Shown piece after piece: positions 1 to 64,000 of a stretch of 64,000 bases of DNA. Every line of letters starts with the position of its first letter. Positions within the stretch are counted from its first letter, which is position 1. A program made the translations under genes and the position numbers. The notes below the pieces were generated by a model, which was not told where the DNA came from, searched no databases, and worked only from the letters and a program-made list of their open reading frames with translations. Source of the stretch: Patagioenas fasciata (lineage: Eukaryota > Chordata > Aves > Columbiformes > Columbidae); the NCBI RefSeq assembly GCF_037038585.1, contig NC_092523.1:2175001-2239000 (forward strand), in the 5' to 3' direction.

Positions 1-1819
1 GTGACCAACTCATAATCTCATTGAAAAATGATATTGAGTTTGCCTGACAGATTCTGTTTCCCTTCCTGAAGAAGAAGGAACCTCTGCGGGTAGGTCCCTT
101 GCCCTGGATCCTGGAACCCCTGTAGTTGCCCCCCACACTCTCCTCCTGCACCCCCAACCTCTGTCTGCTCCCACCTCTCCCTACTGCTGTCCCCAGACCC
201 CTTTGGCCATAACCCCACTCTCAGCCAGGCTGGGCGTCCTTATCATTTGCTTTCTTCTACCGAATCACTTGAAGCTGGACAAGGAAAGACACACGAGATT
301 GCTAAAGCAGCAGGAGCACCGCAGATGCTGACTCAGCACACACGCCTGCCAGCCCTGTTTGCTCTGGGTGTGCAGCAGCCTGGTTTCCTTCTCCAAAGCC
401 GACCTTTAGCACCCTCCGCTTCACCCCTAGGGCAATCAATAAATAAATCTCTGCAGCCTGGAGAGGTGCCTGCATTTCGTTCATCCCCCTTCCCTCAGTC
501 GCCTTCTGTGTTTTGGCCGCACGGTGGCAACTGAAAGTGCCTGTAAATGCAATTTTGCCCTTGCCATGGGGGAAAGCTCAGCCCATAAATGCAGTTTTGC
601 CCTTTCAGGGATGAAAGCTCAGGGCTTGGCTGCCCTTTCGCAAGGCGAGGGGGAAAGAGCTGCAGCCGGGATGGAGACACAAGGAGCCGTGGGAGCTGGG
701 GTGGCTGCTCCTGGTTGTAGGGAGGGTGGGAGAAGCCCTGTGAGCAGCTGGTACCTTTGAGAAGGGCCACAGCTCCCTCTGCACCCATTGCCACCATCCC
801 ACACATTTGGATGCCACACACAGCAGCTCACTGCATGCTTGGGACCATAATTACACCCTGGTCATGCTGGTCTTGAGCAAGTGCCCTCACCTAGACCCAG
901 CTCCGCAGGGTTTATTGCCCCTGGGTACATTCATCTGCACGTCTCAGAAACCACAAAACAATCCATTCTTCCACAACAGAGGATAAATCCCTGTTTTCCA
1001 GGCACTGGGCTCTGTGCTTTGAATCCTGTTCTGCTTCACATCTCAAGACTCTCTCATATTTTCACACTGTCCCCCAAATTCCTGCTTGGGATGTATCTTG
1101 ATGCTTCTAATAACTAATTTTGTCTTGTCATGCATTTCATTATACTTTTTTTTTCTGCATACAGGAAATCCATAGCTAACAAACTGAAACAGTGGCGAGA
1201 TGGAGTTCAGCCCCAGAATTCCAGCTTCCAACCTTTGTGGAAGAGTTTTCAAATCTGACTTTCTGGTTTAATCCAATACAGGGATGGGGATCTCTGGTGG
1301 CAATGCTGGGGTGAAGAACTTTCGGCAAGTTGAAATTCCTGCCAAAACCCTCCATGGGATATCTTCATCCAGACAGGATCTGAAGATCAAAGAGGTCAAT
1401 CCCCACCAGATGTTCAGAGCTTCTCCTTGGAGCGAGAGGTCTGCCGGCATCCGAGGCGTCTTGTCCTTAGGAGGTGACACAAAGAGCTGCCGAACGTGCT
1501 GAAATCCCACAGCTGGGGTGGCCTTTGGGCTCCTAAAAGCAACAAGCAGAGCTCAGGAGAAAACCACAGTCGCCCCTTCCAGCAGCCCCTGGGCACTCAG
1601 GACAATGGTGACTCCAGCCAGGGCCACCTTGTGTGACTTCCAACCCTGCCCTTCTTGGGTGGTAACGCCGGGCAGAATTCGGGCTTTTCCTGGAATCCAT
1701 TGTTAACAGTCCTTGGCAGAGGGAGCTGAGCGTTTCCTCGCCAACACCCGTGAGCCCTGGCAGGGTGATGGCAGTGGGAATACAGCTCAAAAATAACCCC
1801 TCCCTTGGGTACTCTGGAT
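1..1819. other. Non-coding, no gene recognised
   Basis: Unique sequence of mixed composition. Short open frames show no family motif and no splice-consistent conservation. In mammals the gene left of SPR is EXOC6B; no exon of it was recognised here. Confidence 0.5.
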
Positions 1820-2018
1820 TTAGAATCATTTTGGTTGGGAAAGACCCTCAAGATCATCGAGTCCAACTATTCCCCCACCTCCGGCACTGCCCTATGTCCC
1901 TGAGACCCTCCTGTCCGTCTGTCCAACCCTCCAGGGATGGTGACTCCGCCACTGCCCTGGGCAGCCTGTTCCAATGCCCAACAGCCTTTTCCGGGGAGAG
2001 TTTGTTCCTAATATTATT
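1820..2018 (-). mobile_element. CR1 LINE 3' fragment
   Basis: It begins with the reverse-complemented tail TAGAATCATTTTGGTTGGGA and continues with the GATCATCGAGTCCAAC and CACTGCCCTGGGCAGCCTG blocks of the type-B CR1 seen elsewhere in the window. Confidence 0.9.
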
Positions 2019-3940
2019 GGTAGCTTCCTTGAGCATATAAAACATGAGACTTGAGCAGGCTCTGAAATTGCTGAGCGATCTTTAGGATTTAATATTCTCC
2101 AAGAAAAGCAAAATAGTCAATATCGGCACGATTGTGTCGAGTTAAAACCCAGTGGGAGAAGCAAACTGCTGTCACAGGAACCAGAGAGCATCTGGTGTAA
2201 GAACACGGAAACACCAGGGGATTAAATTTAACCTCTTTAACTACGCAAGCAGAACCTTAATATCATGCTGACCATCACCCAGCTATTTAGGAAGGGTCTC
2301 TACCATGCACTGAGTCCATCAAGCGAACACATCTTGGGCGCAGCCTTAGCAAAATTGGGTCATAAATCAGATTTTGCTGATAGGCCACAATCTTCTTATT
2401 TTCTTCTTGTTATTGTTGTTTTCTTCTTGTTTTCTTCTTCTCATTTTCTTCCCTTGTTTCCAGCACACAACACATCACCCCACAAGCCGCCCACCTGAGG
2501 TCAGGAGATGCTGCTTTGCAGCATAAAGTGACACTCAAGAAATCCTCACAATGATTGCCTGAAAAAGCAACCCAGGGAGTGAAAAAACCATCAATCTGAG
2601 GGAGATATTTCATAGCTCTTGGGGGTTATGAAAATCCCTTCTAACTACTTTCTCATCCAGTCTTTACAGTATGAAAGCATATTAACTTTGCTAATATATA
2701 TACATATAAATAGCTGCAAAGTAAGGAAAATATGTGGGTGCAGCAGCTAAAGAAGCGAAGGAGAGAAGTCACAGATAACAAGAAAAAACAATGAGTTTTT
2801 GTTCTTTTTCTCGAGCACATCAGGAGTTCGATGGTTGTGCAGGTCAGCTCTGCGAAAGCCGCACAGGGGATCATTTTGCTGAGCCTGCAATGACCAAGAG
2901 CCAAAAAAATACATCACGACGCCCTCAATTCGCCTCAATTTGCACAGCGCAAGGTGCGCCCTTGGCACGAGGCTGTTTGCTTACGGAGGAGCAAAAAAGA
3001 ATGAGGCACAAGGAGATTTCTTATGGATTTATAACTTCCCTGCAGCTCTGCCCTCCAGTTCCAGCGCTGGGCTGATTTGGTCACCAGTCCCTCGCTTAGA
3101 TCTTTTAATTTTTAATGAATATTAGCACAAGCAGCTTCTAGCAGCTTAAAAAATCTGCATCCCAGACCCTCGCTCCATCTATACCCTGGTAAGGAGCCAG
3201 ATGGAAGAGATGAAGGAAGGTCCAGCAAAACCCTGGTTGTTTCCAGTTGGCCCAGCTCTGCTTTGAGCACCGGTACTGCGAGCAACATCGCACTGGAAAT
3301 CGAGGCATTGATGGATGCAGGAGATGGGAGCTGCCAAAATGGGAAGGGGGCGACTGGCAATGGCAAAAGCAAGTTCTGCCATCAAGAAGCTATTTGTGAA
3401 AAAAATACACATTTGCCATCATTTTTTTTGTTTTCTGATGATCTTAATTTCACCGAACGTGTAAGATTCGCTTGAGCAAAACAAATAGCGCTCTTGGGTT
3501 TTTTGCCATAGCATGAATTTTTAATGCTTTGTTAAAAGGCTGGAGGGTTTCAGCTCAGTCTTTGGGGGTTTAATAGAGTGAAACTTCGTGACCTGCTCAG
3601 GCACCGTGGGGCCATCTGTGCCCAGATGGAACAGCTGGGAAACCAAACCCATCTCCCAGTTATTCCACACAAACCTCACAAAAAACCTCTTTGAAGTCGG
3701 CTGCGTGTTCGCACAGAAATGTATTTCTTTTTAAAAAGGGGTTTTAGGACTCTTGGGGATCAGATGGTGCTTTTGCTACAACCAGAGGCAAGTGCCAAAA
3801 ATAGTGATGGCCAAGAAAGGTGTGTAAAGAGGAGGGGGAAAAAAAGGTGTCCAAGAGGAGAATTGTAGCAGCTGCAGGCAGGAAAGCGCCGAGGCTGGGG
3901 AGGTGCAAGGTGCATTTACACCCATGCTGGAAAAAATGTA
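2019..3940. other. Non-coding flank left of SPR
   Basis: Nothing protein-coding recognised. A short TTCTTGTT-rich stretch lies at 2395-2460. The sequence becomes progressively A-rich towards 3,800. Confidence 0.5.
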
Positions 3941-4262
3941 TAGGAAAAATATATTAAATTATAATTAATTATATTAAAAATATATTGAAAAAAGTATTGA
4001 AAAATATATTGAAAATGTATTGGCGAAAAGTGCATTGGAAGAATGTGTTGGAGGAAAATATATTGAAAAAAATGTGTTGGAGGAAAATCTATTGAAAAAA
4101 ATGTGTTGGAGGAAAAATCTATTGAAAAACTGCATTAAAGGAAAATGAATTGAAAAAAAATTATTGGAAAAACATGCATTGGAAAAAATTGCATTGGAGA
4201 AAAACGCATTGGGGAAAAAAATTGTATTAAAGGAAAATGCTTTGAAAAAAAAACGTACGGGA
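3940..4262. repeat. AT-rich degenerate minisatellite upstream of SPR
   Basis: About 20 imperfect copies of a roughly 14-18 base unit built on A(T)TTG-GAAAAA-TG(C/T). The recurring cores are TGCATTGGA, TGTGTTGGAGGAAAA and TCTATTGAAAAA. The array ends abruptly at the GC-rich SPR promoter. One strand is strongly A-rich. Confidence 0.8.
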
Positions 4263-4269
4263 GGAAAAA

Positions 4270-4515
4270 GAACCGCGGAAAAGCTCAAGCGCAGCCGCGC
4301 TGCAGCCGCGCAGGTCCCGGGGGCGGAGCCACCGCCGCGGAGCTCTCGGATTGGGTGGCGCCGCGCTGGCCACGCCCATGCATCTCGCATAGACCAATCG
4401 GAACTGGCAGCGGTGCCGGCGCGTTCGGAGCGGCCATTCACAAAGCGGTGGGGGGGATGAATGGGGCGGGTCATGTGATGGGGTGTATTCCCACGCCCAC
4501 TTCGCTCGGGCCGGT
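4270..4515 (+). promoter_or_regulatory. SPR: SPR promoter / CpG-rich 5' flank
   Basis: A sharp change from AT-rich repeat to CpG-rich DNA occurs at about 4260. Visible elements are an inverted CCAAT box (ATTGG, 4350-4354), a direct CCAAT (4394-4398), an Sp1-type GC box GGGGCGGG (4463-4470) abutting an E-box TCATGTGA (4471-4478), and CACGCCCAC near 4491. No TATA box is visible. The layout is that of a TATA-less housekeeping promoter. The transcription start is not determined. Confidence 0.7.
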
Positions 4516-6839
<2,324 letters not shown>

Positions 6840-7089
6840 GTTACTCTCTCCTCCACCCTTCGTGCTTTGCTCTCTGCTTCTGTCCCTCGAGCTGCGTCTT
6901 GGGTGCCTCCTGCTCCCTCCAGCGTGTTTGGTGACCGTGTTTGAGTCCTGGGTGCTGTGCGGTTTTCAAGAGGAGACCTTTGGGTGCCTTATAAACAATC
7001 CTAGTGCCCTGATGGGGAGAATTTACTGTTTCACTGAGCTCTCGTGGGCACCCACCAGCAGGAATGAGGATTCCTCAGCTGCTGGAGAT

Positions 7090-7495
7090 CATAGAATAAT
7101 GGAATAATTTGGGTTGAAGGGACCTTCCCAGCTCCCCCAGTGCCACCCCTGCCATGACAGGGACATCTTCACCAGCTCAGGGTGCTCAGAGCCCCGTCCA
7201 GCCTGGCCTGGGATGTCTCCAGGGATGGTTCATCCACCACCTCTCTGCCCAACCTGGGCCAGGCTCTCACCACCCTCAGGGCCAACAATTTCTTCCCCAT
7301 GTCCAGCCTGAATCTCCCTCCTTTAGTTTAAAACCATCACCCCTTGTCCTATCACAACAGGCCCTGCTGAAAAGTCTGTCCCCATCTTTCTTATCAGCCC
7401 CTTTTAAGTCCAGAAAGGCCACACTAAGGTCTCCCTGGAGCTCCTCTTCTCCAGCTGAACACCCCAACTCTCTCAGCCTGTCCCCACAGCAGAGG
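7090..7495 (-). mobile_element. CR1 LINE 3' fragment just downstream of SPR
   Basis: It runs from the reverse tail CATAGAATAATGGAATAATT to CTCTCTCAGCCTGTCCCCAC. It starts 250 bp after the SPR stop, so it may lie inside the 3' UTR. Confidence 0.93.
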
Positions 7496-8962
7496 TGGCT
7501 TTTCCAAGGGAACAGGCACAGAATTCTTAAAACTCTCTCCTGGGCAGGAGTTTGGGAGCCAAGGAGGCACCGAGGCACATGGGGCCGGGTCAGAAAGCCA
7601 CCCCAGAAGGTCTCAAAGGATTAGGATTAGAACTGAGTGTCCCCTTGTCTGTCCCCTTTACCCCTTGGGAGCTGTGTGCTCAACACCTGAGCAAGTCACC
7701 AAAGTGCAAAAGAGCCATTCCCAGGTCTGGAGGTGGTGACTGTCACACCAAAGCCTGGACTGTCCATCCCCCATCTCGCCAGTGGCTTGTCCGGCTCTCC
7801 TGCAGTTCTGGGATCGTCTCTGGGAGTTCTGTGCTTTAAGACGTGGAGCAAAGGCTGTTCCCATGTGTTGTGCAGTAAGTGGCCAGGAGAGGGAGCTGGC
7901 CTTGCAGGAGATGTGACAACCTGGCTGCCTGGCGGGGCCACCACCTCCTGTAAGCCTGGGTTGGAGCACATCGGAGCCCCAGCCCTGAGTTCACACTGCG
8001 CTCCTGCTTGCAGGTTCTGGGTCCTAGCCTGGAGCTGGGGCTTCACCCCTCCTGGGCTGTTCTTTTAATTATTTGTGGGGTTTTACCCTCATTTTTTCCA
8101 TCCATTCCAGGAGGCACAGGCGTTTAGAGACCTGTCTTCTAGAAAGCAGCCGATGTGCAGCTGTGTTGATCTGCAGAGCTGCTTTGATGTGCAGTGGCAT
8201 CCCCTGGAGGTGCCCACGGGCCCTCTGTGCTCGGTGACAGCGCCTTCCTCCAGTCCTCTGTCTCTAATCTTTCACATTTTGTCCGCCTGGATCTACAATC
8301 ATTAAAAGCTTCTGGTCTGGGTCTTCTGCTGTATCTTTACAAGTGGAGGAGTTTTGAGGAGGGATCCTGGGTTGAGCAGCATCTTCATCCAACAAGTCAT
8401 GAATGTGCCCTCCTGGAGTCCTGTTCTTCCATCTCTGAGCTATATCATTAACTCTGTGTTAACCTAATCCTGTCAAGCTCAACAAAACCTTCTCTCCAGC
8501 TGATCTGCAGCCTGGTTTCATCTTCCCTCTACGCCTGTGAAACTCATTATTAGTAAAACCCCCTCTGCTGCTCACTACACTGCCAAGGGGGTTGTTTTCC
8601 TGGGATTTGGTGCCTGGTGGTGTTTAATGTGGTCTGTGGAGCCTGGATGAACCTGCTGCTGCTAAAAATCCCCCATCTCCTCACCCTGTATCCGTACGGG
8701 CTTGTCCCATCCCCGGTTAGGTAGAAATCATCTTTTTTGGGATCTGGCTTTCTGCAAAAAAATAACCTCAGAGCTGGGGTCCTGTGTCCTCTGCCTGACC
8801 GGGGCTGCATTGTAGGGAGGTAACACCCCCCTTAAAAGCTCATGGAACCCCAAATTGCAGGAGGAGCTGGGACAGTATTGGGGGACAGGGCTGTACTGGA
8901 CATGGGGACCCCTTGGTACTAGCAGGTGGGAGATGCACATTGGCTTTTTAGGGTAAGACATT
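7496..8962. other. SPR 3' flank, unique
   Basis: No gene recognised. An ATTAAA hexamer at 8301-8306 is one possible distal SPR poly(A) signal, but nothing else supports it. Confidence 0.4.
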
Positions 8963-9330
8963 AAATTCAACCTGGAGAACAGGAGCTGAGGGGAGACCTT
9001 CTGATCTCTGAACTGCCTGAAAGGAGCTTGGAGCCAGGGGGCTCGGGCTCTGCTCCCCAGGAACAAGCGCCAGGAGCAGAGGAAACGGCCTCAAGTCGCG
9101 CCAGGGGAGGTTGAGGTTGGATGTGGGGAACAATTTCTTCCCCAAAGGGCTGTGGGGCATTGGAACAGGCTGCCCAGGGCAGTGCTGGAGTCACCATCCC
9201 TGGGGGGTTGGACAGACGGACATGAGGTTCTCAGGACATGGGGCAGTGCCAGGGGTGGGTTATGGTTGGACTCCATGATCTTGAGGGTCTTTTCCAACCA
9301 AAATCATTCTATGATTCTAAATCCAGGGTA
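8963..9330 (+). mobile_element. CR1 LINE 3' fragment (type B)
   Basis: Sense copy from CAACCTGGAGAACAGGAGCT through GGCTGTGGGGCATTGGAACA to the tail CAAAATCATTCTATGATTCT. Confidence 0.93.
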
Positions 9331-9609
9331 CCCAATGGGGGGGGTGTTTTTGGACACCATTCTTGGTTGAGGTCTCACCACCCTCCAGTGGCTGGGGGTG
9401 TATCAGCAGCTCTGTGGGTTATCTCAGAGCATCTGTGTGAGGGGCTGTGGGATCACAGAGGTGCCACTTCAAACCAGACACTTCTCCAACCCAAACCTCT
9501 TCCCCAGGACGGTATTTATGGGCAGAGCTGCAGACAATGTTAATGAAATCATTAATGAAATACTGTGTAGCGGATGCACTCAACACCCCCCCTGACAAAA
9601 ATTTCATCC

Positions 9610-9893
9610 TTGTCTGGCCTGAATCTCCCTCCTTTAGTTTAAAACCATCACCCCTTGTCCTATCCCAACAGGCCCTGCTCAGAAGTCTGTCCCCATCTAT
9701 ATTATCAGCTCTTTTAGGCCCAGAAAGGCTGCACTAAGGTCTCCCTGGAGCTTCTCTTCTCCAGCTGAACACCCCAACTCTCTCAGCCTGTCCCACAGCA
9801 GAGCTGTTCCAACCCTTGGACCATTTTTGTGGTCTCCTCTGAACTTGCACCAACAGCTCCATGTCAGTTCTGTGCTGGGACCTGGGTCACTTT
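9610..9893 (-). mobile_element. CR1 LINE fragment, 3' end missing
   Basis: Reverse-oriented type-A CR1 beginning at GGCCTGAATCTCCCTCCTTT. It lacks the terminal 3' part but extends further 5' (TGTGGTCTCCTCTGAACTTG) than most copies here. Confidence 0.85.
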
Positions 9894-10291
9894 TCTCTCC
9901 CTTTTCCCTTTCGCCCAGGGACAGCCCACGAGCAGCAGGAGCAAAAATCAGTCTTGGTGTCCCTGTCCCTTCAGCCAGGAAACTTTACATCTGCTTGAAG
10001 AGGAAACCTGTTGTCACCACCGAGCACCAGCCCTGTGGCTGCAGCGATGTGCTGCGGCTCATGCTGCCCATTTCTGCTGCTGGAGCAACCACGTGCTTGA
10101 AGTTCAAAGGAGTAAGTCTGGCTTCAGCATGGCCACTCCAACCTGTCTCCTGGGTACTTTCATTTTTAGGAATTTCATTCCCTTGCATTCACTGTGTGTG
10201 TTTAGGTGTTTGGCATCACTCTGTAACTCTCAGGGATGTGCCGAGCTTGTGACTCCTGCTCCTGGATATGAGCTCTACCCAGAAATGCTGT

Positions 10292-10742
10292 GGTGATGCT
10301 ATCAAGGCATCCCCTGAGTACCAACATCCCCCAGATACCAGCATCCCCTGAGTACCGGCACCTTCCAGGTACCAGCATCCCCTGAGTACTGGCATCCCCT
10401 GAGTACCAGCATCCTCCGGGTACCAGCATCCCCCAGGTACCAGCATCCCCTGACCAGGGAGAGATGCCATGATGCTCTCAGGGCATCCCCTGAGTACCAG
10501 CATCCCCTGGATACCAGCATCCTCCGGGTACCAGCATCCCCCAGGTACCAGCATCCCCTGGCCAGGGAGAGATGCCATGATGCTCTCAGGGCATCCCCTA
10601 GGTACCAGCATCCCCTGGATACCAGCATCCCCTGGATACCAGCATCCTCCGGGTACCAGCATCACCCAGGTACCAGCATCCCCTGCCCAGGGAGAGATGC
10701 TGTGATGCTCTCAGGGCATCCCCTAGGTACCAGCATCCCCCA
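10292..10742. repeat. 18-bp minisatellite with higher-order repeats
   Basis: The basic unit is about 18 bases (GGTACCAGCATCCCCTGG). Blocks of units are punctuated by a diverged segment carrying CCAGGGAGAGATGCCATGAT then GCTCTCAGGGCATCCCCT at about 10452, 10560 and 10685, with a degenerate copy near 10280. Punctuation spacing is 108 and 125 bases, close to 6 and 7 units. Confidence 0.9.
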
Positions 10743-11387
10743 CCTCAGGGCGAGGACCCAGTTCCCGTGCTCCATGGGTCTGGCCAACATCTGTGCACCC
10801 TCGAATGCTGTGAGATGCAATGGCAAAACGACATGATTTTTTTTTGCTTTCTCCCTTTTTCCAATATTTTCTGTGACCAGCTGAGGGCGTCCCGAACCCG
10901 GGTAACGGCACCAGCCAGTGCAGAGAGCCGGGAGTACGGGCTCTGATGGACATGGAGCATTCTCCCTGACACGTCTAAGCTGGGGCCTGTTAAGCCAAAA
11001 ATCCTGCCTAGCGTGATGGGGTCCCTGCAAGTGGGTCTGTCCGCCCGCCAGCCTCCTCTTGCACAAGGCATTTTACCCCTTTTTCCCCCTTTTTTTTGCC
11101 TTAGCTTTTTCCTATCCCACCCCAGAGTGAAGTGCTGGGGTTCATGGCAGCCCCAGGAAGGGTTGTCCAGCCCACTGTTCCCTATATGTCCCTCCTTCCT
11201 CTGAGCTCACCTGCTTACAAGAAAAGCAGTTTTCTCGCTACTGGGGGGGCGAAGCAGCCTGCTGGATGTACTGCCGGAGCTGGACCCTTCCTGGCCACAG
11301 CGATTGCTGTCATGAATTGAAAGGATGATGCCTCCCTGAGCCCTGGTGAATGGGGAGAGATAAGGCTGGAGTGCAAGGGGTGCAGGT
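10743..11387. other. Intergenic, unique
   Basis: Nothing recognised apart from short T- and C-runs near 10,840 and 11,070-11,100. Confidence 0.5.
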
Positions 11388-11552
11388 AGAATCATAGAAT
11401 CATTTTGGTAGGAAGAGACCCTTAAGATCATCGAGTCAAATCATTCCCCCACCCTTGGCACTGCCCGATGTCCTGAGAACCTCATCTCCATCTGTCCAAC
11501 CCTCCAGGGATGGTGACTCCATAATTTCACTGGGCAGCCTGTTCCAAGATCT
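11388..11552 (-). mobile_element. CR1 LINE 3' fragment
   Basis: Reverse tail AGAATCATAGAATCATTTTG, then GATCATCGAGTCAAATC and CTCCAGGGATGGTGACTCC, truncated at GGGCAGCCTGTTCCAAGA. Confidence 0.9.
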
Positions 11553-13130
11553 CTATTAAAGTGCTGCAGAAAACCCTGGGGACCCTACCCAGCCCCTCTC
11601 CATGCTGGGGGAGACACTGTCCCCTTTGTCCCCACGTTGCAACTCGGGGAACTGGGTTATGAAAGGAGTCAAAGCCACTGCTGGGGTTTTATTTCCACAT
11701 ACGTGAGCAGGTCTCCAGGACAGCGGTGAGGGTGAGCTTCCTAAATCCCCCCCAAAGCCTCCCAAATTAAAACCGACGTGCACCCAATGACCTCCCAAAT
11801 CTCAGCTGCTGACTTGGGCTGCCCCCAGCTCAGCGAGACGAGCGGCTGCGGCCAGGTTCCGCTGCCCCTTATTAAAGCTTTCGCAGCAGAAGGGAAGAAG
11901 AAGACCTTTATTTTCCCATCCGGTGCCTAGAAATGCTGAGCACGGGCTTTTCAGCCGGGACACCAAGTGCCCAGAGAGCTGCTTGTTCACAAACAGCCAT
12001 GAGGCCAAAGGTAAATGGTCTGTTCCTCCAGCAAAGATGCTCCCGGGGAGGGACAAAGGTCTGGAGGTGCCAACGTTTCCCACCTGGGGACCCCCATCCC
12101 ATGGGCACAGACGCCCCAGCGATGCCCACGGAGACACCTCAAACCTCCCACCTCTCTACATGACAAGTCAGGACCTTTGAAGGGTTTTCTTGGGATTTGG
12201 TGGATGTTCCCCCAGCTCCAGAGGGTTAGAACAACAAATATCTCTCTGCTGAGCTGGCACCGGTTCTCACCAGCGCTTCTCCCCAAGACTGAACACTCAC
12301 TCGTGCGTCTTCTTCCCATTCCTCACTCTCAGCCTCTTGACCTGCTTCTATTCTTCTCCCCTCTCTGTTGTCCCCTGGTTTTGGTGGCCTCAGCATTAAG
12401 CGAGAAGAAGGACCAGCTCCAGGCTGGCCATGTCCCCTGGAGCTGCCATTTAATGTGTAACGAGGGACTCGTTGATCCAGGGAGAAGAGATGAGAGATTA
12501 ACCCAGTTTAGAGTCAAAGAGCAGTGGGTTTGCTGGTAAACTGTCCTGTTCCTGCGAGCTTCAAATGCCTTTAATGAGTTATTATTTAGTCCGCTATGGA
12601 GGTTAATGGGGGGACATTGCAGAAATGATCTGTGATTAATTAAACCTTCTTTATCCGGTGCGGGTAGAGCAGCTGGACTCACTAAGCTGGGACTAGCACC
12701 AGATCCCCAGCTTCAGTATCACTCCCGGTGTTGTCCCGCACCCACCGAATTCACTGGCAATCAAACCAGGTCTTGCAGACCAACAGCCACCTCCACCCTG
12801 GTGGGAAAGAGCTGCTAGAAATGGGAAGAAAAGAAGAGTTTTCCCCTGTTTTTTTATGCAGCACCCAAAGCCAGACTTTGTCCTGTTTGGCGCTGGCCCA
12901 TGTGGGATGCAGCCGGATGCGTTTCAAACCTTCTTCTCTGAGTATCGAGAGCGGAGCCGGGGGCACGCTGAGGCCGGGATGCTCCCTGGTTCTTTTGGGA
13001 CTCAGGGACGCTGCTGGTCCTGACACCGGCGCCTTCCTGTGCCCTTTCCTTCAGCAGAGCTCCCAGTTCAGATCAGCACATCCATCCTCCCCCTCCACGG
13101 CCTGTCCTGAGCCACCTCTGCAGTGCATCA
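11553..13130. other. Intergenic, unique
   Basis: No gene recognised. An AT-richer stretch at 12,560-12,660 (with GTGATTAATTAAACC) could be a small regulatory element; low support. Confidence 0.4.
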
Positions 13131-13570
13131 CAGGATCACAGAATCATTCAGGTTGGAAGAGACCCTCAAGATCATGGAGTCCAACCATAACCCACCCCTG
13201 GCACTGCCCCATGTCCTGAGAACCTCCTGTCCGTCTGTCCAACCCTCCAGGGATGGTGACTCCAGCACTGCCCTGGGCAGCCTGTTCCAATGCCCCACAG
13301 CCCTTTGGAGAAGAAATTGTTCCCAGATCCAACCTCAACCTCCCCTGGCGCAACTTGAGGCCGTTTCCTCTGCTCCTGGCGCTTGTTCCTGGGGAGCAGA
13401 GCCCGACCCCCCTGGCTCCAAGCTCCTTTCAGGCAGTTCAGAGATCAGAAGGTCTCCCCTCAGCTCCTGTTCTCCAGCTGAACCCCCCAGGTCCCTCAGC
13501 TGCTCCCATCACACTGGTGCTCCAGCCCTCAAACCCTCCTGTGCTGGTGGCTCAGCCCTTGCCCAAGCAC
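13131..13570 (-). mobile_element. CR1 LINE 3' fragment (type B)
   Basis: From the reverse tail CACAGAATCATTCAGGTTGG through GAACCTCCTGTCCGTCTGTC to CAGCTGCTCCCATCACACTG. Confidence 0.93.
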
Positions 13571-13672
13571 TGAATAATCCCAGCAGATCCCTATCCTTCC
13601 CAGTAGGATACTGGGGGTCTCTGGCAGATGCTCAGCACTGGGATTTACACCAGAAAGGCCAAACAAACCGTA

Positions 13673-13795
13673 AAATCATAGAATAATTTTGGTTGGAAGA
13701 GGCCCCCAAGATCATTGAGTCCAAGCGTTCCCCCACCCCTGGGCACTGCCCCATGTCCTGAGAACCTCATCTCTGTCTGTTCAACCCCTCCAGCT
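13673..13795 (-). mobile_element. CR1 LINE 3' fragment, short
   Basis: Reverse tail AAATCATAGAATAATTTTGG followed by CCAAGATCATTGAGTCCAAG; truncated after about 120 bp. Confidence 0.88.
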
Positions 13796-15150
13796 CCACG
13801 CTGCACCCACCTCTCCCAGCACCATGCAGGATCCCAGGGGACACCCAGAGCATCCCCTTCCCTGGGGATGTCCCGTCACCTCGCCCTGCCCGTGTCACCG
13901 CCGGCACAAACCGCCACCGAGGCAGCGCGGCGAGGCCGGGAGCCGCATTCACATTCCTGCCGCGAGCGCACTTGTCAGCCGAGCTGTCAGCCGCTCCCAT
14001 AATAGGGCCACGGCGGTCACTCGTGTTGGGAGTAAACAAGCCGAATCTGAGAAAACAAGAGCAGAGCCCAGCCCGGTGCTTCCCACGCGGCTGCAAAGCA
14101 TCAGCGCCACCGGGATATCCAACGTCTCCCCCGCGTCCCCGTCACCTCCCGCTGGGAACCCCAAAAAGCTGCTGGGAAGGACGCTCTGCGGTCCCTGGCA
14201 TCTCAGGGATACAGTCGGCTGCTCTCGGCAGGAAAAACTGGTGGTCTGGGGTTAAAAGAAACAGGTTGGTTGGTGGCGTTGGAGCTGGCACATGGGATAG
14301 ATGGGGACGGCCTCAGGCGTCTCGGGGACACAAGGCGGTGGAGCCACAGGTTGGTGGTTTTGAGAAGAAACGCACCCCCAGTTTTGGCTGAAGGGAAAGC
14401 GCTTCTTCGCTTTAATTTTCCTTTTAACTGAATTTCCTTTTGTATTTTTAATTCTAAGAAAAAAACCCCAGCCATTCTGCATGAGCCAGAGCCGCCCAGA
14501 GCCTGGGGGACCCGTTTGGAGAGAGGGTCTGTGCCCTTGTCACCCTACAACCAGCATCTCCCTGGGTCCCCATCACCCTGGGGCACCTCCTGCTGCCTCC
14601 AGCTGTGTCACCAGCGCTACAGGGGACACCTGGGCTGGGCGGGACAATCCAGAACCCACTTGGCCCCTGATGTGAAGTGCAGGGAGGGTCGGGGGGTGCT
14701 TGCGCAGGGGCCGGGACTGTGACGAGGAGGAGGAACAAACCCGTGAATAATTAGCGCTGGTTTATTCGTTTTGCGCTATTCCACCACCTCCTAAACCTTC
14801 CCCGCAACAAAGAGGCCTGAAAAGCCAAGGATTTAGGACAAAGAAGGGCGCGGGGTGGCCGTGGGTGCGATGCTGAATGGCATGTGGATCCCAGCACCGG
14901 ATCCCAGCACCGGATCCCAACCGGCGGCGATGCCCTTGATCCACCCCTGATTCTTCAAATGTAAGCGATACTTCTTTCCCCCCTGGACTCAGCAGCTTTC
15001 CCAGCGCCCGGCGCATTTTCTACACATCAAGAAACCCTAAAACAAGCTGAAACCCCCCTGAAACGTTTCCTCGCGGCGGGGAGAAACCCAACCCAAAATG
15101 TTGGGGTCCAAAGGGGCTCGTTCTGCCTTTGAAATCTCCCGCGGCCTTTT
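13796..15150. other. Intergenic, GC-rich; possible small regulatory element at 13,930-14,060
   Basis: No gene recognised. At 13,970-14,000 two TGTCAGC-type motifs (TALE homeodomain-like) are followed by CATAATAGGGCCACGGCGGT, in otherwise C-rich DNA. This is weak evidence. Confidence 0.35.
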
Positions 15151-15490
15151 TTCCCATTAAAACACCTCCCGGCTCTCTCAGAAGATTTTCGCCCCCCTCC
15201 CCGCCCCTCTTTTATTTCTAATTTAATAATAAAGCGGCTCAGATCTCGGAGTCGCAGCTCATCTCACACCTAAGCCAGGCTGCGTTCCGCACAAGCCTTT
15301 CAGCTGTTTTCTCAGTCTCTCCTCTGTCTCATTCTCAATTCAGGCAGTTGCTATAGGTATGTTTTAATCCCCAGCATGGTAGATTTTAATTAGTCTTTGT
15401 ACAGATGGCCAATTAACATTCATTACTTTTGCCTTGAGCGATTAATTATGAGTTTGGATAGAATGGGAGATGGAGACAGAGGAAAGATGG
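15150..15490. promoter_or_regulatory. Candidate conserved regulatory element A (SPR-EMX1 interval)
   Basis: Low-CpG, AT-rich, non-repetitive block set in GC-rich DNA. It contains several homeodomain cores: TTTTAATTAGTC, GGCCAATTAACATTCATTAC and GCGATTAATTATGAG. Composition and motif clustering resemble developmental enhancers near homeobox genes. Conservation has not been tested. Confidence 0.45.
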
Positions 15491-16590
15491 GCAGGTGAAT
15501 AAAAAAAAAGAGGATTTTAATCAGAGTTTGGGATTTTTTTCGTATTATTTATATATATATATACGCACATGCAGAAAGAGGAGGGAAGAGAAAAGCGGCG
15601 ACACAGTGCAAATTGCGCTTCCAGGCCTGGAGCCACAGGGATGGGCTCCCATGGGGGACAAGGATCCGACACCCACAGCTGGCAATGCTGCGGGAAATGA
15701 TGGGGAAACTGAGGCAGGGGCGCCCAGGCTGGAAATCAGCACCCCAACCCGCATTCAGGTCTTGGGGCACGGTGGTTTTGGGGTTGTCATGGTGGTGGGG
15801 ACAGCCGAGGGGGCGGTGACACATTGTCACCTCCTCCTGGTAGCGATATGCAGGATGGGGCCCGTAATTCTCCCCGTTGACACGTCGCTAATTCTTCCTA
15901 ATTGATTTTTCACGCTGGCGGGAGGGGAGACGGTGACATCCAGCAACAGAGCCCTGATGTCGCGGCTTTCTCCACTGTGAAAGGGGCCGGCACCCTCCCC
16001 CCGGAGCCGAAATACTTCTCCGCGGCCCGGGTAGCCATGGTGAGAGGTTGCCCAAAAGCCTCTCACGGCCGCAGCTGGCGATGCCTGGCGATGCTCGGCA
16101 ATGCTCAGCGATGCTCTGCACCACCTGGGCCAGCACGCTCGCTATTTTTGGGCACGCAGGCAGGAGGAATTAAAATAGCAAAAGCCACCCCAGGGCCGTA
16201 TCCTGCCCCGATTCCTTGGCGAAGGGGGATGCACCCACACTCGGTGCCATGCCAGCATGTGTGAACTGGCAGTTCTGGATTCAGTGTTTTGGGGTTATTT
16301 TGGTGAAGTGTGCACGTGGGGAATGGCCTGATCCTGCTGGCTTCTGGGGAGCACAGAAAAGGGGAGCAGCGTAAGGACCCAGGATCCATCCCGCGGGAGC
16401 TGGGGGACTTTTACATCCATTCTCTTGAAATCTGGGGACTGCGTTTTTAGCACATTTTGCATTTTGGCCCCAAACCCTCTGGTGATGGGCACTTCTCTGC
16501 AGGACCACAACTTTGTAAATCAACCAGTCAGGAGAAGGGGACGGATCCATCCCTGTGTGGCAGGGACGAGGCCACTGTGCCACATACACA
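15491..16590. other. Intergenic, unique
   Basis: Includes a short (AT)n at 15,548-15,563. Nothing else recognised. Confidence 0.5.
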
Positions 16591-17915
16591 CGACATGGCT
16601 GGTGGATGTGTCACCTGCATCCCGAAGTGGATGGTGGATGTGTCACCTGCATTCTGGAGTGAATGGTGGATGTGTCACCTGCATCCCAGTGTGGCTGGTG
16701 AATGTGTCACCTGCATCCCAGTGCGGCTGTGGATGTGGCACCTGCATCCTGGTGTGAATGGGTGGATGTGCCACCTGTATCCCAATGTGGATAAGTGGAT
16801 ATTGTCAACTTCATCCCAGTGTGAATGGGCGGACAAGTCACCTGCATCCCAGTGTGGTACCTGGCTGGACGTGTCACCTGCATCCCAGCGTGGTCCCTGG
16901 GTGGATGCACCACCTGCATTCCAGCATGGATGGGTGGATGTGTCACCTGCATCCCAGTGTGGATGAGTGGATGTGTCACCTGCATCCTGATGTGGTCCCT
17001 GGGTGGATGTGTCACCTGCATCCTGGCGTGGATGGGTTGATGTACCAACTGCATCCCAGCACAGTACCTGAGTGGATGTGTCACCTGCATCCCGGAGCAG
17101 TCCCTGTGTGGATGTGCCACCCGCATCCTGGTGTGGATGGATGGGCATGACCGCTGCATCCTGACATGGTCCCTGGGTGGATGTGCAGCCTGTGTCCTGG
17201 CATGGATGGGTAGATGTGCCACCTGCATCCCAGTATGTTCCCTGAGTGGACGTGTTACTTGCATCCCAGTGTGCATGGGTGGATGTGTCTCCTGCATCAT
17301 GGCACAGTCCCTGGCTGGATACACCACTTGCATCCCAGCGTGGATGGGTGGACATGTCACCTGCATCATGGTGTGGATGGGTGCAGTGTCACCTGCATCC
17401 CAGTGTGGTCCCCGGGTGAATATGTCACCTGCATCCTGGTGTGGATGGCTGGTTGTGTCACCTGTATCCCAGTGCAAATGGCTGGATGTGTGACCTGCAT
17501 CCCACTGTGGATGGGTGAACATGTCACCTGCATCCCGATGTGGTCCCTGTGTGGATGCACGACCTGCATCCCACTGTGGATGGGTGAACTTGTCACCTGC
17601 ATCCCGACGTGGTCCCTGTGTGGATGTGTGACCTGCATCCCACTGTGGATGGGTGAACATGTCACCTGCATCCCGATGTGGTCCCTGTGTGGATGTGTGA
17701 CCTGCATCCCACTGTGGATGGGTGAACTTGTCACCTGCATCCCGACGTGGTCCCTGTGTGAATGTGCAACCTATGTCATGGCATGGATGGCTGGATGTGT
17801 CAACTGCATCCCAGCGTTGTCCCTGTGTGGATGCGCCACCTGCATCCCACTGTGGATGGGTGGACATGCCACCTGCATCCCGACGTGGTCCCTGGGTGGC
17901 ACAGGTGGCCATGGC
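16590..17915. repeat. 33/36-bp minisatellite array (about 1.3 kb)
   Basis: About 38 units. Short units are about 33 bases (GTGGATGTGTCACCTGCATC + CCAGTGTGGATGG); long units insert TCCCTG and are about 36. Between about 17,514 and 17,750 the two alternate as a 69-base dimer, repeated four times with alternating AACATGTC/AACTTGTC. Unit lengths are multiples of three, so long open frames appear on both strands without being genes. Confidence 0.93.
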
Positions 17916-18059
17916 CACGGGGACTCAACTCAGGAGCTGACGGTCCCCTCGAAGGGCCCCCGACCCCCCTGCCCAGCTCCAGGTTTCCTCTGGGGCGAGG
18001 AAGAGGAGGCCGGGTGCGCGGGGGCCCGCGCACGGCCCCGTCCCCACCTGCGGAGTGGT

Positions 18060-18290
18060 GGCAGGGTATGGCCCTCTCTAAGTATACGCCACGGAAATGT
18101 GCACATTTCCTAAAAGCAATATGGAACAGCTAAATATACTGCTCACAAATCTGTTTACACTAATAATGGCTGGGAGCCTGCCATCCATATGACTGCAAGG
18201 AACCATTGATTCAACATAAATTAACTGAAAATTACTTGCGAGAGGAAGAAACTCATTGAATTTTATAGTTAATTCTTTTTTTTTCTGTTT
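18060..18290. promoter_or_regulatory. Candidate conserved regulatory element B
   Basis: AT-rich unique block beginning abruptly at the end of GC-rich DNA (CTCTCTAAGTATACGCCACG). It contains TTACACTAATAATGGCTG, GCCATCCATATGACTG, CATAAATTAACTGAAAATTA and TTTTATAGTTAATTC. Motif density resembles a developmental enhancer. Confidence 0.45.
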
Positions 18291-18664
18291 GTCTTTCGTT
18301 TTTTTGGGAAGGGGGAAACGTGGAGACATTGGCACCTTCACTACCAAGGGCTACGGCTGCGTTTGGCATCAGCTCCGCAATTTCCATGCCGACCCCTCTC
18401 CCCATCCGCAGCAATGGGGACCGGGACACCCAGCGATCCGGGCTGTTCATCCCAGCACCGGGAAGCTGAGCTGAGCCTGGGCTAAACAAACACAATATTT
18501 ACCCGTTTTCCAAGAAACACTGATGGAGATGGAAAGGTCCGAGTGATTATTTTGGCGCGGGTAGATTGCTAATTGTTTAAATTAAAATTACAAAAAAAAA
18601 AAAGGAAGAAAAAAACCCCCCGAGAATTGGCAGCTCCTCACGTATTAGTTGAAATGCTGCAGAC

Positions 18665-19289
18665 TTGGCTCCCGCTCACCTCCGCAACATAATGTTAAAT
18701 GGCATCAAGACAGTATATCAGTCATTTACATATGTTGCTTATAGACGCCAAACTTAATAACACAATAAAACTGCTGCTAAGAAGCTTTCCTGCCTATTTT
18801 TCTGCTGGAGAATGGCAGTGTTGGAAGCACCTAACTGCCTCGTATGGAAACACACGGGGTTGCCTTTCATATGGCACCGGGGAAAATAAACATCTGACTC
18901 ACGCAGGGTCCCCTTCCGACCACTTTCGGAGCAAAACAGGAGGAAAATTCATTGATTCAGAGACCACCAGCACCCCAGAACGGGCTTTGAAGCCCCAGCT
19001 CCGAGGTGTCCCCAGCTCCCTATTCTGGAAACGCTGGGAGGGGGACCCTGGCTGATTCATGTATTTATTTTCCTGGGTGCCATATGAGAAGCAACCCCGG
19101 GTGTTTCTATACGAGGCAGCTAGGTGAGCCAACAGCGCTGCTCTCGGCGCGGGAAAAGAGGCAGGAAAGCTTCTGAGCAGCAGTTTTATTGTGTTAATAA
19201 GTTTGGCGTCTATAAGCAACATATGTAAGCGGCTGCTACACCATCTCGATGCCATTTAACGGTACGTTGAGGAGGTGAGCGGGAGCCAA
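18665..19289. repeat. Long inverted repeat of a conserved-looking element
   Basis: The left arm is 18665-18913 and the right arm 19041-19289, with a 127-bp spacer centred at 18,977. By eye the arms are about 80-85% identical, nearly gap-free. A 69-bp core (18726-18794 against 19160-19228 reversed) has only 2 mismatches. The core includes CATATGTTGCTTATAGACGC and AACACAATAAAACTGCTGCT. It does not match CR1 and has no terminal tandem site duplication that I can see. Confidence 0.9.
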
Positions 19290-19588
19290 ATCCGTCGATC
19301 TCCCCTAAAATAACCCTGCCTTGTCCCCACGGGGTTTGGGGGGGACTCTCCCAGCATCCGAGCAGGGATTCCCTGTCTCCCCGTGGGGTTTTTTGCCTTG
19401 CACCGGTGCAATCTTGCAGGGGATCTTGATTTCTCAGCTGCTGGAGCAAAGAAGGGAAAAGTCCGATGCGGGGGTCACGCTCCGGTGCCACCCGAGGGAG
19501 CACCCGAACCCTCCCTGGGGCTGGAGGAGGAATTTCCTGTGTCGAAACTTTGTGTCAAAATGTCAAAATGTCAAAAAACGCATTTCTA

Positions 19589-19812
19589 GCACTCAGGCTG
19601 GACATGGGGGAGAAATTGTTGGCCCTGAGGGTGGTGAGAGCCTGGCCCAGGTTGGGCAGAGAGGTGGTGGATGAAGCATCCCTGGAGACATCCCAGGCCA
19701 GGCTGGACGGGGCTCTGAGCAACCTGAGCTGGTGAAGATGTCCCTGCTCATGGCAGGGGGGGCACTGGGGGAACTGGGAAGGTCCCTTCAACCCAAACTA
19801 TTCTATGATTTA
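19589..19812 (+). mobile_element. CR1 LINE 3' fragment (type A)
   Basis: CTCAGGCTGGACATGGGGGA ... CAACCCAAACTATTCTATGA. Confidence 0.92.
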
Positions 19813-20745
19813 TGAGGAAGGACTTGGGGAACCCCCAGAACCCCAGCAGCACTGTCACCCCTGGGGAAGAACATGGAGCTATGGATGCTGCCCAAAAGCC
19901 CAGGTGTGTCAGCACTGCTGCCCTCTGTGGACCCCAGCGTGGGTGAACCAGCTCATCACCCCACTCAATCCATGGGCAAACAGGGGACATGGAGTCCCCA
20001 GGGTCAGGGGAAAGGTCCCCAAGTGCCCAACCTCTGCACATCACTTTCAACTAATGAGTTGTAACAATTTTCCCCAAGACTGTGGTCCTGTGGGACCACC
20101 TTGTTGAGCAGGAATGAGCAGAGCAATCTCTGTCCCTGGCGTGGGTGGAACCTCAGCACCGAAATGGGCATTATCACCAACATCCGAGGTGTCATAGCTC
20201 TCTGAAAGGCTTTATCAGGCCTACGGGCACCTGCACAATCATCTCAAGATGATTCAAGGTCTGGAGATGATCCTTTCAGGCTCTGGGGGTTCAATGCCTC
20301 CAAGGAGCTGGGTGCAAAATCCTGTTTGCTTTGCAAGTGCAAAATCCCCACTCATGACACGTGGCTGTAGCCACCGAAGCCACAGCTGTGTCCACACCGA
20401 ATGGAACTTCAAGATCTCCCATGTTTGAGTACGTTGGAAGCCCACCAGGACCCATGGCACCAGAGCTCACATCTGTGCAGGGTTTCTGTACCAACATCGT
20501 GGTCAGGCCGTGCCAGAGAGCTGAGGGTGGATGCAAACCCCGTGGAAAAGCCAGCGTGACCTTCGCATAGGTGGGTGAGGACCAAACAGCACCTTCTCTT
20601 GCTGGACTGACCTCTGCCAGCCCATAGCTACATGATCTGGCTGGCGTGGTGGTGGGATCCTCTCTCAGTATCAACCTGACTCCATAGACTGAAGCTATCT
20701 CCCATCCATCAATGTATCTACCACCATCCCCAGCATTCCCATGTC
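19813..20745. other. Intergenic, unique
   Basis: Nothing recognised. Confidence 0.5.
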
Positions 20746-20818
20746 ATCTTCATCCATCCATCCATCCATCCATCCATCCATCCATCCACCCATCCATCCA
20801 CTCATCAATCCATCATTC
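20746..20818. repeat. (CATC)n tetranucleotide microsatellite
   Basis: About 14 CATC units, perfect in the first half, with CACC, CTCATCAA interruptions at the right end. Confidence 0.92.
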
Positions 20819-21365
20819 CAGCCACCCACCAATGATGAACCAATTGACGAAACCACCTTAAAAAAGGGAGACTGAGGGAAGTGAGATGAATAACCTGCTG
20901 ATGCCCACTGGCTTGTGCAGGGACAGTTTATTCCAACCCAGAATATCTTTGAATCAAATTAAATTAAAAAAAAATAATAATAAAATAGAAACTGAAGAAG
21001 TAGCTGGGGACAGGCAAGCTCCAAACCTCCTCATGCCCCCAACCCAAAGTATAGTCCTCCATTCTTCACTTCAGGGCCACATTTGAAGGATGCCAAGAAG
21101 AAATCCGGGCAGGACAAGGAGCTGTGTCCATGGGAAGAGCAGGTGGGAGAGGTTGGGAGGAAATAGTCCACCACTTTGAAGTCTGGTCAACTTTTAACAT
21201 CCCGGCAAAGCTGTGCCCGTGGCCACGCTCCGGGGGCTCAGGGCTTGATTTTCCACATTTCTGCCCTTTGATGCTGGAGGTCGATGTGTTACAGATTAAC
21301 GAGGAACCGATGGAAGGGACGGCACCTGCCGGCAGCGTGCTGGATCCGGCCCCGGCAGAGCCTGC

Positions 21366-21768
21366 GGAGGCAGGAGGGGTGTGGGCAGGGATTGGGGTGC
21401 AGGCAGGGATGAGGGTGTAAGGGCAGATATTTGGGTGCAGGCAGGGATTTGGGTGCAGGTAGATATTTGGGTGCAGGCAGGGATTTGTGTTAAGAGGCAG
21501 GGATTTGTGTTAAGAGGCAGGGATTGGGGTGCAGGCAGGGGTTGGGGTGCAGGCAGGGACTGGGATGCAGGCAGGAATTTGTATCCAGAGGCAGGGATGT
21601 GGGTGCAGGCAGGGACTGGGGTGCAGAGGCAGAAATTTGGGTGCAGGCAGAAATTTGGGTGCAGGCAGAGATTTGTATCCAGAGACAGGGATTGGGATGT
21701 AGGCAGAGATTTGTGTTAAGAGGCAGGGACTGGAGTGCAGGCAGGGGTTGGGGTGCAGGCAGACAAAC
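21366..21768. repeat. About 20-bp minisatellite
   Basis: About 20 imperfect copies of GGGTGCAGGCAGGGATTTG-like units. Some units are replaced by TGTTAAGAGGCAGGGATTTG or TGTATCCAGAGGCAGGGAT. Read on the opposite strand it is the C-rich partner. Confidence 0.9.
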
Positions 21769-22480
21769 GATGCGAGGTGCAGATTGATGCCAACAGACCC
21801 ACTGTCCATCCACCCATCCCTGGGACTCACCCTCTCCCCCCAACCCCAAGGCGAGATTTTGGTGCCTGTCCTGTTCCCTTCACCCTCTCCTTTATTCGTC
21901 TTTCGTTTTGCTCCTCGGAAAATCCTCACCATTCCGTTTTAAGAGGCAGCAAACCCTCCTTTTCCCCACCAGCACCCCCTAATCCCAGTGCTGCACCCCC
22001 TGCCCGCCACGTTCAGTGGCTCTTTCGTTAAAAATAAAGACAAATGTCCTTCTCCTCCACGCAGAGCTGCTCCCGGCCAGCAATGCAGCGGGAGGGCAGG
22101 TTGTTCCCCATCTCCTCCTCCCGGGGCTGCGGGGGACAAAGTTTTCCCTTTAATAAGCTCCAGGAGCCGGAGTGAGGCCTGGAGGGGTCCGTGGTTTATT
22201 CCCATGGGGGATAAAAATCCTGCTTGAATTATCCTGGAGGTGGGATCAGGCCTGGGAGTGGAAAGGGGAAAAGAAATATATAGAATAAATCTGGGGTTCG
22301 TTCCTGGTGCAGCAGCTTCCCGGGAGCATCCGGGGAGCCTGGGACACCGAGCTGGGACTGAAAACCACCGGGGGAAATAGGGGAAAAGAAAATCACTTAA
22401 ACGTTTAGAATTTTCCAATAGGGAAAATTTAGGATTTATCCCTTAAACCAAAGCAGCTCCCCCCAAAAAATATCCCTGCA
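21769..22480. other. Intergenic, approaching the EMX1 CpG island
   Basis: No gene recognised. Confidence 0.5.
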
Positions 22481-24453
22481 GAGATGGGGTGCGGAGGGGA
22501 GATGCTGCCGGCGGGAGCACCAGCGCCCGCCCGACTTCTTATTTGTATTTATTTCCCCCCCACACCGCGCAGAAGATGCTGAAAAGCGGCGAAATCCGCA
22601 GGAAACGAAATCACGGCCCCGCGCAGCGCTCCGCGGCTCTGCCCCCGCCCGCTGCCAGGGGCGGAGGTTCCGCACCCCCGGGGAGCGAAGGGAACAGCGA
22701 GCAAAGAACGAAATTAAACGTAAAAATTGAATTAAATGGATTTCAATGACATTCTACAAGCGGCCCGGAGCCGGGCAAAGCTCCCGCGGGTGAGCCGAGC
22801 GCTGGCCCCGTAGCTCCCTTCCCTTTCCGTTTTTCCTCTTGCCTTTCCCCTTCCCCTTTTTCCTCTTCCCCTTCCCCATCCCTTCGCGGGTGCGCCCTGG
22901 TGCTCTCCCCCCCACCTTATTGCAATTTTTTACAGAAATATATATATTTAAAACGCAGATGATTTGTTTCCTCGCTCACTTTCGGGAAGAAAAACTGAAA
23001 ATAAGAGCGCTCTGGCCACGCTCTCCATTCATAGGCTTTGATTTCTGCGGGATTTCATGGATTTTATGCGCCCCCCCCCGCTCCCCGTTTCTTCCCCGCG
23101 GGTTCTTGCGGGAGCGGCTCCGCGGAAAGGCCGCGGCCGCGCAGCAGCGCTCGGGTGGAAGGATCCGCGGGTGCCCTGCGCGGAGTATTTCAATGCAGCC
23201 AAGTGGAAAATAGACTTTCAACCCCTTTTGTGCGGGAGGGGAGGGGAGGGTTGGCCCCCCCGCCTCCGCGGAGCGGCAAAACTCCGAGCAGAGCCAAACT
23301 GCGGAGTGAACTCGGGACCGGCCCGCGCAGCGGCTGCGCGCCCGCGCATCCCCCCGAGCTGCCGAAAAACACCCCAAATGGCGAGTTGTTCGGGATTTAT
23401 TATGGTTTTTTACTATTATTCCCAGCGCAGGATCGGCCCCGTGAGAAGAGCGGCCTTTTGTCCGGGGGCGGAAGGTCCTGTCTTTGGTGGGGGGGACGCG
23501 GAGGGGAGCGGAGTTTGCGCGGGAGGCGGGGAGGAGGATTTCACTTCACCCCCCCTCCATCCCTCCCGCCCGGCCGGAGCTCCCGGAGCCGCGGAGTTAC
23601 AAACAGGGGCTGCGAGGGGCTTAAAATACAAATAAAGAGGAAAAGAAGAAGGGAAAGGAAGGGAAGGGAAGGGAAGGGAAGGGAAGGGAAGGGAAGGGAA
23701 GGGAAGGGAAGGGAAGGGAAGGGAAGGGAAGGGAAGGGAAGGGAAGGGAAGGGAAGGGAAGGGAAGGGAAGGGAAGGGAAGGGAAGGAAAGGAAAGGAAA
23801 GGAAAGGAAAGGAAAGGAAAGGAAAGGAAAGGAAAGGAAAGGAAAGGAGGAAAGGATTATATTTTTTTAAAAAACGGAACGAAAAAGAAAGAAAAATGAA
23901 AGAAAAAAAAGAGAAAAATAAAAAATAAAAAATAAAAAGAAGGAGGAGGTAAATAAAAAAAAAAAAAAAGACGATTTTTAAAGGACGCTTTTTATTTTTT
24001 TCTAAGAAGAAGGAAAAGAAAAGCCCCGCAGCCGGAGCCCCTCTCCCACAACTTCTCGGCGCGGCTGCGGGAGCGGCTCCAGTCCAGTTTTTCGGGCGCT
24101 CTCTGTCTCCTGTGCCTCCCCTGCCCGCCCCTGCCTCCCCCTGCCCGCCCGGCCCCCGACCCTGCCCGGGCCCGAGCAGGTGAGGCCGCCCCCTCCCTCC
24201 TCCGGGGCCCCGCCAGGTACCGGCCGTATTTGTACCGGCTGCCCGGGGTGCGCGGGTGCGTGGGCGCCCGCGGGTGGGCGGCGGGGCGGGTGTGTGTCCG
24301 TGTGTCTGTCCGTGTGCGCTGCCCGGAGCGGGGGGGGATTGGGGGGGGGGGGGGGGGAAGGTTTCTTTACACACACGCACCCGGAGGAACAGCCCCGCTC
24401 CGACCCCCGCCCCCCTCCCCTTCCCCTCCCCATCTCCCCTCCCGGCTCAAACC
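22480..24453 (+). promoter_or_regulatory. EMX1: EMX1 CpG-rich 5' region (promoter and probable 5' UTR)
   Basis: CpG density rises at about 22,480 and stays high through exon 1, broken only by the purine tract at 23,640-24,000 and an AT-rich island at 22,920-23,060. GC boxes are frequent between 23,090 and 23,600 and between 24,010 and 24,450. No TATA box or start site can be assigned. A 17-base G run (24341-24357) lies about 97 bp before the ATG. Confidence 0.6.
23640..23850. repeat. (GGGAA)n then (GGAAA)n pentanucleotide array
   Basis: About 28 GGGAA units (23,655-23,785) pass without interruption into about 12 GGAAA units (to 23,848). A-rich purine sequence continues to 24,000. It lies 600 bp upstream of the EMX1 start codon. 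Confidence 0.96.
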
Positions 24454-24820
24454 ATGTTCCAACCGTCTGCGAAACGCTGCTTCACCATCGAGTCTCTGGT
24501 GGGCAAAGACACCCACCTCGGCCCCGAGGAGCCCCCCCCGCGTCCCGCCGCCCTCGCCTACCCCGGCCCCGCCACCGCCGACGCCGCCGCCGCCTTCGCC
24601 CCCGGCTTCCAGGGCGCTGCCGCCGGCCGGGCCCTCTACGGCAGCGCCGAGCTCGTCTTCCCCGAAGCCGTGGGGCACCCGGCGCTGCCCGTCGGGCCCC
24701 ATCAACTGGGGGGGTCGGCGTTACCTCACCCCCATTCCTTCTTCGGGCCGCAACACCGCGACCCGCTCAACTTCTACCCCTGGGTGCTGCGGAACCGCTT
24801 CTTCGGGCACCGCTTCCAAG
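24454..24820 (+). CDS. EMX1: EMX1 exon 1
   Basis: It encodes residues 1-122 plus one base, from MFQPSAKR to FFGHRFQ. It is extremely CpG-rich, with Ala and Pro runs. The donor AAG|GTGAGA is at 24821. The conserved block [21 protein letters not shown] just before the splice site fits EMX family proteins. Confidence 0.96.
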
Positions 24821-27800
24821 GTGAGAAACGGGGCGCGGAAAGAGAGCGGGGGACGCCACCCGTTAAACCGGGGAGGCCGAGGGAGAACCGGAGGGAAAAA
24901 CCTGTTGCTGCGGTGCCCGCACGCACAGCCGGTGCTCCGGGCGATTGCACCCCGGTGCCGAGTGCGTTTGCACCCCGCTGCTGTGCGTTTGAACACCGGT
25001 GCCGAGTGTGTTTACACGCCGGGGCTCTGTGCGTTTACACAGCGGTACCGGAGTGCGTTTGTACCCCCGGTACGGATGCGTTTGCACAGCCGGAGCTCGG
25101 TGCGGTTACACGCTCCGTGCTCGGTGCAGTTAGGCACCCGGTGCTCGGTGCATTCGCACACTCGATGCATTTGCAGACCCGGTGCTCGGGTGCAGTTACG
25201 CACCCGGAGCTCGTTGTATTTGCACACTGGGTGCATTTGCACACTGAGAGCTCGGTGCATTTGCAAACTCGTTGCATTTGCACACTCGGTGCACCCGCAC
25301 GGCCGGTGCGGTGTCCGGGCAGAGCCGGTGCCCTGGGGCGGGGGCTTCGGAGCGCGGTCCCGGGCGGGCACCGCGGGGCTCCCGGGGACGGTCCCGGCGC
25401 TGCCGCTTCCCTGCGCGGCCCCGCGGCTGCCGGAGCCGGGAGTTGGGATTTCTCGGGAACGAAGGGAAAGATCGTGAGGGATCTCGGCTGCGCAGGGAGA
25501 TTTTGTTTGTTTTTATTGCTTTTCTCTTTATTCCTTCTCTTTAGTTTCTCTTCTCTTCTCTTCTCTTCTCTTCTCTTCTCTTCTCTTCTCTTCTCTTCTC
25601 TTCTCTTCTCTTCTCTTCTCTTCTCTTCTCTTCTCTTTTCTCTTCTCTTCTCTTCCTCTCTTCCTTTCTTGTCCTCCCTCTTCTCTCTTCTTTGATTCCC
25701 GACTTGTGTCCGTTTATTTTCTCTTTGCTTCTCTCATTTTCTCTCTCTCCTTTTCTTATTTTCCTCTTTCATTTTCCTTCTCTGTCTGTGTCCTTTCCTT
25801 TCCTTTCCTTTCCTTTCCTTTCCTTTCCTTTCCTTTCCTTTCCTTTCCTTTCCTTTCCTTTCCTTTCCTTTCCTTTCCTCTCCCTGTCCATCGCTGTCCC
25901 CTCGCTGTCCCCGCCGCCATGCCCCGGGGGTCCCGATCAGGTTTATCTGCTCGGCACGGACCGGGGATCGCGGCCGCTGGCGGCGGCGCCCCGGGGCCCC
26001 GGAACCCGCTGCGGCCCGACCGGCCCGGCCCGGAGCGGCTCCGGCCCCTCCACCTGCTGCCCGGCCCTGCCCCCGGCCCGCCGTGTCCTCTTGCTTTCTC
26101 TTGCCTCTTCTTTCTCTGTTTATTATTATTTTCTTTTCTTTCCATCATTTCTTTCTACCTTTCCTTATTGCATTTGCTTTATCTTTCTTTGATCTTTTCT
26201 TACCCTCTTGCTTTCCTTCTTTTTTTCTTTCCCACTTTCCTTTTCTCTTTCCTTCTCCCTTTCACATTTTCTTACTCTCTCTTTCCCTCTCTCTTCCCTT
26301 CTCTCTTTCACTCTTTCTTTTCCTTCTGGTCTTTGCCTTATTTTTTTTCCTTTCTCACTTCTCCCTTTGTATTTATCTCACTTTCTTACACTCTCTCTCT
26401 CTTTCTCCTCTCTTTAATCTTTTTCTCTCTCTGTTTTTTTCTCTGCCTTTCCCTTCTTTCTTTCCTCTTCCTCCTCTCCCCATCTATACTTTCTCTCCTT
26501 CTCCTTCTCCTTCTCCTTCTCCTTCTCCTTCTCCTTCTCCTTCTCCTTCTCCTTCTCCTTCTCCTTCTCCTTCTCCTTCTCCTTCTCCTTCTCTTTCTCC
26601 TTCTCTTTCTCCTTCTCTTTCTCCTTCTCTTTCTCCTTCTCTTTCTCCTTCTCTTTCTCCTTCTCTTTCTCCTTCTCTTCTCTTCTCTTCTCTTCTCTTC
26701 TCTTCTCTTCTCTTCTCTTCTCTTCTCTTCTCTTCTCTTCTCTTCTCTTCTCTTCTCTTCTCTTCTCTTCTCTTCTCTTCTCTTCTCACTTTTCTTTCTT
26801 TCTGCAATTTTGGCTCAGGGAAGGTTCCCAGGGCCTCCCCAACACCCCTTCTCTCTCCTCCCCGCTCTCCCCCACACCTCCCAGTCCCACCACGGGGAAA
26901 ACGCAGGTTTGGGAGGGCCGGGAGGTGCCACCCGCTGACCCCGTTGTGTGTCCGCAGGGAGCGAGGTGTCCCAGGAGAGCCTCCTGCTGCACGGCCCCTT
27001 CGCCCGCAAGCCCAAGCGCATCCGCACGGCCTTCTCGCCATCGCAGCTGCTGCGCCTGGAACGGGCCTTCGAGAAGAACCACTACGTGGTGGGTGCCGAG
27101 CGCAAGCAGCTGGCCAGCAGCCTCAGCCTCTCCGAGACCCAGGTACGGCCACCGGTCCCACTGTCTGTCTGTCTGTCCGTCCAGTTCAGCATCAGCGACC
27201 GCACCGACCCCGCTGCGCTTTGCATAAATCCCAGCTGGGTTCGGCTGGGAATCCTGCGTTGAAATGGGGGCCGAACCGTGCGGATTGGTGATATTTTAGT
27301 ATATGGGGTATTTTATTTTTCCGCGGCGTTTGGTCATTACGATCACCCAGCTTGAGGTTTGCGTCGTGCTGCTCTCCGGAGTGGTTTTCTGGTGTTATTT
27401 CTTGCTTGTTCGGGGTGTTTTCCCTGAGAGTTTTAAAAATGCAGTCAAAAGAAGGAGCAGCAGCATGAGTCCCTTCCCCAGTTGTGCTTCGGTGTTGGAC
27501 ACAAACACCACGGGGCCCGAAAGTCAGGATGGGTGTGATGCTGGCACTGATTTCAGCTGCAACTTTCTGATTTTTAGTGAAGACATTTCAGAGGTGTTTA
27601 GATATGGGAGAACCGGGGGGATGAAGGGAAACGGAAAGGCAAACGGTGCTGGGGGAAAACAGGAGTCAGGGCTGAGCATCCGTGTGTGTGTGTCCGAGGT
27701 CGGTGTCTTGGTGAGCAGCTGTTCCCAAAGATTCACCCGTAATATTCAGTAACTGAATGCACAGAGAAAGTTTTCTCCAAATTCTGGGTAGGTAGTTTGG

Positions 27801-30800
27801 CCTATTCTCTGAAATAATTTATTTTCTATCCTTTAATTCAATTGGAAAATAAAGCTGGAGCTGTGGGTGTTCCCAGTTACCGCCTCGGTGAGGAAAACCT
27901 CCAAATACATCCTTGCAGAGGGAATTTAATGGGAGGAAAATGTCACTGGCACGGGGACAGCGGGAAGGTGACGGTGTGGATATCGGGGAGAACGCCCCAA
28001 AAATCCAGAGGCTGTTTGTGTTGTGGTGCTGATGCCGTCCCGACCTCCCGGCTTGGAGGGCACAGGAGGAGCCGGCATCACAACCCATGTTCTCGCTGCT
28101 TCTCTCACCTTTTGGGGATGAAAATGGTGTTAAAAGGAAAAACAAAACGAAACAAAAGCAACCAAAAGGTCAAAGAACAAACAGCAACTTGTCCGGGTGG
28201 AAAGGGCGGCTGCGGGATGCCCGAGGGGGAGCTCAACCGGCCCTCGCATTCTGCAGCGTTGCCCCGAGCCTGAACGCAATAATGCAGTTTATTGGGGAAG
28301 CAGCAGAGGCATCCCGCCCTAAATCCGGGTGGAGATTAGAAACAGAGAGAGGCAATATGGATATATATTTGTACGCAGTGGTGTTTATTTTGTAGGGTGG
28401 TATTTGTGTGGTTTTGGAAAGCTCAGCGCAGGGTAATTCAGCACCTGAGCGTGGGTCACGGGCGGAGGCGTCCGCGGGGAAAAGAGCATCGGGCTCGGGG
28501 CCGGCGGCGGCAGCGAGTCAATTATTATTGTACATTATTGGTTTATTATTATTTTATAAGTCTATTACTTTAAATAATCTTTCTTTTAAAAAATACTTTA
28601 TTTTAATTATCTGGAGGGAAATAACCCCCATGTACGGAGGGGCATGGGATGGGGATCGAAGTACAGGTGCTGGTGGGGAGGGAGCAGCAGTCTGGCTGGT
28701 GGCTGGGCCCAAAGCAGGCATATTATTATTATTATAATTATAATTATAATTATTATTATTATTATTTAATCCATATCCTACATGCACGCAACCCTCCCGT
28801 GGAAAACTCCTCGCTGACACGCGTCCTTTGTGTGACACCGGGTGGCACAGCCGCATTTCCCCCCTGCAGACACCCAGCCCCAGGGCCGAACCCGCGGGTG
28901 GTGCGTTTCGTTATTTTCCAGTGGATTTAGCCGCTCCGAGAAGGCGCTGCCGGTTACGGCTCTGCCTGCCCCTATTTCCCAGCTGCTTTTTGCCCCTGGA
29001 AAAGGGAGTTTTGCCATTTCTTGGGGTCCCCCAGCCGGGGAGCAACACCTGGAGCAGCCCCGGGGGAAGGTGCAAAGGGGACAGGTACCTGCCCAGCATC
29101 AGGAAATGCCTTGGGATACAGGGTGGGGAAGGGCAGGCGTGTTTAACCCCTTCCCGTCCTTTCTCCTGCCGAGTCTGGGATGAGAAAGGCCCATGCAACA
29201 GTGACAAAAAGTAGAAAAAGGGAATGGGAGAAAATCCAGCAGCAGCACAAGGTCCCGAAGCAAACGTGTGTGTTGGAGAATGGGATGAGGCTGGAGGGCT
29301 CTGGGGTGGCTTGTGCAAGAGGAGACGTGGGGACACGTGGTGCGTGTGAGCTGGTGGCACAAGGAGCGTGACGGTTGGGGTGTCATGGGGTGGGATACGT
29401 GGGGCGGGGAGCAGCTGGGGGTACAACACTGTGCCCATCACCGGTGGCATCGGGTCGTTTCACCTCCTTGGGGAGCGCGCTGGGCTGGGGAATAACTTCC
29501 CTGAGTTAGTTTTGCACGATGCAGCCCGCATCTCCCCCCCCAGCATGGGGTGCAAACCCCCTTGGGGTCTCAAATCTGTACCCCCAAAGCAAAGGCCTCA
29601 CCCCAGATCCTGCCAGCGGGAAGTTTTGGGGTGATCATGGGGGCACCGTAAATCTGAGCATCCCCTCCTGACTTTGAGGTGATCATGGGGTCATCGCAAA
29701 TCTGAGCATCCCCTCCCGGCTTTGGGGTGATGATGTGGGCACCATAAATCTGAGCATCTCCTCACAGCTTTGAGGTGATGATGTGGGTGCCATAAATCTG
29801 AGCATCCCCTCCTGGCTTTGGGGTGATGATGTGAGCACCATAAATCTGAGCATCTCCTCACAGCTTTGAGGTGATGATGTGGGTGCCATAAATCTGAGCA
29901 TCCCCTCCTGGCTTTGGGGTGATGATGTGGGCACTGTAAATCTGAGCATCCCCTCCCAGCTTTGGGGTGATGATGTGGGCGCCATAAATCCCCGCATCCC
30001 CTCCCAGCGTCGTGCATGCAGGGACAGGCAGTGGTCCCCAGCTGAGGACCATCCCCAAAAACAAGCTCTTAAAAGTTCTGGGGTGTTTTTTAGAAGAGAA
30101 GTCCTGGCTGGGACTGCAGGCGTAGCTGAGGGTGCCTGGGGAGCTCTGCTGCCCTTGGAGGGGGTGGCACATTGGGGTGACAGCCCGGGTGTCACTGTGT
30201 CTGTCCCCAGATGATGGGGCTGGTCCCTCTCAGTCACTGGCCAGACCCATCTTTGTGCTCCCAGCCTTCGGCAGCGTTTGGGTTGGTGTCCAGGGGAGCT
30301 GCGCACGAAGCCGCTGGATTTTAATTGTCCCCACGTGGCGATGGCAATGTCACCTTTCGGCCAGAGCTGATTCTCTGGGTCCCGAAGCAGAGTGTGATTT
30401 CCAGGGGGATGTGACAGCCCGGAGGGTGCAGTGGATGGGAGCTGTGTCCAGAGGCAGCACCGGGATGCAGGAGCCGTGCAGGGACCATCCCCATCCCTTA
30501 GGGATGCTGGTGACATTGGTGTGCTGGGCAGGGACCCCGGGAGCATCACAGCAGTTGGATGCGCAAACACCCGGCGTGACAACAGTTAATGGCATGGGGG
30601 TTTGGGAAGGGATAAAACCCCCAAGCTTGGGGGTTTAAACCAATTACTCCTGGAGTCAGGATGAGGCTCGTAGGGGGCAGCTTATCCCCCCATGTCCCAC
30701 TGTGAGGTTCTCACACTTCTCTCATCACAGCTTCTGGTCTGCTGGAGACCAGGGATCGGAGGGGTCGGGGAGCCCGTCCGGCCTGGAATCGTCCTTGTTC

Positions 30801-33053
30801 CCGCAGGAGAGTCGGGAAGCGCCGGGAGCCTCATCCCGTCCCCGGCCGTTTTCACCGAGCTGGGGAGCAAAGGATTTACACACCAGAGCCGCTTCACACC
30901 CACCCCAGATTTCCACAAGAGCCTCACTCAAGCATCTTAATTGCTTTATGCCTTAGTTTCCCCTTCGATAATTCAAGGATAAGGCAACTTCCCCGCTCCC
31001 AGAGGTCTGAGAGCTTTAATTAAAGTTTGCAAAGTGCTTTGCAGTCCTTGAATGAAAGGCAGCAGCTCAGTATTGTTCCAGAAATGCCCCAAAGCTAGGA
31101 AAGCAAATGGGTTGAGTCCAGGGCGGGGGGGTTATATTATATCCTGGTGCCATAAAGCAGCTGTTTCAATAGACCAAGCATGCTTTAAAGTCAAGGGCTC
31201 GTCCTGCTTCTTGCAGCACCCTGCGAGGGTTTTGCTCACCTGGGGGATGCAGCGAGGTGTGAACACCGGCCTTCGCCTCACTGGGAAAGGCTCCGGAGCG
31301 GAAAGCGCTGCCTGCAGTTAATGCTGAAGGAGAAGAAGGGACAGGGGGTGACAGTCCTGGGGGATGAGGGGCTGCGGGCGCTGCGTCACCTGCAAGCGGG
31401 TAAATGCTTCAGCCTGGCCTGTGTTGGGCTGGCAGCGGCAGCCGAGCAGCGGCACCTAGTGTCCTGCGGGCCCGGGAGAGCGGGCAGCACCGCACCGCTG
31501 CCCGCAGCATCCTGCATCCCTCACTGCAGCATCCTGCATCCCTCACTGCAGCACCGCACCGCTGCCCGCAGCATCCTGCATCCCTCACTGCAGCATCCTG
31601 CATCCCTCACTGCAGCACTGCACCGCTGCCCGCAGCATCCTGCATCCCTCACTGTAGCATCCTGTGTCCCTAACTGCAGCATCCTGCATCCCTAACTGCA
31701 GCATCTACACTGCTGCCTGCAGCATCCTGCATCCCTCACTGCAGCATCCCCACCTCTGCTTGCAGCATTTGCACCGCTGCCTGCAGTATTCTGTAGTATG
31801 GAGAGGGTCGGGCTCTGCTCCCCAGGAACAAGCACCAGAGGCAGAGGAAACGGCCTCAAGTTGCACCAGGGGAGGTTGAGGTTGGATCTGGGAACAATTT
31901 CTTCTCCAAAGGGCTGTGGGGCATTGGAACAGGCTGCCCAGGGCAGTGCTGGAGTCACCATCCCTGGAGGGCTGGACAGACGGACAGGAGGTTCTCAGGA
32001 CATGGGGCAGGGACAGGGGTGGGGGAACAGTTGGACTCGATGATCTTGAGGGTCTTTTCCAACCAAAACGGTTCAGTGATCCTCAGCTGCAGCACCCTGC
32101 ATGCCCAGCCACATGGGTGCCCACAGCACGGCCCCCCCCCACCAACCACAGGGGTGCTCTGAGCACCCCAAACCCACCACCGTGTCTGTGCTGCCGTGTC
32201 CAGCCCCCCATGGGGCTCAGCGCTGCCATCGGGGGGTGCAGGGTGGGAGGGTGATGCTCAGGCAGAGGAGGGTGTCATGTCCACGGATGGAGACCCCGCT
32301 GCGTCACTGGGCTCCTGGGACAGCGTTTGGCCACCGTTGTGGTGGAAAAGGTTTCCTGACACCTCAGTGAGGTAAATTAATTATAATTGTAATTATAATC
32401 TATCTATAATTAGCTACCCGGTTACACAGAGTCCGGCCCATGATGCCGCCCGGGCGCTGGGCCGCAGGTCCTGGCTGGAGCTGTGGGGCCAGCTCTGCGT
32501 GTCACCCCACGGGGCTGTTGGGTTCAGCTGCTCCCGCTGCCCTGTGCCCATCACCAGACACCGGGGTGATGGGCACCGGGGTCGTGGTGCTGGAAGGAGG
32601 GTCCCATGTGGCTGCAGACCCCGTGGCTGAGGTGGGGCTGAGTGTCCTTCACCCCTCTTGGGGCTCAGCAAGGCTGGGAGGTGCAGCAGCACCATGTTTG
32701 TCCCCTTGTCCCACCTTGCTGCAGACACATGGGAAACCGAGGCAGGATAGGGTGGCCAGGGGAGCACAGGGGACACAGGGACATCTTTTCTGCTCATCTC
32801 CAAGGAACATGGAGCTCGCTGCCTGGTTGCAGCACTGTCCATCACCGGGACCCCCCCAGCGCTGATCTCTCCCTCTCCCCCCCAGGTGAAAGTTTGGTTC
32901 CAGAACAGGAGGACGAAATACAAACGGCAGAAGCTGGAGGAGGAAGGACCCGACTCGGATCAGAAGAAGAAAGGTTCCCACCACATCAACCGATGGCGTC
33001 TCGCCACCAAGCAGTCGAGCGGAGAAGACATCGACGTCACCTCCAACGACTAA
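24454..33053 (+). CDS. EMX1: Homeobox protein EMX1, complete, three exons (24454-24820, 26958-27142, 32886-33053)
   Basis: The spliced frame gives 239 residues, a little shorter than mammalian EMX1; the difference lies in the N-terminal Gly/Ala-rich linker. EMX1 is a nuclear homeodomain transcription factor (empty spiracles family) that specifies dorsal telencephalon. In order: [16 protein letters not shown], with an eh1-like Groucho-binding motif FTIESLV at 10-16; an Ala/Pro-rich linker; a hexapeptide-like FYPWVL at 107-112; a homeodomain at about 141-200 with Trp188, Phe189, Gln190 (position 50), Asn191 (position 51) and Arg193; and the acidic tail ending EDIDVTSND. The intron between homeodomain positions 44 and 45 is a classic site. 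The start MFQPxAKR is invariant in the family and AACCATGT is an acceptable context. HHINRWR and EDIDVTSND favour EMX1, and SPR/SFXN5 synteny excludes EMX2. Confidence 0.97.
24918..25318. repeat. Degenerate minisatellite in EMX1 intron 1
   Basis: About 15 imperfect copies of a roughly 20-30 base unit CGGTGCTCGGTGCATTTGCA-CACC, beginning less than 100 bp after the exon 1 donor. It is CpG-rich at the left and AT-richer at the right, as if CpGs decay with distance from the island. Confidence 0.85.
25543..25675. repeat. (TTCTC)n pentanucleotide array in EMX1 intron 1
   Basis: About 25 TTCTC units, almost perfect, with one TTTTC variant near 25,635. Confidence 0.95.
25793..25880. repeat. (TTTCC)n pentanucleotide array in EMX1 intron 1
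   Basis: About 17 perfect CCTTT units. Unique GC-rich sequence follows (25,880-26,090). Confidence 0.95.
25880..26090. other. GC-rich island inside EMX1 intron 1
   Basis: CpG-dense unique sequence between two pyrimidine-rich tracts, with GGCGGCGGCGCCCCGGGGCC and repeated CGGCCC motifs. No splice-flanked exon or protein motif was seen. It could be an internal promoter or simply part of the EMX1 island. Confidence 0.4.
26091..26490. repeat. Polypyrimidine-rich stretch in EMX1 intron 1
   Basis: T/C content is very high on the + strand with no fixed unit. It joins the arrays on either side. Confidence 0.8.
26491..26787. repeat. (TTCTCC)n, (TTCTCCTTCTCT)n, (TTCTC)n composite array
   Basis: There are three successive blocks: hexamer to about 26,590, 12-mer to about 26,675, then pentamer (TTCTC) to 26,787. 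The array ends 170 bp before exon 2. Confidence 0.95.
26958..27142 (+). CDS. EMX1: EMX1 exon 2 (first 44 homeodomain positions)
   Basis: The acceptor TGTCCGCAG is followed by GGAGCGAG. The exon encodes residues 123-184: [20 protein letters not shown], then homeodomain helices 1 and 2, through SLSETQ. The donor is CAG|GTACGG at 27143. Conservation to human is almost complete from LLLHGPFAR onward. Confidence 0.97.
27143..28715. other. EMX1: EMX1 intron 2, left part
   Basis: Unique. AT-rich patches at 27,290-27,350 and 28,515-28,620 carry repeated TTATTATT and TTTAATTATC and could be regulatory. No exon seen. Confidence 0.45.
28720..28768. repeat. (TTA)n/(TAATTA) microsatellite
   Basis: ATTATTATTATTATAATTAT followed by its near mirror; partly palindromic. 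Confidence 0.9.
28769..29620. other. EMX1: EMX1 intron 2, middle
   Basis: Unique, nothing recognised. Confidence 0.5.
29622..30010. repeat. 48-bp minisatellite in EMX1 intron 2
   Basis: About 8 units of 48 bases, each with AAATCTGAGCATCCCCTCC and TTTGGGGTGATGATGTGGGC. In the middle, CTCCTCACAGCTTTGAGGTG units alternate with CCCTCCTGGCTTTGGGGTG units, making a 96-base dimer. Confidence 0.93.
30011..30944. other. EMX1: EMX1 intron 2, unique
   Basis: Nothing recognised. Confidence 0.5.
30945..31078 (+). mobile_element. MIR-type CORE-SINE remnant
   Basis: TTATGCCTTAGTTTCCCCTT, then GATAATTCAAGGATAAGG and TTTGCAAAGTGCTTTGCAGT with CCTTGAATGAAAGGC. This order matches the 3' half of ancient amniote MIR elements (GCCTCAGTTTCCCC ... 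TTTGTAAAGCGCTTTGAGAT ... TGAAAGGCGC). It is diverged, hence old. Confidence 0.6.
31490..31798. repeat. 22-bp minisatellite in EMX1 intron 2
   Basis: About 12 units of GCATCCTGCATCCCTCACTG+CA, interspersed with GCACCGCACCGCTGCCC segments to form larger repeats of about 60-65 bases. It abuts a CR1 copy. Confidence 0.9.
31800..32082 (+). mobile_element. CR1 LINE 3' fragment (type B) in EMX1 intron 2
   Basis: GAGGGTCGGGCTCTGCTCCC ... GATCTTGAGGGTCTTTTCCA; the tail is degraded (GGTTCAGTGATCC). Confidence 0.92.
32083..32885. other. EMX1: EMX1 intron 2, right part
   Basis: Unique, with an AT patch at 32,371-32,415 (AATTATAATTGTAATTATAA). The last 25 bp form the C-rich tract of the exon 3 acceptor. 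Confidence 0.5.
32886..33053 (+). CDS. EMX1: EMX1 exon 3 (recognition helix and C-terminus)
   Basis: The acceptor CCCCCCAG is followed by GTG AAA GTT TGG. The exon encodes residues 185-239 starting [16 protein letters not shown] (recognition helix), then [19 protein letters not shown] and the terminal EDIDVTSND, with stop TAA at 33051-33053. The frame is phase 0 and joins exon 2 exactly. Confidence 0.97.
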
Positions 33054-33615
33054 GGCAGGGACAGGCTCCTGGTGCAGCCGCCATGGAGAGGAACCCGGGG
33101 GAGGCCGGGGGGACACAGGTGGCATCACCAAACGAACTCTAGGGACGTCGCCGAAGCCACCGCCCGCTGCTTTTCCTCCGGGGTGACCCGCGCCCCGTCC
33201 CCCCCGTCACCCGGGGCACCCTCGGAGCTGCTTTTGGGGAAGCTCCCGCCGCCGAACCGAGGAAGAGGAGGCACCAGGGCGCCCGCGGCCCCGGGACGCG
33301 ACCGCGCATCCTCCTCCGCGCTGGGACCGTCCGTCGGCTGTGACATCCGATCCAAACGTCCTACCTAGAAGCTCAATGTACCCAACCCCTTTTTCATTTT
33401 CCTTTTTATTTTTCACTCTTTTTTTTTTTTTAAATCTCCATCGTTTGGCCTCCTCCTTTTCTCTCTTCTTTTTTTTTAATTTACACAGTTTTATTTTAAT
33501 TTATTCTTTTATTTGGTGCCTGTGTGCGTGCGTTCCCTGTCGTAGGTAGTCGGTCAGCAGCTGTAGCGTGTGTTACTGCGTGGTAATAAAAACAACAAGC
33601 AAAATGCTCTGGCAC
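33054..33615 (+). other. EMX1: EMX1 3' UTR with poly(A) signal at 33585-33590
   Basis: Downstream of the stop there is GC-rich sequence, then T-rich sequence (33395-33520), then a canonical AATAAA at 33585-33590. A GT-rich stretch (GTGTCTGG TTGCATTGG TGGAGG) about 30 bp beyond could be the downstream processing element. The 3' UTR would be about 550 bases. Confidence 0.65.
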
Positions 33616-34018
33616 CGTGTCTGGTTGCATTGGTGGAGGTGGCTGGAGTGGGGGGACAAGGGCACTGTCCCCTCCACCATCGCAGGACACCAGTGGCCTT
33701 GTGGGGATGGGAACTGGGGGGCACTGGGGAGGGACGGGGCCAGGGGGTGGGGATGAGGATGAGGATGGGTGAGGAAGGGGGCGGCCGTGGGTATGACAGG
33801 TATGTGACAGCTTCACACCTGCGCCGGGATTGAATGGCGGGGAGCGGCTCCCCAGGGCTCTGATCCCTCCTGCGCCCCCCGGAATGTCCCCCCAGCCCTG
33901 GGGACAGCCTGGGTGCTCCTGAGAGCCACAGCCATGAGGGATGGGGGCTGGGGGACACGGGGGACAAAGGTTGGGTGTCGTTCCCAAGTCTTGATGGAGT
34001 TCGGGGGAAGGACACATC
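33616..34018. other. EMX1 3' flank
   Basis: Unique GC-rich sequence; nothing recognised. Confidence 0.5.
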
Positions 34019-34735
34019 ATAAATATACATATACATATACATATATATAAAAGTATCTTTAAAAATCCATAGACACATATATAGGATATACCATATATAC
34101 ACACATGATACACATACATATATACATGCACACAATATATACACATATTTGTGTATATATTGTATTTTATAATGTAGATTTTATATATGATATATGCACA
34201 ATATACACACTTGTGTATATAATGTGTATATATTTTAGAATGCATCTTTTATATATACACAATATACACACATTTGTGTATATAATGTGTATATATTGTA
34301 TTTTAGAATGCATCTTTTATATATTATATATACACAATATACACACATCTGTGTATATAATGTGTATATATTTAATAATGCATCTTTTATATATATACAC
34401 ACATTTGTATATATAATGTATATATTTAATAATGCATCTTTTATATATACACAATATACACACATTTGTGTATATATTGTATTTTATAATGTATTTTATA
34501 TATATTATATATTTTAATCATATATATACACATAATATATACATGTATATATATAGTGTATATATGTTGTATTTTATAATGTTATAATGATATATAATCA
34601 TAGATAAAGATAATAGAGATATACATATAATAGGTAAAATATAATTATATGTTTATATCTTTACATATTATGTATTTTATTCTATATTATATATATTATA
34701 TTTGTATATATATATTTATATACACATACGCACAA
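34019..34735. repeat. AT-rich TATATACACA minisatellite
   Basis: Units of about 54-70 bases anchored by AATGCATCTTTTATATAT (about 34242, 34310, 34380, 34434) and by ACACATTTGTGTATATA, a near-palindrome. Simple (TA)n/(ATAC)n sequence flanks the units. Confidence 0.92.
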
Positions 34736-35340
34736 ATATAATAATTCCTGCTGTTGGGAACATCCCCTCGTGCTGCAGGGAAAAGCCCCATCCCTGGACC
34801 CTTTTCCCCTGTAAAACCAGCCCATAAATAGCTTGGGGTTTTTTTCTGACGAGCCCTTTCCATCCCAACGTCCCACTGTCCATCCCACGAACAGGACAGA
34901 GGACACACCACACCGCCAAGTCTTTTCCATCCATTTATTCCAGCCCGATCGAGTGTTACACCAAGTGTGGGGTCGCTATCTCCACCGAGAAGGTTAAAAA
35001 GAGCCGGTGGGGCGCGGGGACCCCCCTGGAAGACGTGTCGGTGCCGGCGGGTGACCCCCATCCCGTGGACGCGGTTCTGGGGTGCGTGCGCATCGGGCGC
35101 CGGAGGGTGATTGTGCGAGAAGGACGTGGGGTCCAAAATAAGCCATAAAAAAGGGGGAAAAAGAAATCTAGAAGGAGCTGAGCTGTGCCCGAGCTGGAGG
35201 GCAGGTTGAGGACACGGGTGACACCTCCCAAGGGTGTCCCCTGCTTGTCCCCGGCCGGCTCGGGGAGCAGCCAGCACACACATCTTCCAGAAGGGCCCCC
35301 AAACTTCTCGCTGGCACCTCGTGCCGCAGCCTGGTCCTCA
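34736..35340. other. EMX1-SFXN5 interval, unique
   Basis: A GC-rich block at 34,960-35,120 has high CpG. No gene recognised on either strand. Confidence 0.45.
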
Positions 35341-35690
35341 TTATTTCTTAATGAACGCATCCCAGAAATCAATTAAGTGCGACATTTCTAATTAAATACT
35401 AGAGGAGATGATCGTTATTATTATTATCTGCCGAGGTGAACAACTTGATGTGTGTGGTGGGTTTTGCGCTCCCCGTTTCTTCCACTTCCCCAATCGCAAG
35501 GAATCAGGAATGCAAATGGTCAGGTTGCTCCCGCAAACCCAAGGCTCCTCTTGGTACATTAGGGAAGTCGAAGAGATTAATTAGCTATTAAGTGAATGTG
35601 CATAATGTTATCATTAGCTGTTGTGTGTAGTCTTTTCTGGCACAATTTGCTGTCCTAATAAACAGTACTAATGTGCTGCCGCCTCCCCAG
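35340..35690. promoter_or_regulatory. Candidate conserved regulatory element C (3' of EMX1)
   Basis: AT-rich unique block with a perfect octamer ATGCAAAT (35510-35517), the homeodomain cluster GATTAATTAGCTATTAAG, and TCTAATTAAATAC, AATCAATTAAGTG and GCATAATGTTATCATTAGC. This is the densest homeodomain/POU motif cluster noticed in the window. Confidence 0.5.
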
Positions 35691-36013
35691 CTCCACGCTT
35701 CTCATTTTTAATGCTGCAGGAAGAGTTGAAGACGGCATTTTGGTGGTGGCCACCACGGATGGGAGCAACCACGGTGAGCTGGAACGGCTGCATGTGGGAG
35801 CCCAACCTTGAGTTGCCTCCATAGGGTCCATAAGGTTTGGAACTGCTGAGCCTTTCTGCTGCTTTTAAATAAAAATGCATCTCGACACCCCCTGCGTTGG
35901 GATGGTGGTGGCTCAGAAGCTGAACCGCAGCAGCTGGGTTCAGTGTCCCAGAGTAGGGACACCACGGTCTTGTGTTATCCAAGGGACACCATGATCTCGT
36001 GTTCTCCAAGAGT
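35691..36013. other. Intergenic, unique
   Basis: Nothing recognised. Confidence 0.5.
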
Positions 36014-36266
36014 TTAGAATCGTGTTATCGTTTGGGTTGGAAAAGACCCTCAAGATCATTGAGTCCAAGCATAACCCACCCCTGGCACTGCCCCATGTCC
36101 TGAGAACCTCATCTCCATCTGTCCAACCCTCCAGGGATGGTGACTCCAGCACTGCCCTGGGCAGCCTGTTCCAATGCTCCACAGTCCTTTGGGAAATAAA
36201 TTGTTCCCAAGATCCAACCTCAACCTCTCTTGGTGCAACTTGAGGTCATTTCCTCTCATCCTAGGA
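36014..36266 (-). mobile_element. CR1 LINE 3' fragment (type B)
   Basis: Reverse copy from GGTTGGAAAAGACCCTCAAG to CAACTTGAGGTCATTTCCTC. Confidence 0.92.
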
Positions 36267-37059
36267 CTACGGGGCCACCAAAACACGCTCCTCAAACGTG
36301 CACCTTGTCCTGCTCAGCATCCAGAAGGACAAGCCAGGGGTGGTGAGGAAAAGGGCAGCATCCTGACTGCTTGGATGAAGGGACACACGTGGGTTTGGGA
36401 GATGTGGGGACAAGTCCTTGGGTCTCCAACCTCTTGGGCATCATTGCTACAGGTGCTACCTCGCAACGCAAGCCCTGCAGATGCTTTCAGAAGAGGTGGT
36501 GGCTCTCCCTTCCCAGCTCCAACAGAAGCATCTTCCCAGTGCTTTGTGGGGGGGGAAGACACACACAACATTTTGAGTCACATTTGAAGAAAATTTGAGG
36601 GCAAACATTGTCACCAACCTGCCAGAGGCTGCAATCGGCTCTTAGAGATAAACCCCAGCCAAGGCCTGACTCAGGACCCCGCGATGTTTTCATTTCTCAG
36701 CACAAGCTTTGCCGACTTGACTGAGACCCATTTTCCTGACACATGAAGCGAAACAAGTTTGACGGGATTTGTACGGGAAGAGGATAAATCCAGACTCATT
36801 TAGACCGTTTGATTGTCACTTTGTTCGACTGCGCAGCTGCTTTTGAGCCGAGCCACCATGTCTTAGCACGGCGCTGCTGACACCTCAAGCTGGTCCTCAC
36901 CCGCTCCGGCAGCATCGGCCCTTGCGATTCACAGGAGCCGTGTGGTTTAATAAACCCTAAACCTGTTTTCCTCTGAACCAACGCAGTCCTTCCAAAGCAG
37001 CACGGGATTAACATGATGAGTGTCCCTTGCTAATTAACGATCTTAGCCATTACAGATCT
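36267..37059. other. Intergenic, unique
   Basis: Nothing recognised. Confidence 0.5.
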
Positions 37060-37401
37060 TAGTGCGGCCTTTCCGTGCTTAAAAGGGTTGATAAGAAAGA
37101 TGGGGACAGACTTTTGAGCAGGGTCTGTTTTGACAGGACAAGGGGTGATGGTTTTAAACTAAAAGAGGGAGGTTCAGGCTGGACATGAGGAAGAAATTGT
37201 TGGCCCTGAGGGTGGTGAGAGCCTGGCCCAGGTTGGCCAGAGAGGTGGTGGATGAACCATCCCTGGAGACATCCCAGGCCAGGCTGGACGGGGCTCTGAG
37301 CAACCTGAGCTGGTGAGGATGTCCCTGCCCATGGCAGGGGTGGCACTGGGGGGGGGCTGGGAAGGTCCCTTCAACCCAAACTACTCCACGATTCTGTGAT
37401 T
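37060..37401 (+). mobile_element. CR1 LINE 3' fragment (type A)
   Basis: GTGCGGCCTTTCCGTGCTTA ... CAACCCAAACTACTCCACGA then TTCTGTGATT. Confidence 0.93.
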
Positions 37402-38880
37402 AATTCCTCGCTCCATCTGCAGGCCCGGAGCTCATGGTCACCAACATCTCTGACCGGTGTCGACCACACAAAACCAAATCACCGTCATCCTCCTCGCTCC
37501 ACCTCTCTGAAACCATTAAAATAAAAACCAGCCTGGGCTGAAGAAGCTTTGCAGCAGAATGGTTCAGGCAGCGACAAAACCCACCGAGAAAGGGGAAATG
37601 ATCCACCCAGACAGACGCTGGAGCCAGGAGGCTTCTCCCTGTCAACACAAGAGGCTGTTTCTGTCTCAGCCTCATGTTCCATCCAGGAGGAGAAAGAAGG
37701 CAAGTTGTGCCTCCGTGCAACATGATGCAGCTTGGCTCCGAACTTCTGCAGGCTCAGCAGAGCCCTGAACTGAAGTTTTAGGCTCAAAGTAGCTTTTTCC
37801 CACTGCACACACATGCGGATGCGTGGCCAAGGGGGTACCTGTGTCCCCAGCATCCAACAATGGTCCTCACCTCCTTCTGCACCAAATCCCACCCGGAGCA
37901 GATGGGGTGGCCTCGCTTCCTCCAGAGTGTACATTCATTTCATCTAGTGCATTAGAGGAACTCTGCTGGGTCAAATTCCGCTGTCCCTTACCCTGGTGTG
38001 AATCCAGAATAGCTCCATCAGACCTGCTCTGCATTTCCACCAGTGTCAGGGGCTGGGAGTTGGCCCATCAACAGCAGCTATGGAGAGCCTGGACCTGGCA
38101 TCTCCTCCCCTGCACGCTGGTGTGTAAATCCAAAAAATTGATTTGTTTTGTGCAATTGTTTCTGATTTACACCAGCTTGGGGACAGAATCAGTCTCCCTG
38201 AGCTGGCCCAACCATGGCGTGACCCCAGTTCTACTGGTCTGACTCCAGCGGGGCGCGAGAGCAGTAGACGGTGGAGGAGCACACGGCGGGGCTCAGGCCT
38301 CCCCGTTTCAAGCATTGAAATAAACCCTTTGAATACATTCTGCGTCAGTGGCAATTTGGTTTTCCCTGCTCCCCCCACCCTCCCCAAAACCCCCAACAAA
38401 TTGGCATCTGAAGGATGACAGCCCGTGCGTTTGGCTGTGCCCATCACCATCACAGCTCCATCCCTACAACGATTCCAGGGGCAGATCTCGCTGTCGGCAT
38501 GGTCTTCTGCTGGTGACCATGTGCAAAACCTGCATGAACTTCCTCTGATCCTCAGGGTTCACCCTTGGGTACAAGATACCAAAAAGCCAAATGAAGGCCC
38601 CAAACTGGCAGGATTTGGTGCAGTGCTGGGGGACTTCGCCCACCTCACCTTAAACGCCCCAAAGTGGAGTAGCTGAAGACAGAGACAGGCAGACAAACAG
38701 CCGTCTCCAGAGGACAGTTCACCCCTTTGAGGTTGTGGTCTCACGAAGTCATCAGCTTGGCACAGCTGCCAGGCAAAGCCATCCTGCCCACCTGTTTCTG
38801 ATTCGGGTCCTCCTCGGCACTCGTGCAGGTTTTGGGCAGTGCTGGTTTTGCTGTGTGATGTGTAGGCAAAAATACAGGCA
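37402..38880. other. Intergenic; possible old interspersed repeat at 37,960-38,250
   Basis: Mostly unique. Around 37,965-38,020 (GGTCAAATTCCGCTGTCCCT, CTGGTGTGAATCCAGAATAG) and, inverted, 38,160-38,190 (TCTGATTTACACCAGCTTGG), the sequence has the look of a diverged sauropsid interspersed repeat containing paired GGTGTAAATC motifs. I cannot name the family. Confidence 0.35.
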
Positions 38881-39616
38881 AGGAGGAGGAGGAGGAGGAG
38901 GAGGTGGAGAAAATGAAGAAGCCGGTGAAGGAGGTGGAGGAGGAGAAGATGATGAAGAAGAAAAAGAACAAGAAGACAAAGAGCAGGGAGAGGAGAGGAG
39001 AGGAGAGGAGAGGAGAGGAGAGGAGAGGAGAGGAGAGGAGAGGAGAGGAGAGGAGAGGAGAGGAGAGGAGAGGAGAGGAGAGGAGAGGAGAGGAGAGGAG
39101 AGGAGAGGAGAGGAGAGGAGAGGAGAGGAGAGGAGAGGAGAGGAGAGGAGAGGAGAGGAGAGGAGGAAGAGAAGAGAAGAGAAGAGAAGAGAAGAGAAGA
39201 GAAGAGAAGAGAAGAGAAGAGAAGAGAAGAGAAGAGAAGAGAAGAGAAGAGAAGAGAAGAGAAGAGAAGAGAAGAGAAGAGAAGAGAAGAGAAGAGAAGA
39301 GAAGAGAAGAGAAGAGAAGAGAAGAGAAGAGAAGAGAAGAGAGAAGAGGAGAGGAGAGGAGAGGAGAGGAGAGGAGAGGAGAGGAGAGGAGAGGAGAGGA
39401 GAGGAGAGGAGAGGAGAGGAGAGGAGAGGAGAGGAGAGGAGAGGAGAGGAGAGGAGAGGAGAGGAGAGGAGAGGAGAGGAGAGGAGAGGAGAGGAGAAGA
39501 GAAGAGAAGAGAAGAGAAGAGAAGAGAAGAGAAGAGAAGAGAAGAGAAGAGAAGAGAAGAGAAGAGAAGAGAAGAGAAGAGAAGAGAAGAGAAGAGAAGA
39601 GAAGAGAAGAGAAGAG
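38881..39616. repeat. Alternating (GGAGA)n / (GAAGA)n pentanucleotide megasatellite
   Basis: After a GGA/GAA-rich lead-in (38,881-38,985) there are four blocks: AGGAG-type (38,985-39,165), AAGAG-type (39,170-39,340), AGGAG-type (39,348-39,495) and AAGAG-type (39,496-39,615). Units within a block are essentially perfect. It is pure purine on the + strand for over 600 bp. Confidence 0.97.
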
Positions 39617-39617
39617 G

Positions 39618-39672
39618 AAAAACAGTTCTGTTTGGAAGGAATCTTCAACAATCATCTGTTCCAACTGCTGAC
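39618..39672 (-). mobile_element. Diverged CR1 3' tail
   Basis: GTTTGGAAGGAATCTTCAAC followed by AATCATCTGTTCCAACTGC resembles the last 50 bp of a CR1, reversed. The pentamer array abuts it. Confidence 0.5.
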
Positions 39673-40202
39673 CAAAAATTAAAGCGTATTATGTCCTTAG
39701 ACAAATAGCTTAGCAAAGCATGGCTTAGCCAATTAGCAAAGATTATCTACTTTACCTTCAGAGGGTCTATGTTAGGTGTGACAAACCCCATCCTTCAGGT
39801 CTGTGCAAAGGACAAGATCAGATTGATTGTATTTTCGCCTTAAGATCCCTTCCTGTCCAATGTGTGGCCATGTTGGCTTTCCAGTATCTTGAACCCTGGG
39901 GAAAAGCCCCTGCAGATACTCCCGGCGGTGGACACGAAGTCTTGCAAGTGCAATGAACGGCAAGGTGCCACCAGGACCATCTGCAGAAGGAGGAGGGATG
40001 GAGGGTGCCCGAGCCAAGACCTTCGCTGCACTAACCAAGCGTTGCACGACGAACCGTGGAAGGCAGCTCTTGAGCGTGATCACTGGGGCAGGATCGGCAC
40101 GAAATCAATACAGGATAGTTATTGAACACCCGACCAAGCGCTTCACATTCATGCACCCGTCAATCTCTGCGGAATTAGTTTTGTGCAGTATCAGTGTGGA
40201 GG
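39673..40202. other. Interval between array and SFXN5 3' end
   Basis: Unique; could include distal SFXN5 3' UTR. Confidence 0.4.
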
Positions 40203-40599
40203 TTTAATTCGCAGTGAAAACAAAACTTGCTCGGTGAAGCCTACTTTCATGTGGTTAGGTACAACGATGTAAACACGCTGTTAAACATCCCTCCATGCAG
40301 TGCTAGTAAGTTCTGAGATTCTTCTGTAGCTAGGTTGCTAAAGTGTTTGAATGTTATTTTCTTGTTGCTGCTCCTGTTGCTAATTTAAAACTTCAAATAT
40401 TAATCTTTTCGACTGGTGTGAGGTGTCAGTTCTCTGCAAGTGTTAATTTACTCCCGGTTTGCCGGGAGCGGTCATACGTTACTATCGCTGAGCTCTATCA
40501 TTTGTTTTATCTTGTTGTTGTTTTCTCTTTCCTAGTCGGGATCTCAAGCTTCCCCCTTTCCCTCCCCAGCTCCTCTGGGTTGGGATTGTCCGCTTCCAC
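40203..40599 (-). other. SFXN5: Probable SFXN5 3' UTR
   Basis: This is unique sequence directly after the SFXN5 stop on the minus strand. A variant poly(A) signal ATTAAA is present on the minus strand at 40208-40203; no canonical AATAAA was seen between 39,700 and 40,599. The true 3' end could lie further left. The call rests on position only. Confidence 0.35.
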
Positions 40600-40677
40600 T
40601 TACAATCCTTTATTGTAGACGACAGTCTTACTGGTGGTGGCCATTGCGATTTCCGGCTCCAGCCGAGACGTCTCAAT
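40600..40677 (-). CDS. SFXN5: SFXN5 terminal coding exon
   Basis: It is 26 codons including the stop, beginning ATT GAG ACG after the acceptor TTTCACAG and ending GGA TTG TAA (stop at 40602-40600). The peptide [11 protein letters not shown]...TVVYNKGL is the matrix/cytosol-facing C-tail of SFXN5. It is too short to show as an ordinary open reading frame and was found by homology to the known C-terminus. Confidence 0.95.
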   Translation of the reverse strand: METSRLEPEIAMATTSKTVVYNKGL

Positions 40678-43600
40678 CTGTGAAATTCAAGAGAAGGCAA
40701 GATCAGAATCGGTACCATGTTGTTGTGCTGCAGCAGGAGCTCCATAGATCAATAAACTAATGTGGAGAAGTGGGATATGTAAATAATACCTTGTTGATCT
40801 TGTGTTTTCCATGTCATTTTGATGTGCTTTGCTCTGCTCACATCTCAAAACATCCCTGTTTGGATTGATTTGTACTACAGGAAATAACGCACGCTCCCTA
40901 CCTTGCGATATTCAAGGAATTACAGTGTCTCTGAGAATCAAACGGATCCCACCCATTGTTTTCCAGGAGAAATCCCACATCCAAGGTCCCCTCACACGGT
41001 GCTACAGGGAATCCAGTCCCCAAAGCTGCAAGTTTTGTACCCATAGGGACCCAACAAAGCCACGGTGACAGAGGGGACAACACACCCTCCTTCATCTCCT
41101 GGACCAGGGCTCTACGTCCTCCAACAACGATGGATCACAGATTAAACCTGCTCACCTCCGTCTGCACAAAACCATCAGCCCTTTCCTAATTTGTTTGCTT
41201 TGCACAGAGCTTTTCCATGGTGTGGAATCGCTCCGATCCTTTGCATCCTCGGGAAGGATCCGTGGTGCTCCCGGATCCCACGCCAAGCAAAGATCCCGCT
41301 CCCAACCAGGACGGGGACCTTGCGAGATGAGACCTTCAGAAATCCTATACATTGACTTGATGCTGTTGCTGACACAATGCTAGGAACCCACGTTAAAAAT
41401 CGAAATGCTTTTGAAAATGTTTAACCTAGTTAGACAAATTAGCAAAAATTTGTGCAAAACAATTTAGGTATTTAAAATATTCAATGTTTTTAAAAACTGG
41501 AAAAACTGTTCTTAGCTTTCAGCTGCAAAAACCCAACAAAATATAACATCAAAGCAATCTTAACATGAGGTGCAACATAACCCTTCAGCAAAGCTGTTAA
41601 ACAGCTACTGAAGCATCATGGGAAATAGCACTTCATTTATTCAAATGCACATATGTCAGGTTTTTGCACCATATGTCATTCCAAGCTATTTACAGTAATA
41701 ATTAAATCTTAATCAACGTTTAACCTCTGTAAAATGTTTGAAGGGATCTAATCACCCTTCAGACTGCACTAATGAAGGAGAAATATATAAACATAAAAAG
41801 AAAATGATGCATAGATAGCACACCAGAAAGAACAGTAATTGCAAAATTGTATTTTCTTTTAAATATAATCAGCAAATTATGTAAAGTAAGCCAACGAGTA
41901 TTTTAAGTGAAGACATCTTGGGTGTCAGAGGTGTGATCAGCTAATTTTGTACTGCTATCCATAACAGATGTAGCATATTTTCTTTTAGTGCCATTATTAG
42001 CAACTTCACCATTTCTTTCTGTGCTGCAACACAAAGTGAAGCATTGTGCCGGGGAGAGAACCCAGCAAAGGTGCAGGAGAGGCGATTCGCACTTCCACCG
42101 GCACCGCCGGGATCCATCTTGAGGGAGGATTAACTCCGGTCTGCCTGGCTCTGACGCAGCTTTTCTTCCTATTGTTGTCTTATTTTTCTTCCCGAGACAG
42201 AAAGAAAAGCTCCGAGGCATTGGGGCTGGGTGGTGTCACCCACTGGTAGGAAAATAACAAGGTGTGAAGGGCTTTAAAATTACCTGGAGTTGGGTGGTTC
42301 AACCCTGACCATCCATACTGGTGTTGGGGGACATGGGGCAGCTTGGAGAGAGCAAAACCCAACCTACTACTGGGACGTCTCTGCAGAAAGCTCGTGGAGA
42401 ACCACCAGTCCCTTCATCTCCAATGCGGGACAGAGAGGTGGGAGCTCCAAGGAAAACCGTGTCTGCCTTGGTGGAGCCCAGATTAGTGGTCTGAAAGCAA
42501 GACCTACAGGGAAACTTTACACTGAGGGTGGTGAGAGCCTGGCCTAGGTTGGCCATGGAGGTGGTGGATGAACCATCCCTAGAGACATCCCAGGCCAGGC
42601 TGGACGGGGCTCTGAGCAACCTGAGCTGGTGAAGATGTCCCTGCTCATGGCAGGGGTGGCACTGGATCAGCTTTAAGGTCCCTTCAACCCAAACTATTCT
42701 ATGAAACATTGAGGACTTGGATGGGCTGAGTCTAGAAGAGCGAAGCTCAAGGGTAGCATGGTGGGATCTGCGTGTGCAAGAGGCAACGGCAGAGAAGAAA
42801 GGAGTAACATTTTGTTCACGCTCTCTTGGGACACAGTTCAAGAAGCAGCGAGTGAGATCCAGGCTGAACAGCAGGAAGAGTCTCCTGGTGGGATGGAGCA
42901 AAGTGTTGCAACCAAATGCTTGGGAAAGGTGTGGTGTCTCTGTGGTGGGAACTTTTCAGCACAAATCAGATGAAACCCATCAAAAATAGGTTAAGTAGAA
43001 CTGAGCTTGTTTTGGTGGAAGGAGACAGTTACGGCAACTGCTTGTAGGTCCTTTGGGCTTCCTTCCCATGGGTCCAGGCTGTACACAATGCTGTTAGATG
43101 GGATGGGTCTGGAGAGACACAACTGAGGTGGGACAGTTCAGAGCCAGATGATGGTGTCTGGGCAGAAGGACGGGGGAATGAATGCCTGATGCAAGACGGT
43201 CACACGTTCAGGGACTCCTCTGAAGATCTTCAAAGGTATAATCAGTCCCAGGCATTGCTTTGGAGCTGTGTGTTACTGAGCTCTCTTAAGACCCTTTCTG
43301 AAGCCTGGGAAGAGGTGAAAGAAATTCGCTGGGGAGGGACTGGTTGAACTGGAGCAATCCCTGCACATCTGGTTGACTTTAACAAAGCAGATACTACAAA
43401 CTGCGCTAGAGCCTCAGCTAGAGGAGCTCCAAGGGGTGCATCCACCCCAAGAGACAGGTGCAGGAGGGATGTTCTCCGCAGCAACACTGACTAAGCTGCT
43501 CAGAAACTGGGAATAACTTACTCGCCTCACTGGGAAATCAAATGCAGAAGAAGAGGGAGAAGCATTCAGGTGGTAGGCTACAGATATTAACACAACATTC

Positions 43601-46600
43601 ACTAACTGACCTCTTGAGTACCAGTTCATTCTTTGAATCCCTCAGGGTTTTTTGTCGGAAAGTGTAATCTCGCTTGTTTTGGTGCAGATGGCATCCTGGA
43701 CCTGTTTGGCCAACCTTCCACTGGACACAGCATTGTGAAACGGATCTGGAGACCACAGAGTTTCTTGCCAAGTTTCTCACGTCTCAGCTTCAAAGAAGAT
43801 TCCCAGTAGGGTCCTTCTAGGTCATGGCCATGTTGGGAACCCCGCAAACAAGGGACGCCTGCCATGGAAGGTGCTTTGAGGAACAGGTTCTACCCTGTTG
43901 GAAACACACTGATGAGACCAGGCCCACCTCACATGGGGTGGCTTTGTCCTTGGAAATTGAGTGCTCACCATGCGACTGGCTTGGAATTGTGTCCATCCTC
44001 TTCCTCTCAGCGGGGTAGATCTACTTGTGCTGGGACAAAGGATGGATCCCCTGCCTGGATCTGGGTGACAGTGCTGAGGTGCCTACCAGAAAAGGGCCTT
44101 CACCAGTGAATCCAGGAGAAGAGAAGTCCGTACGGACACAAGCTCCCAACAGCCCTGAGGGAAGCGCGGTGTAAAAGCACCGCTCCCAGAAACTGCTACC
44201 AGGGGCTGGTTTAAGAAAAAAAAAGGCAGATTTCCAGGCTGATGGATGCGGGAGCACCATTGACCCCTCAGATCCTGACATCCCAGCACGGGAAATATCA
44301 CAACAAGACAGTGGAAGAAGGGGGAATCGCTACTGGAAGCTTTGCTATAGATGCAGGGATCCTCATCATAGAATCCTTTTGGTTGGAAGAGACCCTCTAG
44401 ATCATCGAGTCCAACCATTACTTGACCCCTGGCACTGCCCCATGTCCTGAGAACCTCATGTCCGTCTGTCCAACCCTCCAGGGATGGTGACTCCAGCACT
44501 GCCCTGGGCAGCCTGTTCCAATGCCCCACAGCCCTTTGGGGAAGAAATTGTTCCTAAATCCAACCTCAACCTCCCATGGTACAGCTCGATCCTCACTGGG
44601 GACACGGCCAAAGTGCTTCATCTCCGAACTCATCCAGAAACACGGCCAGTGCGAGCCACAACCCATCACAACACCCGGCAGCTGGTGTGGCCTGAGGACG
44701 CTCCTCTTCCCTCCAGCAGACAGCCAAGTGCATCAATCAAAAAGGGAAAAAAACCCCAAGAAACGGTGTTCCCTGACCTTACCCAGGCAACTGTTTACAT
44801 AAACCGGCATCACCCAGGTAATGCAGGCGGGATGACAGCGCTGGCTTTTTTGCGGTGCTCCTGACCTGGTGAAATCCATCCCTCCCTCTCGGGGAACAAA
44901 GCCGCCGGGAAGTGAATCGCCTCTCGCGTTGCCCACCGCGCACCAGCTCCCTCTTCCCCCCATCTCTGCCTTGCGGTGGGAGCCTCTCTCCTCTCATCAG
45001 CACAGACAAGGCTAATTGGGGTGATAAAGAACTGGCTCCGAGATGCTGGCGTGGGCTGGAGGAACAAATGGTGCGGTGGTCACAGCTGGTGCTGCGGAGA
45101 AGGAGAGGGAGAGGGTGTGAGGAAGGCTCGCGGCGCCCAAAGTTTCGTCAGCCCGCGTTGGGTGCGGGGCAGGCGAGTTTGGGGAGGGGGGGTTGTGTGT
45201 GTTTTGCGTTCGTGGCTGACACGGGTGTAGCGTACATGCGCGGCCGGTGAAGCAGAAGCAGGCAGAAAGCAGATGCTTTTTGTTTGGGGTTGATACTCAT
45301 TTCTATCCCAGCTCGGGGAAAGGTGTAGAAAGGAATGTGCTCCTCGGAGTGCAAGGAGAGAGATGGGTCTAGGCTGGCTGCCAGGGATCCTGGAATGAGA
45401 TGGAAGGCAGCTAGGGGAGACAGGAGCAGATGGATTTGGCATACAGCTCATCACTCAGCCAAAAAAAGGCGGTGGGGGGGGGGGAAGAAGGAAGAAAGCA
45501 GCCAATTTTGGTAGGGGGAGGGTCATACGGGCTGAGGGATGCTGCGCCGGGAGGTGGGGGAAGGGAGGACCAGGCTGGTCGCCGCATCTTCTGCTGAGTT
45601 TTCTGCTGCTGCCTCGGCAGGGCTGGCGAGGAGATGCAGTGGTGGCCTCAGTTTGGAGCTTGGCAGGGTTCTCCCAGCCCTTCCAGTCGCTCTCTGCCAT
45701 CTCCTGGGCCATTAGACATAGAACAGAATCGCAGAATGGTTTGGGTTGGAGGGACCTTCCCAGCTCATCCAGTGCCACCATCTTCACCATGCCTTCACCA
45801 GCTCAGGTTGCTCAGAGCGCCGTCCAGCCTGGCCTGGGATGTCCCCAGGGATGGTTCATCCACCACCTCTCTGCCCAACCTGGGCCAGGCTCTCACCACT
45901 CTCAGTGTAAAAATCTTCTTCCTCATGTCCAGCCTGAATCTCCCTTTTTTAGTTTATCGCCATCAAGGCAGTGCCAAGCTGACGCAGTTCTAGTGAAGCT
46001 CGGTGAGATGTAACAAGGCCCATGGTTAATAAACGGCACCACGAAGCACCCTGAAGGACCAGCAGCTGCTGCTTGCACAGTGGTGGGCTCTGTGCACAGC
46101 TGGATGGAGAGTGGGACACGTCCAGCACTGCTAACAGACTCTGCTCTGCCCTCAGTGTCCTCGGGGAAAATAGATCATGTTTTTCCTTGGACAGATGAGC
46201 TACCGCCCATCACGGTCACCAGGCACCTCTGCTTTTAGCTTGGTGTAACCATGGTGTGAAAGCACCTCTGTACGGGTCTACTGAGGCTTTCTTGCACCTT
46301 CAACCTAATAAAACTCCACTGAGAAGCAGGACCTCATTAAATTTGGTATAACTTGCTTACTTGGGGTCAAAATACAGCTTGGTTGGGTTTCTGATGGTCT
46401 CATTCCCACAGTAAGCCTGCCTAAATCGTTCTTCTTTCAGATATTTCAGATCTTCTTTTAACTGACAGTCGCTGAAAGAACGCTGATGGGGCCAAAATCA
46501 GAAATCTGAACCTGTGCTTAATTTTGTAAGGCTTTCCAAAATTGGAAACTGTATACTGAATGATTTAAAGACAGCGAGGCTTCTTCCTCCTCTGCTCAGA

Positions 46601-49600
46601 TAAACTTTTCCCAGACATCAAAAATTCAAGTGTTCTCCATGGATCCACTCGCTAGGGATGGAGATGAGGGAATCGGCGTTTGCTAAGGAAGGAGATGAGG
46701 AAATTGGTGTTTGCTAAAGATGGAGATGAGGGAATCGGTGTTTGCTAAGGATGGAGATGAGGGAATCGGCGTTTGCTAAGGAAAGAGATGAGGAAATCGG
46801 TGTTTGCTAAGGAAGGAGATGAGGAAATCGGCGTTTGCTAAGGAAGGAGATGAGGAAATCGGCGTTTGCTAAAGATGGAGATGAGGGAATTGGTGTTCAC
46901 TAAGGATGGAGATGAGGGAATCGGTGTTTGCTAAGGATGGAGATGAGGGAATTGGTGCTCACTAAGGATGGAGATGAGGGAATCGGTGTTTGCTAAGGAT
47001 GGAGATGAGGGAATTGGTGTTCACTAAGGATGGAGATTAGGAAATCAGTGTTTGTTAAGGAGTATCTCAGACCTACAGCCAACTGAAGGTGACCTGACAG
47101 GTGATGGAATTTGAGAAATTCCCCATCTCACCCGAAAACCTTTTGATTAAATAACGTGAGATGTTTCCCACAAGATACAAAGCCCCTGGTTAAGGAGTCC
47201 AAGCAACAGTGGAGCTACAAGACCTCTCCATATCTCACTTCAAAGCCCATCAGCCATCCCATGGCTGGTGTTTTCCTACATTCAGACCACCAGCTTTGCA
47301 TTTATCCATTTGCTACACCAAGGAGCCACCTCCTGCCAGAAATTTTCCTCCCATGAAAGTATTCAGAGATCATTAAATCCCCTTTGTTAAAATCTGCAGA
47401 CAAACCTCATTTTTCTTCTCTGCAAGGCAGATTATTGCTTGAAATACTGGTGTTAAAGCTCTTTTCTGACCACTTCCCAGTCTCTCTACATAGTTAAATT
47501 CTATGTACCCCAAAACTGGACACACTGTTTGAGAGATGGTGCTGGTAACAAATAACTTCATAATTACCTGATGCTCAGTTTGCTGGATAAAGTACAAAGC
47601 TGGGGGAAAGCAATTTAGAGACAAGCCTGAATTTTATTAGGTTTTCCTTCAAAATAATAATAATTGACCTTAAGAGCTGACCGGTACAATTCCCTTTTTG
47701 TTTCTCCAAGCCTTTTAGACACCTCTCTTCTAAAGAAACATTCAGCTTTCTAAGAAAAAAACACTGCATAGACAAAATGTTTTTCTCAAAAACATGGAAA
47801 CAGGTTATTTGCCTCCATTTCCACCCGTGATGCTGGTTGTTAATAAAACATAAGCGGAGCCTGCAAAGCCGCCGGGTGTCCCTGCACCCATCAAGGTGTC
47901 CGAATCCGGTCCCACCTGGGACGCCAGCGCCCTGTGGTTCAGTGGGAGCCCTCTCATGGCTTTGGGGTCGGTACAAGGTGGGAGGGCTGGACCCCCCCAA
48001 AACGCAAGGATCAAAGAGCCGGCACGGAGGCACCGAGCCGGGACGGGGTTAGAGCCTCCTTTCTCGCCATCCCTGCTTTGATCAGCTCCTTTTGTCTGAC
48101 ACGCCAAGGTATGCGGCCGCAACGGGGACTGACATTCCCCAAGGGCTGCGACGCTCCCGGCCACCTCGCTGCAAGGGCGGACGTGATCTTCCAGCCGAGG
48201 AATCAGCCTTGGTGGTCAGGTAGAGCCCATGGGCGCTGCGAGAGGAGGCCGAGCATCCTCAGGGCACGTCCGCACGGCCTGGAGTCTGCGATGGTGTGGT
48301 CCAGGGCAGCGGTGAGGCCAGCAGAAGATGTTGTGGGGAGGCAGCGGCTTTGGGAAGAGTACTTAAAAGTACTTAAAAGTGGCTCATAAGGAACCTGGGG
48401 ACAGACTTGAGAGCAGGACCTGTTGTGATAGGACAAGGGGTGATGGTTTTAAACTAAAGGAGGGAGATTCAGGCTGGACATGAGGAAGAAATTGTTGGCC
48501 CTGAGGGTGGTGAGAGCCTGGCCCAGGTTGGGCAGAGAGGTGGTGGATGAACCATCCCTGGAGACATCCCAGGCCAGGCTGGACGGGGCTCTGAGCAACC
48601 TGAGCTGGTGAAGATGTCCCTGCTCATGGCAGGGGTGGCATTGGATGAGCCGTGAGGGTCCCTTCAACCCAAACTGTTCTATGATTCGATGACACTGAGG
48701 GCTGGGAGATGCTGGACAAGCAAATAGGTCAAACCTCTGGTGCTCTGGAGACATCTATTTAGAAAAAAGATTCAAATTTGTCATGTACTCCTTCATGAAG
48801 GCAACAACTACCATTTGTGCTTGGCTTATATTTGTAATTAAGTCCTGGCAAAGCCTCACCCCAGTGATCCGAGCCTACAACCAGAACCCTGAAGCACCAT
48901 TGTGGGAGAGCAGGTACACTCGTGGAGTCAGAGGTTCCTCTCTTACATGCTTGGAGGTAAAGCAAAGCCGGTAGCAGATAAGGACAGCTCAGGAATATGC
49001 AGATAAGAACAAGTTCAGGAGTGCATTTAATTTATACCGCCCTCTTACCACCATGTAAGTAGATTGATGTGTAATTCAGTGCCTATGTAAAGTATGGAAC
49101 TATCAGGCAATGCTTCTTTTTTGGTTACAAATTGGGAAGTATTGCCATGTGGCCTGGCAGGTGGGTGACCTGTTCAATCCCTGCAATGTAGTAGATTTGT
49201 GGGGGATTTCACATAAGTGGCTCTGAATTCAGAACCCTGCTTCCAAACAGTAAGTTTTTAGGGATATATAATTTATCTGTAGACAGTGAACCAGGGTTAC
49301 ACCGACATGCAAGCGAGTAATGAATCACAGAATCACAGAATCATAGAATCATAGAATAGTTTGGGTTGGAAGGGACCTTCAAAGGTCATCTAGTCCAACT
49401 CCCATGCACATTGACACCACAGATGTATCTCGGTGCTGCTGTCTAAGCTCCGGTTGGACATACCTAGAACTGGCATTGAAAAGGACCATTGCTTGGAATT
49501 AATTTCATCTCTGTTTTCTCACCCCCTCTTGAAACAATAAAAAGGAGGAAAGTTGGAATATTTGGCTGCTCTGGCTCCATTTCAGAAGCTTTCTCTGGTT

Positions 49601-52600
49601 TGTGCCATGGATGCTCTGACCACCAGCATCCACCTCCCAATGCCTGCAGGACAGGGCAGAAAACAGGGATTCTTCTCACACCAGGCTGGAAAGGGTCTGA
49701 AGGTGGCACCACATGTACCCCGCGATGACATCTGTTAGATATAAAGTATGTCAGCGACGCCGTTAGTGCCACAAGCTATTCACACACTATCACATCTGCT
49801 GACACCTCTGCACCGTCCCCTGCAAACGTCACCGCTTTTAGCAAAGCTCGAAACGCAAAGTGTCAGCAGCACCTTGGGTGCCATCGGGTTCCTGTGTCGA
49901 GACGAGCAGGAATGTTCCTCGTGCTCGACAGATGTTTGGGTACAGACGTGCAATTGCTTTTGAGTCAGCGACAAGGCTTGAGATGTTACTGCCCTCATCT
50001 TAAATAGGAACGACTCTGGAGTTTGTGGGAGTGAGTAGAGAGGGGGGAACGGAGCCGGTGAGGGGCTGGAGCACCAGTGTGATGGGAGCGGCTGAGGGAC
50101 CTGGGGGGTTCAGCTGGAGAACAGGAGCTGAGGGGAGACCTTCTGATCTCTGAACTGCCTGAAAGGAGCTTGGAGCCAGGGGGGTCGGGCTCTGCTCCCC
50201 AGGAACAAGCGCCAGGAGCAGAGGAAACGGCCTCAAGTTGCGCCAGGGGAGGTTGAGGTTGGATGTGGGGAACAATTTCTTCCCCAAAGGGCTGTGGGGC
50301 ATTGGAACAGGCTGCCCAGGGCAGTGCTGGAGTCACCATCCCTGGAGGGCTGGACAGACGGACATGAGGTTCTCAGGGACATGGGGTAGAGGTGGCCTTG
50401 GCAGTGTTAAGTTAATGGTTGGACTCAATGATCTTGAGGGCCTTTTCCAACCAAAATGATTCTATGATCAAGGGTGGGAGCTTTTAACTTCAGCTTTAGG
50501 AGTTGCATATTCGCGTATCACAGCTTCTCTAAAGAAAAATAACACGCGTATAAAAAAAATTACAGATCAGATGGGAAGAAGGGAACCGCGGTGTTTCTTA
50601 CTGCCCAGCCAGGCTGGAGCAGAGCACCACGGCCCCTGTGGCAACGAGCTCCCCTCACCCAGCAGCACGTGTGTTTCGATGCTCTAGAAATGACTGATGA
50701 GAACGTCTGCAGGTGGGATAGTAATGTATGACACCTGTGGTTGGAAGGTACCTTCAGCCGCCCGGCATGTCCCTGCCTGTTCTGCAACACGGCAGCTCAG
50801 CGCGTTCCACTCCTGAGCTCTATGCCCACCAGTAAGATACCAGCTCTGGGCTTCCAGTTCCCCATGGGAACCCTTCTGGTGTCTCAAGATGACATCAAAG
50901 ATGAGCGGGCATGGTGAGATGAACGCAAGTTGCTCCTAGGAGCTGGGTTTGGTGAGCACTGGGCTCACACGGCTCTCAGACCCTCTCAAGTCTTCCAGCT
51001 TTATAAACAGATTGAAAAGTCAACACCGCACATGACACCAGCTCCAAGTCATCGCACAATCGTGGGTTTGAATCTTCTGGGAAAGAAGAGGGTTGTCCAC
51101 AGCACCAGAAACCTCAGGTATTGAAACAAACAAAGGCTTTGAGACCATAAGGTTTCAAATAGCAAAAAGAGACATGTCCAGCTCTCTCTAGCAAACCAAG
51201 AAGGTGAAGGGCTTTCCCTCCTTTGACCCAGTTGCTGCTACCCAGGAGGTACCAGCCTGTGTTCCCGGTGGCCACAGCACCTTGTTCTGGGTAAGACACA
51301 AGTGACACAAACTCACCACCCATCCAGAGAAATGGAGAAGCTCAGGCATGAGACTGAACAAAGAATCGACGTGAAGCTGTGATGGAGAGAAGCTGAAACC
51401 CGAGCATGATGTGTCTTCCATGTGAAGAACCCCACAAAGGCCTTTGTAGGAGCTAAGATGCCTTTTCTCCTTGACTTTGGAGGAGAAGGTTTGTTCATGT
51501 ACAGGAGATAAGTGCTTACGAGGTAAACTCTCAGTTTGCCACATTAAGTTAATTTCTACAGGAGCTCCAGAAAGGTGGGTGTCTTAGGCTGGTACCACAG
51601 CAGAAACACGTGTGTTCTGACCTCAGGTCACTCATGAGCTAAGGACCCTTCTCCAGGACAGGACTTGCTCCCCAAACTGTTTGCACAGGGCAGTCAGTGT
51701 AAATTAGTGTGTAGGGCAAAAGAACCGTCTTCCCGGCCTCAAGGAGGAAGCCTCACGTTACATGATGGAGATTTTGTTGGGGAACGTTCAAGCCAACTGA
51801 TGGATGGAAGAGTCATCAGCCTGCCTAAAATATGATCCTGAGAACACCCAAAATAGCGGAGTTTAGGGTCACTGCTCCTTGCTGGAATGAAAAACATTCA
51901 CAAAGAGAGTTAGACTTGTCTCTCCTCTTTCAGAAGAGAAAAAAATATCCTTATTTTGAATGTGGCAATTTTCCCTTTTGATGAAAACGAGCAATTAGGT
52001 CCTTTCTGATAAGAATCCCTCCACCAGCTCTGTCGAGGCAGAAAGCATTTGATGCTGTTTGGTGAGAATGTCAATCTCTGCAACCCTCCAGCTACTAAGA
52101 AAGTAGAGCATCATGAGCATCGCAGAATTTCGGGATGTCCTTGTTGATTTGAAGATGCTAAGCAAGTTCCTCAGGATCTCAACCTCGGTCACGTTTCCTT
52201 CTCTTGAAGGACCAAGAGCCTCACTAGAAACAGGCTGCTAGGTCCAAATGATTTTTAAAAGCAGTTACAGATAATTATACACAGCTGTGGTTGGGAAAAG
52301 TGATTAATAAGGCATTCTCTGCAGGAAGCATGATGCTCACTGCAGGCCAGTCTGGACAACTGGCCACCTTTCTTTGCTCATAATGTCCCACATGGAGTAG
52401 TTTGGGGTATGATTGCTTCCGATGAGCTGCAACAAGTGCCTCTGAGTTTGAAGAAGGGGCATAAGGGGTAACAGTTTTAAACTAAAGGAGGGAGATTCAG
52501 GCTGGACATGAGGAAGAAATTGTTGCCCTGAGGGTGGTGAGAGCCTGGCCCAGGTTGGGCAGAGAGGTGGTGGCTGAACCATCCCTGGAGACATCCCAGG

Positions 52601-55600
52601 CCAGGCTGGACGGGGCTCTGAGCAACCTGAGCTGGTGAAGATGTCCCTGTCATGGCAGGGGGGGCACTGGGGGAGCTGGGAAGGTCCCTTCAACCCAAAC
52701 CATTCTGTGATTCTATGATTCTGGGCCAGACAACAGCTGGGGAAGAGCCGGGGATCAACACACCAAATAAAGAGGCTGACAGCAACCACGAAAGGGGACT
52801 GAATTTCCAGGGTGGGCTGGCAAAAGGATCGGAAAGGTCTTGACTTTCAGGCCAAGAAGAAATCAGCAAAACCAAAGATCCACAGGAGTGCACAGGGCGG
52901 GAGGAGACAGACGAGCATCCCCATGGAGCAGGGCAGGAATCCTCGGGGGGAAGCGCTCAGGAGGAGCCGCTCTGTTTACAGAAGGTGCTGCTGAAAGGTG
53001 TCCTGAAGAAAGACAGCAATTAACAGGCCTGGAAAAAAGAAATGGCTTCTTTCCACAAAGTGCCTTTTAAGTATGTTTTTCAAGCCACTTTAAGGGTTAA
53101 TGTTTAGCTGTTTATCCGGAGTGGTCGGATGTCAGCTCTTTCTTTTGACTCCTAATGGCTTATAGCCATCAGGAGGTGAAGACTCCTCAAAAGAGATGGT
53201 GTCAGGAATGTTTTCTTATGCCCACCAGCACCCACACACCTGCAGGAGCCTGTGCTTGCAGGAAGGATAGTTTACATACTTGAACCTGTATCCCAGGGAC
53301 AGAGATATAAACATGAAACCAGATCCCATCCGACACCGCTGCCGAAGCCCCTGGGCAGTACAAACGGGGCCTTTCTCCCACACCCACCTCCAATGACCAC
53401 AAATAAGTTTGGTTCGAGTCGTCACTTCCCAGCAAGAACAAGCTCTGCTGGTCCACGTTACAATTTTAGGGCCAGATCCTGTGAATTTTTTGGGTAACTT
53501 TGACTCCGGTTGTGAAACAAAGGGCCACTCTGACCAGCAAGACTTCAAAAACCAGCTCGGTTGCAAATCAAAGCCTCTCGGACGGGGAACGTGAGAACAA
53601 AGACGCAGGCTCCAAATCAATCAGAGCGCTGCTCGCTCGTGACCTTCCCCAGAGAAGAGATGGCACTGAGCCTCCTAATTACACTGTGAAGTGTAATTAG
53701 GTGCAAATAGGCAAAGCAGTTGTAAATCCAACCACCCCAGGCTTGCAAAGAGCGATGGTGGAGTTGCTGCCCCTGAAAACCAGATCCTTTCTCTTGGAAA
53801 GAAGGACGTTTGCTCCCAGAAGAAGATGGAGACCTCCCAGTGCCAACCCATTCGGGAGAGAGGAGGCACGGGAAAAGCTTTGATTTGGGGAAAGACATGG
53901 GGAAAACCAACCAACCAACCAAAAAACCCAACAAACATGCAAAGGGGAGATCATGGAGAATCATAGAACAGCTCGGTATCATCTGGTCCAACCTCTCATA
54001 GGAAAGTGAGCCTAAATGAAAGCTAAATTTCCAGTTATAAGAACATACTAAATTCCTAATATGTTAACACAGCTACAGCCACTTCAGCAATGTAGCTGCT
54101 AATCATCAAAATTATTAACTTTCCTCCAAGCATCTACTTAGTCCAAATAAAGACAAAATGTAATTTAAGCATCTACCTGAGATTTCAGAACAGGTCATTT
54201 CACACAAGACAGCCAAGACATCTGATTTTTATTCCTGTGCAAAAATCCCTGAACTGCTTGCTGTGCAAATCATAACTCCAATACAAACATTTAACACTGT
54301 TCCTGATGCTTTTATATCATGAGCTCAACTACTTGATATTCTCAGTGTTGGATCACTGAAAAAGCAACAAGTTTCCCCTGATTTTTAGAGTTTCGTTTGT
54401 CTGATTAGATGGTATTTACAAGCGCTGTAGTTTGTATTGTGCTGTCCTCTGACTTAGACAAAAATGCTCATTCCTTTCTCTCTTCCACACTAAATTATAT
54501 TGAAATAAAAGGTACCTCTGTCAGAACGACCTGTCCTGATACAGAAATATTCTTTGCTTCGTGAAATCGGTTCCTTCTCTCCTGGTCATATCTCAAGTAA
54601 GTGACCCCATAGCAAGAGGAGTTTCTGTTGTGTCAGGACATGAATCAAAACAGTGCTGCAACGAAGATCTACTAAGCTTGAAGGGTCCCCATGTATTTAG
54701 GAAGATCTTGACCTGGGAGATGTGTTTGAGAAGGGGCTTTAGAGCCGATGAGCCCGTCTGTGTCCTTGTCCTGAACATGCCCGAGCTCCTCGAAAAGCTC
54801 TGCTGCCGCTTCGACTTGGAAGTTTATAGTATGGAGGGTGGGTCTGACCTTAAAAGCTGTAAAGTAATTCCATCCAAAGCTCCGGGATTCTTTCTGCCTG
54901 TGTCACACAGGAGATGATGGCAGAGAGTGAGAAACTCGAGGTGGGAGCAGGAACTGAGGCAGATCTCTGCAGCCAAGAGCGAGTCATCGAACAGAGTCAT
55001 AGACTGGTTTGGGTTGGAAGGGACCTTAAAGACCATCTGGTTCCAAGTGCCTTGCCAAGGGACACCTTCCACTAGAGCAGGTTGATCCTGACTGAAGAAC
55101 CTGTGCAGGAGGCCTACGAGGGGTTGGGAACAGACCATGAACATCTACAGACCACAGGAATAACACCGACAGTTCTAGAAACAAAATCAGAGAATAGTTT
55201 GGGCTGAAGGGACCTTCCCAGCTCCCCCAGTGCCACCCCTGCCCTGAGCAGGGACATCTTCACCAGCTCAGGTTGCTCAGAGCCCCGTCCAGCCTGGCCT
55301 GGGATGTCTCCAGGGATGGTTCATCCACCACCCTTACTGCAGAACACCAGACACAAACCTTGTTAAGCACCATCCTGCATCTGATGGTCAGAACAGGGCT
55401 CAACACTTTTCCAAATACCACAGGTCTTCTCTCCAGCCGTACTTGAACTACATCATTATTCAGCTGCTTGGTATCATATAAAGCCTGAGGGTTTCTGCTC
55501 AAGTAAAAGGTTCCATGGGCATTAAAGAAGCTCCCACAGGTCACCTCTCCATTTGAAGTCCATGTGGAAAATAAAGATACTCTTGCCTACGTCAAGAGTT

Positions 55601-58600
55601 ACTTTGCCAGAAAAGAAACTGGATCAGCACATAGGAGAGGAACCTCAGATGAACCTCTCAATGCTTCAGAAGTCAACGATGGAGCATCGCCCATGTGTCA
55701 GTCTGAAACCAAACCTTCAGGGCACAGCTTGAATCCTCTGCAGTCTTCAGGAGACACACACATCACCGAGGTTCCAGCCTCCTGCCAGGCCTCAAGGACC
55801 CTGTGCCACTTCTTTTCCAAGAGGAGTTCCTTCCCAAACCAACCTCCATCCCAAGGGTAGACCTTGGCAAGCACACTCAGGTCACCGGACCCCCAGCAAA
55901 GCCATTCCTCAGACCCAAAAAGCAAAGAAAAACCACAGAACTTCTCCCTTCTCATACATTTTTTTCCCCCGTGGCAGCTGGCAAATCCTTCCCTTTGCTT
56001 CTCATCCAAGTTGGACAAAATTGCTGCAGAGAATCCCTCCTGCTCCCCTCCCCCCCGTGCAATGCAATCCCAAGGGAGAAATGGTTTCATGGGGACCTCC
56101 TGCTGTCTTGCATCTGATTTCCCTCCTAAGTATGGTATAGGGAAGCGTCTCGAGGGCTACGGCTGTGACCTCCATACAGCTCTTTTGTCAAGTGCCATTT
56201 CATTAAAAAATCAGCCTTTTAACTGTGGACACATTTCAACCTCACCAAATCTGCTAATTATTGACAGTTGGTGAAGAGGAGATTTCACTTGTTCCTCCTG
56301 TTAAACTGCATCTAATTAGTAATTACTGGTTCACTGTCATCTTTACTGCAATAATCCCACTGCACATTGGCTCATTAACCTTTTGCTTTTCTAAAGCAGC
56401 CTGCCAACAAGATGAAGGCTAAAACAGATTGGAAAACAATAGCTCAGCCTTGGATTTTAGGCTGTTTATTCCCCTTGTCCTAGAGATCCAAAAGGAAGAT
56501 TATTTTTAAGACAAGGCTTTCAGCTGAAACCAGCCCCATTCCAGAACATGGTTTGGTTCGCACTAACCTTTAAACTTAAGCCATGGCGAGGGCAAGTGTA
56601 TTATAGCTCATGGAATGGCTTCTGTGCCATCAGCTCTTGCTTCAGCTCCATTTCTCACCTGGGTTTATCCTTTATCAGCACGGTCCAGCACACTGGGCAT
56701 GGGATGAGGTGAGCTGCGATAGGACAAGGGGTGATGGTTTTAAACTAAAGGAGGGAGATTCAGGCTGGACATGAGGAAGAAATTGTTGGCCCTGAGGGTG
56801 GTGAGAGCCTGGCCCAGGCTGGGCAGAGAGGTGGTGGATGAACCATCCCTGAAGACATCCCAGGCCAGGCTGGACGGGGCTCTGAGCAACCTGAGCTGGT
56901 GAAGATGTCCCTGCTCATGGCAGGGGTGGCACTGGATGGGCTTTGAAGGTCCCTTCAACCCAAACCATTCTATGATTCTACGATTCTAAGTTTCGGCGGG
57001 TTTGCAGCACCCTGGAAACTCAACAGCATCCCCTTGGATGCTGAAGAAACGAATCACAGAATCACACGGAATGATCCGGATGAGCAAGGACCAAAAGGTG
57101 GCAAATCAGTGGAGCAACCCCATGGTTTGTTCTTTCTTTTGCTGCTACGCTGAATTTCATTTGCACAAGCCCCAGTTTCAGTTTGGAACTGTCAACAGCT
57201 GTTTCCATTGGCAGTGCATAGCTGAGTAGGAGTTGTCAGTGGGGATGCTGTAGGAGAGGCGGTTCGAAAAGAGATTCCCCGGGGGGCATGGGAGGCAGTT
57301 GGAGGTTGTGGGCTAAATGCATTTAACTAGACGTTTCTCCTAAACTTAACAGCAGTGAATTACTTAATGCATATTGATGCACTTAGGTACCGGCATTAAC
57401 ACTGTATTGGGATGAAAAGTGTGTTTCTCAGCATCTAAGGGTGTTTAGTTGCAAGGGCTCATGTCTTTACAGCTGATGTTACAGGGGTTTATTTTTATCA
57501 GGTGATCCTCAAAGCCAGAACATCTAGAAACAAGTCATCATTCTGGATCATCATTGCAGACATCAAAGTACAAAATCAAGGAAGGTATAAGGTCTTAGTT
57601 AGACTAAGTACCAACCCAAGAGGAGATCTGGATTCATTATCCTCAGCACATGAGGGTTGTTCAGCTCCAGGATGTTAATTTACCTGATACTGGTGTTTCT
57701 GTATGAAAACAGAGCTGAATTCTGATTTTCTGATATTATTTTAAAACGGGTATAACTGAAGCAGCTACAGTTGATGCGAAAAGGTGGCTGCATTTATCTA
57801 GCACGTTTATTAAATCTATTGCAAGGCTTCAATTCTGCTCAGATACTAATGGTAAGTTTGAGCCCCTTTAGAAGCATGGATCAAAGGCGGTCAGTCAAGC
57901 TCCCGTGCTAAAACAAGCGCTTAATAACACATTAGCTTCTGTGTTTGCTCTCTGACTAAAGAAAAAGGACTGTGAATGTGTGATTAAGGGCAGAATTTGG
58001 CTCATTTACAATTCCTGAAAGGGTTGCTGCTCAGACCATAATCATATTTTTGGAACAGAACACGCCTATTACATCTTGTTGTTAATAATTTGCTCCCCGG
58101 GTAGTGCTCATTACACCAGCATCATCGCAGTTGTGTTACGTTCCGAGCTGCTTCACCTACTGCGCCATGAGAAAAAGCAAATACACACCTATATACATAC
58201 ATACACATGCATAGAAAAAGGTCAATTTTCAAACACTCGAACTCTATTAACTTAGTTAATATTATTATTAACAATTCCATGGACCACTGATGGGTAACCA
58301 AGAACTCACACGTTCTGAGAAATGTTCTTTGCGAGGAGACTCAGATTTTCTACCCAAGACTGTAAAGAAACGGCTCTGGAGAGATTATTGCAGATAAATC
58401 ACTTGCTCTGCTCACTTGAGCATTGTCACAGTCACCACCGAGGTTTTGCAGAACGGGAGGAACGTCCTTTGCACACATTTATCACACACATCACTGGAAG
58501 ACTGATCAGACCAGGCTGCTATGGAGAACCTGATTCCTCGGCATCACCAGATGTGCGGTCCAGCCGTGCACGTGGAGCCGATTCCAGTTCCAGACCCCAG

Positions 58601-61600
58601 TAAGCAACGAGCTCCACCACCAGCTGTAATGGTTTCTCTTCACTGACACGGAGCGTGGGCAGAGAGCACGTCATTCTGTTTGATCTGCTAATCAGCACTG
58701 ATTCATGTTTACACTGCAGATAACATTTCAGCTGCTTTTAGAAGGTCATTCTCAAGTGATGCTGCATGGTTTCAGTACTGCCTGATGCCTGCAATTTGAA
58801 TACCCTTTGAAGGAAGCCAGACCTTCATTTTCCTTGTGGGCTAGGATTCATTCAGCTCTCAGCATCAACACAATTTTTCATGCTGTAATATCAGATATTA
58901 TACGCTATAAATTATCTGTCACCCATAAAGCTAAAATACAAAAGGCAAAGAGACCTCATGAACTTGATTTTCAGTTAAAGAAACTAAGGCAATGAGTAAT
59001 TATTGTTGCAGAGTCCCAAGTGTTTAACTCTGAAAGCGTCAGATTCTGGTACCAAACTTTTGTTCCCACTTCCTATTTCAGAACGATGCCTACAGAAAAC
59101 ACCGGAAGTGTACAAAATGCTGGATTTCCAAACAGAATTGCAGGGTGTTTCCTGTCGATGTTGAAAGAATGGTTCGATTTGGCCAACGTTACCAAACACA
59201 CACGTCGACAGTGAGAAGGGAGAAAATACGCAATGACTGATACTTAATGTGATGACACAAAGTCTGGGAAAGTGGTAAATAATTAAGAGCCCAAGTCACT
59301 GATACTGAGGTCGTGAGATATGTGGGACAGAAATCAATGTGCCACGTGCTATGGTCAAATATAAAATTGCTTCTGGATAAGATAGTGTACAGGACACACA
59401 TGGAGCTGCTGAGAGGGGCCAGAGGAGCCCCAGGAATGACCCGAGGCTGGAACAGCTCTGCTGTGGGACAGGCTGAGAGAGCTGGGGTGTTCAGCTGGAG
59501 AAGAGGAGCTCCGGGAGACCTTAGTGTGGCCTTTCTGGACTTAAAAGGGTCTGAGAAGAAAGATGGGGACTGACTTTTCAGTAGGGCCTGTTGTGATCGT
59601 TTTAAACTAAAGGAGGGAGATTCAGGCTGGACATGAGGAAGAAATTGTTGGCCCTGAGGGTGGTGAGAGCCTGGGCCAGGTTGGGCAGAGAGGTGGTGGA
59701 TGAAGCATCCCTGGAGACATCCCAGGCCAGGTTGGATGGGGCTCTGAGCAACCTGAGCTGGTGAAGATGTCCCTGCTCATGGCAGGGGTTGGATTGGATG
59801 AGCTGGGAAGGTTCCTTCCAACCCAAACTGTCCTACGATTCTATGATTCCTTCCCTCATTATCTTGAAAGGAGACCTGCCAGGGAAGGTCATGGCTACCT
59901 CTGGTGGATGACGCTGCTTTCTCTGGAAATCAGAGCACAAGGGATGCTTTACATCCAGGTTTCCTTCCAGCAGGAACTCTGGACACACTCTGGGCATGGG
60001 GGTGAGACCTGGAAATACTCCTCAGGCTTTCATAACCAAAACCTTTCAGCAGAACTTGGGATCGCAGCAAAAAATTGACGGACAAGGAGCTGAGGTTGAG
60101 CTCATGCCAAAATGACTAACAGGCTCTGTGGATGTACGAATTCAGGCAAATCACATTGCTCCTGCAACTGGTACTTGTGCAACTTCTTACTGGAATACTG
60201 TGTCTGCTTCTTATGGAAGGGCTCCAAAAAGGATGTTGACTAATTAGAAAAAGTTTAAGGAAGAGCCATATGAATCATTAAAGCTTCAGAAAACACGTCT
60301 TTTAGCAAGAGACTCCAAGATTGAGATATATTCGGTTTCTTAAAGAGAAGATGAAGGGACAGTTTTATCTCAGCCTGTAAACAGCTAGAAGGACAACAGA
60401 AAATTCGTAATACATTTTTCAGTCTAGCAGACAAGTGTACAACAAGATTCCCTGGCTAGAAGTCGTGGATAAACCCATCCAGCTTGAAAATATAATGAAC
60501 CAGTAGAGACTGTGATACTAATTCCTGATCAACTGTTCCAGCTGACACAAACAGAACTCCAGCAAAGTCCTTTGCTCTGTTTGATAGAATCTTCATCACT
60601 TTAATAGTGGCCCTCCCTGTAAATGTACAAATTTACAACCTGCAAATCTATAAGCTGCAAACACCGAATGGTCAAAATCAATGACTTAGAGATAAATGCA
60701 CCTTAGCAAGTTGTTCTGCTAACTCAGAGTGATGTCACTAGTCACGCTGCCTGTTTCCTTGGCCAGTTTTCCTCCGGTCACCCCCAGGCCGTGTGTTCCC
60801 AGAGCCAGGCTGGAAGACGAACAGGCAGAAACCCTCAGAGAAGCTCTGGGAAGGTACATCCACGTCAAACCTGTGTCAGCTCAGCTCTGACTTGAGTTCA
60901 CATCCCCGGACAAGATGGGACAAACCCACCTGGAGTCTCAGAGCAGAAATCATCGGTCAGAAACATCAACATCCCTTGTGATCTGAGCAGACCTGACCTG
61001 GGGATCACTGAAGAGGGACAGCTGAGATGCTCCTCTGACCACTGATCCAGCAGGTAGAACATTACCCTCATACATTTAAAAAAACCACCTTATTCCAACC
61101 TGTTTGTCCCCCGATTCCTGGTGTTTGGATTACTGAATGTCCTCCACATGGGAGCAGACGACCCCTGTGGGAGAACAACAGATGTGACAGAAGGGAAGAG
61201 GATCAGACGTGGCCATCCCTTGTCTGGATAAGGTGTGTTTGCTGGGTGGAAAAAAGGTTCTTCTCTTCAGTCCTTCCTCTGTTGGCTTGAGAGGTACATC
61301 CCATCGCATGATCCAACCATTGGTTAGAAGTATGGGAAAGCTGTGTGATGTTAATCTACGTTATGCTAGTGTGGGTCAACAGGGGACACCAACACAACCA
61401 TTGTCTGCTTGGTGAATCTGCACCCAAGTGAAGAAGACAGCAACCAACTTCATCCAAAAATGGAGGAGGGCTCATAGGAATGAAACTGTTAACCAGGAAG
61501 GCAAAAAGAGCCCCTCTGAGACACCCCACTGCGGTGACCAGCCATGTACTGACCTCGGACATCTGCGGGAAGAGACTGATGGCCAAGGGGAGGGCCAGGC

Positions 61601-61671
61601 CGAAGGCAGCGAGGCACACAAGGCTTTGGACTGGGAGGATCATCCGGGGACGGGACCTCAGGAGTGACGTT
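40600..61671 (-). CDS. SFXN5: Sideroflexin 5, partial: last two coding exons (61554-61671, 40600-40677)
   Basis: Read on the minus strand, these exons encode the last 64 residues of SFXN5, a multi-pass mitochondrial inner-membrane carrier of the sideroflexin/tricarboxylate-carrier family (serine transport is shown for paralogues; citrate has been reported for SFXN5). The penultimate exon encodes [10 protein letters not shown] and the final hydrophobic segment ([17 protein letters not shown]) through FPQMSE. The terminal exon encodes [11 protein letters not shown] and ends TVVYNKGL. Both match human SFXN5 almost residue for residue. Splice sites are GT-AG and phase 0. The intron between them is 20,876 bp. 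All upstream exons lie beyond 64,000. Tail-to-tail orientation with EMX1 matches human 2p13. Confidence 0.95.
40678..42512. other. SFXN5: SFXN5 last intron, left part, with candidate conserved element D at 41,390-41,900
   Basis: The 41,390-41,900 stretch is strongly AT-rich and non-repetitive, with TTACAGTAATAATTAAATCT, TCAACGTTTAACC, AAAATGATGCATAGATAGC and AGTAATTGCAAAATTG. Its composition contrasts with its GC-rich neighbours. Conservation is untested. Confidence 0.4.
42513..42706 (+). mobile_element. CR1 LINE 3' fragment (type A)
   Basis: ACTGAGGGTGGTGAGAGCCT ... CAACCCAAACTATTCTATGA. Confidence 0.92.
42707..44365. other. SFXN5: SFXN5 intron, unique
   Basis: Nothing recognised on either strand. 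Confidence 0.5.
44366..44586 (-). mobile_element. CR1 LINE 3' fragment (type B)
   Basis: ATCATAGAATCCTTTTGGTT ... GGGAAGAAATTGTTCCTAAA then CAACCTCAACCTCCCATGG. Confidence 0.93.
44587..45720. other. SFXN5: SFXN5 intron, GC-rich
   Basis: Contains a CpG-rich patch at 44,880-45,250 and a G-run at 45,472-45,484. No gene recognised. Confidence 0.45.
45721..45962 (-). mobile_element. CR1 LINE 3' fragment (type A)
   Basis: CAGAATCGCAGAATGGTTTG ... GCCTGAATCTCCCTTTTTTA. Confidence 0.92.
45963..46653. other. SFXN5: SFXN5 intron, unique
   Basis: Nothing recognised. Confidence 0.5.
46654..47060. repeat. 31-bp minisatellite in the SFXN5 last intron
   Basis: Thirteen copies of GATGGAGATGAGGGAATCGG+TGTTTGCTAAG, 30-32 bases each. 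Variants GAAGGAGATGAGGAAATCGG cluster at the left. TGTTCACTAAG and TGTTTGCTAAG endings alternate at the right, giving a 62-base dimer. Confidence 0.95.
47061..48394. other. SFXN5: SFXN5 intron, unique
   Basis: Nothing recognised. Confidence 0.5.
48395..48692 (+). mobile_element. CR1 LINE 3' fragment (type A)
   Basis: GACAGACTTGAGAGCAGGAC ... CAACCCAAACTGTTCTATGA. Confidence 0.93.
48693..49321. other. SFXN5: SFXN5 intron, unique
   Basis: Nothing recognised. Confidence 0.5.
49322..49460 (-). mobile_element. CR1 LINE 3' fragment with four tail repeats
   Basis: Four AGAATCAC/AGAATCAT units, then AGTTTGGGTTGGAAGGGACC and GGTCATCTAGTCCAACTCCC. This is a third CR1 3' type in the window. Confidence 0.88.
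49461..50057. other. SFXN5: SFXN5 intron, unique
   Basis: Nothing recognised. Confidence 0.5.
50058..50468 (+). mobile_element. CR1 LINE 3' fragment (type B)
   Basis: GGGGCTGGAGCACCAGTGTG ... CAACCAAAATGATTCTATGA. Confidence 0.94.
50469..52454. other. SFXN5: SFXN5 intron, unique
   Basis: Nothing recognised on either strand. Confidence 0.5.
52455..52722 (+). mobile_element. CR1 LINE 3' fragment (type A)
   Basis: GTTTTAAACTAAAGGAGGGA ... CATTCTGTGATTCTATGATT. Confidence 0.93.
52723..53955. other. SFXN5: SFXN5 intron, unique
   Basis: Includes a short (CCAA)n at 53,908-53,922. Nothing else recognised. Confidence 0.5.
53956..54000 (-). mobile_element. CR1 tail fragment, very short
   Basis: GAGAATCATAGAACAGCTCG then GTATCATCTGGTCCAACCTC; about 45 bp. 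Confidence 0.5.
54001..54989. other. SFXN5: SFXN5 intron, AT-rich at 54,000-54,560
   Basis: Unique AT-rich sequence; no exon recognised. It could contain regulatory elements but shows no distinctive motif cluster. Confidence 0.4.
54990..55130 (-). mobile_element. CR1 LINE 3' fragment
   Basis: GACTGGTTTGGGTTGGAAGG, then GACCTTAAAGACCATCTGG and GGGACACCTTCCACTAGAGC, the order of a further CR1 subfamily. Confidence 0.85.
55188..55333 (-). mobile_element. CR1 LINE 3' fragment (type A)
   Basis: AATCAGAGAATAGTTTGGGC ... GGGATGGTTCATCCACCACC; truncated. Confidence 0.9.
55334..56716. other. SFXN5: SFXN5 intron with candidate conserved element E at 56,150-56,470
   Basis: The block 56,150-56,470 is unique and AT-rich, with CTGCTAATTATTGACAGTTG (homeodomain plus TALE-like TGACAG), GCATCTAATTAGTAATTACT and CACATTGGCTCATTAACC. 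It looks like an enhancer by motif density. Confidence 0.45.
56717..56988 (+). mobile_element. CR1 LINE 3' fragment (type A)
   Basis: CGATAGGACAAGGGGTGATG ... CCATTCTATGATTCTACGAT. Confidence 0.93.
56989..59400. other. SFXN5: SFXN5 intron, long AT-rich unique stretch (57,300-59,300)
   Basis: The longest repeat-free, AT-rich interval in the window. Patches at 57,650-57,830, 58,030-58,150 (GTTGTTAATAATTTGCTCCC) and 58,650-58,750 look conserved-like. No exon of SFXN5 or another gene was recognised. Confidence 0.4.
59401..59850 (+). mobile_element. CR1 LINE 3' fragment (type A), long
   Basis: GAGCTGCTGAGAGGGGCCAG ... CAACCCAAACTGTCCTACGA then TTCTATGATT; about 450 bp. Confidence 0.93.
59851..60190. 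other. SFXN5: SFXN5 intron, unique
   Basis: Nothing recognised. Confidence 0.5.
60191..60495 (+). mobile_element. Old, diverged CR1/L3-like LINE fragment
   Basis: GGAATACTGTGTCTGCTTCT, AAAAGGATGTTGACTAATTA, GAAGAGCCATATGAATCAT and CAACAAGATTCCCTGGCTAG follow the order of the 3' non-coding part of old sauropsid CR1 copies, with heavy divergence. Confidence 0.55.
60496..61553. other. SFXN5: SFXN5 last intron, right end
   Basis: Unique. The SFXN5 donor (GTCAGT on the minus strand) lies at the right boundary. Confidence 0.5.
61554..61671 (-). CDS. SFXN5: SFXN5 penultimate coding exon
   Basis: It is 118 bp: the last base of a Lys codon followed by 39 codons. The minus-strand acceptor is TTTGCAG|AACG at 61672 and the donor is GAG|GTCAGT below 61554. 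It carries the last predicted membrane helix ([19 protein letters not shown]) and the FPQMSE motif. No other sideroflexin exon was seen from here to the right edge. Confidence 0.95.
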
Positions 61672-62406
61672 CTGCAAAGGAAAGGCTTTGTTAGACCATT
61701 TCATAGACCAGAGGAGTGCATGCCACCATCTAAATCGACACTGGTGTTCATGGTCTTCCCCTCCCTAACTGGTTTAGGTTCCTTCTTAGTAGGTCATCAA
61801 CAAATTCACCCACAAAAGATACCGAGTCCTGGGGTTTCGAAGCCCACCCTAAGTGCTCATTACTCCTAAATTTAATCAAGGTCGATCACACATCCTCCCC
61901 CTGTTTCAAACCATCTCACACCGGAGTAAACGGCACACGAGGTGTCATCTGCATGAGGGTTTTGGAGACAATGTTGAGTGAGATGAAGGAAATCAGGTTC
62001 TTGAGAGAGACTGTGAGCTTTGTGGGGTGGTACTGAAAAACCCACACTGCTCTGTTAATAAATAAAGCAGTAAACTCGACAACATCTTAATTTGTTAAAA
62101 ATCAAACATCTGCAGAGTGGGTGATAAGGATGTTTTAATACTTGCTGTCCCCAGGGGATATTTGTGAGTTCAAGACTTGTTAACAGCAAACACTTTAAGG
62201 TACCTGCAAGGTCAGGCTCTGATAACGACCCATTAAGTGACCCTTCTGATGCAATTAACACCTAGACAGGGACAACATTCAGCTGGTAGAAGGTGGCATG
62301 TTCAGTATATCCCATGATAAGGGACCTCAGACAATTTACAAACGTTGAGGGGAAAAATTTCATTCTTGAGGGCTATTTACACCAAAGCGACACCTGTTAT
62401 TTTCTA
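61672..62406. other. SFXN5: SFXN5 intron upstream of the penultimate exon
   Basis: Unique. No preceding SFXN5 exon was found here. Confidence 0.5.
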
Positions 62407-63265
62407 CCACAGAATCACAGAATCCCAGAGTGCCAGCGGTTGGAAGGGCCCTGTAAAGCTCATCCAGTGCAATCCCCCCATGGAGCAGTAACACCCAGCT
62501 GAGGTTCCACAGGAAGGTGTCCAGGCGGGTATTGAATGTCTGCAGAGAAGGAGACTCCACAACCTCCCTGGGCAGCCTGGGCCAGACTCTGACACCCTCA
62601 CCAGGAACAAGTTTCTTCTCAAATTTAAGTGGAACCTCCTGTGTTCCAGTTTGAACCCATTGCCCCTTGTCCTGTCACTGGTTGTCACCGAGAAGAGCCT
62701 GGCTCCATCCTCCTGACACTGCCCCTTTCCATATTGATCCCCATGAATGAGTCCCCCCTCAGTCTCCTCTTCTCCAGCTCCAGAGCCCCAGCTCCCTCAG
62801 CCTTTCCTCACACGGGAGATGCTCCACTCCCTTCAGCATCTTGGTGGCTGCGCTGGACTCTCTCCAGCAGTTCCCTGTCCTTCTGGAGCTGAGGGGCCAC
62901 AACTGGACACAATATTCCAGGTGTGGTCTCCCCAGGGCAGAGCAGAGGGGCAGGAGAACCTCTCTGACCTACTGACCACCCCCTTCTAACCCACCCCAGG
63001 CACCATTGGCCTTCCTGGCCACAAGGGCCCAGTGCTGGCTCATGGTCACTCTGCTGTCCCCAGGACCTCCAGGTCCCTTTCCCCTACACTGCTCTCTAAT
63101 AGCTCATTCCCCAACCTGTACTGGAACCTGGGGTTGTTCCTGCCCAGATTCAAGACTCTACACTTGCCCTTGTTCTATTTCATTACATTTTTCCCTGCCC
63201 AGCTCTCCAGCCTGTCCAGATCTCTGGACAGCAGCACAGCTTCCAGTGTCACCACTCCTCCCAAT
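62407..63265 (-). mobile_element. CR1 LINE 3' fragment, longest in the window (about 860 bp)
   Basis: From the reverse tail CACAGAATCACAGAATCCCA through GGGCAGCCTGGGCCAGACTC and CATTGCCCCTTGTCCTGTCA to GGACAGCAGCACAGCTTCCA. It includes the end of the reverse-transcriptase ORF side only if it extended further; no RT motif is visible. Confidence 0.92.
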
Positions 63266-64000
63266 CTGAAACAATTCAGAAAATCAGACTTGCTAGTGAG
63301 TTCTGTGTGAGGTTCAGTGGGTATCAGCAGTGTGGAGTCAGCAGATTGGCTGCGGGGTCATCAGCCACAGCCTTAGTCCCGATATGAGTCTCTCCATCCT
63401 GATCTTGAGGACGCCTCACGTTGTCCGGCCATCAAACACGGGCAGAGATCTGCTAATTAACACCTTTCCCTGGGGTGATGGCACAAGAGCTCTCTCCCGG
63501 TCAAGGAAGGTACAACCAGGTTACATGAACCGCTCGACATCCTCATGTTTACCACCACCGGGGTCTAAAAAGCACATTTCCAACCCAACGCACACCCTCA
63601 ACCCCCTGTCTACTCCACATTCACTGCCGGCTCCAAACACACCTGACGGCTTCTAACGGAGCAGCTGATGTGTGGGAACTCGTTACCCTGCCGCACGTTG
63701 TCTGTGTGGCTGAACATTCAGCCTCGGCGCCCTTTGCTAGCGAAGCTTGCTGAAAGCTGTCTTCATCTTGAGAAGGTTTGGGGGAAGCGGGGAAGGAAAA
63801 CAAGATCCGGAGCCTTAACTCCTCCGGTATCTCAGCTTCTCCTTAATAAGCTATCGAGACGGAGTTGATCCTATCAATTTGTGCTGTGAAAGCCGAGCTT
63901 CTGTTCTCCAATATTGAGCTACTTTGTTTTGCGTCGGGCGCGATCTAACCTAAAACACTCCCGCAGAAGTTCGCAAGGGTTTTTTGTCAGAGTCGGGACC
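63266..64000. other. SFXN5: SFXN5 intron, right edge
   Basis: Unique. No exon recognised before the window ends. Confidence 0.5.

Follow-up and report, generated by a model that had tools for sequence, protein, structure and literature searches.

In vertebrates, duplicated conserved noncoding elements (dCNEs) are found by paralogous developmental genes, and reporter tests show enhancer activity for some of them, as described in the available text of PMC1896008 and PMC2781166. The same available text dates many dCNEs to genome duplications. The locus described here resembles such elements as they appear there, in that two related noncoding copies lie by a developmental transcription-factor gene. 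Unlike those dCNEs, whose copies lie near paralogous genes, the two copies sit in one locus, in inverted orientation and 119 bp apart, and no copy was found in the 200 kb around EMX2, where a dCNE of the paralogous-locus type would have one. The available text of PMC1896008, PMC2781166 and PMC2579482 nowhere uses the word "inverted".

A second kind of described structure is the product of template switching during replication. Template-switch events leave perfect inverted repeats, according to the accessible part of PMC7954356. The present pair likewise consists of two inverted copies, close together, of DNA that is otherwise single-copy, but its arms have diverged to 83% identity, unlike the perfect repeats of that account. 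Among the matches listed in our literature searches, with subscription literature mostly outside their scope, none concerned this element, and literature queries with pieces of its sequence returned 0 papers.

An inverted pair upstream of EMX1

The window, meaning the whole stretch of 64,000 nucleotides that was analysed, corresponds to C4:2175001-2239000 of a genome of 1.45 Gb in 359 contigs. It carries two genes on the + strand that we take to be SPR and EMX1 from their protein motifs. SPR-like motifs are found at 4576, 4837 and 6645 to 6839; EMX1 has its ATG at about 24454 and homeobox exons near 27017 and 32892. This arrangement fits the neighbours named in an earlier note on this DNA, which had been made from the sequence alone and which proposed a head-to-head inverted duplication between the two genes. 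When EMX1 from the window was used as a query, the next best genome locus was C11:36088950-36091806 (91% and 82%), which is taken to be EMX2. A distance of 5.2-5.8 kb separates the pair from the EMX1 ATG downstream of it, and its neighbours on either side are a 69/138-bp minisatellite (16601-17899) and a multi-copy repeat (19593-19815) that is presumably CR1-like. The pair has the following parts:

18662..18917, + strand: left arm, from local alignment with the right arm; a genome DNA search returns the left and right arms only
18918..19036, no strand: spacer of 119 bp, which matches nothing elsewhere in the genome search
19037..19292, - strand: right arm, the inverted copy, from local alignment and genome search

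Local alignment in inverted orientation pairs arms of 256 bp each, with identity in 217 of 261 columns (83%) and differences made up of 34 substitutions and 10 gap columns. The alignment score of 302 compares with a maximum of 28 among random pairs (n=500, first-order Markov chains of both sides), which bears out the inverted duplication. The identity of about 80-85% estimated by eye also holds. Two arms around a spacer are present as had been described, at sizes of 256 and 119 bp and not 249 and 127 bp, the arms being 3-4 bp longer at each end. MAFFT places the arms in 257 aligned columns with one gap per arm. When they are compared without gaps, 206 of 256 positions are the same and 50 differ, 21 of the 50 inside one 32-bp linker. 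What these comparisons establish is arm-to-arm similarity within one genome.

The pair was found at a single locus. Genome DNA searches with the whole element, with the left arm and with the spacer plus right arm returned this locus only, and a 28-mer from the core described below occurs twice in the genome at up to 3 mismatches, both times in this pair. In a control for these searches, an EMX1 exon 3 query returned itself and one 49-bp match elsewhere and missed EMX2 exon 3, which is 76% identical over 183 bp. Since a DNA search can miss relatives at 76% identity, our claim is limited to the statement that no close copies were found. Within that limit of sensitivity only this pair is present in the genome, and not the many copies elsewhere that the earlier note had named as evidence against its proposal. 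Its further statement that the element is not CR1 is supported by the genome search, which pairs the arms only with each other, and by the searches of the window and the EMX2 region that follow.

Relatives at lower similarity were sought in the window and around EMX2. The arms have no further match in the window at E 0.01. A paralogous copy at EMX2 was rejected: blastn of the arms against the 200 kb around that gene gave a best E of 0.14 (67% over 76 columns), which we regard as a chance match, and a profile of 103 positions made from both cores (R1) found only the window's two cores in 264 kb that included the EMX2 200 kb. As a base rate from the same 264 kb, close inverted pairs number 6 in the window and none in the 200 kb at EMX2. 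Of the 6, this pair is the only one with an arm that matches nothing else in the window in inverted orientation, against 3 to 8 hits over the arm for each of the other five. Scans of viral_contigs and genome_contigs for exact 22-mers found 0 matches, as expected of collections with no other vertebrate.

Uneven divergence along the arms

Differences between the arms are unevenly distributed, and the arms can be divided into the following segments:

18665..18683, + strand: outer identical block of 19 bp, with its mirror at 19271-19289
18726..18795, + strand: left core, 68/70 identical to the right core
18796..18827, + strand: scrambled linker of the left arm, 32 bp, with 21/32 positions different from the right-arm linker
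18828..18917, + strand: inner block of the left arm, with its mirror at 19037-19126
19127..19158, - strand: scrambled linker of the right arm, 32 bp, the same length as that of the left arm
19159..19228, - strand: right core, 68/70 identical to the left core, also located by the 28-mer pattern search

The core, given in the earlier note as 69 bp with 2 differences, measures 70 bp with 2. A run as long with at most 2 differences appeared in 0.19% of 20,000 column permutations (P 0.002). With the linker removed, the best run spans the cut at a length of 76 columns, and 0.83% of permutations equal it (P 0.008); in the same analysis, a test of how unevenly the differences fall over 16-bp bins gives P 0.013, and a post hoc Fisher's test of the core against the rest gives P 0.002. 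A longest perfect run of 31 bp could well arise by chance (P 0.10, or 0.28 without the linker). The core is therefore tighter than its surroundings, as had been suggested, by a margin that is moderate and not overwhelming; the 70-bp core is only moderately improbable by chance and was chosen after the fact. Homogenisation from arm to arm would yield the same core pattern, so the pattern by itself establishes neither the ancient origin nor the purifying selection that the earlier note proposed.

The inner blocks contain identical runs of 9-12 bp common to both arms, including TCATATGGCACC and GGAAAATAAA. The linker is scrambled in sequence between the arms, yet equal in length. The arms also differ in composition: GC content is 0.508 in the right arm vs 0.453 in the left, and the CpG count is 12 vs 7. 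Sites with A/T on the left and G/C on the right number 28, and the reverse is seen at 14 (linker included).

Coding potential and motifs

A 118-codon frame is common to both arms, starting from the ATG at 18699 and 19255 and open through most of each. Differences in this frame are spread 17/16/17 over the codon positions, and Pfam has no match for either copy. A coding exon was rejected on these two grounds, and the pair has the noncoding character expected of a conserved noncoding element or enhancer.

We scanned both arms with 22 motif patterns. Eleven match at least one arm, and 9 of the 11 have a same-position site in both, among them two CATATG, CAATAAA, a forkhead-like ATAAAYA, GTTGCY twice and TATAAG. 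Sites for TGASTCA and GTTAAT and one CAKMTG occur in one arm only, and neither arm matches the TAATTR and TAATKA homeodomain, POU, TCF/LEF or SP patterns. Motif sharing is weak evidence either way, given the homology of the arms and the high frequency of short motifs.

A proposed duplicated control element and its alternatives

We favour the reading that the pair is a local inverted duplication of a single-copy noncoding EMX1 control element with a constrained core, and put its probability at about 0.5; as between a duplicated gene-control element and a mobile repeat, the former is most likely. On this reading, noncoding DNA present once, some 5 kb upstream of EMX1, was copied locally and inverted, for which a replication template switch would be the simplest route, and both copies were retained. 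Each arm is probably an enhancer-like module that binds transcription factors in the control region of EMX1, laid out as a 70-bp core and an inner block with a linker of fixed length that is free to vary; the core, predicted to be dense in binding sites, would change slowest. We infer a regulatory function, EMX1 as the target gene and purifying selection on the core from the location and the uneven divergence. The single locus found, the clustering of identity in the core, the even spread over codon positions, the location and, with the reservation given below, the CpG ratio speak for this reading; the lack of a copy found near EMX2, the after-the-fact choice of the core and the ordinary length of the longest perfect run speak against it. 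If both arms are functional, the pair would be a local inverted enhancer duplication beside a pallial patterning gene, and a natural test case for enhancer copy number and symmetry.

The main rival is a strong one. The pair is possibly a neutral, functionless inverted duplication, in which the core became identical again through quasipalindrome correction or gene conversion and the other parts drifted. Identity is indeed patchy along the arms. At neutral rates of 1.5-2.5e-9 per site per year, the divergence outside the core and linker (27/154) corresponds to about 40-67 My, a fit that requires no constraint and a date that is too young or too old if the sequence has been constrained or homogenised. 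Short-range template switching both makes inverted repeats and turns near-perfect ones into perfect ones, as reported in the available text of PMC7954356. Correction or conversion of the core would act through the hairpins or cruciforms that arms 119 bp apart form. On the other side, the single gap per arm over 257 columns may hint at mild constraint. A developmental homeobox gene also lies within a few kb, and single-copy noncoding DNA in such a position is often regulatory. Should the arms have no function, the pair would show how template switching with homogenisation can mimic selection in a single genome.

A stronger version of the regulatory reading, that of a deeply conserved mirror-image EMX1 enhancer, is improbable. 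It would have two head-to-head modules long under selection, with a symmetry that matters for pallial EMX1 expression and that would hold two binding platforms in opposite orientation at a constant distance.

Rather less probable again is that the inverted repeat is transcribed into a long hairpin RNA from which miRNA or siRNA arise. For the + strand the predicted structure is a single hairpin of -403.9 kcal/mol (z -27.6, 20 shuffles), a strong fold of the kind that any inverted repeat would give. The 20 transition differences split into 10 G-U and 10 A-C on either strand; no G-U-preserving or compensatory bias is seen among them, and pairing is not preferentially kept on either strand. An RNA family was rejected: Rfam gave 0 matches at the gathering score in the whole window and, below threshold, 5 weak matches in 18000-19600, of which the best, mir-612, scored 19 bits where the gathering score is 100.

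The relic of a hairpin (MITE-like) transposon is no better placed. Inverted arms do flank a spacer, as in such an element, but none of the genome searches given above, with the element, its parts or the core 28-mer, found a second copy, although old diverged MITE copies could escape a DNA search of the sensitivity given above. A multi-copy transposon is unlikely. Least probable are two divergent promoters with first exons: the outward strand has TATAAG and, further out, a donor-like site (GAG|GTGAGC) at the same positions in both arms, but 18684-18725, between the two features, holds 12 of the 29 non-linker differences, motifs this short often arise by chance, and the arms do not share their other donor-like sites (one left, two right).

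Surroundings of the element

Windows of 200 bp with any overlap with the arms have a CpG observed/expected ratio of 0.44-1.05, against 0.06 in the four whose start is at or beyond 19601, a contrast that is exaggerated because the low-CpG windows begin inside the repeat that we assume to be CR1-like. The higher ratio in the arms is compatible with low germline methylation, a comparison confounded by that repeat. An AT-rich stretch (18480-18660) adjoins the left arm and may be part of the same regulatory block; a genome search with 18090-18661 gives, elsewhere, just two short A-rich matches (36-42 bp).

Long purine/pyrimidine tracts of (GAAGG)n, (TTCTC)n, TTCTC/TCTCCT and (GGAGA)n occur at 23648-23847, 25546-25663, 26423-26799 and 38987-39616, placed upstream of, within and beyond the EMX1 exons. 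Other minisatellites are found at 46651-47061, 29625-30008 and 31484-31768, with units of 31, 48 and 64 bp.
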